Shown in pieces: positions 1-64,000 of a DNA stretch of 64,000 nucleotides; position 1 is the stretch's first letter; each line of letters begins with the position of its first letter. This DNA is from Fidelibacterota bacterium (GTDB lineage Bacteria > Fidelibacterota > Marinisomatia > SCGC-AAA003-L08 > TS1B11), in contig CP070638.1 of NCBI GenBank assembly GCA_020354025.1, forward strand, positions 3,197,526 through 3,261,525, read 5' to 3'. A program made the translations under genes and the position numbers. Under the pieces are notes generated by a model. The model searched no databases and was not told the DNA's origin. It saw only the letters and a program-made list of their open reading frames with translations.

Positions 1-2448
1 CTGCCTGACGCCAACGCGGCCGAATCGGTGGGCCGCCTGCCGGGGATCTCCATCAAACGCAGCGGGGGAGAGGGCAATAAGATCGTCATCCGCGGTCTGG
101 CCCCCACCTACAATACCATAACCGTTGGCGGCGAGAAGGTCCCCGCGACGGACCTTGACGACCGCAGTGTCGATCTGGCCATGATCTCCCCGGAAATACT
201 GGCGGGCATTGAAGTCACCAAAGCGCTCACCCCGGACAAGGACGCCGATTCCTTTGGTGGAATAGTGAACTTCAAGCTTGCGGATGCGCCTGAAGGATTT
301 AGGTCAAACATGCGTTTTCAGAGTGGCTATAATGCGCAACGCCAGGAGCCGGGTCAATATAAGGGCAGCATGACGTTGAGCAATCGTTATTTGGATAATC
401 GCTTGGGAATCATGGTCACCGTAAATATATCCCGCGACCAGAGGGGGACGGACAAGTTCAGAGCGAGTTACGGTTACGATAATTTCTGGAAAAAACTTTC
501 AGTCTCGGGCGCTACGCTTGAACACGTCATGGAGGTCCGCAAGCGTAAGGGTGGCAGTCTGTTGATGGACTATCAATTGACCCATGGGAGGCTGCTGTTC
601 AGCAACTTCATGAGCCGCTTGGACCGGAACGGGGTTATCAGATATAATGAGTTTAGTGAAGGCAGCAACTGGCATGAGCGCAGATTCCGTGAGCACAACC
701 GGCAGATCGATATCCTGACTAACTCGCTCACCGGGGAACATGATCTGCTGTTTGGCAAGGTAGACTGGCGCCTATCGCGCACGGCTTCCCTGACCCGGCA
801 TCCGTATAATAATTATATTCGGACTAAAGAACGGGGCGCGTTTGATGCGGCCCAATTCGGTGGTCCGCACGGGCCGGATGTGTTGATCGATGCGGCCTAT
901 AATAATATGGACGAGACCCATCTCTACGAAGGTAGATATTTTTCCGAAAAGAAAGCGGAAGCTGATCTGAGCTCACAGTTCAATGTCATGATTCCTTTTT
1001 CGCTGACCCGCAAGCTGGCCGGGTATGTGAAATTCGGTGGCAAGTACATTAATAAATCTGTGGTGAGAGACAAGGGTTATGCCGAGAATCGCCTTGATTA
1101 CTATAGCCCGATCTCAGATTTAATCATACACCATACAAGTTATGGGGATCCTGGTTTTGAGTATCAAAGGGTTACAGGAGGATATCCATCGATTTATAAT
1201 TACCTTGATCCTGATTTTGATGCGGGCTCATTTCTGGGAGGTGACTATGATTTTGGCCCCGGACTTGATCGAAACGAATTGAATCATTTACTGAGAACCT
1301 TTTTATTAGATTCGAGCTATACCATTTCCTCGTACCATGATCTGGATGATTACGAGACCATCGAAGAGGTTTCCGCTGGATATATCATGACCGAGATTAA
1401 TATAGGGCGTTTCTTGATGTTTCTACCCGGTGTGCGCTACGAATCTACCCAGGCCGAGATGACCGGGAGAGAAGGACTTGTCCCGGACGAAGATGTTGAA
1501 CCAGCATCATTGGATGATTCCTTTATTTCGGATACGACTGCAACCGCCTCCTGGGGCCGCTGGTTTCCGATGTACCACCTGCGCATTCGGCCCGCTAACT
1601 GGTTTGACATCCGGCTGGCATATACTCGCACGCTTTCCCGTCCCCAGCTCAGTTGGATGCGACCGAAAAAGCAAGTCCACGGGTCGGATAACACTGTTGA
1701 ATATGGCCGGCCCGACCTGCAACCCCAGATCTCGACGAACTACGATGTGTTCCTGTCATTTTACAGCAACAGGATCGGCCTGCTTACCATCGGCGGTTTC
1801 TACAAGGAGATCGACAGTCTGATCTTTGAACGCGAAGGCCACAAGATTCTGAATTGGGAAGAGGAGGGTTTTCCCAAAGAGCTGCAGGGATATTTACTTG
1901 ACCGCCCGGAAAACAGTCCCTTCAAGACCGAAGTCATCGGGTATGAAGTGGAATGGCAGACCAATTTTCACTGGCTGCCAAGTCCCTTTGACGGGCTGGT
2001 GCTGAATGCCAACTATGCTCATGTCCGGTCGGAGACCAGATTTCCGCGCTCGTTTGTCGAGACTGAGTCAATCCCGGTCTTTCCGTATGTTAAGACGACA
2101 GTTGTTGATACCTTCCGGGTGGGCGATATGCCGGATCAGGCGGATGATATCGCCAATGTGGCTATCGGCTATGACAAGGGACCTTTCTCAGCGCGGCTGT
2201 CCATGCTCTATCAGGGTTCGACGCTCTCCTCTGTGGGAGAGCGACCGGAAATGGATGGTTTCACGGCCGATCTGGTTCGCTGGGACCTGTCGGTCAAGTA
2301 CAGATTGACGGACCATATAGGTATTTTCTATAATTTGAACAACTTCACCAACCGGCCGGATGAATCCTTTCGATACAAGTCGCGGTATCCTATCAGCCGG
2401 GAGTACTATGGCTGGACAACGGATTTGGGGATCGGTTTTAAGTTTTAA
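1..2448 (+). CDS. TonB-dependent receptor, 5' end cut off by window edge
   Basis: Outer-membrane active-transport receptor that would import a ligand with energy from TonB-ExbBD. The reading frame is open from base 1, so the signal peptide and start of the plug lie outside the window; the GTG at 28 is an internal codon. The first visible residues are plug domain (VRGLAPTYN-type and TVGGEKV segments), followed by a long beta-barrel rich in aromatic and alternating residues that ends in the aromatic C-terminus GIGFKF expected of an outer-membrane barrel. The next gene starts 114 bp downstream on the same strand and is a secreted beta-helix protein, which suggests a polysaccharide-linked ligand. 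That substrate is inference. Confidence 0.9.
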   Translation: MPDANAAESVGRLPGISIKRSGGEGNKIVIRGLAPTYNTITVGGEKVPATDLDDRSVDLAMISPEILAGIEVTKALTPDKDADSFGGIVNFKLADAPEGFRSNMRFQSGYNAQRQEPGQYKGSMTLSNRYLDNRLGIMVTVNISRDQRGTDKFRASYGYDNFWKKLSVSGATLEHVMEVRKRKGGSLLMDYQLTHGRLLFSNFMSRLDRNGVIRYNEFSEGSNWHERRFREHNRQIDILTNSLTGEHDLLFGKVDWRLSRTASLTRHPYNNYIRTKERGAFDAAQFGGPHGPDVLIDAAYNNMDETHLYEGRYFSEKKAEADLSSQFNVMIPFSLTRKLAGYVKFGGKYINKSVVRDKGYAENRLDYYSPISDLIIHHTSYGDPGFEYQRVTGGYPSIYNYLDPDFDAGSFLGGDYDFGPGLDRNELNHLLRTFLLDSSYTISSYHDLDDYETIEEVSAGYIMTEINIGRFLMFLPGVRYESTQAEMTGREGLVPDEDVEPASLDDSFISDTTATASWGRWFPMYHLRIRPANWFDIRLAYTRTLSRPQLSWMRPKKQVHGSDNTVEYGRPDLQPQISTNYDVFLSFYSNRIGLLTIGGFYKEIDSLIFEREGHKILNWEEEGFPKELQGYLLDRPENSPFKTEVIGYEVEWQTNFHWLPSPFDGLVLNANYAHVRSETRFPRSFVETESIPVFPYVKTTVVDTFRVGDMPDQADDIANVAIGYDKGPFSARLSMLYQGSTLSSVGERPEMDGFTADLVRWDLSVKYRLTDHIGIFYNLNNFTNRPDESFRYKSRYPISREYYGWTTDLGIGFKF

Positions 2449-2562
2449 ACCTTTTCCATGATTTATGAACTGATTTATTAAAGGAGGTGATGTAAACGAC
2501 ATTCGTGATCTATCACTGATAATTAACAATAACACCAACAAGTGCTTGAACGGAGGATAATA

Positions 2563-4269
2563 ATGAAATATTTAGCGAAAGGATTGCTGAGTGTTCTTGT
2601 GATGATTTGGATATGCGTTGGCTTAGTTGAAAAGGCAAACGCACAGGATTCGGATACGCTGGATGTAACCCCGGGTTTTGAAACCTTAAATCTGGCTATT
2701 GAAGGCGATACCGTAGTGACAGGTGATGACGCAGGTGAACCCTTAAATCTTAACAGGGTCTACCGTCTGGAACGTGGAGGCGCCTATGGCTTGAATGGTG
2801 CTGTCTCAAACCTTACAGGGCACATCTTTGAAGGTTACCCTGATTCTGTAGGTAGTGTTCACCTGAGAATCGTGGCCGCCGAAGGGGATGGTCCCTTGCC
2901 CATGTTAATTCCCTATGCGGATGAAACCGGGGAAGCAGACAGGGTTGCCCGTCTGTATGGTGAAGGTACGTTTCATGATCTGTATATGACCGGTATCGAC
3001 AACCTGGGCAATCAGGCAGATAAGAACATGGTTCGTATTGAAAAGAAAGGAGGGCGCTATATACTTGATGGCTGCTTCCTGGATTATGATGCTCAGTCAT
3101 TCGTGCGTATGAATTCAACAGACCAGAAGTTGTTCATAACGAATACCATCATGCGGAATTCGGCCAATTTGGCAAGTCCTGGCAACGGCCGATTCGTCGA
3201 TACCCGGGGTAACCTCGTGGACACCGTGTTTGTTCAAAATTGCACGTTCTACACGTCTTGCTCCAATGCTTTTAGAGATGGTGATGGAGTTATTAAATAC
3301 TTCTTCTGGGACCATGTTACGCTGTCTCAGAGCGGTGGCGCAGTGTCGATCTCAAAGGCTGTTAATGCAAGCATCACCAACAGCTTGTTCCTTGATGTGG
3401 ATTTCGAGGGAACAGTACACAGCCCGGGCGATCCCGCGGATACCATGTGGTCAGAGGTTATCGAGATTGATACGCTTAATGCTCCGGACCTTGCCACTGA
3501 GGACCAGCGGAGTATTGTGATAAGTAATAACAGTCATGCTTATTCAACCGCAGTTCAAGCTCATCTTGATGGAATCGATTCGGTCAAGGCATCAGTTTGG
3601 TTTGATCAGACTGGCCAGTATTTCGTCGATACCTACACTGGCATCGTTGCAGAGAATAATATCAATGAATATCCGACATTCTCTGATCCCCCTGCCTCGG
3701 ATTCGATATTAGCGTGGGCGATACATCGGCTTGAAACTGGCTTCAGCAATGTTGGCAACCCGGCAATATGGGCCGATCGAAACGGGATTGCGGCTTTAAT
3801 CGATGATCCACTCAGCGTTGGTCCTGCACCAGACGAGTACGATTTCGACTATGCGCATGGTGATGAGTCTTTCACACACGCGGAAGATAATTTCCCGTTG
3901 GGAGACTTGAATTGGTTCCCTGTCCAGAAAGCGGCATGGGAAGCTGGATCAACAGCAGTGGGGATAGCTGATCAGATTCCCGCGGTGCCATCAAGGTTTT
4001 CCCTGGCACAGAATTTCCCCAATCCGTTCAACCCATCAACGACAATCGCATATAGTCTGAATAAAGCGGCTGACGTTGAGATGGCTGTCTATAATATCCT
4101 TGGTCAGAAAATTCGAACGCTTGTAAATAAGAATTTACAGGCTGGGGAGTATTCTGCTCAATGGAACGGACGCAATAATGAAGGGAATCTAGTTGCAAGT
4201 GGTATCTACTTCTATCAACTAGTAGCCGGGGATCAAATTCAAGTAAGGAAGATGTTATTGATGCGATAA
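2563..4269 (+). CDS. Secreted beta-helix protein with C-terminal sorting domain
   Basis: A 568-residue exported protein. The ATG at 2563 is chosen over an upstream GTG because it follows a GGAGG at 2552 and opens a clear signal peptide (MKYLAKGLLSVLV, cleavage near NAQD). The body has the short repeated strand pattern of right-handed parallel beta-helices (DUF4957/DUF5123-like proteins associated with pectin loci; family assignment is from memory of the pattern). The last 90 residues form the FlgD-like/type IX-type sorting domain, with NFPNPFNPST, YNILGQKI and SGIYFYQL segments. It is likely surface-attached or secreted and binds or processes polysaccharide. No catalytic residues could be assigned. 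Confidence 0.75.
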   Translation: MKYLAKGLLSVLVMIWICVGLVEKANAQDSDTLDVTPGFETLNLAIEGDTVVTGDDAGEPLNLNRVYRLERGGAYGLNGAVSNLTGHIFEGYPDSVGSVHLRIVAAEGDGPLPMLIPYADETGEADRVARLYGEGTFHDLYMTGIDNLGNQADKNMVRIEKKGGRYILDGCFLDYDAQSFVRMNSTDQKLFITNTIMRNSANLASPGNGRFVDTRGNLVDTVFVQNCTFYTSCSNAFRDGDGVIKYFFWDHVTLSQSGGAVSISKAVNASITNSLFLDVDFEGTVHSPGDPADTMWSEVIEIDTLNAPDLATEDQRSIVISNNSHAYSTAVQAHLDGIDSVKASVWFDQTGQYFVDTYTGIVAENNINEYPTFSDPPASDSILAWAIHRLETGFSNVGNPAIWADRNGIAALIDDPLSVGPAPDEYDFDYAHGDESFTHAEDNFPLGDLNWFPVQKAAWEAGSTAVGIADQIPAVPSRFSLAQNFPNPFNPSTTIAYSLNKAADVEMAVYNILGQKIRTLVNKNLQAGEYSAQWNGRNNEGNLVASGIYFYQLVAGDQIQVRKMLLMR

Positions 4270-4342
4270 CGTCGCAGGTACTTGAATATCTCCCTAATCA
4301 CTCATTGATCAATAGGAGATCGGTGACTTAATATTAACCAAG

Positions 4343-4386
4343 AGGCGATGATCTATTCGTAATCTACAAAGGATAGATCATCGCCT
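4343..4386 (+). terminator. Strong hairpin after the sorting-domain gene
   Basis: A perfect 14-bp stem (AGGCGATGATCTAT at 4343-4356 pairing with 4373-4386) with a 16-nt loop, followed by TCTT. It lies 73 bp after the preceding stop and 77 bp before the next start. The T tract is weak, so a terminator is likely but a transcript-stabilising hairpin is possible. Confidence 0.6.
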
Positions 4387-4462
4387 TCTTAAACTACTAA
4401 ACACTGAGGAATATGCTGCATAATCCTGCATTCAATGGAAGTATATCCATGGAGGGTAAATA

Positions 4463-5224
4463 ATGAAACGTTTTCTTTATACGCTTTTCACGATATCTGT
4501 AATCATTCTGGGTGTGCTTCATGCTCAAAACAATAGCCCCTCTCTCCTGATTTCCGCAAATGCTGCTATGCCAGCTGGAGATTTTGGGGAGGATATCGGG
4601 GAGGAGGCGAACCTTACTAGACGGGCTGGATTTAATATTGGAGATGATGTGGGTCTTGCTCAACCAGGATTCAGCCTCGGAGCTGAGCTATATACACCAG
4701 TGGGCTTTACGAATTTTGATTGGATTTTAAGTGCTCGGGCTGTGGTCAATAGTTCGGATATTTCAGCGATCGAAGAAACATTTGAACACCAGCTTGGGGA
4801 TACTGTGGATATTAACTTCGAATTTGGGAATTGGATCAACATCCCAGTAATGACAGGATTCCGATACAATTACCCCTTGACTGCAAACCTTAGAATGTAC
4901 GGACTTATTCAAGCAGGCATAAATGTCACCAAAGCAGCTTCAAGAAAAGCAATCAGAGAAATAGCAGGGAAAGATTCCACTGTAGAGGAAACAACGTTTG
5001 ATTTTACCCGTGATTTTGGCTATGAATTTGGATTAGGAGTAGAACTGGCTCATAAATTCAATATTGGATTTCGGTATTTAGCATTGAATTCTCCTAGATA
5101 TCAAGGAACCAGAAAATTATCCGAAAAACAATTCCCCAAGATTTTTAGTCGGGAAAATGCCATCTTGGGCGAACAGCGTTCTATTTCTATATATCTGGTC
5201 ACTTTGGGCTACTACTTGTTTTAA
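4463..5224 (+). CDS. Outer-membrane beta-barrel protein, small
   Basis: A 253-residue protein with a signal peptide (MKRFLYTLFTISVIILG, cleavage near LHAQN) and alternating hydrophobic/polar strands such as NLRMYGLIQAGINV and FNIGFRYLALN, ending in VTLGYYLF with a terminal phenylalanine. This is the look of an eight-to-ten-strand porin-like barrel of the OmpA/PorT type. The stop overlaps the next start by one base (TAATG), so it is translationally coupled to the TolB-like lipoprotein. A function more specific than an outer-membrane barrel cannot be read from the sequence. Confidence 0.7.
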   Translation: MKRFLYTLFTISVIILGVLHAQNNSPSLLISANAAMPAGDFGEDIGEEANLTRRAGFNIGDDVGLAQPGFSLGAELYTPVGFTNFDWILSARAVVNSSDISAIEETFEHQLGDTVDINFEFGNWINIPVMTGFRYNYPLTANLRMYGLIQAGINVTKAASRKAIREIAGKDSTVEETTFDFTRDFGYEFGLGVELAHKFNIGFRYLALNSPRYQGTRKLSEKQFPKIFSRENAILGEQRSISIYLVTLGYYLF

Positions 5225-6270
5225 TGAAAAGGATTCTGACCAACAGTTCAATTTCTTTTACATTTATTTTATTTATTATCATTATAAATTCTTGTCATAA
5301 GAAAACGGAGGCGGTATTACAGGCGGATAATAAAATCGTATTTCTCTCCAATCGTGAAGCTCCCATGCGACAATTTGATATCTTTAGCATGAATTTAGAT
5401 GGGAGCGATCAATTAAACTTAACGAAAAACATAAACGGTGTTCGTAGTACGTCCAATCCCCGGGTTTCTCCGAATGGAAAAGATATTGTTTTCATCGTTT
5501 TTGAAGCAGGAAGAAGGCTGCTTCAGAAAATGAACATCGATGGCAGTAATCTGAAGACTTTAGCCGAAATAAAAACCGATGTTCCCGATCCCCGCTTTTC
5601 TCCCGATGGATCTCGAATTGTTTATGTTGATAAGTTGCAGCAGCATAGACAAATATTTATTATCGATCAGGATGGAGCGAATCGCAAGAATATTTCTAAT
5701 AACCAAGGTGATGAATTCGAAGCCCAATTTTCGCCTGATGGTTCAAAAATAGTGTACGTCACTAAGTATATAAAAAAACATTCGATTTGTTTAATGAACA
5801 TCGACGGATCTAATAAAACGGTATTAACTGAAAAAACGACCGACGACAGACATCCTCAATTTTCACCTGATGGTTCAAAAATTGTATTCAGCTCATCCCG
5901 GGATGAGGATTATGACATATATATGATGAAGAGATCGGGAAGAAACATAAGAAAGATATTTGATAGCCCATCATATGAAACGGAGCCCTTTTTTTCTCCA
6001 GATGGTAGGAACATCATATTTATATCAAATCGGCGAGGCATGAAGTATCGAGATGTGTTTTTATACAATTTAAAAAATCATAAAACTATAAGCTTAACGA
6101 GGCGGATGGATTACATTAATCAGCATGCAAGCTTCACAGCCGATGGAGAAAAAGTCGTATTTGAATCTGTCGAATTCGGGAATTCGGACATCTATGCCGT
6201 TGACATAACAGGCGAGAATCTGATCAACCTGACGAATCACACCAAATGGGACTGTTCAGCAGCTCTCTAA
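5224..6270 (+). CDS. TolB-like PD40 beta-propeller lipoprotein
   Basis: A 348-residue lipoprotein: hydrophobic leader, then INSC lipobox near residue 24. The rest is a beta-propeller made of about six PD40 repeats, each with a core like FSPDGSKIVY (DPRFSPDGSRIVYV, EAQFSPDGSKIVYV, HPQFSPDGSKIVFS, EPFFSPDGRNIIFI and two weaker ones). Such proteins occur in the periplasm or on the outer membrane and serve as binding scaffolds. It lacks the N-terminal domain of true TolB and is not next to pal or tolA, so it is a TolB-like propeller rather than the Tol-Pal subunit. It is coupled by a one-base overlap to the barrel protein before it. Confidence 0.8.
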   Translation: MKRILTNSSISFTFILFIIIINSCHKKTEAVLQADNKIVFLSNREAPMRQFDIFSMNLDGSDQLNLTKNINGVRSTSNPRVSPNGKDIVFIVFEAGRRLLQKMNIDGSNLKTLAEIKTDVPDPRFSPDGSRIVYVDKLQQHRQIFIIDQDGANRKNISNNQGDEFEAQFSPDGSKIVYVTKYIKKHSICLMNIDGSNKTVLTEKTTDDRHPQFSPDGSKIVFSSSRDEDYDIYMMKRSGRNIRKIFDSPSYETEPFFSPDGRNIIFISNRRGMKYRDVFLYNLKNHKTISLTRRMDYINQHASFTADGEKVVFESVEFGNSDIYAVDITGENLINLTNHTKWDCSAAL

Positions 6271-6436
6271 TATTCACCAAAGCTTTTCTTGTAACACTAG
6301 AGGTATGTTGGGATAATCTGTAGAACCGTATATTTAAGTCAATTTAGAATAACAGCAACTTATTGAGAGAAAGGCAAGAAAAGGAGGAGCGACAGCGGAT
6401 AGCTTTACTCAACAAGTAGAATTGTACTGCAAGCGA

Positions 6437-6452
6437 GCTATCAAGTGATAGC
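6437..6452. promoter_or_regulatory. Perfect palindrome, candidate operator before the GH28 gene
   Basis: GCTATCA-AG-TGATAGC is a perfect 7+2+7 inverted repeat about 87 bp before the GH28 start, in a 252-bp gap that begins the hexuronate locus. A further GATAGCT half-site lies at 6398. No regulator gene is nearby, so the binding protein is unknown. Confidence 0.35.
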
Positions 6453-6538
6453 AGCTAATTCGGGCAAGTCAAATACTATTAGAACACTTCAAGGCAAGTA
6501 CCGATAGCAGGTAAAGCGAGCCATTGCCAAGTGACTTA

Positions 6539-8143
6539 ATGGATACAATCAAACTAAAAATGCGAATGACATTCTTTTTGCATGCTGTAGCCACTTTTCT
6601 GGGCGTCATTTCTTTCATCGGAGCCGCGACAGATGCACAGGCTGTATCAGGCACGACTTTTAAGTCCGTTTTTGATGTCAAACAGTATGGTGCAGCTGGA
6701 AATGGCGAACGTCTTGACACCAAAGCCATTCAGGAGGCTATTGACGCCTGTAGTAACAGTGGTGGAGGGACGGTCTATTTCCCTGAAGGAACTTACTTGG
6801 TCGGCACGGTGATCATCAAAAGTGGTGTAGTACTGTTCCTGGGACCAGGAGCAACAGTTCTGGGGAGCACCTCACTGGAGGATTACGATCCGCCATTTCT
6901 CATCTATGCCGAGAAGGCACGAAACATAACGATTATGGGCCGGGGAGTGATTGATGGGCAGGGAGAGTTCTTCTGGGATGAGAATTATCGTCCACTTGAA
7001 CGCCCTGATAAAATGGTCCAACTGGAGTATTGTCAGGATGCATTGATTACGGGAGTTACCCTTCGGAATTCGCCAGCGTGGACACTCAACCTTGTGGGGT
7101 GTGATGGAGTCAGGGTAGATAACATATCGATAATCAATCCCCGAAGGGGACCCAATACAGATGGATTGGATATCGTTTCCTCATCGAACGTATTAGTTTC
7201 CAACTGCTACATCAATGGCGGGGATGATTGTATCTGCCTGAAGGCTAGGCTGAAACATAAACCATGCGAAAATGTAGCCGTATCCAATTGCATACTCATC
7301 AGCGATGACTCGGCAATAAAGCTGGGTACCCGCTCGACGGGGAATATCAAGCATTGTGTTTTCAGCAATATTGTAATAAGGAATACCCAATACGGCATCG
7401 GGTTTTATATGAAAGACGGTGGAATTTATGAGGATATCCAGTTCGAGAATATCTCCATCGAGACAACTAGGGATCCCAGCCCAAATTATAACCAGGGCAG
7501 ACCAGCTTACCCCATCTTTATAGATATCGAACAACGAACAGACACTTCTGGGATTGGCACGATACGCAATGTAGTATTCAGCGATATCGGGATCAACACT
7601 CAGGGAGGGAACTGCCTGATCCAGGGGATGCCTGACAGACCTGTCAAAGATGTGACCTTTGACAACGTACGTATGATAGTCTCCGGAACCAAGGACTTCT
7701 CTGAAAGGCATAAACCGCGAGGTGTCAGGAATATGCCGTTGTCGACCAATGACTATGCGTATATTCCTGCTCATTTTACCTTCGCTAATGTGAATGGTTT
7801 GACACTTAGGAACCTAAAGGTCGGAGTAGAGCAGCCCGGGCATGAACTGCACGCTATCTATGGGGCCAACCTCGAAGGAGTGATTGTAGATGGCTTCAGG
7901 GGCAAGCAGGCGCTGCCGGGTGGGAAACTGGCGACGATTCACCTCGAGCAATGCCGGGATGTATTCATCCGCGGTAGCGTGGCCTTGCCGAGGACCGGCA
8001 CTTTTTTACACCTCGAAGGCCGCCGTACACAAAAGGTGAGTGTAATCGGTAGCGATCTGTCCGAAGCAAAGAAAGCATTTGAATCAGACAGGAGCATCAG
8101 GAGCGGAGTCTTCTACCAGTCAGCTAATCGATTGCCGGATTAG
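6539..8143 (+). CDS. Glycoside hydrolase family 28, exported polygalacturonase-like
   Basis: Predicted to hydrolyse the galacturonan backbone of pectin, releasing galacturonate for the genes that follow. The protein is about 534 residues with a signal peptide ending near DAQA; the ATG at 6539 is preferred to a TTG at 6524, though neither has a clear ribosome site. The start of the mature part (FDVKQYGAAGNG) is the usual pectate-lyase-like beta-helix entry. GH28 motifs NTDGLDI (about 206-212) and GGDDC (about 228-232) provide the catalytic aspartates. The third motif, usually GHG, is replaced by SDDSAIKLGT, and the fourth (RIK) by FYMK, so exact bond specificity is uncertain. It begins the pectin/hexuronate cluster. 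Confidence 0.85.
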   Translation: MDTIKLKMRMTFFLHAVATFLGVISFIGAATDAQAVSGTTFKSVFDVKQYGAAGNGERLDTKAIQEAIDACSNSGGGTVYFPEGTYLVGTVIIKSGVVLFLGPGATVLGSTSLEDYDPPFLIYAEKARNITIMGRGVIDGQGEFFWDENYRPLERPDKMVQLEYCQDALITGVTLRNSPAWTLNLVGCDGVRVDNISIINPRRGPNTDGLDIVSSSNVLVSNCYINGGDDCICLKARLKHKPCENVAVSNCILISDDSAIKLGTRSTGNIKHCVFSNIVIRNTQYGIGFYMKDGGIYEDIQFENISIETTRDPSPNYNQGRPAYPIFIDIEQRTDTSGIGTIRNVVFSDIGINTQGGNCLIQGMPDRPVKDVTFDNVRMIVSGTKDFSERHKPRGVRNMPLSTNDYAYIPAHFTFANVNGLTLRNLKVGVEQPGHELHAIYGANLEGVIVDGFRGKQALPGGKLATIHLEQCRDVFIRGSVALPRTGTFLHLEGRRTQKVSVIGSDLSEAKKAFESDRSIRSGVFYQSANRLPD

Positions 8144-8216
8144 TGGGTATTCCTTTTAAGATTTCATTTATAACTTCAAATACCTGCCTGGCTGAGTTGC
8201 GAGGGAAGATGACGCG

Positions 8217-8981
8217 ATGATTCTGGAAAGATTTCAGTTAAATGGCAAGGTAGCCTTGGTGACCGGAGCAAGCCGGGGTTTGGGGCAGGGGATGACCCTA
8301 GGGCTGGCGGAGGCTGGTGCAGATATTATTGCCCTTGCTACGAGCCTGGAGAATTTAAAATCAACTGTAGAAGCCGTCTCGGCACTGGATCGGAGGATTC
8401 TGCCCCTGGCGTGTGATGTCAACGATTTTGCTCAGATCAAGCGTGCCATTAATCAATCGCTGGAGACCTATGAGGCTATCGACATCCTGGTTAACAATGC
8501 GGGCACGACCCGCCGTGCCCATGCAGAGGAACATTCCAATGAGTACTGGGATGCCGTGATCCGAACCAATCTGACGGCTGTATTCCAATTATGTCGGGAA
8601 GTGGGCAAGCGGATGGTCAAGCGCCGGCGGGGCAAGATAATCAATATCGCTTCGCTGCTGAGTTTTTCAGGAGGCATAACGGTGACGTCGTATGCGGCTA
8701 GCAAAGGCGGAGTGGCTCAGCTCACCAAGGCTTTGGCCAATGAATGGGCTCACCACAATGTGCAGGTAAACGCCATCGCCCCCGGCTACTACGCTACTGA
8801 CCTTACTGGCGCTCTGCTGGATGACAGGATTAGAAGCAAAGAGATCTCCAATCGCATTCCAGCGGGGCGCTGGGGCCAGCCTGAAGATCTAAAAGGAGCG
8901 GTGGTTTTCTTGGCCTCAGCTGCTTCGGATTATGTTAATGGCCACGTGTTGCTAGTAGATGGTGGCTGGATGGCGCGATAG
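8217..8981 (+). CDS. kduD: 2-dehydro-3-deoxy-D-gluconate 5-dehydrogenase (KduD)
   Basis: A short-chain dehydrogenase that reduces 2,5-diketo-3-deoxygluconate to KDG with NAD(P)H, serving the unsaturated-galacturonate branch of pectin breakdown. At 254 residues it matches the family length. Visible are the Rossmann motif GASRGLGQG (17-25), NNAG (93-96), and the catalytic Tyr159 and Lys163 in YAASK. The C-terminal RIPAGRWGQPEDL and ASDYVNGHVLLVDGGW segments are those of KduD rather than general SDRs. KduI, its usual partner that makes the diketo substrate, is not in the window. It lies 73 bp after the GH28 gene and starts with ATG. Confidence 0.85.
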   Translation: MILERFQLNGKVALVTGASRGLGQGMTLGLAEAGADIIALATSLENLKSTVEAVSALDRRILPLACDVNDFAQIKRAINQSLETYEAIDILVNNAGTTRRAHAEEHSNEYWDAVIRTNLTAVFQLCREVGKRMVKRRRGKIINIASLLSFSGGITVTSYAASKGGVAQLTKALANEWAHHNVQVNAIAPGYYATDLTGALLDDRIRSKEISNRIPAGRWGQPEDLKGAVVFLASAASDYVNGHVLLVDGGWMAR

Positions 8982-9114
8982 AAATGATACAGGCGCTATT
9001 ATCGGTGAGGAGTATGAGCGGGAATACTGCTAAGAGATACAGGGAGCCGGTGCTTTCCTGGTGAAAGTCATTCCCTGGGCAAAACGGTTCATGATTTAAG
9101 CGAGAAGAGATACG

Positions 9115-10113
9115 GTGAAGACCCCAAAACAAGAGCACTGGCATATCTTGGTACTGCTGGGATTATTAACGTGTTTAACAACTTCTGGCTGTACCCGAGA
9201 AAGCCGATTGACCGTTATTAAACTCGGGCATGGGCTGGATGTGACCCACTCTGTCCATAAGGCAATGGTCTATCTAGCAGAGAGGGTTGCCGAGAAATCC
9301 GATGGGAAGATGCGTATTGACATCTATCCCAGCGAACAGCTAGGCTCAGAGCGGGAATGCCTCGAGCTGTTACAGATTGGTAGTCTTGGCATGACCAAGG
9401 TCTCTACAAGTGTCATTGAGCAATTCGCTCCAGCCTTTAAAGTACTGGGCCTACCATATCTCTTTCGGGATAAGGAGCATAAGTTTAAAGTTCTTGAGGG
9501 CGAGATAGGGCAGCGCCTCTTGCTGGGAGCGGAGAAGTACCGGCTGAGGGGTGTAACCTTCTATGATGCCGGCAGTCGGAGTTTTTATACCATGGAAAAG
9601 CCGGTCCTGACACCGGAAGACCTGACGGGGATGAAAATTCGCGTACAGGAAAGCGCCACCGCTATGGAAATGGTTCGTGCTCTTGGCGGATCACCGACAC
9701 CAATTGCCTGGGGCGAGCTATACACGGCACTCCAGCAGGGAGTGGTTGATGGTGCCGAGAATAATCCACCCTCCTTCTATTTATCCCGACACTATGAAGT
9801 CTGCAAGTATTACGCCTTGGATGAACATACATCCGTGCCCGATGTGGTGCTAATCAGTACTGTTGTGTGGAATAGACTCTCCCCAGGGGAGAAAGCTCTG
9901 CTCATGGAAGCCGCGGCTGAATCTTTCGAATATCAGAAGGTCAAGTGGATGGAATCTACTGAAGAAGCCCTGACGGGGGCCGTGGACGCTGGCGTTGAAA
10001 TCTTTTACCCAGACAAGTCTTCATTCAGGGAAAAGGTAGCTGGTATGTACGAAGCATTTCGCGACAACCAAGAGATTTACCAGCTTATCCAAGATATAAG
10101 AGCGGTGGAGTAA
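9115..10113 (+). CDS. TRAP transporter substrate-binding protein (DctP family)
   Basis: Periplasmic solute-binding subunit of a tripartite ATP-independent transporter, here probably for galacturonate or another uronate because of its position between kduD and the uronate isomerisation genes. It starts with GTG and has a lipobox (TTSGC), so it is membrane-tethered. Family hallmarks are visible: IKLGHGLDVTHSVHKA at the start of the fold, SDGKMRIDIYPSEQLGSERE, and the ligand-binding arginine region MKIRVQESATAMEM followed by GGSPTPIAWGELYTALQQG. It is followed at 2 bp by the small permease, so the three TRAP genes form one unit. Confidence 0.92.
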   Translation: MKTPKQEHWHILVLLGLLTCLTTSGCTRESRLTVIKLGHGLDVTHSVHKAMVYLAERVAEKSDGKMRIDIYPSEQLGSERECLELLQIGSLGMTKVSTSVIEQFAPAFKVLGLPYLFRDKEHKFKVLEGEIGQRLLLGAEKYRLRGVTFYDAGSRSFYTMEKPVLTPEDLTGMKIRVQESATAMEMVRALGGSPTPIAWGELYTALQQGVVDGAENNPPSFYLSRHYEVCKYYALDEHTSVPDVVLISTVVWNRLSPGEKALLMEAAAESFEYQKVKWMESTEEALTGAVDAGVEIFYPDKSSFREKVAGMYEAFRDNQEIYQLIQDIRAVE

Positions 10114-10115
10114 TC

Positions 10116-10646
10116 ATGCTTAAGCGTATTCGCTTCTATGTTGACAAAGTTCTCGAGTGGCTGTTGATAGTGATCATGGGAGTTATGGTAATCAACGTCC
10201 TTTGGCAGGTATTCACTCGATTTATCATCAAAAATCCCAGTACGTACACTGAAGAGTTGGCTAGATTCCTCCTCATCTGGATAGCGCTCTTTGGAGCCAG
10301 CTACGCGGTGAGCAAGCGCCTACACCTGGCAATCGATTACTTTACCTTGAAGTTTACCGGAAAGACCAAACTGCTTTCCGGGCTTTTCATTGATCTTTGT
10401 GTCTTTGTGTTTGCCCTTTTTGCTATGGTAGTGGGAGGGATTCACTTGGTGACCCTGACCCTGGCCTTGGAGCAGGTCTCAGCTGCCCTACAGATCAAGC
10501 TGGGCTATGTGTACCTTGTGCTACCTCTTAGCGGTCTGCTCATTATGTTCTACGCCGGATTACAGATGTCGGAGCATGTTCGGCAACTACTGGTGAAGGG
10601 CTCTTACATTGAGGAAGAGCATAAAATCGCCGATGCACTTGATTAA
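10116..10646 (+). CDS. TRAP transporter small permease (DctQ family)
   Basis: A 176-residue inner-membrane protein with four hydrophobic segments, the usual DctQ size and topology. The VFTRFIIKNPSTYTEELARFLLIWIALFGASYA stretch contains the family's conserved TEELARFLLIW core. It bridges the substrate-binding protein and the large permease. It starts 2 bp after dctP and ends 17 bp before dctM. Confidence 0.92.
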   Translation: MLKRIRFYVDKVLEWLLIVIMGVMVINVLWQVFTRFIIKNPSTYTEELARFLLIWIALFGASYAVSKRLHLAIDYFTLKFTGKTKLLSGLFIDLCVFVFALFAMVVGGIHLVTLTLALEQVSAALQIKLGYVYLVLPLSGLLIMFYAGLQMSEHVRQLLVKGSYIEEEHKIADALD

Positions 10647-10663
10647 GAAGGAAGAACACTACC

Positions 10664-11965
10664 ATGGAAATCCTAGATATTCTTGTGCTCATTCTAAGCT
10701 TTGTTACCCTGCTCTTATTAGGTGTTCCCATTTCCTTCAGCATTGGCATCGCTACCGCGGCCACCATGATTCTGAGCATCCAAATCCTGCCTGCTCTCAC
10801 TACCGTTTCCCAGCGGATCGCTACTGGGATTGACAGTTTCGCTCTGCTGGCCATCCCTTTCTTTATTCTTTCCGGGCAGCTCATGAACCGCGGCGGTATC
10901 GCCCGGCGACTCATCGACTTCGCCAAGGTGATTGTCGGCCAATTGCCGGGCGGCTTAGCCTATGTTACCATCATGGCCTGTATGTTGTTCGGCGCTATCT
11001 CGGGATCCGCTGTAGCCGCCGCCGCCGCCATTGGCAGCTTTATGGTGCCTCTCATGGTCGCGGAAAAGTACAACCGGGATTTCAGTGCGGCGGTCAATCT
11101 TACCTCCGCCACCACGGGGCTGATCATCCCTCCCAGTAATATCCTTATTGTTTACTCACTCGCAAGCGGCGGCGTCTCTATCGCCGCACTTTTCCTGGCG
11201 GGATATATCCCTGGTATCGTCATAGGTGTATCGCTCATGCTCGTCTCTGGCTACTTCGCACACAAAAACAAATATCCAACGGGAGAGATGCTCGGAATCA
11301 GGGAGAGTGTCCGGCGCTTCTTTGATGCCATTCCCAGCCTCCTTCTGCTAGTGGTTATTATGGGTGGTATCGTCACTGGGATCTTCACCGCTACGGAAGC
11401 CTCGGCGGTGGCAGTTCTATATACATTTGTCCTTTCGGTAATTGTCTACCGGGAAGTGAAGTGGAGGGAAATCCCGCAGATCCTGCTTAGTTCGTCCGCA
11501 ACGACGGCCATCGTTATGTTGCTAGTGGGCACCTCTATGGGCATGTCGTGGATCATGTCCTACGAAAACATCCCCCAGAATGTAAGCGCAGCCCTGATCG
11601 GGTTAACCGACAACAAGATCGTCATTCTGCTGATCATCAACATATTTTTATTAATGGTAGGTACGTTCATGGATATCACCCCTGCGGTGTTGATTTTCAC
11701 GCCCATCTTTCTGCCAGTGGTCGTCCAGTTGGGTATGAATCCCATCCACTTCGGTATCGTTATCGTTCTTAACCTCTGCATTGGACTGTGCACACCACCG
11801 GTGGGTAACGTGCTTTTTGTGGGATGTAGTATCGCTGATACGTCTATAACCAAGGTGATCAGGCCGCTACTGCCCCTGTTTGCCGCCATGATTATCTCGT
11901 TGCTCCTCGTTACCTACCTCCCAGCGCTGAGCCTGTGGCTGCCCGGATTATTCGGATTTAAATAA
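10664..11965 (+). CDS. TRAP transporter large permease (DctM family)
   Basis: A 433-residue inner-membrane protein with about a dozen hydrophobic segments, forming the ion-coupled translocation channel with the DctQ subunit. Family signatures are plain: FFILSGQLMNRGG, GAISGSAVAAAAAIGSFMVPLM, TGLIIPPSN, and MDITPAVLIFTPIFLPV near the end. It completes the TRAP set, whose gene order (P, Q, M) is standard. Substrate is inferred from the surrounding hexuronate genes. Confidence 0.93.
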   Translation: MEILDILVLILSFVTLLLLGVPISFSIGIATAATMILSIQILPALTTVSQRIATGIDSFALLAIPFFILSGQLMNRGGIARRLIDFAKVIVGQLPGGLAYVTIMACMLFGAISGSAVAAAAAIGSFMVPLMVAEKYNRDFSAAVNLTSATTGLIIPPSNILIVYSLASGGVSIAALFLAGYIPGIVIGVSLMLVSGYFAHKNKYPTGEMLGIRESVRRFFDAIPSLLLLVVIMGGIVTGIFTATEASAVAVLYTFVLSVIVYREVKWREIPQILLSSSATTAIVMLLVGTSMGMSWIMSYENIPQNVSAALIGLTDNKIVILLIINIFLLMVGTFMDITPAVLIFTPIFLPVVVQLGMNPIHFGIVIVLNLCIGLCTPPVGNVLFVGCSIADTSITKVIRPLLPLFAAMIISLLLVTYLPALSLWLPGLFGFK

Positions 11966-12024
11966 AGTAGCCTAGTTATAGGATCACTAGGAAGTTCACC
12001 TATTGACTTGATGATAAGCTGATC

Positions 12025-14874
12025 ATGCTCAAGCATAGTTTGCTAATTACAGCATTGATTATAAGTGTGTTCCTCGGATGCTCATCATCAGAGCAATCCA
12101 CGGGTAAGAATTACCTGTTTGACCTGGGGACAAACACATCGCCCCTGGAAGAGCACTTCATCCGAGTGACAGAGAAAACGACCTATAATCAAACCCGGGG
12201 ATTTGGCTGGCTTACAGCACCGGCAACAGCTTACGATGGCTCCCTCATCAAACTGTACAGCGATCTGACTATCGATGGTGTATTGTCTAAAAGCACGGTC
12301 GTTTTCCAGGTCGATATCCCGGATGGTGAATATTTTCTGACGGTAACCCTCGGAAGTGGCAGTCTGGACGATCAAAAAACCATGAATGTAGAAGTTAACG
12401 GAGTAACATTCGAAGAGCAGCTGGAGACCCCATGGTATGGTCGGCGTCTGTCATATCGAACCCTTCGCAAGCGGGTGGTGGCAAGCAAGGGATACATTAA
12501 GGTATCAGTCAGTGGTGACAGTGCGGGGGTAGGAGTGCATGCTATCGAGCTGCGACCGGTGGTACCGCCGGATCGCATCAGGTTTCAAACCCAGCTTGAG
12601 GCTGATACTGCCGCAGTAGCCAAAGCTGCCCGCCGCCTTGAGAAAAAGTTGAACAAGAATCCTGATGACCAAGCTGCCCGCAATCGACTGAGACTTCTTA
12701 ACAGCTATCTCCGGGCGGTCTATTTCTACGATATTGGCTGGTGGTCATGGGCTGTGAAAGAAACCGGCTTGAGTATTTTCAATCGCTACTGGGCGGCATC
12801 AGATGCTCTGCGGCAGATACTGGCAGACGAGAGCGATCCACTCTATGACCGTGCGGCTTACTTGCTGGGTAAGATCCACTACTGGCTTTACCAGGAGCAG
12901 CACGTGGAATATAACCGCCTGGAAGCCGAGAGGTTTTTCCATCTGATCGCAGACAAGTATCCCCGGCATAAACAACTGCGTATGTATCTGGGTGAGAAGA
13001 TACGTCACAATAGCCCCTGCTCCCCACGCAATGGCAAGTCACCCCTCTGGGCTTCCAAGCAGCAGGAGGCCATGTGCCGCATTCTGGAGGTTATACACTG
13101 GTGGGTTGATAACCGGCAGGTGGAAAATGGTGAGATGGGGGGCAAGTACGCTGACGATGTAGAAATGCTTCGTTGGTGGCCAGCGGCCATCTTTGGTGCC
13201 GATGATCCCAAGGCACGGCTCGGCTATAAACGTCTGGTTGAAGGAGTCTGGAACAGCGGGCTGCTTGAGCGCGGTTACTCGAAGGCTGTCGAGGACGTTG
13301 AACACTCAGCGGAGCTGTTCTCAGATACCCATCCCGCCATGCTGCTCATGGAGTATGGTAATCCAACGTACATAGAGCGTAATCTCATCAGCATGCAAAA
13401 TTTTGAGAATACCTGGACCGGGATTACGCCACGGGGACACCGACACTTCAAGTCGTGTTATCTCTCGGCCAGCACGGTGACTGAGGATCCACCTGTATCT
13501 GTCGATGTGCCTATGAATTCCCGGGCTACTATCGGTGGCTTATGGGTGATGTGGTATCAGCGGAGTCCGATCCTGATGAGACTATTCTCGGAGTGGGGAC
13601 GGGCTTGGGTTGAAGATGCCCGGCGGATAGACAAGAATAAACCTCACGGCCTGCTCCCATCAGCGGTTGCATTCGCTACTGATGAGATTGGCGGCTATTC
13701 CGATAACTGGTATCATCCAAATTTAGGTTGGCAATATTATCAATGGGATTCTGGAGCTAGCCTCGAAATGTATAACCAGCTTCTGGGAACCTCGCTGGTA
13801 ACGGGCGATCCCGAGCTCCGCTGGCCAGTTGATGAGAGCGTAGCATTTTTACAGAGGCAAGCCCAGGTGCCGACGAGTGAGACAACTACACTAGGCTCAC
13901 CGGCTTGGGCTAGAGAGAAACTCCTCGATCCGAGTTTCATTGAGCTGGTAGGGCGGGCTAAGGTCCTCACTGGATCGGATCGCTATGACGAGTTTCTGCG
14001 ATCACATGCGACAGGATACATCAAATATCTGCTAACACACGACAAGTCCCATCTGATTCGGGCTTGTGATCGCCTAATTGATAATGTGGCTTATAACTTT
14101 GAGCTCCGCACCAGCGAAGTGAAGTTCACCGACCGGGTCTATATGGGTGGCGCTGAGCTGTTATACAGTATGTATACCGGTGGTATCGGCCGTGGCGGTG
14201 AATACCCCGGTGCGGCGGTGACCTGGGAACATACAGGGACCGACATGGCTATTCTTGTTACAGAAGCCAGCAAGACGGCACTGAAAATACTGTCGTACAA
14301 TTTTAACCGCGAGAAGTCAGTGAATCTGCGACTGTGGCGCCTGGAGGAGGGACGCTATAGTCTGCGCACCGGTCGCGATAAGGACGAGGATGATGACATT
14401 GATGGGGATGAAACCCGTACTGAATTCGAGCTGAGCGAGCGAGGGGAGCGCCTTTCAATCTCGGTTCCCAGTCAAACCTTGTTTGTATTTGAACTGATGC
14501 AGGAGGAAAGAAGTGAACGGCCGCTTTCCCCCCGGCCTGACTTGGGATTATCCCAGGTAGACCTGGATTTTTCCAATCCCCAGCCTAAGCCCGGTGATAA
14601 AGTAGAGTTAATCGTGACCGTTCACAACATTGGAAGTGCGGATGCCCATGATGTCCAGGTGTTATTCTATGTTGATAATGAACAGATCGGGATGCGGACC
14701 ATTGACTTAATCGAAGCCCCCAATGATCTTCATCCGCGCGTCCGGGAAGTTCGCCTGCCTTGGTGGGCCATCAGGGGCGACCATTATATAGCGGTGAAGG
14801 TGAAAATGAGGGGAAAGGAAATCACAACTACGAATAACACTGTTACGAAAGACATCACAGTTACTTCCGGCTGA
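12025..14874 (+). CDS. Large lipoprotein with galactose-binding-like and CARDB domains, catalytic role unknown
   Basis: A 949-residue surface or periplasmic lipoprotein (lipobox LGCS, Cys19). Residues 30 to about 180 resemble the jelly-roll domain found in front of rhamnogalacturonan esterases and lyases (YLFDLGTN, GFGWL, IPDGEYFLTVTLG). Residues about 190-740 are helical and tryptophan-rich (for example YADDVEMLRWWPAAIFG and WEHTGTDMAILV) and could form an alpha/alpha barrel such as those of polysaccharide lyases or unsaturated-glycoside hydrolases. Residues about 837-945 form a CARDB-type beta-sandwich (PKPGDKVELIVTVHNIGSAD). I do not recognise the central family. Position between the TRAP transporter and uxaE implies a pectin-degrading or binding role. 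Confidence 0.6.
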   Translation: MLKHSLLITALIISVFLGCSSSEQSTGKNYLFDLGTNTSPLEEHFIRVTEKTTYNQTRGFGWLTAPATAYDGSLIKLYSDLTIDGVLSKSTVVFQVDIPDGEYFLTVTLGSGSLDDQKTMNVEVNGVTFEEQLETPWYGRRLSYRTLRKRVVASKGYIKVSVSGDSAGVGVHAIELRPVVPPDRIRFQTQLEADTAAVAKAARRLEKKLNKNPDDQAARNRLRLLNSYLRAVYFYDIGWWSWAVKETGLSIFNRYWAASDALRQILADESDPLYDRAAYLLGKIHYWLYQEQHVEYNRLEAERFFHLIADKYPRHKQLRMYLGEKIRHNSPCSPRNGKSPLWASKQQEAMCRILEVIHWWVDNRQVENGEMGGKYADDVEMLRWWPAAIFGADDPKARLGYKRLVEGVWNSGLLERGYSKAVEDVEHSAELFSDTHPAMLLMEYGNPTYIERNLISMQNFENTWTGITPRGHRHFKSCYLSASTVTEDPPVSVDVPMNSRATIGGLWVMWYQRSPILMRLFSEWGRAWVEDARRIDKNKPHGLLPSAVAFATDEIGGYSDNWYHPNLGWQYYQWDSGASLEMYNQLLGTSLVTGDPELRWPVDESVAFLQRQAQVPTSETTTLGSPAWAREKLLDPSFIELVGRAKVLTGSDRYDEFLRSHATGYIKYLLTHDKSHLIRACDRLIDNVAYNFELRTSEVKFTDRVYMGGAELLYSMYTGGIGRGGEYPGAAVTWEHTGTDMAILVTEASKTALKILSYNFNREKSVNLRLWRLEEGRYSLRTGRDKDEDDDIDGDETRTEFELSERGERLSISVPSQTLFVFELMQEERSERPLSPRPDLGLSQVDLDFSNPQPKPGDKVELIVTVHNIGSADAHDVQVLFYVDNEQIGMRTIDLIEAPNDLHPRVREVRLPWWAIRGDHYIAVKVKMRGKEITTTNNTVTKDITVTSG

Positions 14875-15072
14875 GCTGAGCAAGGATTGCCGTAGAGGAT
14901 TCAGAGTACCCACGGAGGAATGACTGATCATCTCGGTCAGTTAATTCGATCACTCCAACCTAATCCTTAGGAATAATTCATTTCTGTGTTCCCAATGTTC
15001 TCTACGGTTAAAACCTGCCACTAGATGGTTATCCCGATTAACAAGTGAGCTTTCAACTATGAAAGGGAGTAT

Positions 15073-16635
15073 ATGAAGATACTTGAATTCGTGCAGAAAC
15101 TGACCACAATGGCAGCTGAAAACTGGCCGGTCGAGATGGATCTGCTGCCATCGATGCGAGTGGCGATTTATCCTCGATCAGTCAACAAGCTGGGCGATGA
15201 TATACTTCTGCTAGGCCGGGAAGGGCTGGAGAAATTTCTATATGTCCTATCACCGACCGAAAGCAGTGAGCAGGCTGACCGTTTTCAGGGTGAGCCGATT
15301 GGGGCCGTTACATTAATTGAGAGGACTGTAATTAAGCGCTGCCCGATGAACCATCCTAACGCTGATGCCATACGGGAGCTCATAGACTTCACCCGGCCGG
15401 TACTGATTGGCCTGCATGACACTATCGGTCTGGGGGATCGTCTCGGCATAGCTAATGCTGGACACCTACGGGCTGTAGTAGGAACGAAGATGCGTCCCAT
15501 CCTGGCCCAACAATCCATCCGGGAATTGGATCGCACCGAACGGGAGGCTGAAGAAGTTATGGACGCCGCTACGTGGGCGGTGTTCCAGGAAGGGTATGAA
15601 GACGGTTGGGGTGCTGATGCCGATCACCTGAAAACCACGGAGGATATAGATCGGATGGTCAAGGCTGGATACCTCATGTTCACCATCGATCCCGGGGACC
15701 ATGTTGTCAACGAGGCCGACACCCTTTCCGTAGACGACCTCACTCAACAAGCACTAGCACTCCCTTGGGACCTGCTTGGCAACACCTTTGATGACTTTAT
15801 CGCCAGGTACGCCGATGTGCGGTTCGATATCGATGCTGATTTCTTCTTAGAGCCGAACAGGGAAGAGGTCCTGCGAGCTCTGGTGAAATACGGTGCCGTA
15901 ATCGCTCATACGGTGCGGATGGTCCGGCACCTGGCGGATAGGTACCCGAATCATCCGCGGGAGCTGGAGCTCTCAGTGGATGAAACCGAGTCGGTGACCT
16001 CGTCTTTTGAGCATTTCATGGTGGTCAGTGAGCTAGGGCGTTTGGGAATTGAGCTGGTTAGTCTGGCTCCCCGTTTTGTAGGAGAGATGGAGAAAGGGAT
16101 AGATTACAAAGGTGATCTTAGCTCATTTATAGTGGAATACATCAAACACCTTCAAATCGCAGAGAAACTGGGTCCCTATAAAATCAGTTTCCATTCGGGC
16201 AGCGATAAGTTTTCACTGTACCGCGCTGTCGGATCGCTAGACCGGGGATGTGTCCTTGTAAAGACGGCTGGAACCAGCTACCTGGAGGCGCTACGGGCCA
16301 TTGCGACCGCTGATCCGGGCCTGTTCCGGGAAATCCTTGACTTTGGGCGTGAGCATTACGAGACCGAAAAGGCAACCTACCACGTATCGGCGGAGTTGGA
16401 TTGCGTACCGCCAGCCAGTGACCTCAATGATGAGCAGCTGCCCGCCTTGCTCGATCAGGATGATGCCCGCCAGGTCCTTCACGTAACTTTTGGCAAAGTC
16501 CTGACCAGCAGGGACGACACTGGGAAGACCATTTTCAAGGACCGGATCATGATGTCCCTGAAAGAACACGAACGGTTGTATGATGACTGCCTGACGCGCC
16601 ATTTCCGGCGACACATTGAACCGTTTATTCAATAA
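15073..16635 (+). CDS. uxaE: Tagaturonate/fructuronate epimerase (UxaE)
   Basis: Converts D-tagaturonate to D-fructuronate, linking galacturonate to the glucuronate branch, the route described for Thermotoga. The 520-residue protein shows features I associate with this family: MNHPNADAIRELIDFTRPVLIGLHDTIGLGDRLGIAN in the first third (polar metal-binding core) and KISFHSGSDKFSLYR near residue 375. The ATG at 15073 follows AAAGGGAG. Its neighbours, an SDR-type mannonate oxidoreductase 50 bp downstream and uronate isomerase further on, fit the pathway order. Family membership is from recognised sequence character, not from a search. Confidence 0.8.
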   Translation: MKILEFVQKLTTMAAENWPVEMDLLPSMRVAIYPRSVNKLGDDILLLGREGLEKFLYVLSPTESSEQADRFQGEPIGAVTLIERTVIKRCPMNHPNADAIRELIDFTRPVLIGLHDTIGLGDRLGIANAGHLRAVVGTKMRPILAQQSIRELDRTEREAEEVMDAATWAVFQEGYEDGWGADADHLKTTEDIDRMVKAGYLMFTIDPGDHVVNEADTLSVDDLTQQALALPWDLLGNTFDDFIARYADVRFDIDADFFLEPNREEVLRALVKYGAVIAHTVRMVRHLADRYPNHPRELELSVDETESVTSSFEHFMVVSELGRLGIELVSLAPRFVGEMEKGIDYKGDLSSFIVEYIKHLQIAEKLGPYKISFHSGSDKFSLYRAVGSLDRGCVLVKTAGTSYLEALRAIATADPGLFREILDFGREHYETEKATYHVSAELDCVPPASDLNDEQLPALLDQDDARQVLHVTFGKVLTSRDDTGKTIFKDRIMMSLKEHERLYDDCLTRHFRRHIEPFIQ

Positions 16636-16685
16636 ATTTGCGTATCTTTTTGCAGGTTTTTTCGTAACACTGAAGGAGTCCTTAA

Positions 16686-17465
16686 ATGTCATATGTCGAA
16701 GGAATGTTCAATCTGAATGGCAAAGTAGCGGTTGTTCTAGGGGGGAGCGGCGTCCTGGGTGGTGCTATGGCCATTGCTCTGGGGAAGGCCGGTGCGAAAG
16801 TGGCGATTGTTGATATCAGTACCAAGGGTGCGGAGCAGCACGTAAATGTCATCGAGGAAGTGGGTGGTGAGGGCTTGATCTTCAAGGCTGATGCATCCTC
16901 GAAGTCTGATCTTGTGAAGGCAAAAGATACCGTCCTTGACCGTTGGAAGAAAGTTCATATACTCCTATACGCTCCGGGTGTCAATTCCCCAACACCCATA
17001 CTGGAGATAACCGAGGAGGAGTGGGACAAGATTATAACCGTTAACCTCAAGGGGCTTTTCCTGGCCTGCCAGGTGTTTGGAGAACAGATGATAGCCCAGA
17101 ATGAAGGAGGCAGCATCATTAATATCTCCTCCGTTTCTTCAATACTGCCCCTGTCTAAGGTGTTTACCTATTCCATTTCTAAGCACGGTCTCAACGGCCT
17201 GACCCGTTTTCTAGCCCGGGAGTGGGCGCCGCATCGGATCAGGGTAAATGCCATTGCACCGGGATTTTTCCCCGCCGAACAGAACCGCAGGTTGCTAACC
17301 GAGGAACGTAAGCGATCTATTTTTAACCACACGCCCATGGACCGCTACGGCGAGCCGGAGGAGCTGGCCGGCACTGTGGTATGGCTGGCATCAGACCAGG
17401 CGGCTTCCTTCGTCACCGGAGCTGTGATCCCGGTGGACGGCGGCTTCACAGCCATGACTATTTAA
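16686..17465 (+). CDS. SDR-type D-mannonate oxidoreductase (fructuronate reductase)
   Basis: Predicted to reduce D-fructuronate to D-mannonate with NAD(P)H. It is a short-chain dehydrogenase of 259 residues, unlike the long-chain UxuB of E. coli. Visible are GGSGVLGG (19-26), Tyr162 and Lys166 in YSISK, and the substrate-loop sequence NAIAPGFFPAEQNRRLLT with HTPMDRYGEPEEL, which marks the mannonate/gluconate-type subgroup. It starts with ATG 50 bp after uxaE and is followed by KDPG aldolase at 46 bp. It could act on a related ketouronate. Confidence 0.8.
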   Translation: MSYVEGMFNLNGKVAVVLGGSGVLGGAMAIALGKAGAKVAIVDISTKGAEQHVNVIEEVGGEGLIFKADASSKSDLVKAKDTVLDRWKKVHILLYAPGVNSPTPILEITEEEWDKIITVNLKGLFLACQVFGEQMIAQNEGGSIINISSVSSILPLSKVFTYSISKHGLNGLTRFLAREWAPHRIRVNAIAPGFFPAEQNRRLLTEERKRSIFNHTPMDRYGEPEELAGTVVWLASDQAASFVTGAVIPVDGGFTAMTI

Positions 17466-17511
17466 ACAAACGCCTGGCTTCTAATAGTTATCAGCTCAAG
17501 AAAGGAATCCG

Positions 17512-18153
17512 ATGGCTACCCGTAACGATATTCTGGCGCACATCCTTGAAAAGAAGGCCATTGCCGTTATCCGGATGACTGATATTGCTCGACTAACTCG
17601 GGTGATCGATGCTATCCGGGCAGGGGGAGTTGAATGTGTCGAAATCACAATGTCGGTTCCTGGGGCTATCGATGTAATAAAAGACGTGAGCCGGACCATC
17701 GGGGACAAGGCCCTGATAGGCGCCGGTACAGTGATAGATGCAGTAACAGCCCGGCGAGCCATCAATGCCGGAGCCGAGTTCATCGTTGGTCCTGTGCTGG
17801 ACCTAGGCGTTATCGGGGTCGCCGATGAGTACGGGAAGGTAGTGATACCTGGGGCGTTCAGCCCCGGCGAGATCGTCACTGCCTGGCAGGCGGGCGCCGA
17901 TATAGTTAAGGTGTTTCCAGCAACCGTATTAGGCCCGGGATATCTGAAGGATCTGGGAGGGCCGTTACCCCAGATCAGATTGTGCCCCACAGGAGGGGTT
18001 ACCGTCGAGAATGCCGGGCAGTGGATTAAGGCCGGGGCCTGCTGCGTGGGTATCGGTACTGACCTTCTGGATAAAAAGGCCATAGCAGAGGACCGCTACG
18101 AGGTGCTCACCGAGAAAGCCAGGCGAATGGTTGCCAATATGAAGATTGACTAA
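17512..18153 (+). CDS. eda: KDPG aldolase (2-dehydro-3-deoxyphosphogluconate aldolase)
   Basis: Class I aldolase that splits KDPG to pyruvate and glyceraldehyde-3-phosphate, the last step of the hexuronate route. It has 213 residues, as expected. The Schiff-base lysine is Lys133 in IVKVFPA, with Glu44 in VEITMSVPG and the phosphate-binding CPTGGV at 159-163. The GAGTV strand (70-74) is intact. The ATG follows an AAAGGAA sequence. Side activity on 4-hydroxy-2-oxoglutarate is known for the family. Confidence 0.92.
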   Translation: MATRNDILAHILEKKAIAVIRMTDIARLTRVIDAIRAGGVECVEITMSVPGAIDVIKDVSRTIGDKALIGAGTVIDAVTARRAINAGAEFIVGPVLDLGVIGVADEYGKVVIPGAFSPGEIVTAWQAGADIVKVFPATVLGPGYLKDLGGPLPQIRLCPTGGVTVENAGQWIKAGACCVGIGTDLLDKKAIAEDRYEVLTEKARRMVANMKID

Positions 18154-18306
18154 ACCCGCCGACTCCTACCATTGATTAAGACTTGGGCTGTGAAACGCAC
18201 CAGTTTTCTTCGCTCCCGGCAGACCCTGGACAGTTCGGCACTTGTCCTGCAGCTAGAGGATTGTAGAGGAAAATGCTAGAAAAGCCAATAAAGCAGGAAT
18301 GGTTAC

Positions 18307-19725
18307 ATGACTGACAAGCTCATACTGAATGAAGATCGGTTCTTTGACTCGGACCCGAAAATCCGCAAAGTGGCCCGCGAGCTGTATGAAGGGATTAGGG
18401 ATTTGCCAATCATCAGCCCACACGGCCATACCGACCCGCGTTGGTTTGCCGAGAATCAGCCGTTCCCCGATCCCACCGAGCTGATCGTTATCCCGGATCA
18501 TTACGTCTTCCGGATGCTTTATTCCCGAGGTATTAGCCTGGAATCTCTGGGTATCCCAACAGTGGATGGTTCACCGGTAGAGCAGGATCACAGGAAAATC
18601 TGGCAGCTGTTCGCGGACAATTTTCACCTGTTCCTGGGCACCCCTACCGGTATTTGGCTAAACCACGAGTTCTTTACAGTCTTCGGGATAGATGAGAGAC
18701 TTAATAGTAAGAGCGCCCAGCGGATATACGACCGGATCCAGGAGCAGCTGCAGAGCCCGGATTTCCTGCCGCGAGCAATGTTCGATCGTTTCGATATCGA
18801 GGCCATTTCCACCACCGACGCTGCCGCAGACTCGCTGGAGCACCACGAGATGATCAGGGAGTCGGATTGGAAAGCAAAAATCGTCCCGAGTTTCCGTCCT
18901 GATAAGGTCGTCAACCACATACACACAGAAACCTGGCGGTGTGAAATAGAACACCTGGGCAGAGTTGGTGCTAGGGATATTGGCTCATATGTGGCTTATA
19001 TCCAGGCACTGGAAAGACGCCGGGAATTCTTCAAGTCCATGGGTGCCACATCGACCGATCACGCAGTGCTCGAACCTTACACCCACGAGATGACTTCCGG
19101 TGAAGTCAATGCTGTCTTCCAGCGTGCATTGAAGGGCAAGGCCAGCGAAGAGGATGCAGTCCGGTTCACTGCTCACATGCTCATGGAACTGGCCCGTATG
19201 AGTATCGAAGACGGGCTGGTAATGCAGATTCACCCCGGCTCATATCGCAACCACAATGAATTAGTGATGAAGAAATTCGGCCTGGATAAGGGTGGGGATA
19301 TTCCCGTCCGGACCGAATATACATTCAATCTGCATGCGCTGTTGAACCGCTACGGCAATGATCCCCGGTTGACCTTGGTACTCTTTAACCTGGATGAGTC
19401 AACCAATTCGCGGGAGCTAGCGCCCCTGGCCGGCCACTACCCGGCAGTGAAACTGGGTCCGCCGTGGTGGTTCTTTGACAGCGTCGAGGGGATGACCCGT
19501 TTCCGGCAAACCGTTACCGAGACAGCCGGCTTTTATAATACGGTGGGATTCAACGATGATACGCGGGCTTTCGCCTCAATACCGGCCCGCCATGACCTAT
19601 CCAGAAGGGTCGATTCCAACTTCCTGGCCGGCTTAGTAGCCCGGCATATAATTGACTTGGACGAGGCGCGGGGTCTAAGCCGCGCCTTGGCATACGACTT
19701 GGCGAAGGAGACTTACAAACTGTAG
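18307..19725 (+). CDS. uxaC: Uronate isomerase (glucuronate/galacturonate isomerase)
   Basis: Catalyses the first intracellular step, D-galacturonate to D-tagaturonate or D-glucuronate to D-fructuronate. It belongs to the amidohydrolase superfamily; 472 residues is the normal length. The metal-binding SPHGHTDPRWF (His39, His41) opens the barrel, and QIHPGSYRNHN and GFNDDTRAF carry the later active-site residues. It starts 153 bp after eda and is followed by a Gfo/Idh oxidoreductase on the same strand. Confidence 0.93.
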   Translation: MTDKLILNEDRFFDSDPKIRKVARELYEGIRDLPIISPHGHTDPRWFAENQPFPDPTELIVIPDHYVFRMLYSRGISLESLGIPTVDGSPVEQDHRKIWQLFADNFHLFLGTPTGIWLNHEFFTVFGIDERLNSKSAQRIYDRIQEQLQSPDFLPRAMFDRFDIEAISTTDAAADSLEHHEMIRESDWKAKIVPSFRPDKVVNHIHTETWRCEIEHLGRVGARDIGSYVAYIQALERRREFFKSMGATSTDHAVLEPYTHEMTSGEVNAVFQRALKGKASEEDAVRFTAHMLMELARMSIEDGLVMQIHPGSYRNHNELVMKKFGLDKGGDIPVRTEYTFNLHALLNRYGNDPRLTLVLFNLDESTNSRELAPLAGHYPAVKLGPPWWFFDSVEGMTRFRQTVTETAGFYNTVGFNDDTRAFASIPARHDLSRRVDSNFLAGLVARHIIDLDEARGLSRALAYDLAKETYKL

Positions 19726-19789
19726 CCGGATCCTGGCGCTGGTTCCATTTTACAAGGATAGAATTACGACAATATCAAAGAATCGGGAA

Positions 19790-20815
19790 GTGGGTTTTGG
19801 CATTCTTGGTGCGGGAATGATCGCCGACTACCACCGCCAGGCTATTGCCGCCAATGCCGGGTTGGGAGCCCGGCTCGTGGCGATGGGGCATTATCGCCAG
19901 GATCGCTTTGCCGAGATCGGAGATCGGTTCGGCGTTCCCTGCTTAAATGAAGCCGACCTGTTGGCCTGTCCTGGTGTGGATGTGATCTGCATCTGCACTC
20001 CCAGTGGCCAGCATGCTGAACAGGCCATAGCCGCAGCCGCAGCTGGCAAGCACATGCTTGTGGAGAAACCCATTGCAGTCGATCTGGGCGAGGCAGACAA
20101 CATGATCGCTGCCTGCGACAAAGCCCGGGTACGGCTAGGCGTGACCCTCCAGCGCCGGGCTCTGCCCCTGTTCAAGAAGATACATAAAGCCATCGAAACT
20201 GGTGACCTAGGGAAACTGGTTTTAGCTACCATTACCATGCCCTACCACAGGCCACAGGAATACTACGACCAGGCCGCCTGGCGTGGGACCTGGGCTTTGG
20301 ATGGCGGCGGGGTCCTCATGAATCAGGGTATCCACTTGGTGGACCTTCTAGTATGGTATATGGGAGATCCCGTTCAGGTCCATGCTCGGGCTGGAACCCT
20401 TTATCACGACATCGAAGTGGAAGATGTGCTGGCGGCTACCCTCACGTTTGACAACGGTGCAGAGGCCAGCATCACTGCTACAACCAACGCCGATCCAGGT
20501 GCGCCGCACCGACTGGAACTCTACGGCACCCGCGGCTATATCCAGATCGAGGGGGAAGCAGCTATCCGCTGGGAGCTGGCAGATCCCGGTGGAGCCGTCG
20601 TTGCGCCCCCGACAACTGGTTGCGAGACCAGTGCCGGGGCGAGTGCCGATCCCAGGGGTATCCAGCCAACGGGACATATCGGTATCTTCCGGGATTTCAT
20701 TCTGGCCTTGAGGGAGGATCGTCCCTTTTACTTGGATGGTTTCGAAGGCCGCCGCAGCCTGGCTGCGGTACTGGCTATCTATGAAGCCGCCGATATCAGG
20801 CCGAAAGGCCGCTGA
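19790..20815 (+). CDS. Gfo/Idh/MocA family oxidoreductase
   Basis: NAD(P)-dependent sugar or polyol dehydrogenase. The N-terminal Rossmann motif GILGAGM and the family's EKP (92-94 from the GTG start) are present, followed by the Gfo/Idh alpha/beta domain with GGGVLMNQGIHLVDLL. The GTG at 19790 trims the first strand and has no good ribosome site; an ATT at 19763, nine codons upstream, gives a more usual N-terminus and sits just after AAGGAT, and a CTG at 19739 is also in frame. In this locus it may oxidise or reduce a pectin side-chain sugar or uronate; substrate cannot be told. Confidence 0.85.
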   Translation: MGFGILGAGMIADYHRQAIAANAGLGARLVAMGHYRQDRFAEIGDRFGVPCLNEADLLACPGVDVICICTPSGQHAEQAIAAAAAGKHMLVEKPIAVDLGEADNMIAACDKARVRLGVTLQRRALPLFKKIHKAIETGDLGKLVLATITMPYHRPQEYYDQAAWRGTWALDGGGVLMNQGIHLVDLLVWYMGDPVQVHARAGTLYHDIEVEDVLAATLTFDNGAEASITATTNADPGAPHRLELYGTRGYIQIEGEAAIRWELADPGGAVVAPPTTGCETSAGASADPRGIQPTGHIGIFRDFILALREDRPFYLDGFEGRRSLAAVLAIYEAADIRPKGR

Positions 20816-20995
20816 GATCTTGGTACGGCGCAGTGTATTAGGTGAACAGAGGCCCTTTCTGGAGAATTTTAATGTATCATTTGAAATGAGCTACCAAGGC
20901 ACTCATCAAATAGGCTCTGATAAGGTGCGAGAACAGTGCTCGCAGGGAGTCCGCGTTGAACGGCTTTAGCAGCCACTAGGCGATGGTCTGATATG

Positions 20996-21754
20996 CTAAG
21001 AATTAAGGTAGGGTTTCAGGTCAGCTAGACGGGAAATCTTCGTAAATAATTCCCCCTCGCCGTCTACCAGGCAATTCCCCGGGATTCTTAAGAATCCCCA
21101 GGAAGCCCAGAAGCAGCGAGCCCCGGTTGCGGCTACTTCCCTTACGTGATGGGGATGGTCATCTACGAACAGGACGTCCTGGATTGGATGCCCTGATCCC
21201 ACAGCGATTCGCTGTACAATTTTTGCCTTGGCCATAATCCGCTCCTTGGTCCACAGGCACTCTTCTGGAATTCCTAGTTGCCAGTGGCGGTTGAAATACT
21301 GAACCGAGATTAGGTCTTTGGTAGTAACGATATGGACTGGAAACTGTCCCTTGACCGCGTTCCAGCCATCTTGGAATTCGGTATACATGCGGTGCAGACC
21401 AAGCCACCGATCCATATCTGCTGAGCTAAATATGTGCCGTGATTCAAAAAAGATAGGTTCGAAAACCGGTAGTTTTGCCGCATACGTAGATATGAGACCA
21501 TCATACTGGGTCTGGCTTAGAAGCCCTCCATCGGTGAGGCACCAATGCATGATTATCCAGAATTCCTGGGCGTTGCGGGCGTAATGCCGCAGGCGCCGGA
21601 AGCTGTTGGCCACTGCCGGTTTGATGTCGGCGGTGCTGCTAGCCCAGCAGTTGCTGCCTTCTAGCCGGTGGTAGGCGTTGTAGGCGGTGACTAGGCACTC
21701 CTCCAGACTGTCGCAGATGACACCATCGAAATCTAATGCGATGATAGGTTTCAT
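20996..21754 (-). CDS. HAD-superfamily hydrolase
   Basis: A 252-residue phosphatase-like protein, convergent with the Gfo/Idh gene and divergent from gnd. The start is the ATG at 21754 (MKPIIALDFDGVICDS), not the GTG upstream at 21796, because it places the nucleophile motif DFDGV at the N-terminus (Asp8, Asp10). Motif II is VHIVTTKD, and motif IV is VLFVDDHPHHV. A long helical cap lies between motifs I and II. It may dephosphorylate a sugar or aldonate phosphate, but its substrate is unknown. It is the only minus-strand gene in the hexuronate locus. Confidence 0.8.
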   Translation of the reverse strand: MKPIIALDFDGVICDSLEECLVTAYNAYHRLEGSNCWASSTADIKPAVANSFRRLRHYARNAQEFWIIMHWCLTDGGLLSQTQYDGLISTYAAKLPVFEPIFFESRHIFSSADMDRWLGLHRMYTEFQDGWNAVKGQFPVHIVTTKDLISVQYFNRHWQLGIPEECLWTKERIMAKAKIVQRIAVGSGHPIQDVLFVDDHPHHVREVAATGARCFWASWGFLRIPGNCLVDGEGELFTKISRLADLKPYLNS

Positions 21755-21905
21755 AAGCAACCAGTTTACGGCAACTGCCGAAGGTGAGTCAACCACGAGA
21801 ACCGTTGGCGGGGAAGACGGATTTCCGGGTAGAATAATAGAGATTTTGCTGGTTCAGAAAGCGTGAACAAATGTAACTTGACCTCCCTTGATATCCGCCA
21901 GTTTA

Positions 21906-21920
21906 GGATTATGATAATCC
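21906..21920. promoter_or_regulatory. Palindrome in the divergent HAD/gnd control region
   Basis: GGATTA-TGA-TAATCC is a perfect 6+3+6 inverted repeat in the 226-bp gap between the HAD gene (minus) and gnd (plus), 60 bp before the gnd start. It could be an operator for either direction. It does not match the palindrome before the GH28 gene. Confidence 0.3.
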
Positions 21921-21980
21921 GGGCGTACTTAAACATTATTCAAACTTACTCTGTAACCTTCGTGTAAATCAGGAGTTGTT

Positions 21981-23435
21981 GTGGAACAACAAGATATAGG
22001 ACTCATTGGCCTAGCGGTAATGGGTGAAAATCTGGTATTGAATATGGAAAGTCATGGATTCACTGTTGCGGTCTTTAATCGTACTACAAGCAAGGTTGAT
22101 GCCTTCATGGCTGGCCGAGCCAAAGGTAAAAACATCATTGGTTGCCACAGCATCGAAGAATTGGTGGCAAGTCTGAAACGGCCTCGCAAGATATTCATGC
22201 TGGTAAAGGCAGGTCAACCGGTCGACGATTTCATCGAGTTGTTGTGGCCTCATTTGGAAGAGGGCGACATCATCATTGATGGGGGAAATAGTCATTTCCC
22301 TGACACAATCCGCCGCACTGCCTATGTAGAAAGCAAGGGTCTTTTGTATATCGGTACGGGTGTTTCAGGTGGTGAAGAAGGTGCCTTGAAGGGTCCATCC
22401 ATAATGCCTGGGGGATCAGCTGCCGCCTGGCCTCATGTGAAGGATATCTTTCAATCCATCTCCGCGAAGGTAGAAGGTGGTGTCCCATGCTGCGAATGGC
22501 TAGGTGACAATGGTGCCGGGCACTTCGTCAAGATGGTGCATAACGGTATTGAATACGGAGATATGCAAATGATCTGCGAAGCATACTCGCTTATGCGTAA
22601 CGTACTTGGCATGACGCCGCAAGAAATTTCGGAGGTGTTCAGCGAGTGGAATGAGGGCGAACTGGACAGTTACCTCATCGAGATAAGCAGAGATATTCTC
22701 GCAAAAGTTGATGACGAGACCGGTCAGCCTATGGTGGATGTGATTATGGACCGTGCGGGACAGAAAGGTACCGGTAGGTGGACCAGCCTCGCCGCCTTAA
22801 ACCTGGGCGTACCTGCGCAGACTATCGCAGAAGCCGTTTTTGCGCGGGCCCTTAGCGCGATCAAAGATGAACGGCTGGCAGCATCAGAAAAATTAGCTGG
22901 ACCTGGGACAACGTTCTCAGGCGATAAAGCCAAGTTCTTGACAATGCTACAAAAAGCCTTATATGCCTCTAAAATCTGCTCATATGCACAGGGCTATCAG
23001 CTCATGAGGGCAGCTGCTGAAGAGTACAAATGGGAGCTGAAATACGGCGATATTGCCCTCCTGTGGCGCGGCGGTTGCATTATTCGCGCCCAGTTCCTTG
23101 GCAAGATTAAGGAAGCCTTTGACAAAGATCCGGGATTGCAGAATCTATTATTGGACGATTACTTCAAGAGTGCTATCGAAAACAGTCAGCTAGCCTGGCG
23201 CAAGGTCGTAGCCACGGCCGTAGAGCACGGAGTACCGGTGCCGGCCTTCAGCTCAGCTCTGGCCTATTTCGACGGTTATCGCAGTGCGGTGTTGCCAGCC
23301 AGCCTGCTGCAAGCCCAGCGGGATTACTTCGGTGCCCATACTTATGAGCGACTGGATAAACCACGGGGCGAGTTCTTCCACACCAACTGGACTGGCCGCG
23401 GCGGTGATACGGTATCGACAACATATAATGTTTAA
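21981..23435 (+). CDS. gnd: 6-phosphogluconate dehydrogenase, decarboxylating
   Basis: Oxidises 6-phosphogluconate to ribulose-5-phosphate with loss of CO2 (oxidative pentose phosphate pathway). GTG start after AGGAG at 21971. The 484-residue long form has [13 protein letters not shown] at the nucleotide-binding strand, the ISGGEEGA-like motif as [18 protein letters not shown], and the active-site lysine region [16 protein letters not shown]. The C-terminal tail [10 protein letters not shown] is typical of the family. A gnd gene inside a hexuronate locus is unusual and lies 24 bp from the LarA-family gene. Confidence 0.95.
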
Positions 23436-23441
23436 CATTAT
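23425..23441. promoter_or_regulatory. Perfect inverted repeat over the gnd stop codon
   Basis: ATAATGTT-T-AACATTAT is a perfect 8+1+8 inverted repeat overlapping the gnd stop (23433-23435), 19 bp before the LarA-family start. The one-base centre disfavours an RNA hairpin of full length, so a protein-binding site controlling the downstream genes is possible. Confidence 0.3.
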
Positions 23442-23459
23442 AAAAGTAGTTCTGATTAT

Positions 23460-24713
23460 ATGGTAGTCGGATTCGGCTCTGAAAACGCCACGATTAGCGA
23501 GGGACAGATTCGAGATATCTGTACTGAAGCTTTCGCTGATAAGCTCCTTGAAGGGAAGAAAGTTCTGGCCATTGTACCAGATCATACCCGCACAGCGCCC
23601 ATCAATGTAATGTTTCGGATACTCTACGATTTGCTGGCGCCCGAGGTGGAGCTGCTCGATTTCCTCATTGCTTTGGGCACACATCCACCCATGAGTGATG
23701 AAGCTATCAACCACCGGGTGGGCATTACCGATGAGGAACGAGCCAGCCGGTATCCTAAGACTCGGTTTTTCAACCATCACTGGAAGGATCCAAACCAGCT
23801 CCGAAATATTGGTACTATCACTGCTGATGAGATTGCGGATATTTCGGGCGATCTCATGCGGCGGCAGGTAGATGTAACCATCAACAAAATGGTTTTCGAT
23901 TACGATCTACTGCTGATTGTGGGTCCCACCTTTCCTCATGAAGTGGTGGGCTTCTCCGGTGGCAACAAATATCTGTTCCCCGGTATAGCGGGTCAGGAGA
24001 TCATCGATCTGTTTCACTGGTTGGGAGCGCTCATCACCAATCCTGAGATTATCGGCACTAAGTATACTCCCGTTAGGAAAGTAGTTGATAAGGCTGCAGC
24101 GTTGCTGCCTATGGAACGCATGTGCATTGACTTGGTGGTACAAGGTGCTGATCTTGCTGGGCTTTACATCGGTACACCAGAGGAGGCTTGGGAGGCAGCA
24201 GCCGATCTATCCGATAAGCTGCATATAATATACAAAGATAAGCCGTTCAAACGGGTGCTCTCAAGAGCGCCTGAGATGTATGAAGATCTATGGACTGGCG
24301 GTAAGTGCATGTACAAGCTAGAACCGGTAGTGGCCGATGGGGGAGAATTGATTATCTACGCTCCCCACATCACCGAAGTATCCGTTTCTCATGGTAATAT
24401 CATAGAAAAGATTGGTTATCATGTCCGTGATTATTTCGTGAAACAGATGGACCGGTTCGACCATATACCCGGTGGCGTAATGGCCCACTCAACCCATGTC
24501 AAGGGTATCGGCACCTATGAAAACGGTATTGAAAAACCGAGGGTGAATGTGGTACTGGCTACCGGGATATCTGAAGAGATTTGCCGCAAGATTAACCTGG
24601 GCTATCGGAACCCGGAAAGTATTGAGATACTCGAGTGGCGTAACCGGGAGGACGAGGGTATCTTGGTGGTGGATAACGCCGGCCAGACCTTGTACCGTCT
24701 GAAAACGCCTTAA
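23460..24713 (+). CDS. LarA-family nickel-dependent racemase/epimerase homologue
   Basis: Member of the lactate racemase (LarA, DUF2088) family, enzymes that move a hydride at the carbon next to a carboxylate using a nickel-pincer nucleotide. All residues I know from the L. plantarum enzyme have counterparts at the same spacing: Asp41 and Arg44 in DHTR, His75 in GTHPP, His160 and Lys170 in PHEVVGFSGGNK, and His186 in LFHW. The family includes aldonate C2-epimerases such as D-gluconate epimerase. Between gnd and KDG kinase, a mannonate or altronate epimerase is plausible. LarB, LarC and LarE, which make the cofactor, are not in the window. No clear ribosome site precedes the ATG. Confidence 0.85.
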   Translation: MVVGFGSENATISEGQIRDICTEAFADKLLEGKKVLAIVPDHTRTAPINVMFRILYDLLAPEVELLDFLIALGTHPPMSDEAINHRVGITDEERASRYPKTRFFNHHWKDPNQLRNIGTITADEIADISGDLMRRQVDVTINKMVFDYDLLLIVGPTFPHEVVGFSGGNKYLFPGIAGQEIIDLFHWLGALITNPEIIGTKYTPVRKVVDKAAALLPMERMCIDLVVQGADLAGLYIGTPEEAWEAAADLSDKLHIIYKDKPFKRVLSRAPEMYEDLWTGGKCMYKLEPVVADGGELIIYAPHITEVSVSHGNIIEKIGYHVRDYFVKQMDRFDHIPGGVMAHSTHVKGIGTYENGIEKPRVNVVLATGISEEICRKINLGYRNPESIEILEWRNREDEGILVVDNAGQTLYRLKTP

Positions 24714-24757
24714 AACTGAAGTAATCCAACGATAACAATAGTATTGGGGGTTAAGCC

Positions 24758-25843
24758 ATGGCGCTGAAGATCAGAGCACAATCAGAATGTGAATTGGACC
24801 TGTTATCCCTAGGAGAGTGCATGATCCGCCTCAGCCCGCCGGATCACCAACGGATCGAATACGCTCCCTATTTCGAGGTCTGGGTTGGTGGTGGTGAATA
24901 TAATGTGTCCTACGCTTTGTCCCGGTTCGGCTTGCATACCGGCTGGGTCTCCAAGTTGGTGGACAATCCCCTGGGCCGACTCATCCGCAATCATGCTCAG
25001 ACTGTCGGGATGGATGTTAGTGAGGTGCAGTGGGTGCCCTACGACGGATCAGGCCGAGCGGATCGCATCGGGCTTAACTTTACCGAAGTCGGCATCGGTG
25101 TGCGGGCTAGTGTAACTATGTACGACCGGGGGCACACGGCCGTCTCCCATTTCAAACCCGGCGAGGTGAACTGGAAGCGCATCTTTAGTGAGCGGGGTAT
25201 GCGGTGGTTCCATACCGGCGGCATTTTCACAGCCCTGAGTGATGGTACCGCGGAGGTAATCAAGGAGGCGCTGCAGGCGGCCCATGAGGCCGGTACAATT
25301 GTCAGCTATGACCTGAATTTTCGCAGCAAGCTGTGGACCAGCGAACGGGCAATAGAAGTCACCAAGGAGCTGGTACCCTATGTCACAGTCCTCATAGGTA
25401 ACGAGGAGGATTTTCAGAAGGTGCTGGGCTTTGAGGTGAAAGGTACCGACGAGAGCCTTCGTAAGCTCCCGGTGGAAGCCTATAAGGATATGGTGAGCCG
25501 GGTAGTCAAGACCTATCCCAACGTTCAGATCGTAGGAACGACCTTGCGCGAGGTGGTAAGTGGCCTGATCAACAACTGGGCTGCCATTGCGTACTTTAAC
25601 GGTAGGTTCTACGAGTCTCGCCGCTATGAAGGCCTGGAGATCGAGGATCGGGTAGGTGGCGGCGATGGCTTCTGCAGCGGCATGGTGTACGGTCTGCTGA
25701 ATGATATGCCTATGCAGGACTGTGTTGATTTCGGCGCGACTCACGGTGCCCTGCTGCAGTCGACCCGCGGTGATACCAGTATGATTACCCTGGATGAGGT
25801 CAAGCACGTCATGGCCGGTGGCACGGCCCGTATCAAACGATAG
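24758..25843 (+). CDS. kdgK: 2-keto-3-deoxygluconate kinase (PfkB family)
   Basis: Phosphorylates KDG to KDPG, feeding the aldolase at 17.5 kb. It is a 361-residue ribokinase-type protein. The N-terminal LSLGECMIRLSPPDHQRIE and GGGEYNVSYALSRFGLHTGWVSKL are the KDG kinase version of the sugar-binding region. The anion-hole motif reads GGGDGF, with Asp303 as the likely catalytic base; most relatives have GAGD. It is followed at 16 bp by a HAD hydrolase. A different aldonate or ketoaldonate substrate, such as gluconate, cannot be excluded. Confidence 0.85.
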   Translation: MALKIRAQSECELDLLSLGECMIRLSPPDHQRIEYAPYFEVWVGGGEYNVSYALSRFGLHTGWVSKLVDNPLGRLIRNHAQTVGMDVSEVQWVPYDGSGRADRIGLNFTEVGIGVRASVTMYDRGHTAVSHFKPGEVNWKRIFSERGMRWFHTGGIFTALSDGTAEVIKEALQAAHEAGTIVSYDLNFRSKLWTSERAIEVTKELVPYVTVLIGNEEDFQKVLGFEVKGTDESLRKLPVEAYKDMVSRVVKTYPNVQIVGTTLREVVSGLINNWAAIAYFNGRFYESRRYEGLEIEDRVGGGDGFCSGMVYGLLNDMPMQDCVDFGATHGALLQSTRGDTSMITLDEVKHVMAGGTARIKR

Positions 25844-25859
25844 AAGGATCGACAAACCG

Positions 25860-26756
25860 ATGAAGGAACACACACGGGAAGACCTGATAAACTTCCAGCC
25901 CCAGCATGACTCTTACGTGGGCATCGACTCCGATGGGTGCGTTTTCGACTCCATGGAACCGAAACAAAAGGAATGCTTCTGCCCAGTCACCATTGAGAAG
26001 TGGGGTCTGGCCGCCGTATCCAAGTATGCCCGTGAGACCTGGGAATTCGTGAATCTCTATTCTGTTGATAGGGGCTGTAACCGCTTCCTTGCCTTGCTAA
26101 AGACCTTCGACCTCCTGCGGGAACGTCCCGAGGTTCTCAGGCGGGATGTCCACGCGCCCGAGCTGCCCGAGCTACGTAGCTGGACCGAGCGGGAAACCAA
26201 GCTGGGCAACCCGGCTCTGAAGGAGGAAATCAAACGAACTGGTAGTGAGGAGTTGAAGCGGGTCTTGGGATGGAGCCTGGCCATCAATGAGACGGTACCA
26301 CGCGTGGTGAAAGGGGTGAAGCCTTTTCCATACGTTAAGGAGTCGCTGGAGAAGTTACAGCCCGTGGCGGACATCGTCGTCGTCTCGTCTACGCCTCTGG
26401 AGGCACTGATACGCGAGTGGCAGGAGAACGAGGTTGACGGCTATACTTCCATCATCGCCGGGCAGGAGTTGGGCAGTAAGAAGGAGCACCTGCAGTTTAC
26501 CACTAGTGGCAAGTATAAGCCGGATCGTACGCTCATGATCGGTGACGCCCTGGGTGACCTGCGGGCCGCAAGGGGCGCTGACTGTCACTTCTATCCCATT
26601 ATTCCTGGCGGGGAGGAAGAGTCGTGGGAGCGCTTCCACGACGATATCATAGACGTGTTCCTAGAGGGGCGATACACCGAAGAGTGGGAGAACCGGTTCC
26701 TGGCAGATTTCCAGGCGGCGCTGCCGGAGAATCCCCCCTGGTCCACCGCAGGGTAG
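25860..26756 (+). CDS. HAD-superfamily hydrolase, last gene of the hexuronate locus
   Basis: A 298-residue phosphatase-like protein. The ATG at 25860 follows AAGGA at 25844 and avoids overlap with kdgK; an upstream start would overlap it by 50 bases. Motif I is GIDSDGCVFDSM (Asp23, Asp25), motif II VVVSSTP, and motif IV MIGDALGDLRAA. Between them is a large, charged helical cap. It is unlike the HAD protein at 21 kb in cap sequence. A role in removing phosphate from stalled sugar-acid phosphates is a guess from context. Confidence 0.8.
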   Translation: MKEHTREDLINFQPQHDSYVGIDSDGCVFDSMEPKQKECFCPVTIEKWGLAAVSKYARETWEFVNLYSVDRGCNRFLALLKTFDLLRERPEVLRRDVHAPELPELRSWTERETKLGNPALKEEIKRTGSEELKRVLGWSLAINETVPRVVKGVKPFPYVKESLEKLQPVADIVVVSSTPLEALIREWQENEVDGYTSIIAGQELGSKKEHLQFTTSGKYKPDRTLMIGDALGDLRAARGADCHFYPIIPGGEEESWERFHDDIIDVFLEGRYTEEWENRFLADFQAALPENPPWSTAG

Positions 26757-27014
26757 CTGTCGGTTCAGCGCCGGCGGCCTCAAGTTCAAGATTTAGTGCA
26801 GGACTTGAGTATACAAGTTGTATCGCGAGGATATTAACCTTTTGCCTCTTCCGACCGTCTAAAGAACAATACTCAGTTTTCTATTATCCGGGCAAGTGTC
26901 CGGAGGCATCAATTCACGTCTGTTGGCTGGTAGAGGAGTAGGTAATACATTCGGGATGTTGCGTTGCGCTCCGCTACTGAATGAGTATCCGGTTTTTAAG
27001 GGAGTACATTTCCT

Positions 27015-29315
27015 ATGATGAGAATAATTAGTAGGCAGATACGTTTTGTATGCTTTTATCGGCTCGCATTCATCTCTGCTATATTTTTAATGCCTGCAGC
27101 GCAGCTGTGGTCGGGTGAGGATTCACCGCCTGGGCCGGATAACCCACGCAGTATCGCCGCTGTCCGCATTGAGGGGGGTGAGAGTATCCGGCTTGATGGT
27201 ATTCTGGACGAAGCGGTCTGGCTAGAGGCGACGCCAGCTGCAGACTTTCTACAGCAGGATCCTGATGAGGGCGAACCGGCGACCGAACGAACGGAAGTCT
27301 TTGTAGTGTACGATCGCGATAACCTCTACCTTGGCGTCATGCTCTACGACAGCGATCCGGACGGCATCATCGCCTACCAGAAGCAGCGCGACGCAAGAAT
27401 CAACACCGACGACCGTTTCATGTGGATCCTCGACACGTTCCTGGATGGTAGAACGGGTTACTTTTTCGAGACCAATCCGATGGGGATCATGAGCGACGGC
27501 CTGCTTGACCCAGGTGCTATGCCATTTTTCCCGGTGAATAAATCGTGGGACGGGATCTGGGAAGCCCGATCGACGAAGGGAACATACGGCTGGTCAACGG
27601 AGGTCCGCATCCCGTTCCGGACCCTAAACTTCGATCCTTCCCGGGATTCATGGGGCATCAATTTCAGCCGCGTCGTGGTGAGGAAAAACGAAGAGTCCCT
27701 CTGGAATGGGCATCGTCGTAACCAAGGGATTTTCGAACCGGTCCATGCTGGTCGGCTGACGGGGCTCCGGGGGATGTCTCAAGGTCGGGGTCTTGAGACC
27801 AAACCTTATGTCGCCAGCGGCTGGCGGAATATGCCGGAAGAGGCGGATCCGACGAGCTTCCCAGCAGATGTAGGTTTTGACCTGACCTACAGCGTAACGC
27901 CTGGCCTCCGGGCGGCCTTTACAGTCAATACTGACTTCGCCGAAGTGGAAGTAGATGAGCGCTTAGTCAATCTCACCCGTTTCCCCCTCTTTTATCCCGA
28001 ACAGCGTGACTTTTTCCTCGAAGGTTCGGGTGTCTTCGGATTCTCGGGATCATTCGGCTGGGATCCCTACTTCAGCCGCCGAATCGGACTTGCAGAGCTT
28101 GAAGAAGAGAGAGAAGCTATTCCTATTCCTATCACCTACGGCGCTCGTCTGGCAGGACAGGCTGGCCGCTATGAACTGGGATTTATCCAGGTGCGAACGG
28201 ATCAACACCGCACCTTACCTGCCGAAGATTTTACCGTTGCCCGGGTCAAGCGTTCGCTGTTCCGACAGTCGTTCATTGGTGTTATTTACACCAGACGGGC
28301 AACCGATGACATGGCCGATATAGCTACACCACCTGACCGACACATGGGGGGAATTGACCTGGATTTATCGACTTCACAATTTTTGGGTGATAAGAACCTG
28401 ATGTTTCAGGCGAATCTGGTGTGGCACACTGATCCTGTGAAGAACGGAGTGTCGTCTTTCCGGAATCTCTCAAGCCACGCGGTCGTACTGGGTTATCCTA
28501 ACGATATCTGGAGTAGTTTCGTTTCCTATCGCGAGTTTGGCGAAAAGTTTGATCCTGCTGTTGGCTTTATTGGCCGCACTGGCTATCGTGAGGTGGGCCC
28601 CCGTATCGAATTTCGACCTCGTCCTCAAAATATCAAGGCAATACGGCAATTCTCCTTCGAATTTGACCTGGAGTATATGACCGATCTCTCCAATCGCCTT
28701 CTCGCGCGCGAGATTGATCTAGAATTCTTTGGCATCTGGTTCGAGAGCGGTGATAATGTAGCTCTCGGAGTAATGCAGCAGTTTGAGCGCCTGGATTATG
28801 ATTTTGAAATTCATGATAGTGGTTCAAATGGGCCCATCGTCATTCCGGTGGGTGAATATGATACGCGCAATTGGTACCTCCGCGGTCGCAGCGCTGGTCG
28901 CCGGCCCATCGCCTGTGATATCGAGATGAATGTTGGGCAGTTTTGGTCGGGTCATCGGTCTGGAGTTGAGCTCGAACTGATGTACCGTCCCTATCCCGGA
29001 ATCAGCTTGGGGTGTGATGTTGAGAGGAATGACGTCCGGCTCCGTGAGGGAGATTTCTCTACCAATCTTTTCCGTTTGAGCAGCGAATGGCACGCTAGTC
29101 CCTGGGTGTCAGTCACGGGGAATATACAATATGATGACGTGACAGAGATTATGGGATTGTATGCCAAATTCCGGTGGATTGTTCGTCCGGGCAGCGATTT
29201 GTACCTCGTATATACTCACAACTGGTTGAACATAAATGAGGAGCCGCTGAGATTTAACCTGGCCACTTTATCTCGGGGAGCGACCACCAAAATCAACTAT
29301 ACTTTCAGGTTCTAA
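27015..29315 (+). CDS. DUF5916 outer-membrane protein with CBM9-like N-terminus
   Basis: A 766-residue exported protein. After a signal peptide (ending near QLWSGE) comes a family-9 carbohydrate-binding-like sandwich with IRLDGILDEAVWLEA and VFVVYDRDNLYLGVMLYDSDPD. The remainder is the DUF5916 beta-barrel, including VDERLVNLTRFPLFYPEQRDFFLEG and a C-terminal strand TKINYTFRF. The family is common in FCB bacteria and has no settled function. A second member lies at 32.8-35.3 kb on the other strand. A GGGAG sequence precedes the start. Confidence 0.85.
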   Translation: MMRIISRQIRFVCFYRLAFISAIFLMPAAQLWSGEDSPPGPDNPRSIAAVRIEGGESIRLDGILDEAVWLEATPAADFLQQDPDEGEPATERTEVFVVYDRDNLYLGVMLYDSDPDGIIAYQKQRDARINTDDRFMWILDTFLDGRTGYFFETNPMGIMSDGLLDPGAMPFFPVNKSWDGIWEARSTKGTYGWSTEVRIPFRTLNFDPSRDSWGINFSRVVVRKNEESLWNGHRRNQGIFEPVHAGRLTGLRGMSQGRGLETKPYVASGWRNMPEEADPTSFPADVGFDLTYSVTPGLRAAFTVNTDFAEVEVDERLVNLTRFPLFYPEQRDFFLEGSGVFGFSGSFGWDPYFSRRIGLAELEEEREAIPIPITYGARLAGQAGRYELGFIQVRTDQHRTLPAEDFTVARVKRSLFRQSFIGVIYTRRATDDMADIATPPDRHMGGIDLDLSTSQFLGDKNLMFQANLVWHTDPVKNGVSSFRNLSSHAVVLGYPNDIWSSFVSYREFGEKFDPAVGFIGRTGYREVGPRIEFRPRPQNIKAIRQFSFEFDLEYMTDLSNRLLAREIDLEFFGIWFESGDNVALGVMQQFERLDYDFEIHDSGSNGPIVIPVGEYDTRNWYLRGRSAGRRPIACDIEMNVGQFWSGHRSGVELELMYRPYPGISLGCDVERNDVRLREGDFSTNLFRLSSEWHASPWVSVTGNIQYDDVTEIMGLYAKFRWIVRPGSDLYLVYTHNWLNINEEPLRFNLATLSRGATTKINYTFRF

Positions 29316-29447
29316 ACCGACGGATTATCCGCCTGCTGCGCGATCAAATTCTATCTCAGGATCGAACCCACGCTGTCGTGAATGGTAACTATCGGCGGCG
29401 GATCAGGCGGAAAAAGAAATACAACCCCTTTTTTAAGTAAGGAAAAT

Positions 29448-30860
29448 TTAGCTTCCGGGAACGGTCTCGTCCTCCCTGATTCTAGGAGCGATCGCAAATC
29501 CGGTAAATCCATAAATAAGGGCAAAGATAAATCCGGTGTAGCACATGATTGCCCACTTTGCATAGACTACCGTATCTACACCTAAAGTACCTGACATGAA
29601 CACGCCGGCAATGCTCCAAGGTACGAGGGGCACCACCACCGTCCCACTATCCTCAGTAGTGCGGGAGAGGTTCTTCGCCGCCAAGCCATATTTCCTGAAT
29701 GCTGGAGCAAATAATTCACCGGGAATAAGGATGGATAGAAACGAACTGCCGGTCAGCATCGCAGTGGTGATGCAAGAAGCCACTGTCGATGCGATGATCT
29801 TGCCCACAGTATTTGCGACACTCAGTAGCTTTTCTAACAGTACGTCCAACATACCGGCCTTTTGAACAATACCACCGAAGGCAAATGCGCAGAGAGCGAT
29901 GAGAGTTACGTCCATCATGTTCAACATGCCACCCCGTGTCAATAACTCGTCCACCATGTTTTCGCCGGTGTCTGCAACATAGCCAAATACCATAGACCTG
30001 ACTGCTGTTACAAGGTCTACGTCTTGAACGATGATAGCGAGGATAACTGCCACGACGGCGGATAAGAGCATTCCCGGTATGACGGGTCTTTTCCGAATGG
30101 CAAGGTAAAGCGTTATTACCGGCGGTAGCAGCAGTAGCCAGTGGAATGTGAAACTGGAGCGGATAACTTGCATGATCATCTCGGTCTTTTCCAGGGATAC
30201 AGTACCGGTATGGTTCGAGAATATTCCCAGGAACAGGTAGATCAGCAGTCCGAGCAGCCAGGCAGGTGTTGTGGTCCAGAGCATGTGTCGGATATGATCG
30301 AAGAGGTTGCTCTGGGCGGCAATAGGGGCCAAGTTGGTGGTATCGGAAAAGGGTGAGAGCTTGTCACCAAAATAAGCCCCGGCTACGATCGCGCCCGCAG
30401 CCTGCCCCAATGGAATACCAAGACCGTGGGCTATGCCGATAAAAGCCACCCCGATGGTGCCTGCGGTTCCGTAAGACGTGCCCGTAACCAGCGAGATGCA
30501 GCTGGATACGATGCAGGCCGTGACCAAGAATAGCCGGGGTGAAATAATTTTCAACCCGTAGTATATCAGTAGTGGGATGGTACCGGCGGTTATCCAGGAA
30601 CCGATAAGTGCACCGACCACAATCACGACCAGCATAGCTGGCATGCCCTTCAGCATGCTTTCAAGGATGCCATTCTCAATTTCTTTATATGAATAGCCAA
30701 GACGAACCGCTATCAATCCGGCAACCACAGCGGCCATAATGAGCAGGATTTCAATTCTCAGCCCTAGGACACCATAGCCCAGCCCCAGAAAAAGGGCAAT
30801 GGCTATCAGAGGAGCAAGCGATTGAAGGAACGACGGCCGCCTTTTTTCATTACCATCCAT
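29448..30860 (-). CDS. nhaC: NhaC-type Na+/H+ antiporter
   Basis: A 470-residue inner-membrane protein with about 11-12 hydrophobic segments that exchanges sodium for protons. Family traits include the ELLIMAAVVAG-like opening, GTSYGTAGTIGVAFIGIA, GAYFGDKLSPFSDTTNLAP, and the C-terminal TEDSGTVVVPLVPW. The GDKLSPFSDTTNLA motif is characteristic of NhaC. It is convergent with the DUF5916 gene and lies downstream of the M14 peptidase. Sodium/organic acid exchange is a possible alternative. Confidence 0.9.
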   Translation of the reverse strand: MDGNEKRRPSFLQSLAPLIAIALFLGLGYGVLGLRIEILLIMAAVVAGLIAVRLGYSYKEIENGILESMLKGMPAMLVVIVVGALIGSWITAGTIPLLIYYGLKIISPRLFLVTACIVSSCISLVTGTSYGTAGTIGVAFIGIAHGLGIPLGQAAGAIVAGAYFGDKLSPFSDTTNLAPIAAQSNLFDHIRHMLWTTTPAWLLGLLIYLFLGIFSNHTGTVSLEKTEMIMQVIRSSFTFHWLLLLPPVITLYLAIRKRPVIPGMLLSAVVAVILAIIVQDVDLVTAVRSMVFGYVADTGENMVDELLTRGGMLNMMDVTLIALCAFAFGGIVQKAGMLDVLLEKLLSVANTVGKIIASTVASCITTAMLTGSSFLSILIPGELFAPAFRKYGLAAKNLSRTTEDSGTVVVPLVPWSIAGVFMSGTLGVDTVVYAKWAIMCYTGFIFALIYGFTGFAIAPRIREDETVPGS

Positions 30861-30944
30861 GTGTTCGACCTATTTTGCCGATTACAGTTCTATTTGGATT
30901 TTGCGCATCATGACCTTCACGTATAAAATGGGCATGATATGATT

Positions 30945-32510
30945 CTATTTACCTATTTCCAATAGATCCGTCTCGATAGTTGCAGCTCTCATCATACGAA
31001 AAATGGGATATTGTTGCCCTTCCTGTAGGTATTCGGCGAACCGATATTTACGACCGCTGTTTTCGGTACAGATTCCCCAACTTGAATGCGGCTCCAGCAG
31101 TAGTGGAATCAGGTTTGATGCCCTCTGATTCAGAAATACAACTACGCTTCCCTGTTCTATTCTTTTTGTCTCTTTCTGCACGCTGACATCAACATATGTT
31201 GAGGGTTTATCCTCTTCAACAGATGGCGTAACGTGTAATATTGTGTACGCTTCGATATCAATGTCAACCTCAGTTTGGATGTAGTGCATTTCGATTTGAT
31301 GCCTGGAAAGCAAATCGATCAGTCGATGCTCGTTCTTTGAAAAGATATAGGCATGAGGCTTCTCGACGCTTTTTCGCACTTTGACAATCGGTTCATAATT
31401 CCCCAGTCGCCGCTCAACCCGCTGCCAGGAATAAAGGTCGAATACCGGGAAAGACAGTGAATCCTGTCCAGGATCTGGGAAATAGTCCATCTGGATATAC
31501 GAAACTCGTTTTTCTGTATCGCGGTCCTCCATCAGTTGCCGACGGGAAGCGGTGACGATCTTGCCAATCTCCTTATGGTTATCAGCTGCTGTGTTCAGGA
31601 AAGCCCATATAGCCGAGACCTGCCCCATAGTCCGCCTTTCGATCAGATTAATTAGACTGCCGTACTTTTTCCCCTCGATTATAAACGAAAGTGAATTGTA
31701 AATGCCCGGGCTCTGGCGGCCATCATTAATAGCAGTGGTGCTGTATCTTATGCGCTGGTCTTCGAAGGGGGCGCCGACGATATAGCGGCTGAAGCTGAAC
31801 CCATCTTTCTGAACGAGTTTACCAAATCCTGGTATAAACACGTTTCTTGAAAACTCCATGATCTGGGGTGCGATATTGAGATTCGTTACACCGCCGATCA
31901 TTTCCTCCGCATCCCTGATGAAACCGTTAGAAATCCAATTTTTGCTGATGGCATTATACTCATGCATATCCAAGGTAACCTCGGGCATCCATTTCAGGAA
32001 TAGGTCGTGCACTGCCAAGACTTCGGGTTCGCTCAGTATCGCATGGTTACGGTTTAGATCCATTTCGTTCGCATTTTCACGCTGCTCCATCTCGGCGCCA
32101 TCGGGATTTACCTGAGGTACCAGGATCAGGTCCGTGTATTTCAGGATATCGCTATTACGATCAGCCAGATCTCGCGCAACTATTAGTGCGGCCTCCTTGC
32201 CGGATGGCTCGTCACCATGCTGCTGGCAGTAAATCAAGACCAGCAGTTTCTTTTCCCTATTGCTACCAAAGGTCTTGTCCAGTGAAAAGTACAAAGCGGG
32301 TATTGCCCGTCCCTGGACCGATTTGCCGATAATGGACATGGTCAGGATCCTGCTCTGTGAATCGAGCTTTTTCAGGTAGCTCATCATGTCGCTATGACTG
32401 GATAGCTTTGAATAATTATCCCGCTCAAGAGGTGTCTGAAGACTCGCTGCTGTGCAGAAGCAGGGCAGGAGCAGATAGAGAAAATACCGGATTATCGCTC
32501 GTACGGTCAT
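30945..32510 (-). CDS. M14-family zinc carboxypeptidase, exported
   Basis: A 521-residue exported metallopeptidase with a signal peptide (cleavage near CTAAS). The zinc ligands His98 and Glu101 are in QQHGDEPSG, the substrate-arginine region is DLNRNH, the third zinc histidine is in LDMHEYN, and the catalytic glutamate is likely in SFIIEGKKYG. The C-terminal 150 residues are an extra domain of unknown fold. It would release C-terminal residues from peptides in the periplasm or outside. It is separated from nhaC by 84 bp. Confidence 0.85.
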   Translation of the reverse strand: MTVRAIIRYFLYLLLPCFCTAASLQTPLERDNYSKLSSHSDMMSYLKKLDSQSRILTMSIIGKSVQGRAIPALYFSLDKTFGSNREKKLLVLIYCQQHGDEPSGKEAALIVARDLADRNSDILKYTDLILVPQVNPDGAEMEQRENANEMDLNRNHAILSEPEVLAVHDLFLKWMPEVTLDMHEYNAISKNWISNGFIRDAEEMIGGVTNLNIAPQIMEFSRNVFIPGFGKLVQKDGFSFSRYIVGAPFEDQRIRYSTTAINDGRQSPGIYNSLSFIIEGKKYGSLINLIERRTMGQVSAIWAFLNTAADNHKEIGKIVTASRRQLMEDRDTEKRVSYIQMDYFPDPGQDSLSFPVFDLYSWQRVERRLGNYEPIVKVRKSVEKPHAYIFSKNEHRLIDLLSRHQIEMHYIQTEVDIDIEAYTILHVTPSVEEDKPSTYVDVSVQKETKRIEQGSVVVFLNQRASNLIPLLLEPHSSWGICTENSGRKYRFAEYLQEGQQYPIFRMMRAATIETDLLEIGK

Positions 32511-32656
32511 TTTGCCTTACTCCTTTCGTGGAATGATATCAGTGGTTAAGTAATTGCAGCGGCTGCTCGGGCACAATAGTTCCGGTTTGACCGGATCGAA
32601 AAATGAGATATCCGCCCGCATCCGTGCATTCGGGATGCCGCGATCCTGAAGTTAAA

Positions 32657-32675
32657 GCCCCCGGGCGGTGGGGGC
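32657..32675 (-). terminator. GC hairpin downstream of the second DUF5916 gene
   Basis: On the minus strand GCCCCC-ACCGCCC-GGGGGC is followed by TTTAACTT, a rho-independent style hairpin. It lies 95 bp after the DUF5916 stop and about 150 bp before the M14 gene, so it probably ends the DUF5916 transcript. Confidence 0.5.
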
Positions 32676-32769
32676 GTTATGTCTTTCGCCGGGTACGCGG
32701 GAGGAGCTTAAGGTCAGGGACTTGAAGCTCGGGGGGAAAATAATCGGCGATTAAGGCCTGGCAATGGAC

Positions 32770-35346
32770 TCACAGCACACTGAACATATGAGATACCTTG
32801 ATGAAGAAGATATTATCACCGGCCTTTTTCGTTAAAGCGCGTACGTCCCGGCCCAAGTCGAATTCGCCGGGCCATTCGTCATTCTCGCGGTTCTGGGTCC
32901 AGACCAGGTAGAGCAGCGAGCCTGGCAGGTATTCCCACCTCAACACGATATTTCCACGGAAGGACTTGTAATTGAAGTCGGGATCGCTGTAGTCCGGATG
33001 ACTCTCGTAATCGTAGGGATTGAACTTCAGCGAACGGGCGATAGCCTCTTTGAATCCCGAGTAAGATCCAACGCTGAAGAACGGCTGCACGTAGGCCTGA
33101 AGCGACAGGCGGGGGGTTACGCCCCAGTCCAGCCGCAGGGTGGTTGACACCTCCTTCTGGTCCAGGGTGCCGAAGATGTAGCGCTCCCCGAACTCCGCCT
33201 CGGCATCGTCGACCTTGTCCACGTATTGACGATGGTAGTCGTCGGTCATATACTGCGCGGCGAGGGTCAGCTTCAGGGAGGCTGCCAGCCGGAAGGTGAC
33301 CGAGCCATCCAGCACCTGGAAATAGGAATCGTCCTGGACGAACTGGGCGGTCTTGCAGCCCTGCAGCACCACCGCCTTGCGCGAATCGGTGTTCACACCA
33401 AAGTGGAGATTAGTGTACCCGGGAGACTTGATACTTGGTCCGCCCCGCGTGTTGAACAGATTGAGGCCCTGCGGGGTGAGCTGGATGTTCCAGTGGAATT
33501 GGATATAGTCCAGACGCTGGAAATTACCTCCATGCCAGACCTGGGCGAAGAGCCGGTTCCCGTCGAGATCGAAATTGCGGGATGTCATGAAACGGAGTGC
33601 CATCTGCCGGTACCAGCTGGTGGGCTCCTGCCAGCGATAGCCCCCAACAATGTGCCAGTTGATCACGTTGGTCCGGGAGTTGAATCCCAGGTCATTGACA
33701 TTGAAACCAGGTGAGATAATCCCCAGGGCTGTCTGGAAATCGGCATTCCCACCCACGGTGCGCAGGCCGAAACGCCCCATCCAGCCGTCAAGCGCCGTGC
33801 GATTGGAATCCAGCGTCGCCGCCTCCAGGTCGGGGCGCTGGAAGTAGTGGGTCGATGACCGCTGGACTTTCACCATCCGGTCTTTCGATCCCGTAATATG
33901 GGACCAGGCCATCTGGCCGAGGACGGCCCAATTCTGCTCAGCGCCCAGAAAAGCCCAACCATCGATCCCACCTACCAGGGCCTGGTCGTTATTGTCGGCG
34001 CGCAGGCGGGCTGACTCCTGGTTGCGCCGCACGGTCGTTACCATGAAGCCCAGACCCTGCCGGCCCTTGTTGAACTCGCCCATGCCACGGTAGACCCCAA
34101 AGAATGAAGAGGGTTCGATGGCTTCCTTGAACCGCACCCCCTCCGAATCCACCAGGGCGAACTCCTCCTGGGTAATGGCGTTGACGCTACCGACGGACCA
34201 GTTGCGGATCTTGCCGCTGATCTTGGCCGCCCCCAGGATCGTGCTCTGCTCGGGTGCGTAAACCTCGCCATCGTGGGCCGGGCTGCTGTTGGGCTGCCGA
34301 CCGATGCGGCGGCTGTAGAACATATTGTAACCATACCAGTAGCAGCCCCAGAGACCACCGGTAGGATTGGCGCCGAACCTGAAGATGTCCGAGCCCTCCA
34401 GGAAGAAGGCCCGCTTCTCGGTATAGAAGGTCTCGAAGGCCGACAGGTTCATCACCGCCGGGTCGACTTCGGCCTGCCCGAAGTCGGGATTGATGGCCAG
34501 GTCCAGGGTCAGGTTACCGGTGATGCCGTACTTAACGTCCAGGCCCAGGTTCCGGCCGTAGCGCATGTCGCTGTAGAAGGGGCTACCGGCGGTACCCGGG
34601 TAGTCGTTCAATTGCCCGCCGGCGTAGGGGGAGATGAAGAGGCGTGGGGGCGGTTCGATGCCATTCAGGCCCGTGAGCTGACCGAACCGGGACACAAAAC
34701 CGGACTCGTCCTTGGGGACCATCACGAAATAGTCATCCTCGGCGTTGGCCAGGATATAGCGCTTGAAATTCACACCCCAGGTATACTCCTCCGCTTTGTT
34801 GAAGCGCAGCTGGTCGAAGGGGATGAACATCTCAAAGGTCCAGCGGTCACCATGGCGGACGGCGGCCGCCTCCCACACTCCGTCCCAATCGTCGTCGGTC
34901 ATAATATCACGGTACAAGCGCTGGTCGATGATGGAGCCGTCGGGGTTGACCGCGAAGCCATACCCGTTCTGGCGGTCGTGGTTGGGATCGATCCAGAACC
35001 AGAACCAGTCGGACTCGACAGGCCGGTCGCGGCGAGCCAGGCCGCCCACGATGGTATCCGGGCCGGTGTGATAGCAGGTACCGGCCACGTACAGGCCTTC
35101 GTCGTTGTAGGCGATGAGCACGTCGGTGCGTTCGGTGGGTGCGGCCCCCTCGATGGGATCACGCTGAACGAGCTGGGAATAGCCCTGGCGCTGCCAGACG
35201 GGTTCGTCCAACAAACCGTCCACAGAGATGGCCTGCTGCGCGCGGGCGGCCTCGATCGGTAGGGTCTGCTGGACATTCGCCGACGCACGGGAGGTGTAGG
35301 ACAGGGATATAAAAAGAGAGAGCAGGGCAGCCTTTGAATATTTCAT
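32770..35346 (-). CDS. DUF5916 outer-membrane protein, second copy
   Basis: An 858-residue exported protein; the ATG at 35346 follows a GGAGG and opens a signal peptide ending near RASA. A CBM9-like domain (ISVDGLLDEPVWQRQG, VLIAYNDEGLYVAGTCYHTGPD) precedes the DUF5916 barrel, which contains AINPDFGQAEVDPAVMNLSAFETFYTEKRAFFLEGSDIF. It is clearly related to the 27.0-29.3 kb protein but diverged and longer. Its upstream side is the 1.3-kb repeat region. No function is established for the family beyond outer-membrane location. Confidence 0.85.
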   Translation of the reverse strand: MKYSKAALLSLFISLSYTSRASANVQQTLPIEAARAQQAISVDGLLDEPVWQRQGYSQLVQRDPIEGAAPTERTDVLIAYNDEGLYVAGTCYHTGPDTIVGGLARRDRPVESDWFWFWIDPNHDRQNGYGFAVNPDGSIIDQRLYRDIMTDDDWDGVWEAAAVRHGDRWTFEMFIPFDQLRFNKAEEYTWGVNFKRYILANAEDDYFVMVPKDESGFVSRFGQLTGLNGIEPPPRLFISPYAGGQLNDYPGTAGSPFYSDMRYGRNLGLDVKYGITGNLTLDLAINPDFGQAEVDPAVMNLSAFETFYTEKRAFFLEGSDIFRFGANPTGGLWGCYWYGYNMFYSRRIGRQPNSSPAHDGEVYAPEQSTILGAAKISGKIRNWSVGSVNAITQEEFALVDSEGVRFKEAIEPSSFFGVYRGMGEFNKGRQGLGFMVTTVRRNQESARLRADNNDQALVGGIDGWAFLGAEQNWAVLGQMAWSHITGSKDRMVKVQRSSTHYFQRPDLEAATLDSNRTALDGWMGRFGLRTVGGNADFQTALGIISPGFNVNDLGFNSRTNVINWHIVGGYRWQEPTSWYRQMALRFMTSRNFDLDGNRLFAQVWHGGNFQRLDYIQFHWNIQLTPQGLNLFNTRGGPSIKSPGYTNLHFGVNTDSRKAVVLQGCKTAQFVQDDSYFQVLDGSVTFRLAASLKLTLAAQYMTDDYHRQYVDKVDDAEAEFGERYIFGTLDQKEVSTTLRLDWGVTPRLSLQAYVQPFFSVGSYSGFKEAIARSLKFNPYDYESHPDYSDPDFNYKSFRGNIVLRWEYLPGSLLYLVWTQNRENDEWPGEFDLGRDVRALTKKAGDNIFFIKVSHMFSVL

Positions 35347-35510
35347 CAGATACCTCCGACCTTCATTACCAGGGCTTGAGCGATCTTCAGCCGAGCAAGT
35401 ATGATTGGTGTAGGACATACATAAAAGCTGGTTGTGGATTTGACGAAGGAAATGACCGATAGGTTGTCATATAATTTGAGCCTCAAGCAAACAGGGCTAT
35501 TGGAGATCTC

Positions 35511-35614
35511 AAAATTCCGCAAAACCCCACCAAAATTCTGCATTATAGAGTTTTCTCCCGACGAGAGGCCGGGGAAAAGTGCAAAATTCAAAATGCAAAC
35601 TGAAAAGTGCAAAA
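35511..35614 (+). repeat. Dispersed intergenic repeat, segment 1, copy A
   Basis: About 104 bases, AT-rich, starting AAAATTCCGCAAAACCCCAC and ending with TGCAAAAT-type short repeats. It matches the reverse complement of 55901-55999 by eye over nearly its whole length, with a few substitutions and a short indel. Confidence 0.75.
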
Positions 35615-35751
35615 TGAAGAGAGGGAAGAAGGCGAGATAAGCGCCCACGGAGCCCACAGGCAGTGGGTGGTCCCTTCGATGTTTTGCTCCCGGCCTACTC
35701 ATTGCTGTCGAAGAATGGCCCTGTATAGTCATTTCGGCACCAAACATGTAC

Positions 35752-35832
35752 CACGCCAGTATCACGATGGCACCACGATGGTAGCACGATAGTGGCACGA
35801 TAGTGGCGCGATAGTACCACGATAGTACCACG
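35752..35832. repeat. Tandem array of an 11-nt unit
   Basis: About seven head-to-tail 11-nt units, consensus CACGATAGTGG with variants ending in TAC, CAC or TAG, then a partial unit. There are no spacers. The array is in copy A of the composite repeat and absent from copy B. Confidence 0.8.
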
Positions 35833-35860
35833 CTTTCCGACGGTAGGCGTGGTACCGCCC

Positions 35861-35876
35861 GGGGGGGTACCCCCCC
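35861..35876. repeat. G7-TA-C7 palindrome
   Basis: GGGGGGGTACCCCCCC, a perfect 16-base palindrome inside the repeat region, preceded by GGTACC at 35851-35856. Confidence 0.8.
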
Positions 35877-35927
35877 CACACATTCACAGGCTGGCGACAG
35901 CAGCAAAGGTTATGCTTGCCCGAAGGG

Positions 35928-36033
35928 TAGGGGCGGTTTTGCGGCGGCAGCTTCATAGCGCCGGAATATACGCTGGCAGACAGGATTTGTCGTTCGCCTG
36001 GTGCGCGAGGTGCGCCTGATGCGCGAGGTGCGG
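35928..36033 (+). repeat. Dispersed intergenic repeat, segment 2, copy A
   Basis: GC-rich segment with GGCGGCAGC, CGGAATATA and GTCGTTCGCCTGGTGCGCG landmarks followed by degenerate 9-nt units (GCGAGGTGC). Its reverse complement matches 55732-55838, so both segments of the composite are shared in the same relative order. Confidence 0.7.
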
Positions 36034-36629
36034 CGAATAATCAATATATCAGAGGCAACACGCACGCTATTAAGGAAAAATACCGAGAATATTAGCAACT
36101 TATTCAGGAGGTCCCATGCATTTTATAGCGAATTATTGGATCAGTGTGTTCTGATCAGAAAAATATATCCGTGTATCGGGGGAGTGGAAGCGAAGCGGAA
36201 ATTCGCCGACCGACGGATCTCGCCACCGCTACTGATCCTTCAAACGGTGGACTAGCCCCTTCTTCTCCATCTAGTCGCCGGACTGGTCGACGGGGGCCAG
36301 TGGTCTTCGATTTTTCGGATAAATCATGCTCTTTAGGTCTGTCATTGGGTCTATTTGGCACCTGGTGTGTCTATGGGAGCGGTGAACACGGAAATATTTT
36401 TTTCGGTCTCCGTTAATGAAACAATCTAACGGTGTGATGCAGAGCAGTGGTGTCTTTGAAATCTCCAGTACATCACGCTGCCAGATAATGCGGGGAGGGC
36501 ATTAATCTAGCCTAAACTGTATGAGAAGATCATACGCTCAAAATAAAAGACATCCCTCGTGCTCTCTGCTTCTTTCAGCTCAATAATAGCTTCCTTTATT
36601 AAACGCCCTACAGATTTTAATAATGTCAT

Positions 36630-37574
36630 CTAATCGAAAGGATTGTCATATAATGGTTGAAAGTTAAAAAAGTTCCTGGTGTCATTTCTACTCATGAGTG
36701 CACATTCGAGAAGCTCTCTACGATCTTTTGTGGTTCGAGAAACCATCTTGCTAAAATCACTTGGATATACAACCCCGATTCTTATGTCGTTTTCGAGTCT
36801 ATCAGGATTTTCAATTATATCCATAGTCCTATTAAATAGATCGTCTTCAGCAAGTATTATATTTTTTGTGTGTTCTGGATAGTTTTTCAGGAATGGGCGC
36901 TCAATTATCCTCATTATTATGCTTGGACGATTTCGTCTAAAACTTGGGTCACGTGTAAGTATTGTAACTATGTCAGTGCAGCCCATATCGATTGCCCGCA
37001 GCAATGGAACGGCATCGGTAACTCCGCCATCAATATAGCCCCGCCCCATTACTTCAATTACTCTATTATAGAGAATAGGCATTGCAGCCGTAGCTCTTAT
37101 TGCTTCCATAATATCTATATCTTCATCCTTGTTAGTTAGGACGTGAGCCTCTCCTGTTAAGTAATCAGTTAGGACTATATGAAGTTTACTATGTGCATTC
37201 TTTACTTTCTCTACATCCAATGCTTTGTGTTTTTTTAAAACATCGTCTACCAAATAGTCAATGTCAACAACTTTGGAAAGTCTCTTGAAATCTACGAATT
37301 TCTTATTACTAATATCGTCTAAATAAACAGTTACTGCTAATTTTGCCTGTTTTGCTAGTAAGTATGCTCCATTAATAGCGCCTGCTGAAGCACCGATAAC
37401 GTGATCGAAAGCACCTCCTAATCCACATTCTTCCAACGCCATCAGCGCTGCCATGGAGTATATGCCTCTCATACCACCACCCTGTAATACTAGTCCAGTA
37501 GTGATATTTGTTTTCTTGCCTTTCTTTAGCTCTTTGTTTCTTACTCTAATATTTTCTATTAGTACCTCGCTCAT
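36630..37574 (-). CDS. Patatin-like phospholipase
   Basis: A 314-residue lipid acyl hydrolase of the patatin type. The oxyanion motif QGGGMRG (31-37), nucleophile Ser63 in GASAG and catalytic Asp182 in DGG are all present, and no signal peptide is seen, so it acts in the cytoplasm on membrane lipids. The order and sequence around DIDYLVDDVL resemble the YjjU-like subgroup. The gene is AT-rich, unlike most of the window, and lies 16 bp after the STAND-like NTPase on the same strand. Patatin-like proteins are known effectors in several antiphage systems; that role here is inference from the pairing. Confidence 0.88.
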   Translation of the reverse strand: MSEVLIENIRVRNKELKKGKKTNITTGLVLQGGGMRGIYSMAALMALEECGLGGAFDHVIGASAGAINGAYLLAKQAKLAVTVYLDDISNKKFVDFKRLSKVVDIDYLVDDVLKKHKALDVEKVKNAHSKLHIVLTDYLTGEAHVLTNKDEDIDIMEAIRATAAMPILYNRVIEVMGRGYIDGGVTDAVPLLRAIDMGCTDIVTILTRDPSFRRNRPSIIMRIIERPFLKNYPEHTKNIILAEDDLFNRTMDIIENPDRLENDIRIGVVYPSDFSKMVSRTTKDRRELLECALMSRNDTRNFFNFQPLYDNPFD

Positions 37575-37590
37575 TTATATGCATATCCTT

Positions 37591-39648
37591 TCATTTATTG
37601 ATGGTAATATTTAGTCTTTTTAAGCGAACTTTTCCTCGATCAATTAAGCCTAGCATTTTTGTAGTTGCCTTTTTTGTAATATGAATTGGTCTCACGGCCA
37701 ACATGTAATATGTCATCACAATTGACATAAAATATGAAGTTGCTTGGTAATATTCAAAAATATTTTTTGAAATATTCGTATTATTTATATAATATATAGT
37801 TACTAATCCTATTATTATTACAACTGATACATTTAACATTGTTTTTCCTCCTGTACTTTTAAAATATTCAATTGATATACTCGGCAATCCCTTTATTTTT
37901 GAAAGTCTATAAAACTTAAATCCTACTACTAGGCCACCGATTCCTATTGAAAGCATCCAACAATATGGTATAAATACTGCAGCTAATACGCACAATGTAC
38001 AACTTAACACCACATATTTTGATAGAATTTTTGATATCCTTTCTTCCTTTATTATTGAAAACAGTCTTCGGTATAGTAAAGTTACATATATTGACCAAGC
38101 TAGGTGCGAAATGAACACTGGTAAATATAGTGTATCAAATCCGAATCTTTTTGATTGATATTGGGCTAATATATTAAACCATCCCCAATCTATGCCATAA
38201 ACTGGTGCTAATAATCTAGCAATTAATGTAATTGCCAATACTATCATAAAATAATCACTAAATATTATTTTCTTCCTATCAGGTGTGTGCTTAGTGATGT
38301 CAAGTTCTTCTCCTATCTTTTGCATTTCATCCCTAAAGAATATAATATTGTCTCTCTCGACAGGATCTAGCTCAGTTCCACTTATTTCATGTAGTTGCTC
38401 CGCTAGATAATCATGAGCTAATTCATATCTCCCAGCCTCACTTTGCAGAACTAGCCCTTCGTTTACTAAAAATGTTATACATTTTGTTACATCCTTTTGC
38501 GGGTTATGAGTTATATCAGATATATGCGATATAGTTAATTTACTACGCATTTTTGTAATCACGCTTAATGAAAACATAACCTGAAGCGCAATATCCCTAT
38601 TGGGTGCGGCTCTTAAATAGGCATCAAAGTAGCTGCGTATAATTCCGTCTATTCCGCCAAGTTGCCAATAGTATTCTCTTGTTATCTCGCCCTCATCTTT
38701 AGCTATATTTTCTAACATTAATCCTACAATTTGTGCCTTTAAAGGTGATATTACACCGTGATCAAATAGATCATTAAATACCAATGTTGCTGTCTTTCTA
38801 TTTTTAATAACAGCCTTTAAATTACTTTTTAATACTATTATACCACCTTTGTTTTCATCTATTTTAAAGCCCTTCAAATAAAAAGTATTTATAGGAGGCG
38901 GCACAAACTCAGCTAAAAATCGAAGATCATAATACCATTCTTTCCTAACAATTATCAAGTGTCTAACATTTGGGTATTGGAGAGAAGAGTTTAAAAAATT
39001 TCTAAACCATATCCTTTTCTCGTTATTGTCAATATCATTTTTTAAATTAGATGATAGAAATTGCTCAAACTGATCGAAAACGAAAAGAATTTTATCTTCT
39101 TTCTTAATTCCTAATAAATTAGCATAAAGCAGTTGACCCTCATCAATATCTTTATATTCTTTTAATAAGTCTGTTAAAAGATTAGCCTTGAATGAATCAT
39201 AATTATTAAAACTGAAGATATGCCAGTCATTAGCTAATAAAAATGGCTTGACTAAAGAATTGACTAATACAGATTTCCCGTCACCGCTTAAACCAACAAG
39301 TATAACAGGCTTGTTTTTAGAATCAGTAATAGTGCTACAGAGTTTCTTCATTTCATTTGGACGAGGCCAGGCAAGTAAAGATTCTGATTGGTTAATCCCT
39401 TGAAAAAGTCCTTTTGTTGGTGGAGGCGGAGGTGGTAATGGTGGTCTAAAAATATAGCCAATAATTAAAATGGATAAAAAGAATAGGACATATACTGTTA
39501 GGATAATTAGATCCTGCTTATTAAATAATTCCAGGATTGGATTAAAGAGTGAGAATAAGATAGCAGTGTAGGACATGGCGATTAGCAGTGTGTAAACAAT
39601 TTTATTTGAAGTAATTGATTCAAAAAAAACAGATTTTAGTTTTTCCAT
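37591..39648 (-). CDS. Membrane-anchored STAND-like P-loop NTPase
   Basis: A 685-residue protein with two N-terminal membrane segments (about 17-38 and 46-66), a proline-rich linker (68-78), an NTPase core and about five C-terminal membrane segments (from 464 on). Walker A is GLSGDGKS (119-126), Walker B ILFVFDQFEQF (187-197), followed by an IIVRKEWYYDLRFL sensor-like strand. A winged-helix region ends in YELAHDYLAEQ (408-418), a pattern typical of nSTAND-type NTPases. There is no obvious repeat sensor. It is strongly AT-rich with a low-GC codon choice. It forms a likely two-gene operon with the patatin gene. Confidence 0.75.
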   Translation of the reverse strand: MEKLKSVFFESITSNKIVYTLLIAMSYTAILFSLFNPILELFNKQDLIILTVYVLFFLSILIIGYIFRPPLPPPPPPTKGLFQGINQSESLLAWPRPNEMKKLCSTITDSKNKPVILVGLSGDGKSVLVNSLVKPFLLANDWHIFSFNNYDSFKANLLTDLLKEYKDIDEGQLLYANLLGIKKEDKILFVFDQFEQFLSSNLKNDIDNNEKRIWFRNFLNSSLQYPNVRHLIIVRKEWYYDLRFLAEFVPPPINTFYLKGFKIDENKGGIIVLKSNLKAVIKNRKTATLVFNDLFDHGVISPLKAQIVGLMLENIAKDEGEITREYYWQLGGIDGIIRSYFDAYLRAAPNRDIALQVMFSLSVITKMRSKLTISHISDITHNPQKDVTKCITFLVNEGLVLQSEAGRYELAHDYLAEQLHEISGTELDPVERDNIIFFRDEMQKIGEELDITKHTPDRKKIIFSDYFMIVLAITLIARLLAPVYGIDWGWFNILAQYQSKRFGFDTLYLPVFISHLAWSIYVTLLYRRLFSIIKEERISKILSKYVVLSCTLCVLAAVFIPYCWMLSIGIGGLVVGFKFYRLSKIKGLPSISIEYFKSTGGKTMLNVSVVIIIGLVTIYYINNTNISKNIFEYYQATSYFMSIVMTYYMLAVRPIHITKKATTKMLGLIDRGKVRLKRLNITINK

Positions 39649-40085
39649 AATAAAACCCCATAAAGATTAAAACTGTTCATCAGATTGTGAATAATAAGAA
39701 TAGTGTAAGGTTACTGGACATATAACAAAAAGAATCATACTGCTGTTCTAAAGTTTAGTTTAAAGCCAGATATGGTAGCTATACAATAGTATATTGTAAA
39801 ATGCAAAAGAAAAAAGATGGTAATAAATATCTTTGAAAGAAAGTCAAACCAAAGGAGGGCGAGCGCCCGCATCTAAGCGAGTAGTGGAGTTAAGATTTCA
39901 AAGGACTATGGGAATATGGAGGAGACGAGGCCGTCAATAAAAGGGCGGGTGCGCCATATCGCTAGACGACTGCCAAAGGTCGTCCAGTTCCCGGGAGTGG
40001 TCATTTTTAAGCTGCTGCTCAAATTGGCGGAACTTATGCGGCCGATTGACATATGGTTCGGTAAGGACATTAGGAGAGGTCAGTC
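39649..40085. other. Gap between AT-rich pair and msrBA
   Basis: The left 250 bases are AT-rich and would hold the promoter of the minus-strand NTPase gene. From about 39850 composition returns to the GC-rich type. An 83-codon open frame at 39916 has no ribosome site and no recognisable product. A 35-base repeat (39929-39963) recurs after msrBA. Confidence 0.5.
39929..39963 (+). repeat. 35-bp direct repeat before msrBA
   Basis: Starts GGCCGTCAATAAAAGGGCGG. It aligns without gaps to 41093-41127, about 28 of 35 positions identical by eye, in the same orientation. The pair brackets the MsrB-MsrA gene. Confidence 0.5.
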
Positions 40086-40229
40086 ATGTCAACACACCGG
40101 GATGGGTTGTCACAGTGCAGAGAGACGGAGAAGACGCCCGGGAGGCTGCACGCTTTGCCGCTCCTGAATGCAAGGGTGGTGATAATATCCGCCGGCCTGG
40201 TTGGTGCTTTATTAACAGGACAGGAGCAT

Positions 40230-41081
40230 ATGGACTATAATCCCTTGACGGCTGAAGAAGAACGCGTGATCCTGCACAAGGGCACGGAGCGGCCATTCTC
40301 CGGGGAGTATGACGACCACTACGAAGCGGGCACCTACGTCTGCAAGCGGTGCGATGCCCCGTTGTACCGGTCCGAGGCGAAATTCGACGGTCACTGCGGG
40401 TGGCCCAGTTTCGACGACGAAATCGAAGGGGCCGTAAAGCGGGTCCCGGACGCTGACGGGCGGCGGACGGAGATCCTGTGCGCCAACTGTGGCGGGCACC
40501 TCGGTCACGTGTTCCTGGGGGAAGGGTTCACACCGCTCAATACCCGTCACTGCGTCAATTCAATCGCCATGAAATTCATCCCGGAGAACGTCATGCCTGA
40601 AACCAAACGAGCCATTTTCGCGTCCGGGTGCTTCTGGGGCACCGAGTACCACCTGTCCAAGGTGGAGGGGGTAATATCCACTACCGTGGGATATACCGGG
40701 GGCCATATGGAGAACCCCACCTACGAGGAGGTGTGTGAAGGCGGCACGGGTCACGCCGAGGCGACCGAAGTCATTTACGATCCCACCAAGGTGAGCTACG
40801 AGGAGCTGGCCCGGCTGTTCTTCGAGACCCACGACCCTACCCAGCTGAACCGACAGGGGCCGGACATCGGTCTCCAGTACCGATCCGGTATATTTTATCT
40901 AGATGACGACCAGAAGGCGGTCGCTGAGAAGCTTATCGGGCTATTGAAGAACAAGGGTTACGACGTGGTGACGGAGGTAACCGCGGCCACAACCTTCTGG
41001 GAAGCGGAAGATTACCACCAGGACTACTATGACCATAAGGGTACGCTCCCTTATTGTCACGTATACGAGAAAAAGTTCTAG
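40230..41081 (+). CDS. msrBA: Peptide methionine sulfoxide reductase, MsrB-MsrA fusion
   Basis: Repairs both R and S forms of oxidised methionine. The MsrB domain comes first (1-120), with zinc cysteines CKRC (38-41) and CANC (84-87) and the catalytic Cys108 in TRHCVNS. MsrA follows, with GCFWG (Cys134) and GYTGG. The ATG at 40230 begins the MsrB fold exactly. An upstream ATG at 40086 has better ribosome-site spacing (AGGAG at 40072) and adds 48 residues including the hydrophobic stretch VVIISAGLVGALLTG, which might make a signal or anchor. The fusion is therefore either cytoplasmic or exported; I prefer the short form but not strongly. Confidence 0.88.
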   Translation: MDYNPLTAEEERVILHKGTERPFSGEYDDHYEAGTYVCKRCDAPLYRSEAKFDGHCGWPSFDDEIEGAVKRVPDADGRRTEILCANCGGHLGHVFLGEGFTPLNTRHCVNSIAMKFIPENVMPETKRAIFASGCFWGTEYHLSKVEGVISTTVGYTGGHMENPTYEEVCEGGTGHAEATEVIYDPTKVSYEELARLFFETHDPTQLNRQGPDIGLQYRSGIFYLDDDQKAVAEKLIGLLKNKGYDVVTEVTAATTFWEAEDYHQDYYDHKGTLPYCHVYEKKF

Positions 41082-41092
41082 TTAGAGGGCCC

Positions 41093-41127
41093 GGCCGTCA
41101 GTAGCGGGGCGGGTGGGCTATATGGCT
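41093..41127 (+). repeat. 35-bp direct repeat after msrBA
   Basis: Second copy of the repeat at 39929-39963, starting GGCCGTCAGTAGCGGGGCGG, 12 bp after the msrBA stop. Confidence 0.5.
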
Positions 41128-41147
41128 GAACCCGGACGCTGAGGTGG

Positions 41148-41210
41148 TCAGGCCTTTGCTGCTCTGGCTTTAGCTTTTATCGGCCGAACGCTGTTGCTGT
41201 TGCACTTGGG
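41148..41210 (-). pseudogene. Duplicated tail of the zinc-ribbon gene
   Basis: On the minus strand this reads PKCNSNSVRPIKAKARAAKA followed by TGA, nearly the same as the last 21 residues of the neighbouring zinc-ribbon protein. It has no start of its own and is separated from the intact gene by a GC-rich tandem repeat, so it is a partial tandem copy. Confidence 0.75.
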
Positions 41211-41211
41211 C

Positions 41212-41256
41212 CCCGACGCGGGGGTCCCCGACGCGGGGGTCCCCGATGCGGGGGTC
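41212..41256. repeat. Three tandem 15-nt GC-rich units
   Basis: CCCGACGCGGGGGTC three times (third unit with CGATG), each unit capable of a small CCCC/GGGG hairpin. It lies 20 bp after the zinc-ribbon stop, at the end of the long Kor-Hdr operon, so it may help terminate that transcript. Confidence 0.7.
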
Positions 41257-41275
41257 GGGGCTGGGCAGGCTCAGG

Positions 41276-41428
41276 TTATGCCTTAGCGACAGGTCTGGTT
41301 TTTGCCTTTAATGGCCGGACGCTATTGCTGTTGCACTTGGGGCAAGCGTGCTCCACGGGCGCTTTCTTATCGTACGGGGCTTTGAACTCGTGCCCGCAGC
41401 GCAGACATTTGAAGGGTGCTTCATCCAT
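41276..41428 (-). CDS. Small zinc-ribbon protein, last gene of the Kor-Hdr operon
   Basis: A 50-residue protein with two CxxC knuckles (FKCLRCG near the start and CPKCNS in the middle), typical of a FmdB-like or rubredoxin-like zinc ribbon, and a basic tail. The ATG follows AAGGAAG with good spacing and lies 14 bp after the hdrA stop, so it is probably cotranscribed. It may act as a small regulatory or metal-binding protein; its function is unknown. A partial copy of its 3' end lies downstream. Confidence 0.7.
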   Translation of the reverse strand: MDEAPFKCLRCGHEFKAPYDKKAPVEHACPKCNSNSVRPLKAKTRPVAKA

Positions 41429-41442
41429 AACTGCTTCCTTTG

Positions 41443-43929
41443 CTAGGCCACAGCCGCGGCAGGCGCTTTTTCGGCGGCCTTCGGCTTGGACTCCTTGGCC
41501 TTCTTTTTAGCTTCAGCCTTCAGCCGGGCTTCCTTCAGGACCTGTTTGGTATGATCCACTTCCTCTTCGGTTACCTGCTGGCGCATCTCTTCCAGTTCCT
41601 TCATGGTCCGGGCCCACTTCTGGCCTTCTGCCGCGCTGATCCACTCCAGCTGCAGCCGCTCCGGCCGGATACCCAGCTTCTCCAGGTCGTCCCACAGCTT
41701 CTCCACGCGCTTCTGGGTCCAGCGGTTGGCGTCGATGTAGTGGCAGTCGACGAAGTGGCAGCCGGATACGAGCACGATTGGAGCACCCTGTTCGAAGGCG
41801 TGCAGGACGAAGTTGGCATCCACCCGTCCGCTGCACATGGTCTTGATGATTCGCTGAGTGGTGGGGTACTGCATGCGTGAGAGTCCCGCCAGGTCCGCAC
41901 CGGCGTAGGAGCACCAGTTGCAGGCGAAGGTCACGATCTTCTCCATGGGGTCCTTGTCCAGGATGGCGTCGATCTGGGCCATGATCTGGGCGTCCTCGAA
42001 GTGCTTCATGAGGATGGCGTCGAAGTTGCACTCGGCCGCGCAGGTACCGCAGCCCTTGCAGGCCGCCTCGACGATCTCGACCGGGAGCTTGGCCTTGGCG
42101 TCGCCACCGGTGATGGCGTTGAACGGGCAGACCCTGACGCATATGCCACAGCCGGTGCAGGTGTCGGGGACCAACTCGGAGGTAATGGCCTCCACGCTGA
42201 TCTGACCGGCGTTGAGCAGGATCTCGGTCCTGGCCGCCGCCGCGCTGGCCTGGGTGACGCTGTCCTTGACGTCCGTGGGGGATTCCACACACCCGGCGAA
42301 GTAGACCCCCCCGGTAGGCGCATCCACCGGTTTCAGCTTGGGATGGGACTCCATGAAGAAGCCGTCTTCCGTGCGCGACAGGGACAGCAGGCTCCGAATA
42401 ACCTCGCTGTCGTTGCGAGGGATAACACCGGTGGACAGCACTACCATCTCGAATTCGTGGTCCTCAATAGCACCGGTGGCCGTGTTCTCCACCGTCATGG
42501 TGATGTTTTTAGTAGCGGGGTCTTCAAAGACCTCACCGGGGACCCCCCGGATGTACTGGACCCCGGCCTGCTTGCTGCGCTGGAAGAGGTCCTCGAATCC
42601 CTTGCCGAAGGCCCGGATATCAATATAGAACACCTTGATCTCGGTATCGGGATAGTGGTCCTTCAGCAGCAGGCTGTCCTTGATGGTGTTCATGCAGCAG
42701 ATGTTGCTGCAGTAGGGATTCCCCTTGCCGTTCTGGGTCCGTGAGCCGACGCACTGGATGAAGCCGATGTGTTTGGGTGTTTCCCGGTCCGTGGGCCGGA
42801 TAAAGTGCCCGGTCGTGGGGCCGCCCGCCGAGATGAGGCGCTCGAACTCCATACTGGTGATCACGTTTTCGTAGCGGGTATAGCCGTACTCGTCCATTTC
42901 GGTAGGATCGTACACGTCCATGCCGGTGGCGACGATAACCGCGCCAACGTCAAACTCGATCAGCTGGTCTTTCATGTCGAAATCGATGCACTGCTTCTCG
43001 CACACATCGGAGCACTTGCCGCAGGCGATGGGATTATGGCCCAGGCAGTCTCGCTCGTTAAGGATATAGACGGAGGGTACCGCCTGGGGGAAAGGCATGT
43101 AGATCGCCTTGCGGGAAGAGAAGCCCTGCTGGAATTCATCAACGGCGACTACCGGGCAGACCTTCTCGCATTCGCCGCAGGCGTTGCACTCGGCTTCGTC
43201 GACGAAGCGGGCCTTCTTCCGGACGGTGACATGGAAGTTGCCGATATAACCGGAGATATTATCTATTTCACTGTAGGTCAGGAGGTTAATGCGGGGATGT
43301 CGACCGACATCCATCATCTTAGGACCGAGTATTCATATGGAACAGTCCATGGTGGGGTACGTCTTATCCAACGCAGCCATAATCCCACCAACGGATGCCT
43401 CCTTTTCTACCAGGTGGACGTGGTAACCCGCGTCCGCCAGGTCGAGCGATGCCTGGATGCCCGCCACCCCGCCGCCGACAACGAGCACGTCCTTGAGCAC
43501 GGGGAGTTCGGACTCGATCCGGGCCTGGAGCAGCCTGGCCCGGGCCACCGCAACCTTGACGATGTCCTTGGCTTTGGCAGTGGCGCCGTCCCAATCGTTG
43601 AGATGCGCCCAGCTGCAGTGCTCGCGGATATTCGCCATCTCCATCAGGTAGGGATTCATCCCCGCCTCGGAGACGCACTGGCGAAAGGTCGGCTCGTGCA
43701 TGCGCGGGGTGCACGAAGCCACCACCACCCGGTTCAGGTTGTGCTCCTTGATATATTTCTTGATCTCCTGCTGACCAGGTTCGGCGCAGGTATATTTGTT
43801 CAGCACGGCGCAGGCCACATCCGGGAGGGTGGCTGCATACTCCGTGACGGCGCTGCAGTCCAGCGATCCGGCGATGTTGGAGCCGCACTCACAAACAAAG
43901 ACACCGATCCTTAGATCACCATCTGCCAT
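41443..43929 (-). CDS. hdrA: HdrA-MvhD fusion, predicted selenoprotein
   Basis: Flavin-containing electron-bifurcating subunit A of a heterodisulfide reductase-type complex, fused to an MvhD domain. It is read as one 828-residue protein across an in-frame TGA (residue 199). The sequence before it (KTYPTMDCSI) and after it (ILGPKMMDVGRHP) join exactly as in ordinary HdrA, where the TGA position is a cysteine. A SECIS-like hairpin lies 21-38 nt downstream of the TGA. Domains in order: N-terminal CECG (13-16), FAD site VVGGGVAG (about 150-157), ferredoxin clusters starting CNACGECEKVCP (about 248) and two more CxxCxxC sets, then MvhD (FACNWCSYAGADLAG). It is the flavin hub of the operon. Confidence 0.9.
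43295..43312 (-). promoter_or_regulatory. SECIS-like hairpin in hdrA
   Basis: On the coding strand GGATGTC-GGTC-GACATCC forms a perfect 7-bp stem with a GGUC loop, the apical sequence typical of bacterial SECIS elements such as E. coli fdhF. The loop is 28-31 nt after the TGA, within the usual distance window. A further AUG/CAU pairing can extend the base. Confidence 0.75.
43333..43335 (-). other. In-frame TGA, predicted selenocysteine codon
   Basis: TGA at codon 199 of hdrA. The surrounding peptide, CSI-x-ILGPKM, is the conserved HdrA motif in which x is cysteine in most members and selenocysteine in some archaeal and bacterial ones. No frameshift is needed on either side. Confidence 0.85.
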
Positions 43930-44007
43930 GGATCTCTCCTATGTTTAAATATTCCCGCAGGGCGCGAAACGCACCCTCGCGGACAAATGAAAAGCTGCAT
44001 TGGTATG

Positions 44008-45183
44008 TCATGCCATCCTCTCCAGGGTGATGGCCGCAATGTCGCGGACCCTGACACCGTATTTTTCACTCACCGCCTTATCCTTCATGGTGCAGGTGAG
44101 GTGTATCTGGCACTTGGGACAGGCCACCGCCAGGACCTCGGCTCCGGTATCGTGAGCCTGTCTGAGCCGCTCGGTCTGGATAGTCTTGGAAGTCAAATCG
44201 CAGTTCATCCAGGCGCTTACACCGCAGCACAGGGACCGCTTACCGGTTTCCTTCATGTCGTGGAAATGGTTTGTGCTCCCGGCCGGTTGTGCGGTGCTGT
44301 TAGTCAGGACCTGACGGGGCTCGTCGTAAATCCCCAGATGACGGCCCAGGCGGCAGGGATCCTGGAAGGTAACGTTGGTGTCGTCAGCGGTCAGTTGCAG
44401 TTCACCCGCGGCCAGCTTCTCGGCCAGGAACTGGCTCATGTGTTTGAGTTCCGCCTTGACACTGAAGCCATAGTCAGTATAGAGGTTCTTGAATCCGCTC
44501 AGGCACTCGGCGCAGGAAAACAGGATGGTCTTCGCCCCGGTCTTCTCGATCTCTTTCAGGTTATGCTCGGCCAGCCGTTTGAAGTTCTCGACGTCGCCGT
44601 TCCACAGCAGGTCATGGCCGCAGCAGCGCTCATCGGTCATCAGGACCGGTGTAATGTCAAGCCGGTTCAGGAGCCTTATGCTGCTCTCCGCCGCCTCCAG
44701 GGTAGAGATATCCAGGTCTGAGAAGAGTACGTCAAAGTAGGGTGCGCAGCCCACGAAGTAGAGAATATCCCCTTCGGCAGCGGTCTGCATGTCATCAGCC
44801 ACCCATTCCAGGCGGTTCTGCCGCAGCTGCTCGCCGGTCATGATCCGGGACAGGGACTGCAGGGCACCGGCGTGGGAGCATTTGCCGTTGAAGCCCTCTG
44901 CCAGGGCACTTGACCTTAATATTTGTGTCAGGTCGATGTAGTGAATACCCGAGGGACACACTTCATCACACTTCCCGCAGGTAAGACAGCTCCAGAGATC
45001 GTAGTCCTGGAAGAGATCGTCGTAGTCATTCTTGAGGGCCTGATTCAATAGTATGCGGGGGGAGTATCGCCGACTGTAGCGCGAGATGGGGCAGACGCTG
45101 GTACACTTGCCGCACTCAAGACAGGCATAGGCGTTGGTGTGCTTGATCTGCTCTTCTATTTCGATTGTTTCGACCATTTTCAT
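44008..45183 (-). CDS. HdrC-HdrB fusion, heterodisulfide reductase-like iron-sulfur protein
   Basis: A 391-residue protein carrying out the disulfide or other terminal electron step of the Hdr-type complex. The N-terminus is HdrC-like with two 4Fe-4S sets (CLECGKCTSVCP and CLTCGKCDEVCPSG). The C-terminus is HdrB-like with CCG-type domains (FVGCAPYFDVLFSD; FQDPCRLGRHLGIYDEP with SLCCGVSAW). The ATG at 45183 follows AGGTGG. The usual separate HdrB and HdrC genes are thus merged, as in GlpC-like and some bacterial Hdr relatives. Substrate is unknown. It starts 16 bp after the flavoprotein gene and is followed by hdrA at 78 bp. Confidence 0.85.
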   Translation of the reverse strand: MKMVETIEIEEQIKHTNAYACLECGKCTSVCPISRYSRRYSPRILLNQALKNDYDDLFQDYDLWSCLTCGKCDEVCPSGIHYIDLTQILRSSALAEGFNGKCSHAGALQSLSRIMTGEQLRQNRLEWVADDMQTAAEGDILYFVGCAPYFDVLFSDLDISTLEAAESSIRLLNRLDITPVLMTDERCCGHDLLWNGDVENFKRLAEHNLKEIEKTGAKTILFSCAECLSGFKNLYTDYGFSVKAELKHMSQFLAEKLAAGELQLTADDTNVTFQDPCRLGRHLGIYDEPRQVLTNSTAQPAGSTNHFHDMKETGKRSLCCGVSAWMNCDLTSKTIQTERLRQAHDTGAEVLAVACPKCQIHLTCTMKDKAVSEKYGVRVRDIAAITLERMA

Positions 45184-45199
45184 GCCACCTGAAAGGCGG

Positions 45200-47587
45200 T
45201 CATTGTACAAGTACCTTGCGTGATTTTGCCGGCCTGGGCTTTGGTTTTTCAACATTCTGAACGAATTCCGAAACGACGTCCAGGAACGCGGCGGTGTTCG
45301 AATCGGAAACATGCTGGAAAGCGATACGTTCCGGCTCGATCCCGACCAAGTGGATCAGCTGCTCGATTGTCCCATAGGTATTATGAGCCTGTTTCGCGCC
45401 GAAGCCGTAATGGCAATTGTCCGGACTGCACCCGGTGAGAAGCACGCCGTCCGCGCCTAATTCGAATGCCTGGAATACTAGCCCCGGACTGATACGGCCC
45501 GAGCACATGGTATGAATAACTTCAATGTGGGTGCCATTACCTCCGATATTTTGAATAGCCTCATCATCGGGGTGGGATCCATTCCAGTGGCAGGCGAAGA
45601 CAACGATGTTCTTTTTCCCCGGGACTAAGGTCGCTAGCCGCCCCGGCAGCCAATCGCCGGAGTAGTATCCCGGTGTCATGGCCCCGGTAGAACAGACCGC
45701 GACACAGGTACCACAGCCGCGGCAGATGTCACTGTTTACATTGGCTACCGAGATGTATTCTCCCTCGTTTGAGCTCAGGGCAGGTTCTTTCGAGATCAGT
45801 GTCACGGCCATATGTTCACATACATCGACGCAGTCTGCGCAGCCGCGGCAGAGGTCTTCCCTAACCCAGGGAATGACCGGTGTCACCTGAAACGGTATCG
45901 TCTTCTTAGCTCCGGCCTGGACGGCGGCATCTGCCGGTCCATCGCCGGATATGGAAGGCAGCAACTCGTGAGGCAGCCGGAAGATGCACTCCCCCTGCTT
46001 CTCCGGGGAGGTCAGGATGGCTGTGATCTTGTCGCATTCGGGTACGCAGATGAAGCATTCACTGCAGGGTCCGCAGCGGAGGCAGCGCTGGGCCTCGGCT
46101 ACGGCCTGGGTCTCTTTAAATCCAAGGTCCACCTCATCGAAACTGTTGATCCTGGTGGATACTTTCAGCATGGGCATGCTAGTTCGCTTTTTGTGTTCGC
46201 GCTGCTTCTGATCAACCTTGATCTCAGACTCCAGGGGCTCACCCCGGATTTCCGCCTGCACCAGTGGATCACCATTCAGGTACCGGACGATGGAACGGGC
46301 GGCCACGTGACCGGCGGCGATGGCATCAATTACCGTGCTGGGTCCCGTGACGGCGTCGCCACCGGCAAACACGCCTGGGCGTGAGGTGGCCATGCTTTCC
46401 TCTTCCGCCGCGAAGGTGTTCCACCTGGTAAGTTCCACACCCTGGTCCCCGGGCAGGTTGGTGAGGTCCGGACCCTGGCTGATGGCCGTGATGATGGTAT
46501 CGGCTTGGACAACGAATTCCGAACCTTCGATGGGGACCGGCCGCCGCCGACCGCTGGAGTCGGGTTTTCCAAGTTTCATCTTCTGGCATTCCATACCGGT
46601 GACCTTGCCATTCTCACCCAGGATATTTACTGGTGCGGCCAGGTAATGGAGCTTCACTCCTTCCTGCTCCGCCGCGCTGATCTCCGCTTCGTGGGCCGGC
46701 ATTTCCTTCCGGGAACGCCGGTAGACGATGTACACTTCATCGCTGCCAAGCCGCAGGGCGGTCCTCGCCGAATCCACGGCGGAGCTGCCCCCGCCAATGA
46801 CGATTACCTTATCCCCCGGCTTCTTGCCTTTGCTGAGATTTACCTCGTTGAGGAAAGTGATGCAATCGATAATACCCTTGAACTCATCCTCCCCCGGAAC
46901 GCCCAGTTTCAGGCCTTTGTGAGCGCCGATAGCCAGAAAGACGGCGCTGTACCCGCCATCAAAGAGCTGGTCAATCGCCTTCTCGCCGGAAATTGGTTTG
47001 TTGGTCTTGATTTCCACTCCCAGGTGCTCGATAGCGGCGATTTCGGTCTCCACGATATCCCTTGGCAGCCGATAGGCGGGAATCCCGGCCACCAGCATGC
47101 CGCCGGCAACCGGCAGGGCTTCAAAGACGGTAACGCCGAAGCCCAGTCGCACCAGGTCGTTGGCAGCGGTGAGGCCAGCCGGTCCGGAACCGACAATCGC
47201 TACCTTCTCCTTGCGTGTCCTGGAGATGGGTTCGGGTATGGCCTGGGGGTGAGCCAGTTCATAATCGGCCACAAAGCGCTTTAGCCAGCAGACGGCCACC
47301 GGTGAATCGATCTCGCCCAGGTTGCAGACGGCCTCACAAGGGTGGGTGCAGACCCGGCCGCAGATGCCCGGAAGGGGATTCCGTTGCCGGACCACCTCAA
47401 GGGCTTCGTGGAACCGGCCGGTGGCGATCAGGGAGACGTAGGCCTTAACGTTCACTCCTGCCGGACAGGCCCTGGTGCAGGGGGAGGGTTCTACCAGTCC
47501 GATGGGGTGAGTACCCCTGTCTCCTTCTTCGAAGGCGAATGAGAGTCTCTTACGACCCAACAGTTCTTCTATCTGAACCATTGCCAT
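45200..47587 (-). CDS. GltD-like NAD(P) flavoprotein with ferredoxin and MvhD domains
   Basis: A 795-residue fusion. The N-terminal two-thirds resemble the glutamate synthase small subunit/NfnB: Fe-S cysteines (CTRACP, CGRVC, C-EAVC), FAD site GSGPAG (133-138) and NAD(P) site VIGGGSSAVD (263-272). Then come cysteine-rich ferredoxin segments (CLRCGPC, CRGCADCVDVC, CRGCGTCVAVC, about 502-632) and a C-terminal MvhD domain (FACHWNGSHP to LLTGCSPDNCHYG, about 664-729). It would exchange electrons between NAD(P)H and the Hdr module. The start is the ATG at 47587, with a second methionine two codons later. Confidence 0.85.
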   Translation of the reverse strand: MAMVQIEELLGRKRLSFAFEEGDRGTHPIGLVEPSPCTRACPAGVNVKAYVSLIATGRFHEALEVVRQRNPLPGICGRVCTHPCEAVCNLGEIDSPVAVCWLKRFVADYELAHPQAIPEPISRTRKEKVAIVGSGPAGLTAANDLVRLGFGVTVFEALPVAGGMLVAGIPAYRLPRDIVETEIAAIEHLGVEIKTNKPISGEKAIDQLFDGGYSAVFLAIGAHKGLKLGVPGEDEFKGIIDCITFLNEVNLSKGKKPGDKVIVIGGGSSAVDSARTALRLGSDEVYIVYRRSRKEMPAHEAEISAAEQEGVKLHYLAAPVNILGENGKVTGMECQKMKLGKPDSSGRRRPVPIEGSEFVVQADTIITAISQGPDLTNLPGDQGVELTRWNTFAAEEESMATSRPGVFAGGDAVTGPSTVIDAIAAGHVAARSIVRYLNGDPLVQAEIRGEPLESEIKVDQKQREHKKRTSMPMLKVSTRINSFDEVDLGFKETQAVAEAQRCLRCGPCSECFICVPECDKITAILTSPEKQGECIFRLPHELLPSISGDGPADAAVQAGAKKTIPFQVTPVIPWVREDLCRGCADCVDVCEHMAVTLISKEPALSSNEGEYISVANVNSDICRGCGTCVAVCSTGAMTPGYYSGDWLPGRLATLVPGKKNIVVFACHWNGSHPDDEAIQNIGGNGTHIEVIHTMCSGRISPGLVFQAFELGADGVLLTGCSPDNCHYGFGAKQAHNTYGTIEQLIHLVGIEPERIAFQHVSDSNTAAFLDVVSEFVQNVEKPKPRPAKSRKVLVQ

Positions 47588-47636
47588 CTATCACTTAATA
47601 ATTATCTGAATAAATGTGCTCGCGAAGCCGGGATCA

Positions 47637-48215
47637 TTACGCGGCTACTGCGGCCTTCTTTTTCCGGCTGCCCTTGGCTTCTTTTAACTGCTCCAGGCCG
47701 TAGTTATAGCCCCGGTCGAAGGCCTCGATGTTGATGTCGATAAACCGGCTGGGAACGGCGCCGGGGATGGCTTTTTTCATTGCCTCGGGGCTGACAACCT
47801 TGGTCACTGCGGTGAAGAAGCCGATCATGACAACGTTAGCGAAAATGCGATTACCCAGCTCCTCGGCGATCCTCGTGGAGGGGATGGAATAGACCTTGAC
47901 GTCCTTGCGGAACTGCTCGGATTTGACCAGGTCGGTGTCGGTGAGCAGGATGCCCCCGGGAATCAGCTCGTCGGTGAACTTCTCGTAGGCTTCCTGGGAC
48001 ATAGTCACCAGGATTTCCGGTGCCACAATGTAGGGATAGAGTACGGGCGAGTCGTCAACGACGATCTGAGCTGAGCAAGCCCCGCCGCGGGCTTCCGGGC
48101 CAAAGCTCTGGGTCATGGTACCATACTTGTTGTCAAACAAGGACGCCGCTTTGCCGACCAGGATGCCGGACTTGATGATGCCTTGTCCTCCGAAACCGGA
48201 AAATCTAATGTCCAT
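47637..48215 (-). CDS. korC: 2-oxoacid:ferredoxin oxidoreductase, gamma subunit
   Basis: The 192-residue gamma subunit of a KGOR/PFOR-type enzyme that makes acyl-CoA, CO2 and reduced ferredoxin. The ATG at 48215 (MDIRFSGFGGQGII) is chosen because it gives the normal family start; longer open frames upstream lie within korB. The FSGFGGQGI, TQSFGPEARGGACSAQIVVDD and VLYPYIVAPEILVTMSQ motifs are standard. It overlaps korB by 11 bases. Gene order D-A-B-C favours a 2-oxoglutarate enzyme, but 2-oxoisovalerate or pyruvate cannot be excluded. Confidence 0.9.
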   Translation of the reverse strand: MDIRFSGFGGQGIIKSGILVGKAASLFDNKYGTMTQSFGPEARGGACSAQIVVDDSPVLYPYIVAPEILVTMSQEAYEKFTDELIPGGILLTDTDLVKSEQFRKDVKVYSIPSTRIAEELGNRIFANVVMIGFFTAVTKVVSPEAMKKAIPGAVPSRFIDINIEAFDRGYNYGLEQLKEAKGSRKKKAAVAA

Positions 48216-49119
48216 CGTTAGGCCCCTTGTATGGTATGAACTGTTCCCCCAGTTTCGATTTAAGATACTGGTCTCGTTTTTCAAGGAAGGTGGGTTTTTC
48301 CTTGTCGATGAATTTCCCGACGATGATGCGATCCTGGAAGCCGATGTCCACCTCGCGGGTATCGGCGCCGTGGCGTATGATGGCATTATCATGGTAGAAA
48401 CGCATCAGGTCCAGGCCATCGCCCAGGCGGTTCCGGCGGGCATAAAGTGTGGTGCACGGGCAGATCACTTCAATAAAGGAAAATCCCGGTTTCAGTAGAG
48501 CTTCGGCAATGGCATTAGTAAGCCGCCGGATATGCAGAGCTGTCCAGCGGGCAACATACACGGCCCCGCTGGATTCAGCCAGGTACGGCAGGTTGAAGGG
48601 GAACTCGTAGCAGCCGTAGGGGGCGGTGGAGGCGTTGGCTTCCAGGGGTGTAGTGGGGCCGGCCTGGCCACCGGTCATGGCGTAATTGAAGTTGTTGATG
48701 CAGACGATAGTCATATTAATGTTGCGCCTGGCCGCGTGGATCAGGTGGTTGCCGCCAATAGCCACCAAGTCCCCGTCGCCGCTGATTACCGCTACTTTCA
48801 GATCGGGATTTCCCAGTGCCAGGCCTGTGGCAAAGGGTATGGCCCGGCCGTGGGTGGAGTGGAAAGAATCCAACCGGAGGTATCCCGCGGCCCGTCCCGA
48901 GCAGCCAATCCCTGAAACAACCGCCACCTTCTCGCGATCCAGTTCCGATTTCTGCAAGCCGGAGATAAAGGCCGTTATAATGGTACCGATGCCGCAGGTG
49001 GAACACCAGATGTGCGGCAGCCGCTCCATGCGGAGGTACTGCTCCATGGGGTGGTGCAGGTCTTCCTCCGGTGGCGGGATGGTCAGGGTTTCCGTGAATT
49101 CTTGCTCGGTCTCACTCAT
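48205..49119 (-). CDS. korB: 2-oxoacid:ferredoxin oxidoreductase, beta subunit (TPP-binding)
   Basis: The 304-residue thiamine-diphosphate-binding subunit. Conserved WCSTCGIGTI gives the cluster-ligand cysteines near the N-terminus, and SGDGDLVAIGGNH with NNFNYAMTGGQ is the TPP/magnesium signature (GDG...NN). The HSTHGRAIPFATGLALGNPDL segment is typical of 2-oxoglutarate-type beta subunits. It overlaps korA by four bases (ATGA). Confidence 0.92.
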   Translation of the reverse strand: MSETEQEFTETLTIPPPEEDLHHPMEQYLRMERLPHIWCSTCGIGTIITAFISGLQKSELDREKVAVVSGIGCSGRAAGYLRLDSFHSTHGRAIPFATGLALGNPDLKVAVISGDGDLVAIGGNHLIHAARRNINMTIVCINNFNYAMTGGQAGPTTPLEANASTAPYGCYEFPFNLPYLAESSGAVYVARWTALHIRRLTNAIAEALLKPGFSFIEVICPCTTLYARRNRLGDGLDLMRFYHDNAIIRHGADTREVDIGFQDRIIVGKFIDKEKPTFLEKRDQYLKSKLGEQFIPYKGPNDGH

Positions 49120-50276
49120 GCTGCGCCCTCCTCGATAGCCGCCAGTATATCATCTGGATCGTGCACCCAGCCGCCGGCGTGGGGTACCAGGATGGCCTTT
49201 GCCTTTCCTTTTGCGGCGCGTTCCACTTCCAGAACGATCTGCCCCATGTTGATCTCCGGGACCACAAAACTCTTCACTTTACCGGCTAGCTGTTGAATCC
49301 GTCCTTCGGGAAAAGGCCAAACCGTAACCAGCCTCAAAGTTCCCACTTTAATGCCTTTCGCTCTGGCATCCTCCACGGCCTTCAGTGCCACACGTGAAGA
49401 GATCCCGTATGATACGACAACCACATCGGCATCGTCTATGCAGTCTTCCTCGAAGATGCTGATTTTTTCCACGTTGTTACGAATCTTGTCAACCAAGTGA
49501 CTCACGTTTTTTCCCTGGGCTTCCGCATTGATAATGGGATAACCCCGTTCGTCGTGGGTCAGTCCTGTAATGTGGATGAAGTAGCCGTCGCCCGCCTTGA
49601 TCATGGGGGCCAGGTCCGCGGCCCCATTGAATTTGAAGGGCCGGTAGGATTCCTTGTCTCCCTGGTAGTACTTCCTTGGCAAAACCTCGATTTCATCAGG
49701 TTCAGGGATCACCACCTTTTCGGTCATATGTCCCACGCACTCGTCCATCATGAACAGTACGGGGACGCGCCACTGTTCGGACAGGTTGAAGGCCGTGATG
49801 GTCAGATCGAAGCACTCCTGGGGCGAGTTGGGTGAGAGAGCGATGATCTCATAGTCCCCGTGTGAGCCCCAGCGGGCCTGCATCATGTCCGCCTGGCCGG
49901 TGAGGGTGGGCAGGCCGGTGGAGGGGCCGCCCCGTTGGACATTGACCACCACGCAGGGAGTCTCCATCATGGCACCGAGCCCAAGGTTCTCCATCATCAG
50001 AGAAAAGCCCGGGCCGGAAGTGACAGTCATCGACTTGGTGCCGGTCCAGGATGCGCCGACCACGGCGGCCATGGATGCCAGTTCGTCCTCCATCTGAATG
50101 AACATGCCGCCCACCTTGGGGAAGCGTTCGGCAACCCTTTCGGCCACCTCGGTGGAGGGTGTGATCGGATACCCTGCCAGGAAGCGGCAACCGGCCGCGA
50201 TAGCGCCTTCCGCGCAGGCGTGGTCGCCGTCAATGTAGTAGCTGCCGGTGGCGACACCGATGGGATCAGCCTTCAC
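49116..50276 (-). CDS. korA: 2-oxoacid:ferredoxin oxidoreductase, alpha subunit
   Basis: The 386-residue alpha subunit. The GTG at 50276 is chosen because AAGGAGGAG (50283-50291) sits just before it and the encoded GSYYIDGDHACAEGAIAAGCRFLAGYPITPSTE is the usual start; a longer frame would overlap korD by 60 bases. The ITPSTEVAE, GFSLMMENLGLGAMMETP and RGGPSTGLPT motifs are those of KorA-type subunits. It overlaps korD by 11 bases. Confidence 0.92.
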   Translation of the reverse strand: MKADPIGVATGSYYIDGDHACAEGAIAAGCRFLAGYPITPSTEVAERVAERFPKVGGMFIQMEDELASMAAVVGASWTGTKSMTVTSGPGFSLMMENLGLGAMMETPCVVVNVQRGGPSTGLPTLTGQADMMQARWGSHGDYEIIALSPNSPQECFDLTITAFNLSEQWRVPVLFMMDECVGHMTEKVVIPEPDEIEVLPRKYYQGDKESYRPFKFNGAADLAPMIKAGDGYFIHITGLTHDERGYPIINAEAQGKNVSHLVDKIRNNVEKISIFEEDCIDDADVVVVSYGISSRVALKAVEDARAKGIKVGTLRLVTVWPFPEGRIQQLAGKVKSFVVPEINMGQIVLEVERAAKGKAKAILVPHAGGWVHDPDDILAAIEEGAA

Positions 50277-50577
50277 GATTCTCTCCTCCTTGAATGACTT
50301 CGCCTGGGTCCGGGTGTCTCGGCTCACCCTCGAGGCAGAAGATGGCGAACTCCGGACAAATCATTTCGCACAGGTTGCAGTTAACGCAGGCACCCTGCTT
50401 CAATATGTTGGGATAATGATACCCCTTGCGGTTGAAATCGGTGGACATCTCAAGGACATCCTTGGGGCAGTATTCCTCACAGAAGCCGCAGCCCTTACAG
50501 CGTTCCACGATGATGTGGAGGTCACCATGGGGAATCTCTATCTCCTGGATATCAAGTGGTACTCGCCAGTAGCTCAT
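50266..50577 (-). CDS. korD: 2-oxoacid:ferredoxin oxidoreductase, delta (ferredoxin) subunit
   Basis: A 103-residue polyferredoxin with two 4Fe-4S sets, CKGCGFCEEYCP and CVNCNLCEMICP. It is the first gene of the operon that continues through the Hdr-type genes. Its electrons presumably feed the ferredoxin pool or the Hdr proteins directly. The start at 50577 (MSYWRVPLDIQ) has no strong ribosome site. Confidence 0.9.
   Translation of the reverse strand: MSYWRVPLDIQEIEIPHGDLHIIVERCKGCGFCEEYCPKDVLEMSTDFNRKGYHYPNILKQGACVNCNLCEMICPEFAIFCLEGEPRHPDPGEVIQGGENREG
50283..50291 (-). promoter_or_regulatory. Ribosome-binding site that fixes the korA start
   Basis: AAGGAGGAG on the minus strand, 6-7 bases before the GTG at 50276. 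It lies inside the end of korD and favours the short korA over the longer open frame. Confidence 0.7.
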
Positions 50578-51315
50578 AATGTGTTTTGTGCCTCTGTAGA
50601 TGGATTATTCGGGCTTCATGGCTGGGTCTAGCCGCCTATGCAGTGAATGGTCAGTACCCCGGCAGTGCCCGAAAACCAATTTATACCCTGTGTAACTGGT
50701 ATGGGATTCTGTGAGGGGGTGCCGTTCATAGGCTGGAGGAAGTGTGACGCCGGGTCCTGCTTAGCCCGTAGGCAGGTAGGACAGGTGGATAGAACGAAGA
50801 TGGTTGTATGGAGCTGTTTGACCGTCAGCATCCCGAGCGGGAGGATGGCCCGGCATCAAGCATTTTGTACTATTTGAAGCCACTTTCAGGGCGCTTTTTG
50901 CGTCTCCTTCCAGGGGTCAATTTAGACCTGTGCGTGAGAGGGTTGCAATTATAAAAAAGGTGATCCGGATAGACATTTCCTGACGGGCCAGCTAGTTGGT
51001 AAGATCCATGATAACAGGCGGCTGGGCTGGCCGGTAGCCAGGGGAGTTTTTGTTATTTGCGCCAGCTGCGGGAGAGATAGTGTGAGTCTGGGAGCTGAAG
51101 GATTTACGCACAGTACGGATCAGCGCGACTGACCGTACATCCCCGCTTGTACACGGGCGTGGATGTGGGCGGCACGCAGATTTGCGCCATTGCCATCAGG
51201 GACTGCGGGCATGGCGGAAAGGTGCCGGGGACACACCATGACTGGTGAGCCGCGGAAAAGCCGCACCGTGCGGGCGGCGCTTATGGTATATCGGATCCGG
51301 CTCGGCCTAGATCAA
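50578..51315. other. Gap upstream of the Kor-Hdr operon
   Basis: About 740 bases with no convincing gene or RNA. The operon promoter should lie near 50600-50700. A short stretch at 51150-51200 on the plus strand reads TGVDVGGTQICAIAI, which resembles the start of an ASKHA-fold kinase, but no protein continues from it. Confidence 0.5.
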
Positions 51316-51543
51316 TCAGGACACGCCCTTCACCAGCAGGCCGATCATAACGATCATGGCCACGAAGATGGCAGCAACGCCGTAGTTCTTGTTCCTGATC
51401 TCGGCCCATTCATCAATGTCCCTTGAGATCAAGGAAAAGATCCATACAGCGATGGCGGTACCTAGCGAAAAGCCGATAGAAACCGCTAACGCCCAGCCGA
51501 TAGCGCGTAGGTAAAGTATGAAAGTGTCACCAATGGATAGCAC
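51316..51543 (-). CDS. DUF350-like small membrane protein, copy 1
   Basis: A 75-residue protein with two hydrophobic segments (about 14-40 and 54-71) joined by RDIDEWAEIRNKNYG, which is one repeat of the DUF350 (UPF0719) fold; full-length members usually have two or more. GTG start after GGGGAG. It shares 64 of 75 residues with the protein at 52.0-52.3 kb by my count, so the two are recent duplicates. It follows a decayed copy of the secreted-protein gene. Function unknown. Confidence 0.75.
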   Translation of the reverse strand: MLSIGDTFILYLRAIGWALAVSIGFSLGTAIAVWIFSLISRDIDEWAEIRNKNYGVAAIFVAMIVMIGLLVKGVS

Positions 51544-51558
51544 GTCGTTTCTCCCCGT

Positions 51559-51790
51559 TTATATTCCATTCTATTTATCGTATGAATTGGTTAATTCGAT
51601 TTCCCCCTAGGGCAGCTTTTCCACCAACGCTATCTCAGCGTTGCTCATGATGATCATGAAGCCATTCTTGGGGAATCATACGGTAGCATGGATGGTTTTT
51701 TTAACTTCAGCCCTGTATGGGCCGTGGCTTGTGCTGCAGCCAGGTATACCCCACTAACAGCACAGAAATAGGCCTCTGATATTTGCCAAA
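51559..51790 (-). pseudogene. Decayed copy of the 52.3-kb secreted protein gene
   Basis: The DNA aligns by eye to the 3' two-thirds of the gene at 52291-52725 (for example TTCCACCA-CGCTATCTCAG against TTCCACCAGAGCCACATCAG), but the frame is broken and the 5' part is missing. It stands in the same place relative to DUF350 copy 1 as the intact gene does to copy 2. It is thus a dead duplicate. Confidence 0.7.
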
Positions 51791-52047
51791 GCGGAACACA
51801 TATCATTCACTCTGCATAGACTATCTAGTAAAAATCTTCTTCGGACTCATTACTGACCCTACAGAATTTTAAACGTCAGCCACTATGATAGCAAGAGATA
51901 CCATTATCCTTCACGCAGGCATCAATCGATGGTCAAGAGTCGAAAAATATCTCATAATGCCATCGTGCGGGAGCGCGACAAAAAGATAAAACCTCGCCAG
52001 CGCAGCGGGGTTTGTCTATATAAGGATTTTAACCGAGCCTGCAGTGA
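51791..52047. other. Gap between the two duplicated units
   Basis: No gene seen. It contains TAGCAAGAGATACCAT at 51889-51904, identical to 52812-52827, which marks the upstream edge of each copy of the duplication. Confidence 0.6.
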
Positions 52048-52275
52048 TCAGGCCACATGCATCACCAGCAGACCGATCATTACGATCAGTGCTACGAAGA
52101 TGGCCGCCACGCCGTAGTTTTTATTCCTGATTTCAGCCCACTCGTCAATATCTCTCGAGACCAGGGCGAAGATCCAGATAGCTATGGCTGTACCCAGCGA
52201 GAAGCCGATGGAAACCGCAAGTGCCCAGCCAATGGACCGCAGGTATTGTGTAAGGGTGTCACCGATTGATAGCAC
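52048..52275 (-). CDS. DUF350-like small membrane protein, copy 2
   Basis: A 75-residue two-helix membrane protein nearly the same as copy 1 at 51.3 kb. GTG start after AAGGAGG. It lies 15 bp after the intact secreted-protein gene and forms a two-gene unit with it. Substitutions between copies are mostly in the first ten and last five residues. Function unknown; DUF350 proteins are small inner-membrane proteins. Confidence 0.78.
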   Translation of the reverse strand: MLSIGDTLTQYLRSIGWALAVSIGFSLGTAIAIWIFALVSRDIDEWAEIRNKNYGVAAIFVALIVMIGLLVMHVA

Positions 52276-52290
52276 GTCAATCCTCCTTGT

Positions 52291-52725
52291 TTAATTCCAC
52301 TCTAATTTCTGCATGAACTGGGAAGACTTGATTTTTCCCAGACGCAACTGTTCCACCAGAGCCACATCAGCAGTGGTCATGAGAAGCATGTTGTCTGCTT
52401 TGGGAATGGTTACGGTGATATTGATAGTTTTTATTTCGATGCCCGTGCGCGCGATGGCCTGGCTCGCGGCGACATATCCGACCAGTATCACTTCTTCGAA
52501 ATTATTACGCCGACTCTGAAGCGCGAGCGTAAAAGTGGCACCATTGTCTCCTGATTCTTCCAGGTCCATCTGTTTCATGGTAACAGGCACCCGGTAGGAC
52601 TTGCAGACCTGCTGCACAATGGAGTAAAAAGGTAGATTAGCCCAGGCCGGTGCAGCCGATCCCAAACACCACCCCAGCACCAACAAGGTCGAGAGTAATC
52701 TTAAGCGTTTACCTGAATGGAACAC
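52291..52725 (-). CDS. Secreted protein of unknown function, paired with DUF350
   Basis: A 144-residue protein with a signal peptide (LLSTLLVLGWCLGSAAPAWA, cleavage about residue 29). The mature part is a small mixed alpha/beta domain with no motif I recognise. GTG start with an AGGAG before it. It is the first gene of a two-gene unit with the DUF350-like protein. A decayed copy lies 500 bp downstream. Confidence 0.7.
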   Translation of the reverse strand: MFHSGKRLRLLSTLLVLGWCLGSAAPAWANLPFYSIVQQVCKSYRVPVTMKQMDLEESGDNGATFTLALQSRRNNFEEVILVGYVAASQAIARTGIEIKTINITVTIPKADNMLLMTTADVALVEQLRLGKIKSSQFMQKLEWN

Positions 52726-52990
52726 GTGTCTTTTCTCCTTCTTAGAACAATTGGGTGAATGCTTTCATAGACATGTTGGATATGGGGGATATTAAATAGC
52801 CAAACAGGCTGTAGCAAGAGATACCATGGAGTCGGTTTCATTCAAACTGAAGCTGACAGATGCAGGGAGGTCTATCCGGGCAGGCGAGATCACGGTAAGC
52901 CGGTTCGTGCGGGTATCCCGTTGCAGGATTGGTTAACTTAGGACAGTTGCCAAGTGAACTGAAAATCCCTTCAATCCGATTTACAGGGGG

Positions 52991-53464
52991 GTGAAAGTGT
53001 CAACGAAACGTGCCTTGATTTTGCTGCTTTTCCTCAGACTGGCTTTAGGGCTGTTCTGGATTGACCACGGTCTGGACAAAGCAACCGGCGGCTGGCTAAC
53101 AGAGAACAAGCTGAAGACCCACCTTACGAAGACCAGCCTTACTGCTACGGGAGCCCCGAAGGTTTATCTGAAGCATTTCGCCATCCCTGTCAGTGGTGTC
53201 CTGCGGTACTTGGTGACATTGGGCGAGTTGGCGGTCGGCCTGGCATTACTTGCCGGCTTCTGGATGAAACCGGCCAGTTGGGGCGCCGTGTTCATGGTGC
53301 TCAATTTCAAGTTCGCGGGGGGGAGCTTTCAGAATCTGGATTTCATAGGCGATGCATACCTCTTTCCCCTGCTCGTGGCTACCCTTGCGGCAGCCTACAT
53401 CGAAGCCCCCAAGGAATGGTCCATTCGCCGGTTTATCCCCACCCTTGACCGGTACGAAGTATAA
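52991..53464 (+). CDS. DoxX-family membrane protein
   Basis: A 157-residue protein with four hydrophobic segments and the family's start LRLALGLFWIDHGLDK, then TLGELAVGLALLAGFWMKPASWGA. GTG start at 52991 (or 52997) right after a G-rich ribosome site. DoxX proteins are linked to thiol or sulfur redox work, but the role here is not shown. It starts a plus-strand run with the phosphodiesterase and ZIP genes. Confidence 0.8.
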   Translation: MKVSTKRALILLLFLRLALGLFWIDHGLDKATGGWLTENKLKTHLTKTSLTATGAPKVYLKHFAIPVSGVLRYLVTLGELAVGLALLAGFWMKPASWGAVFMVLNFKFAGGSFQNLDFIGDAYLFPLLVATLAAAYIEAPKEWSIRRFIPTLDRYEV

Positions 53465-53521
53465 CTCCTATGCCATTCCCGGCCTACCATCGAGCCTTCA
53501 GACATATATCTATGAGGACCC

Positions 53522-54760
53522 ATGCGTAATCCAAGACCGATACTGCGCCTGACTGCCCGCCTATGGCTGGGACTTCTGCTCTGGCTGGTTATCGGCTGCG
53601 GCGGCCAACGGCTCAAGCCCACCGTCCTGCTCATCTCCCTGGACGGTTTCCGGTGGGACTACCTGGAAAAGGCCGATACGCCAAACCTGGACCGCCTCGT
53701 AAGCACAGGCGTGAAAGCCAGGGCTCTCATTCCGGTGTTTCCCACCAAGACCTTCCCCAACCATTACACTATCGTAACGGGGCTCTACCCGGAGAACCAC
53801 GGCATTATCTCTAATACCATGTTCGATCCGGCTTACAATGACACCTTCATGCTGAGCAAGCGGGAAGCGGTGAGTGATGGTTACTGGTATGGTGGAGAGC
53901 CCCTGTGGGTGACGACAGAGAGGCAGAGCCGGATCAGCGCCACCATGTTCTGGCCGGGATCGGAGGCCGAAATCGGGGGTATCCGGCCGACGTACTGGTA
54001 CGAATATGATCACGAACTGCCTCACGCCGACCGCGTCACCCAGGTGCTGGCCTGGCTCGACCTGCCGCCCGACCGCCGCCCCGTTTTCATCACCCTGTAC
54101 TTCCCGGACACGGATGACCAGGGCGACCGGTTCGGCCCCGACTCTCAGGAACTGGCGACGGCCATAGTAAGGGTGGACAGCATCCTGGGCACGCTCTTCG
54201 AGGGGCTGATGGAACGGGGACTTATGGAGAAGATCAATATCGTGGTGGTGTCCGATCACGGTATGGCGGCCATTGACTCAACCAGGGTGATTTTCGTCGA
54301 TGATTATATCGATCTGAAACAGGCCGGCGTTATTGACTGGTCGCCCGTGCTGGGCCTGCGCCCCCCCGAAGAGGTGCAAGAGGACATCTACGAAGCGCTG
54401 AAAACCGCCCACCCCCATCTATCGGCGTTCCGGCGGGACGAGATGCCCGACCGGCTGCACTACTCCACCCATCACCGGATTCCCTACATCATTGCTATCG
54501 CCGACGAAGGCTGGAGCATTACTTCACACGCTTTCTATGACCGGGACCCTTCCCACTTCAACGGCGGAAGTCACGGCTATGATAACCGCTACCCCTCCAT
54601 GCATGGTATTTTCATAGCCCGCGGTCCGGCCTTTGAGAACGGTCTGGAGGTGGCACCTTTCCAGAATATCCATATCTATAACCTTATTGTCAGGGTCCTG
54701 GGGCTTAAGGCCGCCCCGAACGACGGTAGCCTCGATTCGGTGAAGGTGATACTGGATTGA
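53522..54760 (+). CDS. Nucleotide pyrophosphatase/phosphodiesterase-like lipoprotein
   Basis: A 412-residue exported alkaline-phosphatase-superfamily enzyme of the NPP type. The leader ends in a lipobox (VIGC). The metal site and nucleophile region is ISLDGFRWDYLEKADTPNLD and FPTKTFPNHYTIVTGLYPENHG (nucleophile Thr in PTKTFPN). Further metal ligands are in YFPDTDDQGDRFGP, VSDHGMA and GGSHGYDN. It hydrolyses phosphodiesters or pyrophosphates in nucleotides or lipids outside the inner membrane. It is 57 bp after doxX. Confidence 0.9.
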   Translation: MRNPRPILRLTARLWLGLLLWLVIGCGGQRLKPTVLLISLDGFRWDYLEKADTPNLDRLVSTGVKARALIPVFPTKTFPNHYTIVTGLYPENHGIISNTMFDPAYNDTFMLSKREAVSDGYWYGGEPLWVTTERQSRISATMFWPGSEAEIGGIRPTYWYEYDHELPHADRVTQVLAWLDLPPDRRPVFITLYFPDTDDQGDRFGPDSQELATAIVRVDSILGTLFEGLMERGLMEKINIVVVSDHGMAAIDSTRVIFVDDYIDLKQAGVIDWSPVLGLRPPEEVQEDIYEALKTAHPHLSAFRRDEMPDRLHYSTHHRIPYIIAIADEGWSITSHAFYDRDPSHFNGGSHGYDNRYPSMHGIFIARGPAFENGLEVAPFQNIHIYNLIVRVLGLKAAPNDGSLDSVKVILD

Positions 54761-54812
54761 TAAAGGGGTATTCATTCATACGGGTAAGACCGTAGGCTAG
54801 GCGGAATCAAGT

Positions 54813-55553
54813 ATGCTGTCCCTCTCAAATGCCGGCTCGCTCGCGGGTATACTGCTGGCCGCTGTGGTGGGGGCTTTACCGCCCCTCCTGGGCCGTTGGA
54901 GCGACCGCCAGCTGCACCTGTTCGTGGCCTTCGGGGCCGGCGTGTTCCTCGGGGCCGTCTTCTTCCACCTCATCCCGGAAACCATGGCCGCCCAGCGCGA
55001 CGTCCTGACCGACTTCATGATCCTCAACGGCTTCATGGTGGTGCTGTTCGTCGAACGGGTGCTGGTGCGCCACCGCCATCACGACTGCGATGATATGGCC
55101 GAGCACCGTCACCAGGTGGTGGGGATCAGCGCCTTCATCGGCCTGAGCATCCACAGCCTCATGGCCGGCTTCGCGCTAGGCGCCAGCTTCGTCGCGCCCC
55201 GGATAGCCCTGGTGATCTTCCTGGCCATCGTCAGCCATAAGTCCGTGGCGGCCTTCTCGCTGGCAACCATATTCCGGCTCTCGAACATCCCCCTGAAGCG
55301 GGCCCTGGTGATGCTGGCCGTCTTTGCGCTCTGCACCCCGGTCGGCGCCCTGCTGTCCCTGCCGCTGCTCAACACCCTCAGCGAGATCCACATAACCATC
55401 CCCACTGCCCTGGCAGCCGGCACCTTCATCTACGTGGCTACCATGGACCTGCTGCCCGAGGCCTTTCACGACACCCGCAAACGGTTCGGGCCATTCGTCG
55501 CCCTGAGCATCGGTATCTTCGTTATGATGCTAATCACGCGGATCGGAGGCTAG
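54813..55553 (+). CDS. ZIP-family metal transporter
   Basis: A 246-residue inner-membrane transporter of divalent metals (zinc or iron typically). Eight hydrophobic segments; the metal-binding HSLMAGFALGA and SHKSVAAFSLA segments in helices IV and V are present, and a His-rich loop (HRHHDCDDMAEHRHQ) lies between helices III and IV. The start at 54813 is the first in frame. The last 18 codons are duplicated in the non-coding DNA that follows. Confidence 0.9.
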   Translation: MLSLSNAGSLAGILLAAVVGALPPLLGRWSDRQLHLFVAFGAGVFLGAVFFHLIPETMAAQRDVLTDFMILNGFMVVLFVERVLVRHRHHDCDDMAEHRHQVVGISAFIGLSIHSLMAGFALGASFVAPRIALVIFLAIVSHKSVAAFSLATIFRLSNIPLKRALVMLAVFALCTPVGALLSLPLLNTLSEIHITIPTALAAGTFIYVATMDLLPEAFHDTRKRFGPFVALSIGIFVMMLITRIGG

Positions 55554-55565
55554 CACACACAACCG

Positions 55566-55619
55566 GGGCCGTTTATCGCCCTGAGCATCGGTATCCTTGT
55601 CATGCTGCTCGTCCCGCCA
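55566..55619 (+). repeat. Tandem partial copy of the ZIP gene 3' end
   Basis: Matches 55488-55541 at about 80 percent by eye (shared CCCTGAGCATCGGTAT). It begins 12 bp after the ZIP stop, giving a 78-bp repeat spacing. It is out of context, with no start. Confidence 0.7.
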
Positions 55620-55731
55620 ACAGCGGGGCCAGAGGCGGGGCAGGATGCGGGGCTGTTATTAAGGTAACTACCAGAGTAGTCCCACCCTTGATCCCGCTCG
55701 GGGTGGAAATGTGGGAGCGAGTGCCGCATCC

Positions 55732-55838
55732 CGCGCACCTCGCGCACCTCGCGCACCTCGCGCACCAGGCGAACGACAGGCCGCCGCTTATAGCTTATAT
55801 TCCGACGCTATGCCGATGCTGCCGCCATATCGCCCCAT
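55732..55838 (-). repeat. Dispersed intergenic repeat, segment 2, copy B
   Basis: Begins with 9-nt tandem units (CGCGCACCT three times then CGCGCACCA) and ends near GGCAGCATCGGC on the minus strand. Inverted relative to 35928-36033. Confidence 0.7.
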
Positions 55839-55900
55839 GAGCGCAGCTCATGACATGGGCCCCGCTCATGGCATGGGCAGCGCCCATGACCTTATCTGCC

Positions 55901-55999
55901 CTTTGCACTTTGAATTTTGCATTTTGCACTCTTTTACCCAGCCTCTCGTCGGTAAAAAACTTCAGAATGCAGAATTTTGGTGGGATTTTGCGGAATTTT
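55901..55999 (-). repeat. Dispersed intergenic repeat, segment 1, copy B
   Basis: Minus strand begins AAAATTCCGCAAAATCCCAC and matches 35511-35614 with a few substitutions and indels. Confidence 0.75.
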
Positions 56000-56021
56000 G
56001 CGCCGGGCGCTACCTACGCTT

Positions 56022-56738
56022 TTATAGCCCCAGCAGGGCAACCGCCAGGCCGCTGAAGGCCAGGGTGCCGCCGGCCAGGGCGTGGGCATAGCGCTCCAGG
56101 TTGCCCAGCGGCAGGCGCTGGATGCCCGCATGGACCAGGGCTACTACTCCCAGCATCGTCGTAATAGTAACCAGTCCGAAGATGCCCGCAATCAGGGCCA
56201 CTCCCGCCAGGCTGCTCTGGGCGGCGGGGAACATCAGCAGGGGGATCAGCGGCTCGCAGGGCCCCAGCACGAAGATAATGAAAAGCACCCAGGGTGTGAT
56301 TCTGGTGGGGTGCTGGGCTTCCTCGTGTATATGGGTATGCTCGCCGGTGTGGGTATGCTTGTGGACGTGCATGTCACCCGCGGGGTGGACGTGCAGGTGG
56401 CTGTGGGGCCGTTTACGGTAGCCTCGCCGCAGGCCCCAGACCATGTAGACCAACCCGAAGGCGATCAGCCCCCAGGCGGCGATCTCTCCCCGCACGGACT
56501 CGATGTCCACCAGTTGGTGCACCGCGATTCCCGCGCCGATGCCGATGAATCCCAGCACCACCGATCCCAGTACGTGCCCTACGCCGCAGAGCGCGGTTAT
56601 AGCCAGTGTCCTGACCAGGGACCAGTGCCGAGCCCGCCCCATGACGATGAAGGGCAGGTAGTGGTCGGGACCGGTGAGAGTGTGGATCAGGCCGATGCCG
56701 GCGGCGGTCCACGTTAGAATAATAATATCGCTACTCAT
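56022..56738 (-). CDS. Nickel/cobalt transporter, UreH/HupE-like
   Basis: A 238-residue membrane protein with six hydrophobic segments. It begins TGPDHYLPFIVMGRARHWSL, the HTLTGPDHYLPF region being the metal-transport motif, and has a cytoplasmic loop rich in histidine (HSHLHVHPAGDMHVHKHTHTGEHTHIHEE), suited to nickel binding. It is the last gene of the hyp operon, 14 bp after hypE, so nickel supply for hydrogenase maturation is its likely job. The family also includes sulfite-exporter-like relatives. Confidence 0.8.
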   Translation of the reverse strand: MSSDIIILTWTAAGIGLIHTLTGPDHYLPFIVMGRARHWSLVRTLAITALCGVGHVLGSVVLGFIGIGAGIAVHQLVDIESVRGEIAAWGLIAFGLVYMVWGLRRGYRKRPHSHLHVHPAGDMHVHKHTHTGEHTHIHEEAQHPTRITPWVLFIIFVLGPCEPLIPLLMFPAAQSSLAGVALIAGIFGLVTITTMLGVVALVHAGIQRLPLGNLERYAHALAGGTLAFSGLAVALLGL

Positions 56739-56752
56739 AAGTAATCAGCTCC

Positions 56753-57793
56753 TCAGCAGATGCGCGGCAGCTGCTCGCCGGAGAGCATGTCCAGTATGCG
56801 GCTGCCGCCCAGCACGCTTTCAAGTATCACAGCCGCGCCACGCGATTCGGTTACCGCGCCGATGACCGCGGGCTGGTTGGCCGGATCGGTCTCGCGGAGC
56901 AGCGCCAGGATGTCCTTTTCGGTACCGGCCTCGGTGAAGATGGCCAGCTTGCCCTCGCTGGCTACGTAGAGCGGGTCCAGTCCCAGCAGCTCGCAGGCGC
57001 CGTGGACGGGCGGGTTTACCGGGATGGCCTGCTCTTTCAGGGTGATGGAAACCTCGGCTGCCTGGGCAATTTCATTCATCACGCTGGCCAGTCCGCCGCG
57101 GGTCATGTCCCGGAGGCAGTGGATAGCCTTGCCGAAGTGCTCGACGAGGGCTTCTGTCTCGCGGTGCAGAGCCCGGGTATCGCTGGCCAGTTCCCCCTGC
57201 ATGGTTAGGCCTTCCCGCTGGCACATGATGGTCATGCCGTGATCACCTACCGGTCCGTTGATGATAACTGAGTCTCCCGGCTTCACCCGGCGGGGATCAA
57301 TCCGGGCGTTGGGCAGGACCTGACCCACGCCGGTGGTGGTGATGAAGATGCCGTCGCCCTTGCCGCGGTCAACTACCTTGGTGTCGCCGGTGACCAGGGC
57401 CACACCGGCGTCCTCGGCGGCCGCCCCCATAGAGGCCAGGGCCTGTCGCAGCGACTCCATTGGGTATCCTTCCTCCAGGATGAGGGCGCAGCTGAGGTAG
57501 AGGGGCCGGGCGCCGCACACGGCCAGGTCGTTGATGGTGCCGTTTACGGCCAGGTCGCCGATATTGCCGCCGGGGAAGAAAGGCGGCGTTACCACGAATG
57601 AGTCGGTGGTGAAGGCCAGCCGCTCCGAACCGAACTTCAGAATGACTCCATCGTGAATATTATCGACTTGACCATTGGGGAAGTGGGGCAGGATCACCTC
57701 CTGGATAAGCTGGGCCATGCGCCGGCCACCGCCGCCGTGAGCCAGGCTGACCTTCTCGTTGTCCTCGAACGGCAGGGGGCAGTTGAGTTTCAT
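56753..57793 (-). CDS. hypE: Hydrogenase maturation protein HypE
   Basis: Dehydrates the thiocarbamate to cyanide on its C-terminal cysteine during [NiFe] cofactor assembly. The 346-residue protein starts with AHGGGGRRMAQLI, has the AIR-synthase fold signature (TTDSFVVTPPFFPGGNIGDLAVNGT) and ends in PRIC, the carbamoylated tail. It begins 3 bp after hypD. Confidence 0.95.
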   Translation of the reverse strand: MKLNCPLPFEDNEKVSLAHGGGGRRMAQLIQEVILPHFPNGQVDNIHDGVILKFGSERLAFTTDSFVVTPPFFPGGNIGDLAVNGTINDLAVCGARPLYLSCALILEEGYPMESLRQALASMGAAAEDAGVALVTGDTKVVDRGKGDGIFITTTGVGQVLPNARIDPRRVKPGDSVIINGPVGDHGMTIMCQREGLTMQGELASDTRALHRETEALVEHFGKAIHCLRDMTRGGLASVMNEIAQAAEVSITLKEQAIPVNPPVHGACELLGLDPLYVASEGKLAIFTEAGTEKDILALLRETDPANQPAVIGAVTESRGAAVILESVLGGSRILDMLSGEQLPRIC

Positions 57794-57796
57794 CGC

Positions 57797-58888
57797 TCAG
57801 ACGGGCAGGCCCTGGTAACGATAATAGGCGGCGCAGGCTCCTTCGGCTGAGACCATAGTGGCTCCCAGGGGCGTCTCTGGCGTGCAGTCGCCTCCGAAGG
57901 CGGGGCAGTCCGGCGGCTTCTTCCAGCCCTGGAGCACCTCGCCGCTGATGCAGACCTCCGGTTCCTGCGTCCTAATAGTATCAACCTTGAACCTGGTTTC
58001 CGCGTCGTAGGCCGCATAGGCCGGTTGCAAACCCAGGCCGCTGGCGGGAATCTCGCCGATACCGCGCCACTGCCGGGGTACCACCCGGTATACTTCGCTG
58101 ATCATTTCCCGTGCGGATTCATTACCGGTCCGGCGGACACTGCGGCGGTACTGGTTCTCGACCTCGTGGCGTCCCTCCTCCAGCTGGCGGACAGCCAGCA
58201 AGATACCTTCCAGGATATCCAGGGGTTCGAAGCCGGTCGCCACGATGGGTACGCCGTACCTGGCGGCGATGGGTTCGTACTCGTGGTAGCCCATCACCGT
58301 GCACACATGCCCGGCGGCCAGGAAGCCCTGTACCTGGTTTTTGGGCGAGGTAAGGATAGCTTCCAGTGCGGGGGGTACCAGCACCTGGGCGACGATCTCG
58401 GAGAAGTTGGAAAGGCCCAATGCGGCCGCCTGCTTCACCGCCATGGCGTTGGCCGGGGCGGTGGTCTCAAAACCCACGGCAAGAAAGACCACCTCCCTGT
58501 CGGGATTCTCCGTAGCGAGTTTAACAGCGTCCAGGGGGGAATAGACCACCCGTACGTCGCCGCCTTCGGCTTTGACGGTGAACAGGTCTTTTTCCGAGCC
58601 GGGCACGCGCAGCATGTCCCCGAAGCTGGTGAAGATAACGCCTGGCTGACCGGCTATGGCGATAGCCTTATCGATCTGTTCCAGGGGCGTGACGCAGACC
58701 GGGCAGCCGGGGCCGTGGAGCAGGGTTATCATATCGGGAAGCAGCTCCTGGATACCGTACTGCATGATGGCATGGGTCTGCCCGCCGCAGACTTCCATGA
58801 TCTTCCAGGGGCGGGCAACAGCGGCCTCGATCTGCTCCAGATAGAGCCGGGCCACATCGGGATCGCGGAACTCTTCCAGGTACTTCAT
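57797..58888 (-). CDS. hypD: Hydrogenase maturation protein HypD
   Basis: Iron-sulfur scaffold on which the Fe(CN)2CO unit is built with HypC. The 363-residue protein contains [35 protein letters not shown], and the cluster cysteines in the C-terminal [16 protein letters not shown] segment. It overlaps hypC by four bases (ATGA) and precedes hypE by 3 bp. Confidence 0.95.
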
Positions 58889-59172
58889 TCCGATGGCTCA
58901 ATGGCTGATTGGCTCTCGCCTGTCAGTGGAATCCCCGCCTCATCGGCCTTGCGGATCATCTCTTCCCAGATATCAAAGGATCTCTGCGCTTCCTCTTCGT
59001 TGAGCAGACTGATGGCAAATCCGGCATGGACAATGGCATAATCTCCTACCTTGATCTCAGGCAGGTAGGCCAGGCAGGCCTGGTGTATGACCCCGCCATA
59101 GTCCAGCCGGCCCATAGGCAGGCCGGCCTCCTCGTAGATTTCAACTACCCTTCCCGGTATGGCCAGGCACAT
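58885..59172 (-). CDS. hypC: Hydrogenase maturation chaperone HypC
   Basis: Carries iron with HypD and delivers it to the hydrogenase large subunit. It has 95 residues with the essential N-terminal MCLAIPGRV. The C-terminus is somewhat extended compared with E. coli. It sits between hypB and hypD. Confidence 0.95.
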
Positions 59173-59226
59173 GCTAAATCTCTTTTGACGCGCGGCTACA
59201 GTGGGCGCTCTGCCCGATGGTTTGGC

Positions 59227-60048
59227 CTATTGATCGTTGGCGGATTGACTGTCGACATTCGCGGCCTTGTGGTTCTCCCGGACCCAGTCGTACCACCCCT
59301 CCAACCCTTCACCGGTTTTGGCAGAGAGCGGGATAAAGCCCAGGTCAGGATTGATCCGCCGGGCATTGGTCATGAACTCGTCCTGGTCGAAGTCCACGTA
59401 AGGCAGCAGGTCCAGCTTGTTGATGATGCAGAGGTGGGCGTCGCGCAGGATGGTAGGGTACTTGAGGGGCTTGTCAGAACCCTCGGTAGTGCTGACGATA
59501 ACCACCCTGCGGGCTTCGCCCAGGTCGAACAGGGCGGGGCAGACCAGGTTGCCCACGTTCTCGATGGCGAGCACGGCTCCCTCCGGCACGGAGAGCTGGG
59601 CCATAGCTTCTCGGACCATGAGGGCGTCCAAGTGGCAGCCGGTGCCGGTGTTGACCTGGACGGCTTCGGCTCCGACGGCGTCGATGCGGTCGGCGTCCAC
59701 CGTCGTCTGCTGATCCCCCTCGATGACCGCCCAGGGCAAGTCGGGAGAGAGGTCCCGGATTGTTCTTTCCAGGAGTGTGGTTTTGCCCGCTCCCGGCGAG
59801 CTCATCAGATTGAGGGCGAAAATGCCCCGGCCCTCGAAGTAGCCCCGGTTCCGGGCGGCAACCAGGTTGTTGGCGCTCAGAATATCTTCCTGAACCTGGA
59901 TGGTTTCGGTGTGAGGATGGTCATGATGATGGTGGGGATGGTCGTGGGTATGGCCCTGCCCATCGTGGGTATGAGGATCGCTGGCACCCGGTTTCAGTAT
60001 CTTCACGCCCTGATTATCGGGCTGCCCACAGCCGCAGGTCTCGCACAT
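59227..60048 (-). CDS. hypB: Hydrogenase maturation GTPase HypB
   Basis: Nickel-inserting GTPase. The 273-residue protein has the high-affinity nickel motif CETCGCG at the N-terminus, a histidine-rich stretch that should store nickel, and GTPase motifs SPGAGKTTLL (P-loop), EGDQQTTVDADRI, and INKLDLLP (NKxD). It overlaps hypA by one base. Confidence 0.95.
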   Translation of the reverse strand: MCETCGCGQPDNQGVKILKPGASDPHTHDGQGHTHDHPHHHHDHPHTETIQVQEDILSANNLVAARNRGYFEGRGIFALNLMSSPGAGKTTLLERTIRDLSPDLPWAVIEGDQQTTVDADRIDAVGAEAVQVNTGTGCHLDALMVREAMAQLSVPEGAVLAIENVGNLVCPALFDLGEARRVVIVSTTEGSDKPLKYPTILRDAHLCIINKLDLLPYVDFDQDEFMTNARRINPDLGFIPLSAKTGEGLEGWYDWVRENHKAANVDSQSANDQ

Positions 60049-60395
60049 CAGTTCCGCTCCACCTCAATTTCCCGCACCCGCAGCTCGTTACCGGCAACCA
60101 TACTCAGGAAGCTGCCCTCGCAGCGGGGGCACGGCTCGATATAAAAATCCATCGGGAAGGTCTCACCGCAAGCAGGACAGCGGCCCCGGCCTTCTATCTG
60201 CTGGATGTGGATACCCGCCTCCCAAGCGCGTGTATTCCGTTTAGCAATGTCCAGGTTGAACTCCAGGGCGGGGATCATCACACCGGCCAGCGCACCCACC
60301 TCGAGGAAAATGTCCTTTACCGCCGCCGCCCTATTCTCCTGAGCAGTTCTTTCAACGATGTCGAGGATATTCATGGCGATGGCCATTTCGTGCAT
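60048..60395 (-). CDS. hypA: Hydrogenase nickel-insertion protein HypA
   Basis: Works with HypB to deliver nickel. The 115-residue protein starts MHEMAIAMNIL (nickel-binding His2) and has the zinc finger CPACGETFPMDFYIEPCPRC. It follows hypF by 119 bp. Confidence 0.95.
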   Translation of the reverse strand: MHEMAIAMNILDIVERTAQENRAAAVKDIFLEVGALAGVMIPALEFNLDIAKRNTRAWEAGIHIQQIEGRGRCPACGETFPMDFYIEPCPRCEGSFLSMVAGNELRVREIEVERN

Positions 60396-60514
60396 GGCAG
60401 GAGCAGCTTAAACCTGTTGCCCGGTCGGTAAAATGATAAAATGGATTTGAATCAACACCTGGCCTTGAGAATCCATCGGGCAAAGTTAATCATTGCCGCT
60501 GCCGAGTATATCGG

Positions 60515-62725
60515 TTAATTGTATGCCGTCACCCATGCCTGGCCTGCCGCAATGGCGCCATCATTGGGTGGGAGTTCTCTTGGCAGAAGCACCGTGAATC
60601 CCGCCTCCTCCAGCCGGGCGGCCCCGCCCTCATACAGCAACCGGTTCTGGAAACAGCCACCGGATAGTGCCACCTGTTTCACGTCTGCCCTGCGCGCCAC
60701 CGCCACCATTACCTCGACCAGCGTACTGTGAAAGTGGGCGGCAATATCCGACACGGCCACGCCCCGGTCACGATCTTTCAGGATGGCTCCGAGCATAGGC
60801 CGCCAATTAATGGTATTGTCCACCTCGAAGGGGTAGGCTTCGCCCAGCCTGCCGGCGGCGGCGAATTCCAGGGTCATAGCCGACTGCCCTTCGAAGGTAG
60901 TGACCTGCCGCAGTCCCAGCAGCGCCGCGACGCCGTCGAACAGGCGACCCACACTGGAAGTCAGCGGAGCGTTAATCCCCTTTTCCAGGGCCTGCCGCAC
61001 GAGGGCCAGTTCATGCTCAGCGAAGCCGTGTGGGAAGTCAGCCTCCAGGTCCGCCCGGTGCAGCAGTCCCAGGGCCGAGCGGCGGGGTTCCTGAATGGCC
61101 ACATCACCGCCCCCGAGCGGGAAGGTGTCCAGCCAGGCGATCCGCTCGAAGCTCCCCCGCTCGCAGAGCAGGCACTCACCGCCCCAGACCGTGTCGTCCG
61201 TTCCAAGCCCGGTGCCATCCCAGGCCAGACCCAGCACCGGGCCGTCCAACCCGTGCTCGGCCATTACCGCCGCCACGTGGGCGTGATGGTGCTGTACCCT
61301 GACCAGTGGCAGGCCCAGTCCTTCGGCATATTGGGTGGAAAGAAAGTCGGGATGCAGGTCGCAGGCTACCAACTCAGGGTTGAAGTCGTAGAGGCGGGGT
61401 AAATCTTCCACCACCCTGGCGAAGGCGCGGTGGGCTTCGGGCGTAGACAGGTCGCCGATATGCTGGCTGAGGATAGTCTGATTCCCAAAGGAGATGGCGA
61501 TGGTGTTCTTGTAGTGGGCGCCCACGGCCAGGATGTTGGGCATCTCACGCTGATGGCGTAGCGGCAGGGGGGCATAGCCCCGTGCCCGGCGGAAGTATTG
61601 CGTGCCCTGCCTGGTTCGCCGCACCACTGAGTCGTCCATGTGGCGGGCAATGGGGCGGTTGTGGGAGAGGAAGGCATCGGCAATCGATCCCAACTTAGCC
61701 TGGGCCTCTTCATTTATGATGGCAATGGGTTCATCGTGCAGGTTACCGCTGGTACACACTACCGGAAAGTCCAGCCCGACCATGAGCAGGTGATGGAGGG
61801 GGGTATATGGCAGCATGACGCCCAGGTTCGGATTACCGGGAGCTATTGAGGGAGCGAGACCAGCGTCCTCCCGTCTAGATAGCAGCACAATAGGTGCGGC
61901 AAAGGACTGGAGCAACCGTTCTTCTTCAACATTGACCAAGCAGAAGCGGTGAATCATGTCCAGATCCGGGAACATCAAGGCCAGGGGCTTCTCCTCACGC
62001 CGCTTTCGCTCACGCAGGCGTATCACCGCTGCTTCATTGCGGGCGTCGCAGAGCAGCTGGTAGCCGCCGAGCCCTTTCAGTGCCAGGATGCGGCCTTCCC
62101 TGAGCAGGACTGCCGCCCGGGATATTTCCTTGCCCCCAGCGATGGGTGAGCCGTCCTCGAGGGATAGTTGCGGTCCGCAGATCGGGCAGGCATTTGGCTG
62201 GGCGTGAAAGCGGCGGTCGGCGGGCTGGTGATATTCCCGCTGGCAGTCAGGGCACATAGTAAAGGTGCGCATCTCGGTGTTAGGCCGGTCGTAGGGGATG
62301 TCGTTGATGATAGAGAAACGCGGGCCGCAGTTGGTACAGTTGGTGAAGGCGTAGCCATAGCGGCGATCCCGCTGGTCGAGGATTTCGGCCCGACAGTCGG
62401 GACAGGTGGCCAGGTCGGGCAGGACGGTGACGGTCTTCTGCCGGGAATCCTCGCTGGACCTGATGACAAACCCGGTTTCATCCGGCTCCACCGCCAGCTC
62501 CTCGATAGTGACAGATGTGATCCTGGCGACCGGAGGTGCATCCGCTACCACTCGCTTCGTGAAGTCCGCCACAGCTTCGCCGGAGCCCTGGACCTCTGTG
62601 ATGACTCCTTCGACAGTATTGGCCACTGAACCCGTCAGTGCCAGCTCGCGGGCCAGGCGGTACACGAAAGGGCGAAAACCCACCCCCTGCACGGCCCCCT
62701 GGATAGTGATGCGGATGCGTTTCAT
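60515..62725 (-). CDS. hypF: Carbamoyltransferase HypF
   Basis: Makes the carbamoyl precursor of the cyanide ligands and passes it to HypE. The 736-residue protein has all domains in order: acylphosphatase (GAVQGVGFRPFVYRLA), two zinc fingers (CPDCRAEI...CTNCGP and CPDCQREY...CPICGP), a YrdC-like domain (KGLGGYQLLCDA), and a Kae1-like C-terminal domain (VRVQHHHAHVAAV, GLAWDGTGLGTD). It is the first gene of the hyp set in transcription order. Confidence 0.95.
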   Translation of the reverse strand: MKRIRITIQGAVQGVGFRPFVYRLARELALTGSVANTVEGVITEVQGSGEAVADFTKRVVADAPPVARITSVTIEELAVEPDETGFVIRSSEDSRQKTVTVLPDLATCPDCRAEILDQRDRRYGYAFTNCTNCGPRFSIINDIPYDRPNTEMRTFTMCPDCQREYHQPADRRFHAQPNACPICGPQLSLEDGSPIAGGKEISRAAVLLREGRILALKGLGGYQLLCDARNEAAVIRLRERKRREEKPLALMFPDLDMIHRFCLVNVEEERLLQSFAAPIVLLSRREDAGLAPSIAPGNPNLGVMLPYTPLHHLLMVGLDFPVVCTSGNLHDEPIAIINEEAQAKLGSIADAFLSHNRPIARHMDDSVVRRTRQGTQYFRRARGYAPLPLRHQREMPNILAVGAHYKNTIAISFGNQTILSQHIGDLSTPEAHRAFARVVEDLPRLYDFNPELVACDLHPDFLSTQYAEGLGLPLVRVQHHHAHVAAVMAEHGLDGPVLGLAWDGTGLGTDDTVWGGECLLCERGSFERIAWLDTFPLGGGDVAIQEPRRSALGLLHRADLEADFPHGFAEHELALVRQALEKGINAPLTSSVGRLFDGVAALLGLRQVTTFEGQSAMTLEFAAAGRLGEAYPFEVDNTINWRPMLGAILKDRDRGVAVSDIAAHFHSTLVEVMVAVARRADVKQVALSGGCFQNRLLYEGGAARLEEAGFTVLLPRELPPNDGAIAAGQAWVTAYN

Positions 62726-62819
62726 AGTCCGATAGAGACGGGGAGCTTCACTGCCCAGGCAGGCGGTTTACTCCCGCCTGAAAATACGACGTAATGGGAT
62801 TAATAAGATAGACTATATA

Positions 62820-63224
62820 TTACTGCAGGGTATGGCCGCTTGCCCGCAAGGCCTGTTTTGCTTTTTCCAGGTCATCCTCTTTCACCAGGATGTAGTCAGT
62901 GTTGTATGTGGATATGGCGAGGATACTCACACCCGCTTCAGCCAAAGGAGTTGCAAGAGAAGCCAGTACGCCGGTGAGATCGAAGTCCAGTGGTCCCTGC
63001 ACCTTCAGGCCGCGCCTGCCGGTTTCGGCCTGCCAACCGGGAGGTACACTCTCTTCCGGCAGGACGATGGAGAGCTCCTCTGTGGTGCGAGTAACTGACC
63101 AGAACTTGGCTTGGGGCGGGCACTCAGGGATGGCGGCATCCGGTGGGAGGCGGCAGATAGCCAGCCGCTCCGGCAGGATGGTAAGGGAGAGGTCTGTTAC
63201 GGTCTTATCAGTATCGGTCTCCAC
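62820..63224 (-). CDS. ACT-domain protein
   Basis: A 134-residue protein with two ACT-like halves. The C-terminal AEAGVSILAISTYNTDYILVKEDDLEKAKQALRASGH is a typical ACT domain of the COG3603 kind, thought to bind an amino acid. The GTG start is uncertain; no ribosome site is seen. It lies between hypF and the aldolase and is likely to be unconnected with hydrogenase maturation. Confidence 0.7.
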   Translation of the reverse strand: METDTDKTVTDLSLTILPERLAICRLPPDAAIPECPPQAKFWSVTRTTEELSIVLPEESVPPGWQAETGRRGLKVQGPLDFDLTGVLASLATPLAEAGVSILAISTYNTDYILVKEDDLEKAKQALRASGHTLQ

Positions 63225-63274
63225 GTACTGGATACTATCACTCTCTCTGGCTACTTACCGGGCCGCAAACCAGC

Positions 63275-64000
63275 CTACGCCGCTCCCTCCATCTCCGGGG
63301 TGTATTTCCCGTAGCGTGCGGCGCCGTTAAGTTTGGCCCGGTGGTAGTAGGCTTTCTGGGCAGCGGGGACGTTGGCCACCTCGCCTTTCCAGGCTTTGAG
63401 TACCGGTTCCTGCAGCGCCCGGCCGTAGGAGAAGCTCAGCTCCCAGGGCAAATCATCGTACATGGCGTTCATGGCGTTCAAGTTCACAGTAGCTTCTTCA
63501 GGACTCTGTCCACCGGAGAGGAAGACGATACCCGGCACGGCCGCGGGAACCGTGCGCCGGAAGCAGCGAACGGTAGCCTCGGCGATCTCTTCCGCGCTCG
63601 CCTGCCGGGGACAGCCCTTGCCGGAGATCACCATGTTAGGCTTCAGCACTGTCCCTTCCAGCACCACGCGGTGCTCATGAAGGGCAAAGAACAGGCGCTC
63701 CAGCGTTGTAGTTGTGACCTCTTCGCAGCGCTCGATGGTATGGTCGCCGTCCATCAGTACTTCAGGCTCGACAATAGGTACCAGGCCTGTTTCCTGGCAG
63801 AGGGCGGCGTAGCGCGCGAGGGCGTGGGCGTTGGCATCGAGGCAGAAAGAGGTGGGGATGCCGTCACCGATGGTAATTACAGCCCGCCACTTGGCGAACT
63901 GGGCCCCCAGGTCGTGGTATTCCTCCAGGCGTTCGCGCAGCCCGTCCAGCCCCTCAGTCACTAACTCACCTGGGAAACCGGCCAGCGGCTTGGCCCCCTT
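63275..64000 (-). CDS. Fructose-bisphosphate aldolase, class I, 5' end cut off
   Basis: Splits fructose-1,6-bisphosphate in glycolysis or joins trioses in gluconeogenesis. The frame is open through the right edge, with KGAKPLAGFPGELVTEGLDGL at the last visible bases, so the start is outside the window. The GTG at 63961 is internal. Motifs KWRAVI, PIVEPEVLMDGDH, LKPNMVISG (Schiff-base lysine) and FLSGGQSPEEAT are those of the eukaryote-type class I enzyme. Confidence 0.93.
   Translation of the reverse strand, partial: KGAKPLAGFPGELVTEGLDGLRERLEEYHDLGAQFAKWRAVITIGDGIPTSFCLDANAHALARYAALCQETGLVPIVEPEVLMDGDHTIERCEEVTTTTLERLFFALHEHRVVLEGTVLKPNMVISGKGCPRQASAEEIAEATVRCFRRTVPAAVPGIVFLSGGQSPEEATVNLNAMNAMYDDLPWELSFSYGRALQEPVLKAWKGEVANVPAAQKAYYHRAKLNGAARYGKYTPEMEGAA

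Follow-up and report, generated by a model that had tools for sequence, protein, structure and literature searches.

The window analysed here, a 64,000-nucleotide stretch, lies in a genome assembled as a single 3.40 Mb contig (rated 95% complete) and carries two units of a small two-gene arrangement, B and A. All features lie on the minus strand, in the order promoter B, exported protein B, DUF350-B, a terminator-like hairpin, promoter A, an exported-gene remnant, and DUF350-A. Unit B consists of a putative promoter upstream/-35 region (ATGGTATCTCTTGCTA, 52812..52827), which matches the 16-mer discussed below at 16 of 16 positions and is followed by the variant -10 TAATAT, an intact open reading frame with a GTG start for an exported protein of 144 aa that has orthologues in synteny (52291..52725), and an open reading frame for a 75 aa, apparently single-repeat DUF350-like membrane protein with two helices (52048..52275; PF03994, E 6.5e-5, 23.4 bits). 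A hairpin with a T-rich tail, located by pattern scan and folding (51995..52007), lies between the units; the terminator scan found 4 candidates in the region vs 1.9 expected in shuffles, a count within the shuffle range. Unit A has a promoter of the form canonical for the family (ATGGTATCTCTTGCTA-17 nt-TAAAAT, 51866..51904), a class I exported-gene remnant recognised from tblastn fragments and DNA matches to class I genes (about 51563..51799), and an intact open reading frame for a second 75 aa single-repeat DUF350-like protein (51316..51543; PF03994, E 2e-5, 25.1 bits), preceded by a ribosome-binding-site-like stretch. The DUF350 copies share 64 of 75 residues, and their DNA is 79% identical over 247 nt. 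No RNA families were matched.

An earlier note on this DNA had described two DUF350 copies sharing 64 of 75 residues and a secreted-protein gene intact in one unit and decayed in the other; the open reading frames and their alignment bear out the former, and the open reading frame in unit B vs tblastn fragments with stops in unit A the latter. Four pieces of the exported protein can be read in the unit A remnant (residues 1-16, 84-99, 99-133, and 129-144), in differing frames with in-frame stops; residues 17-83 (about 200 nt) are missing, and the ribosome-binding site of the remnant is poor by inspection. Exported proteins of the family were divided into class I, the syntenic orthologues of unit B, and class II, a diverged set. 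By tblastn the remnant pieces are closest to class I proteins, not to class II, and the three best DNA matches of the remnant are all class I genes (67-74%). Unit A as a relocated class II unit was thus rejected for the exported gene; the DUF350-A gene by itself does not discriminate between the two origins. The note further took the units for two copies of one two-gene operon, decayed in one of them, each with the promoter; these observations support that reading.

Could the decay be a sequencing or assembly error? Only one assembly is available, and the class I DUF350 gene of the relative G186 (L073 8374-8595) carries a TAA in frame near codon 26 beside an intact exported partner, a stop that may be decay of the other partner or itself an assembly error. 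Against error stand the loss of about 200 nt, several frame changes and stops, all flanked by intact neighbours, and the divergence of the DUF350 copies at 21% of DNA positions, which makes this explanation highly improbable. The same divergence and the single contig show that this is not a duplicated-assembly artefact; the note had named a sequencing or assembly artefact at 51.5-51.8 kb as a possible refutation.

The earlier note also proposed looking for the pair in relatives, where it proved common. Among 245 Ca. Neomarinimicrobiota genomes, the DUF350 protein was found in 158, the exported protein in 150, both in 145, and neither in 82 (Fisher p about 2e-44, a value that ignores kinship among the genomes). 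In fetched loci, which comprise best matches and chosen families rather than a random sample and leave out seven loci from a related-locus search, an exported open reading frame lies directly upstream of 43 of 48 DUF350 frames, and a DUF350 frame directly downstream of 43 of 55 exported frames, with gaps of -8 to 43 nt. Among the unpaired frames, some lie at contig ends or contain a stop (L076, L107, L073), and partner loss in both directions is seen among relatives. Intact tandem units occur independently in G222 (exported-DUF350-exported-DUF350, L126 5633-7142), and an independent exported-exported-DUF350 tandem in G205 (L122 5811-7245). A contig scan with single-sequence patterns gave matches titled Neomarinimicrobiota or Marinimicrobia, plus one titled just 'bacterium', and a literature search found no paper joining Marinimicrobia and DUF350. 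The pair is a widespread and apparently undescribed module of Ca. Neomarinimicrobiota.

Outside the window's family, an amidohydrolase gene precedes the module on the same strand, no more than about 200 bp away, at 20 of 39 loci (L100, L102, L104-L114, L118, L124, L125, L128, L132, L133, and L135), often itself preceded by urocanase. We take this amidohydrolase to be imidazolonepropionase-like and the genes further upstream to be rpsD-rpoA-rplQ-like. Two families (L126, L127, L129, L130, L134) have a longer DUF350 protein, of 97-108 aa; in the sequences inspected, it begins with an N-terminal extension resembling a signal peptide, which would place the N-terminus outside. The gene upstream of the module in these loci is presumably PlsX-like.

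The 16-mer TAGCAAGAGATACCAT occurs in exactly two exact copies (51889-51904 and 52812-52827) in the window and in the 3.40 Mb genome, at the 5' (upstream) end of each unit and, in unit A, on the side facing unit B. On the coding strand, ATGGTATCTCTTGCTA ends in the -35-like TTGCTA and is followed 17 nt later by TAAAAT in unit A or TAATAT in unit B. By sequence comparison, the 16-mer is the -35 region of a predicted promoter, CTTGCTA-N17-TAAAAT, that is conserved ahead of the orthologous pairs in the family. Its best matches upstream of 10 family class I genes are 11-16 of 16. When one upstream region was shuffled 1000 times, the scores were 7-13, and since 77 of the 1000 reached at least 11, the weakest matches are not significant singly. 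The pattern CTTGC-N17-20-TAAAAT was found within 250 nt upstream of 9 of 10 class I units (the exception being B) and of unit A, as well as at 1 of 8 class II units, with 0 or 1 hit in 2000 per shuffled upstream region. The stricter CTTGCTA-N16-18-TAAAAT occurs twice in the genome, once at unit A. The family's canonical promoter therefore persists at unit A despite the dead first gene, and together with the candidate terminator it would set unit A apart as a transcription unit of its own. The earlier note had taken the 16-mer for the outer edge of the duplication, a reading that conservation upstream of orthologous class I units rules out; being a promoter element, it does not allow the edges of the duplicated block to be read from it.

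The unit B exported protein has a signal peptide that by inspection apparently ends in ...AWA. It matched 0 Pfam or NCBIfam families, its 58 members gave no credible match in either collection (scattered matches were inconsistent), and none was found in PHROGs. The motif RRNNFEEV is invariant in an alignment of 8 sequences, and R73 is conserved in more than 90% of 58 sequences. A model built from 8 sequences (mean pLDDT 83.6) is predicted to contain, past the signal peptide, a helix, two strands, a long helix, two strands, and two helices. The best fold matches (Foldseek E 0.01; VIA Z 6.9 over 99 residues at 3.7 A) include none that is significant. Assigning a function from fold was rejected, as the middling Z scores to CamS-like pheromone precursors, the MamM C-terminal domain, Fam96a/CIAO2B, and EscJ/PrgK all reflect common alpha/beta arrangements. 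A PDB sequence search gave weak matches, 4 of 5 of them to the profile part derived from long marine forms. In three relatives, the exported domain lies within a protein of 297-338 aa (L067 4788-5804, L068 3738-4676, L069 3366-4259) with a conserved C-terminal extension, and the L068 form, scanned alone, had no Pfam match.

The membrane protein is best read, from its sequence, as corresponding to a single repeat of DUF350 (YjfL), a family of two-repeat proteins. The window proteins show the repeat similarity of PF03994 but score below its gathering cut-off of 26 bits, and at 75 aa and two helices they do not contain the two-repeat chain (4TM or more). PF03994 matches each of the 48 single-repeat proteins scanned with an E of 0.1 or better, the best being 1.2e-7, and 3 of 20 genomes have at least one match above the cut-off. 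In these 20 genomes, matches cover about one half of the profile, either half, except for a gapped match over 12-132 in 54 codons in G193 and a match over 11-105 with stops inside in G190. Compared with E. coli YjfL, the DUF350 profile aligns along the first repeat, where the conserved DEWxxIKxxN loop falls, and not recognisably along the second; the either-half matches and this alignment lead to the single-repeat reading. The structural model has two long helices (mean pLDDT 72, pTM 0.43), and the PDB sequence search gave no matches for the DUF350 protein.

PMC11237479 describes YjfL/DUF350 proteins as 4TM and 8TM, whereas the proteins here have two helices, and places them with lipoproteins in PspA and polyamine operons, proposing extracellular stress sensing linked to membrane dynamics. 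PMC4602095 lists a YjfL structure prediction and PMC5114695 concerns DUF3501. As in the E. coli yjfI-J-K-L-M-C PspA/polyamine operon, the DUF350 membrane gene adjoins an envelope-protein gene; unlike there, the envelope partner precedes DUF350 here. The exported-protein profile has no similarity to YjfM (DUF1190), a PF04012 (PspA) search at E up to 1e-3 found nothing in the genome (95% complete) and was positive in 9 of 14 control genomes, and no polyamine gene was recognised in recurrent neighbourhoods, some of which were scanned with Pfam.

DUF350-A and DUF350-B differ by about 34.5 synonymous changes (56 sites) and 13.5 nonsynonymous changes (166 sites), giving dS 1.27, dN 0.086, and dN/dS 0.068. 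Against class I genes of congeners, dN/dS is 0.082 (G185) and 0.122 (G187) for A and 0.112 (G185), 0.057 (G187), and 0.104 (G186) for B, an equal degree of apparent constraint; both membrane genes look constrained at the sequence level. DUF350-A could instead be a decaying leftover, with the whole unit being lost and the 75-codon frame open by chance, and its operon partner is indeed dead and no second class I unit is seen in congeners (one of which has a contig break in the gene). Against this, a neutrally drifting A branch should show several times as many replacements as observed, together with stops, and the start codon and canonical promoter are retained, so a leftover is improbable. DUF350-A is probably still functional, as promoter and gene have been retained while the exported partner was lost. 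The dosage or diverging role suggested in the earlier note may apply, both copies looking constrained and relatives having lost either partner.

The earlier note inferred a duplication of about 0.8 kb; a recent duplication is not borne out. The A-B dS of 1.27 exceeds the 0.76-0.94 obtained between B and its class I counterparts in three congeners, which disfavours recent duplication, with values above 1 being near saturation; it is unlikely on these grounds. Dating by DUF350 phylogeny (222 bp) was dropped, every one of four topologies staying in the confidence set of an AU test with 5000 replicates, a number the program warned is few. Congeners G185 and G186 each have a single class I unit (one contig each; 70% and 67% complete), G187 being excluded from this comparison because its contigs break inside the gene, and unit A is seen in this genome only among those compared. 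In G187, one DUF350 gene is cut by the ends of two contigs that overlap briefly (L075 12669-12889 and L076 1-128), and this assembly branch may hide a second DUF350 copy.

Unit B stands where class I pairs stand in family f1, divergent from DoxX, phosphodiesterase, and ZIP-family genes (variably complete), and the oxidoreductase genes left of unit A were not found beside the class I pair at any of the family loci compared. As the DUF350 tree leaves A/B sisterhood undecided, A is possibly an incoming copy from a relative. Unit A could have come from a related lineage through transfer or rearrangement, with no tandem duplication here. That would fit a gene with dS values of 1.27 against B, 0.79 against G187, and 1.00 against G185_I, the congeners being at least as near as B, and a pseudogene N-terminal fragment nearer the G185 class I protein (75% of 16) than unit B (56% of 16); A is in tandem with B on the same strand, and A and B as sisters survive the AU test (p 0.43), and we regard such an arrival as somewhat unlikely, if a serious contender.

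Pair conservation, the decay, the constraint on DUF350-A, and the conserved promoter can be read from the sequences themselves. On balance we consider it probable that unit A is an old second copy of the operon whose promoter and DUF350-A have been kept by selection. Unit B would be the genome's copy of a widespread envelope operon comprising a promoter, an exported alpha/beta protein, and a single-repeat DUF350. In unit A, the exported gene decayed, with the promoter and membrane gene presumably retained by selection, and the dead gene now forms a roughly 320-nt leader from promoter A to DUF350-A. DUF350-A would be transcribed independently from its own promoter and could supply extra or slightly different membrane subunits, pairing with itself or with DUF350-B, a pairing suggested by one repeat being half of the usual two-repeat fold. 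Single repeats plausibly dimerise into what 4TM DUF350 proteins form in one chain, and DUF350-A could thereby add dose or make A-B dimers. Their exported partner would then be a protein encoded at another site of the genome.

As a rival explanation, DUF350-A might have been kept for the orphan class II exported protein of the same genome (L070 7866-8333), in a reciprocal loss of partners. The gene for that protein has no DUF350 beside it, and the genome holds two exported and two DUF350 genes in all. Class II exported genes form one clade separate from class I (support 100), with an adjoining DUF350 in four of eight genomes (G184, G185, G186, and G191) and none in G000 (the genome analysed here), G189, G192, and G193. 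G192 and G193, however, have a partnerless class II exported gene and one DUF350 gene each, so a spare DUF350 is not obligatory, and we judge the reciprocal-loss explanation unlikely.

Unit A as an old copy retained for its membrane gene also admits a bolder and quite doubtful extension, in which the single-repeat DUF350 is a living half-protein, an A-B heterodimer formed after duplication re-creates the two-repeat fold as an intermediate toward the fused 4TM family, and the exported protein acts as shared regulator. That the conserved promoter has outlasted the first gene suggests, at the sequence level, that keeping the membrane half by itself is worthwhile. The duplicate itself is ordinary operon decay. 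What it points to is a conserved envelope module of two genes, in a phylum that is largely uncultured, and a DUF350 that occurs naturally as a single repeat.
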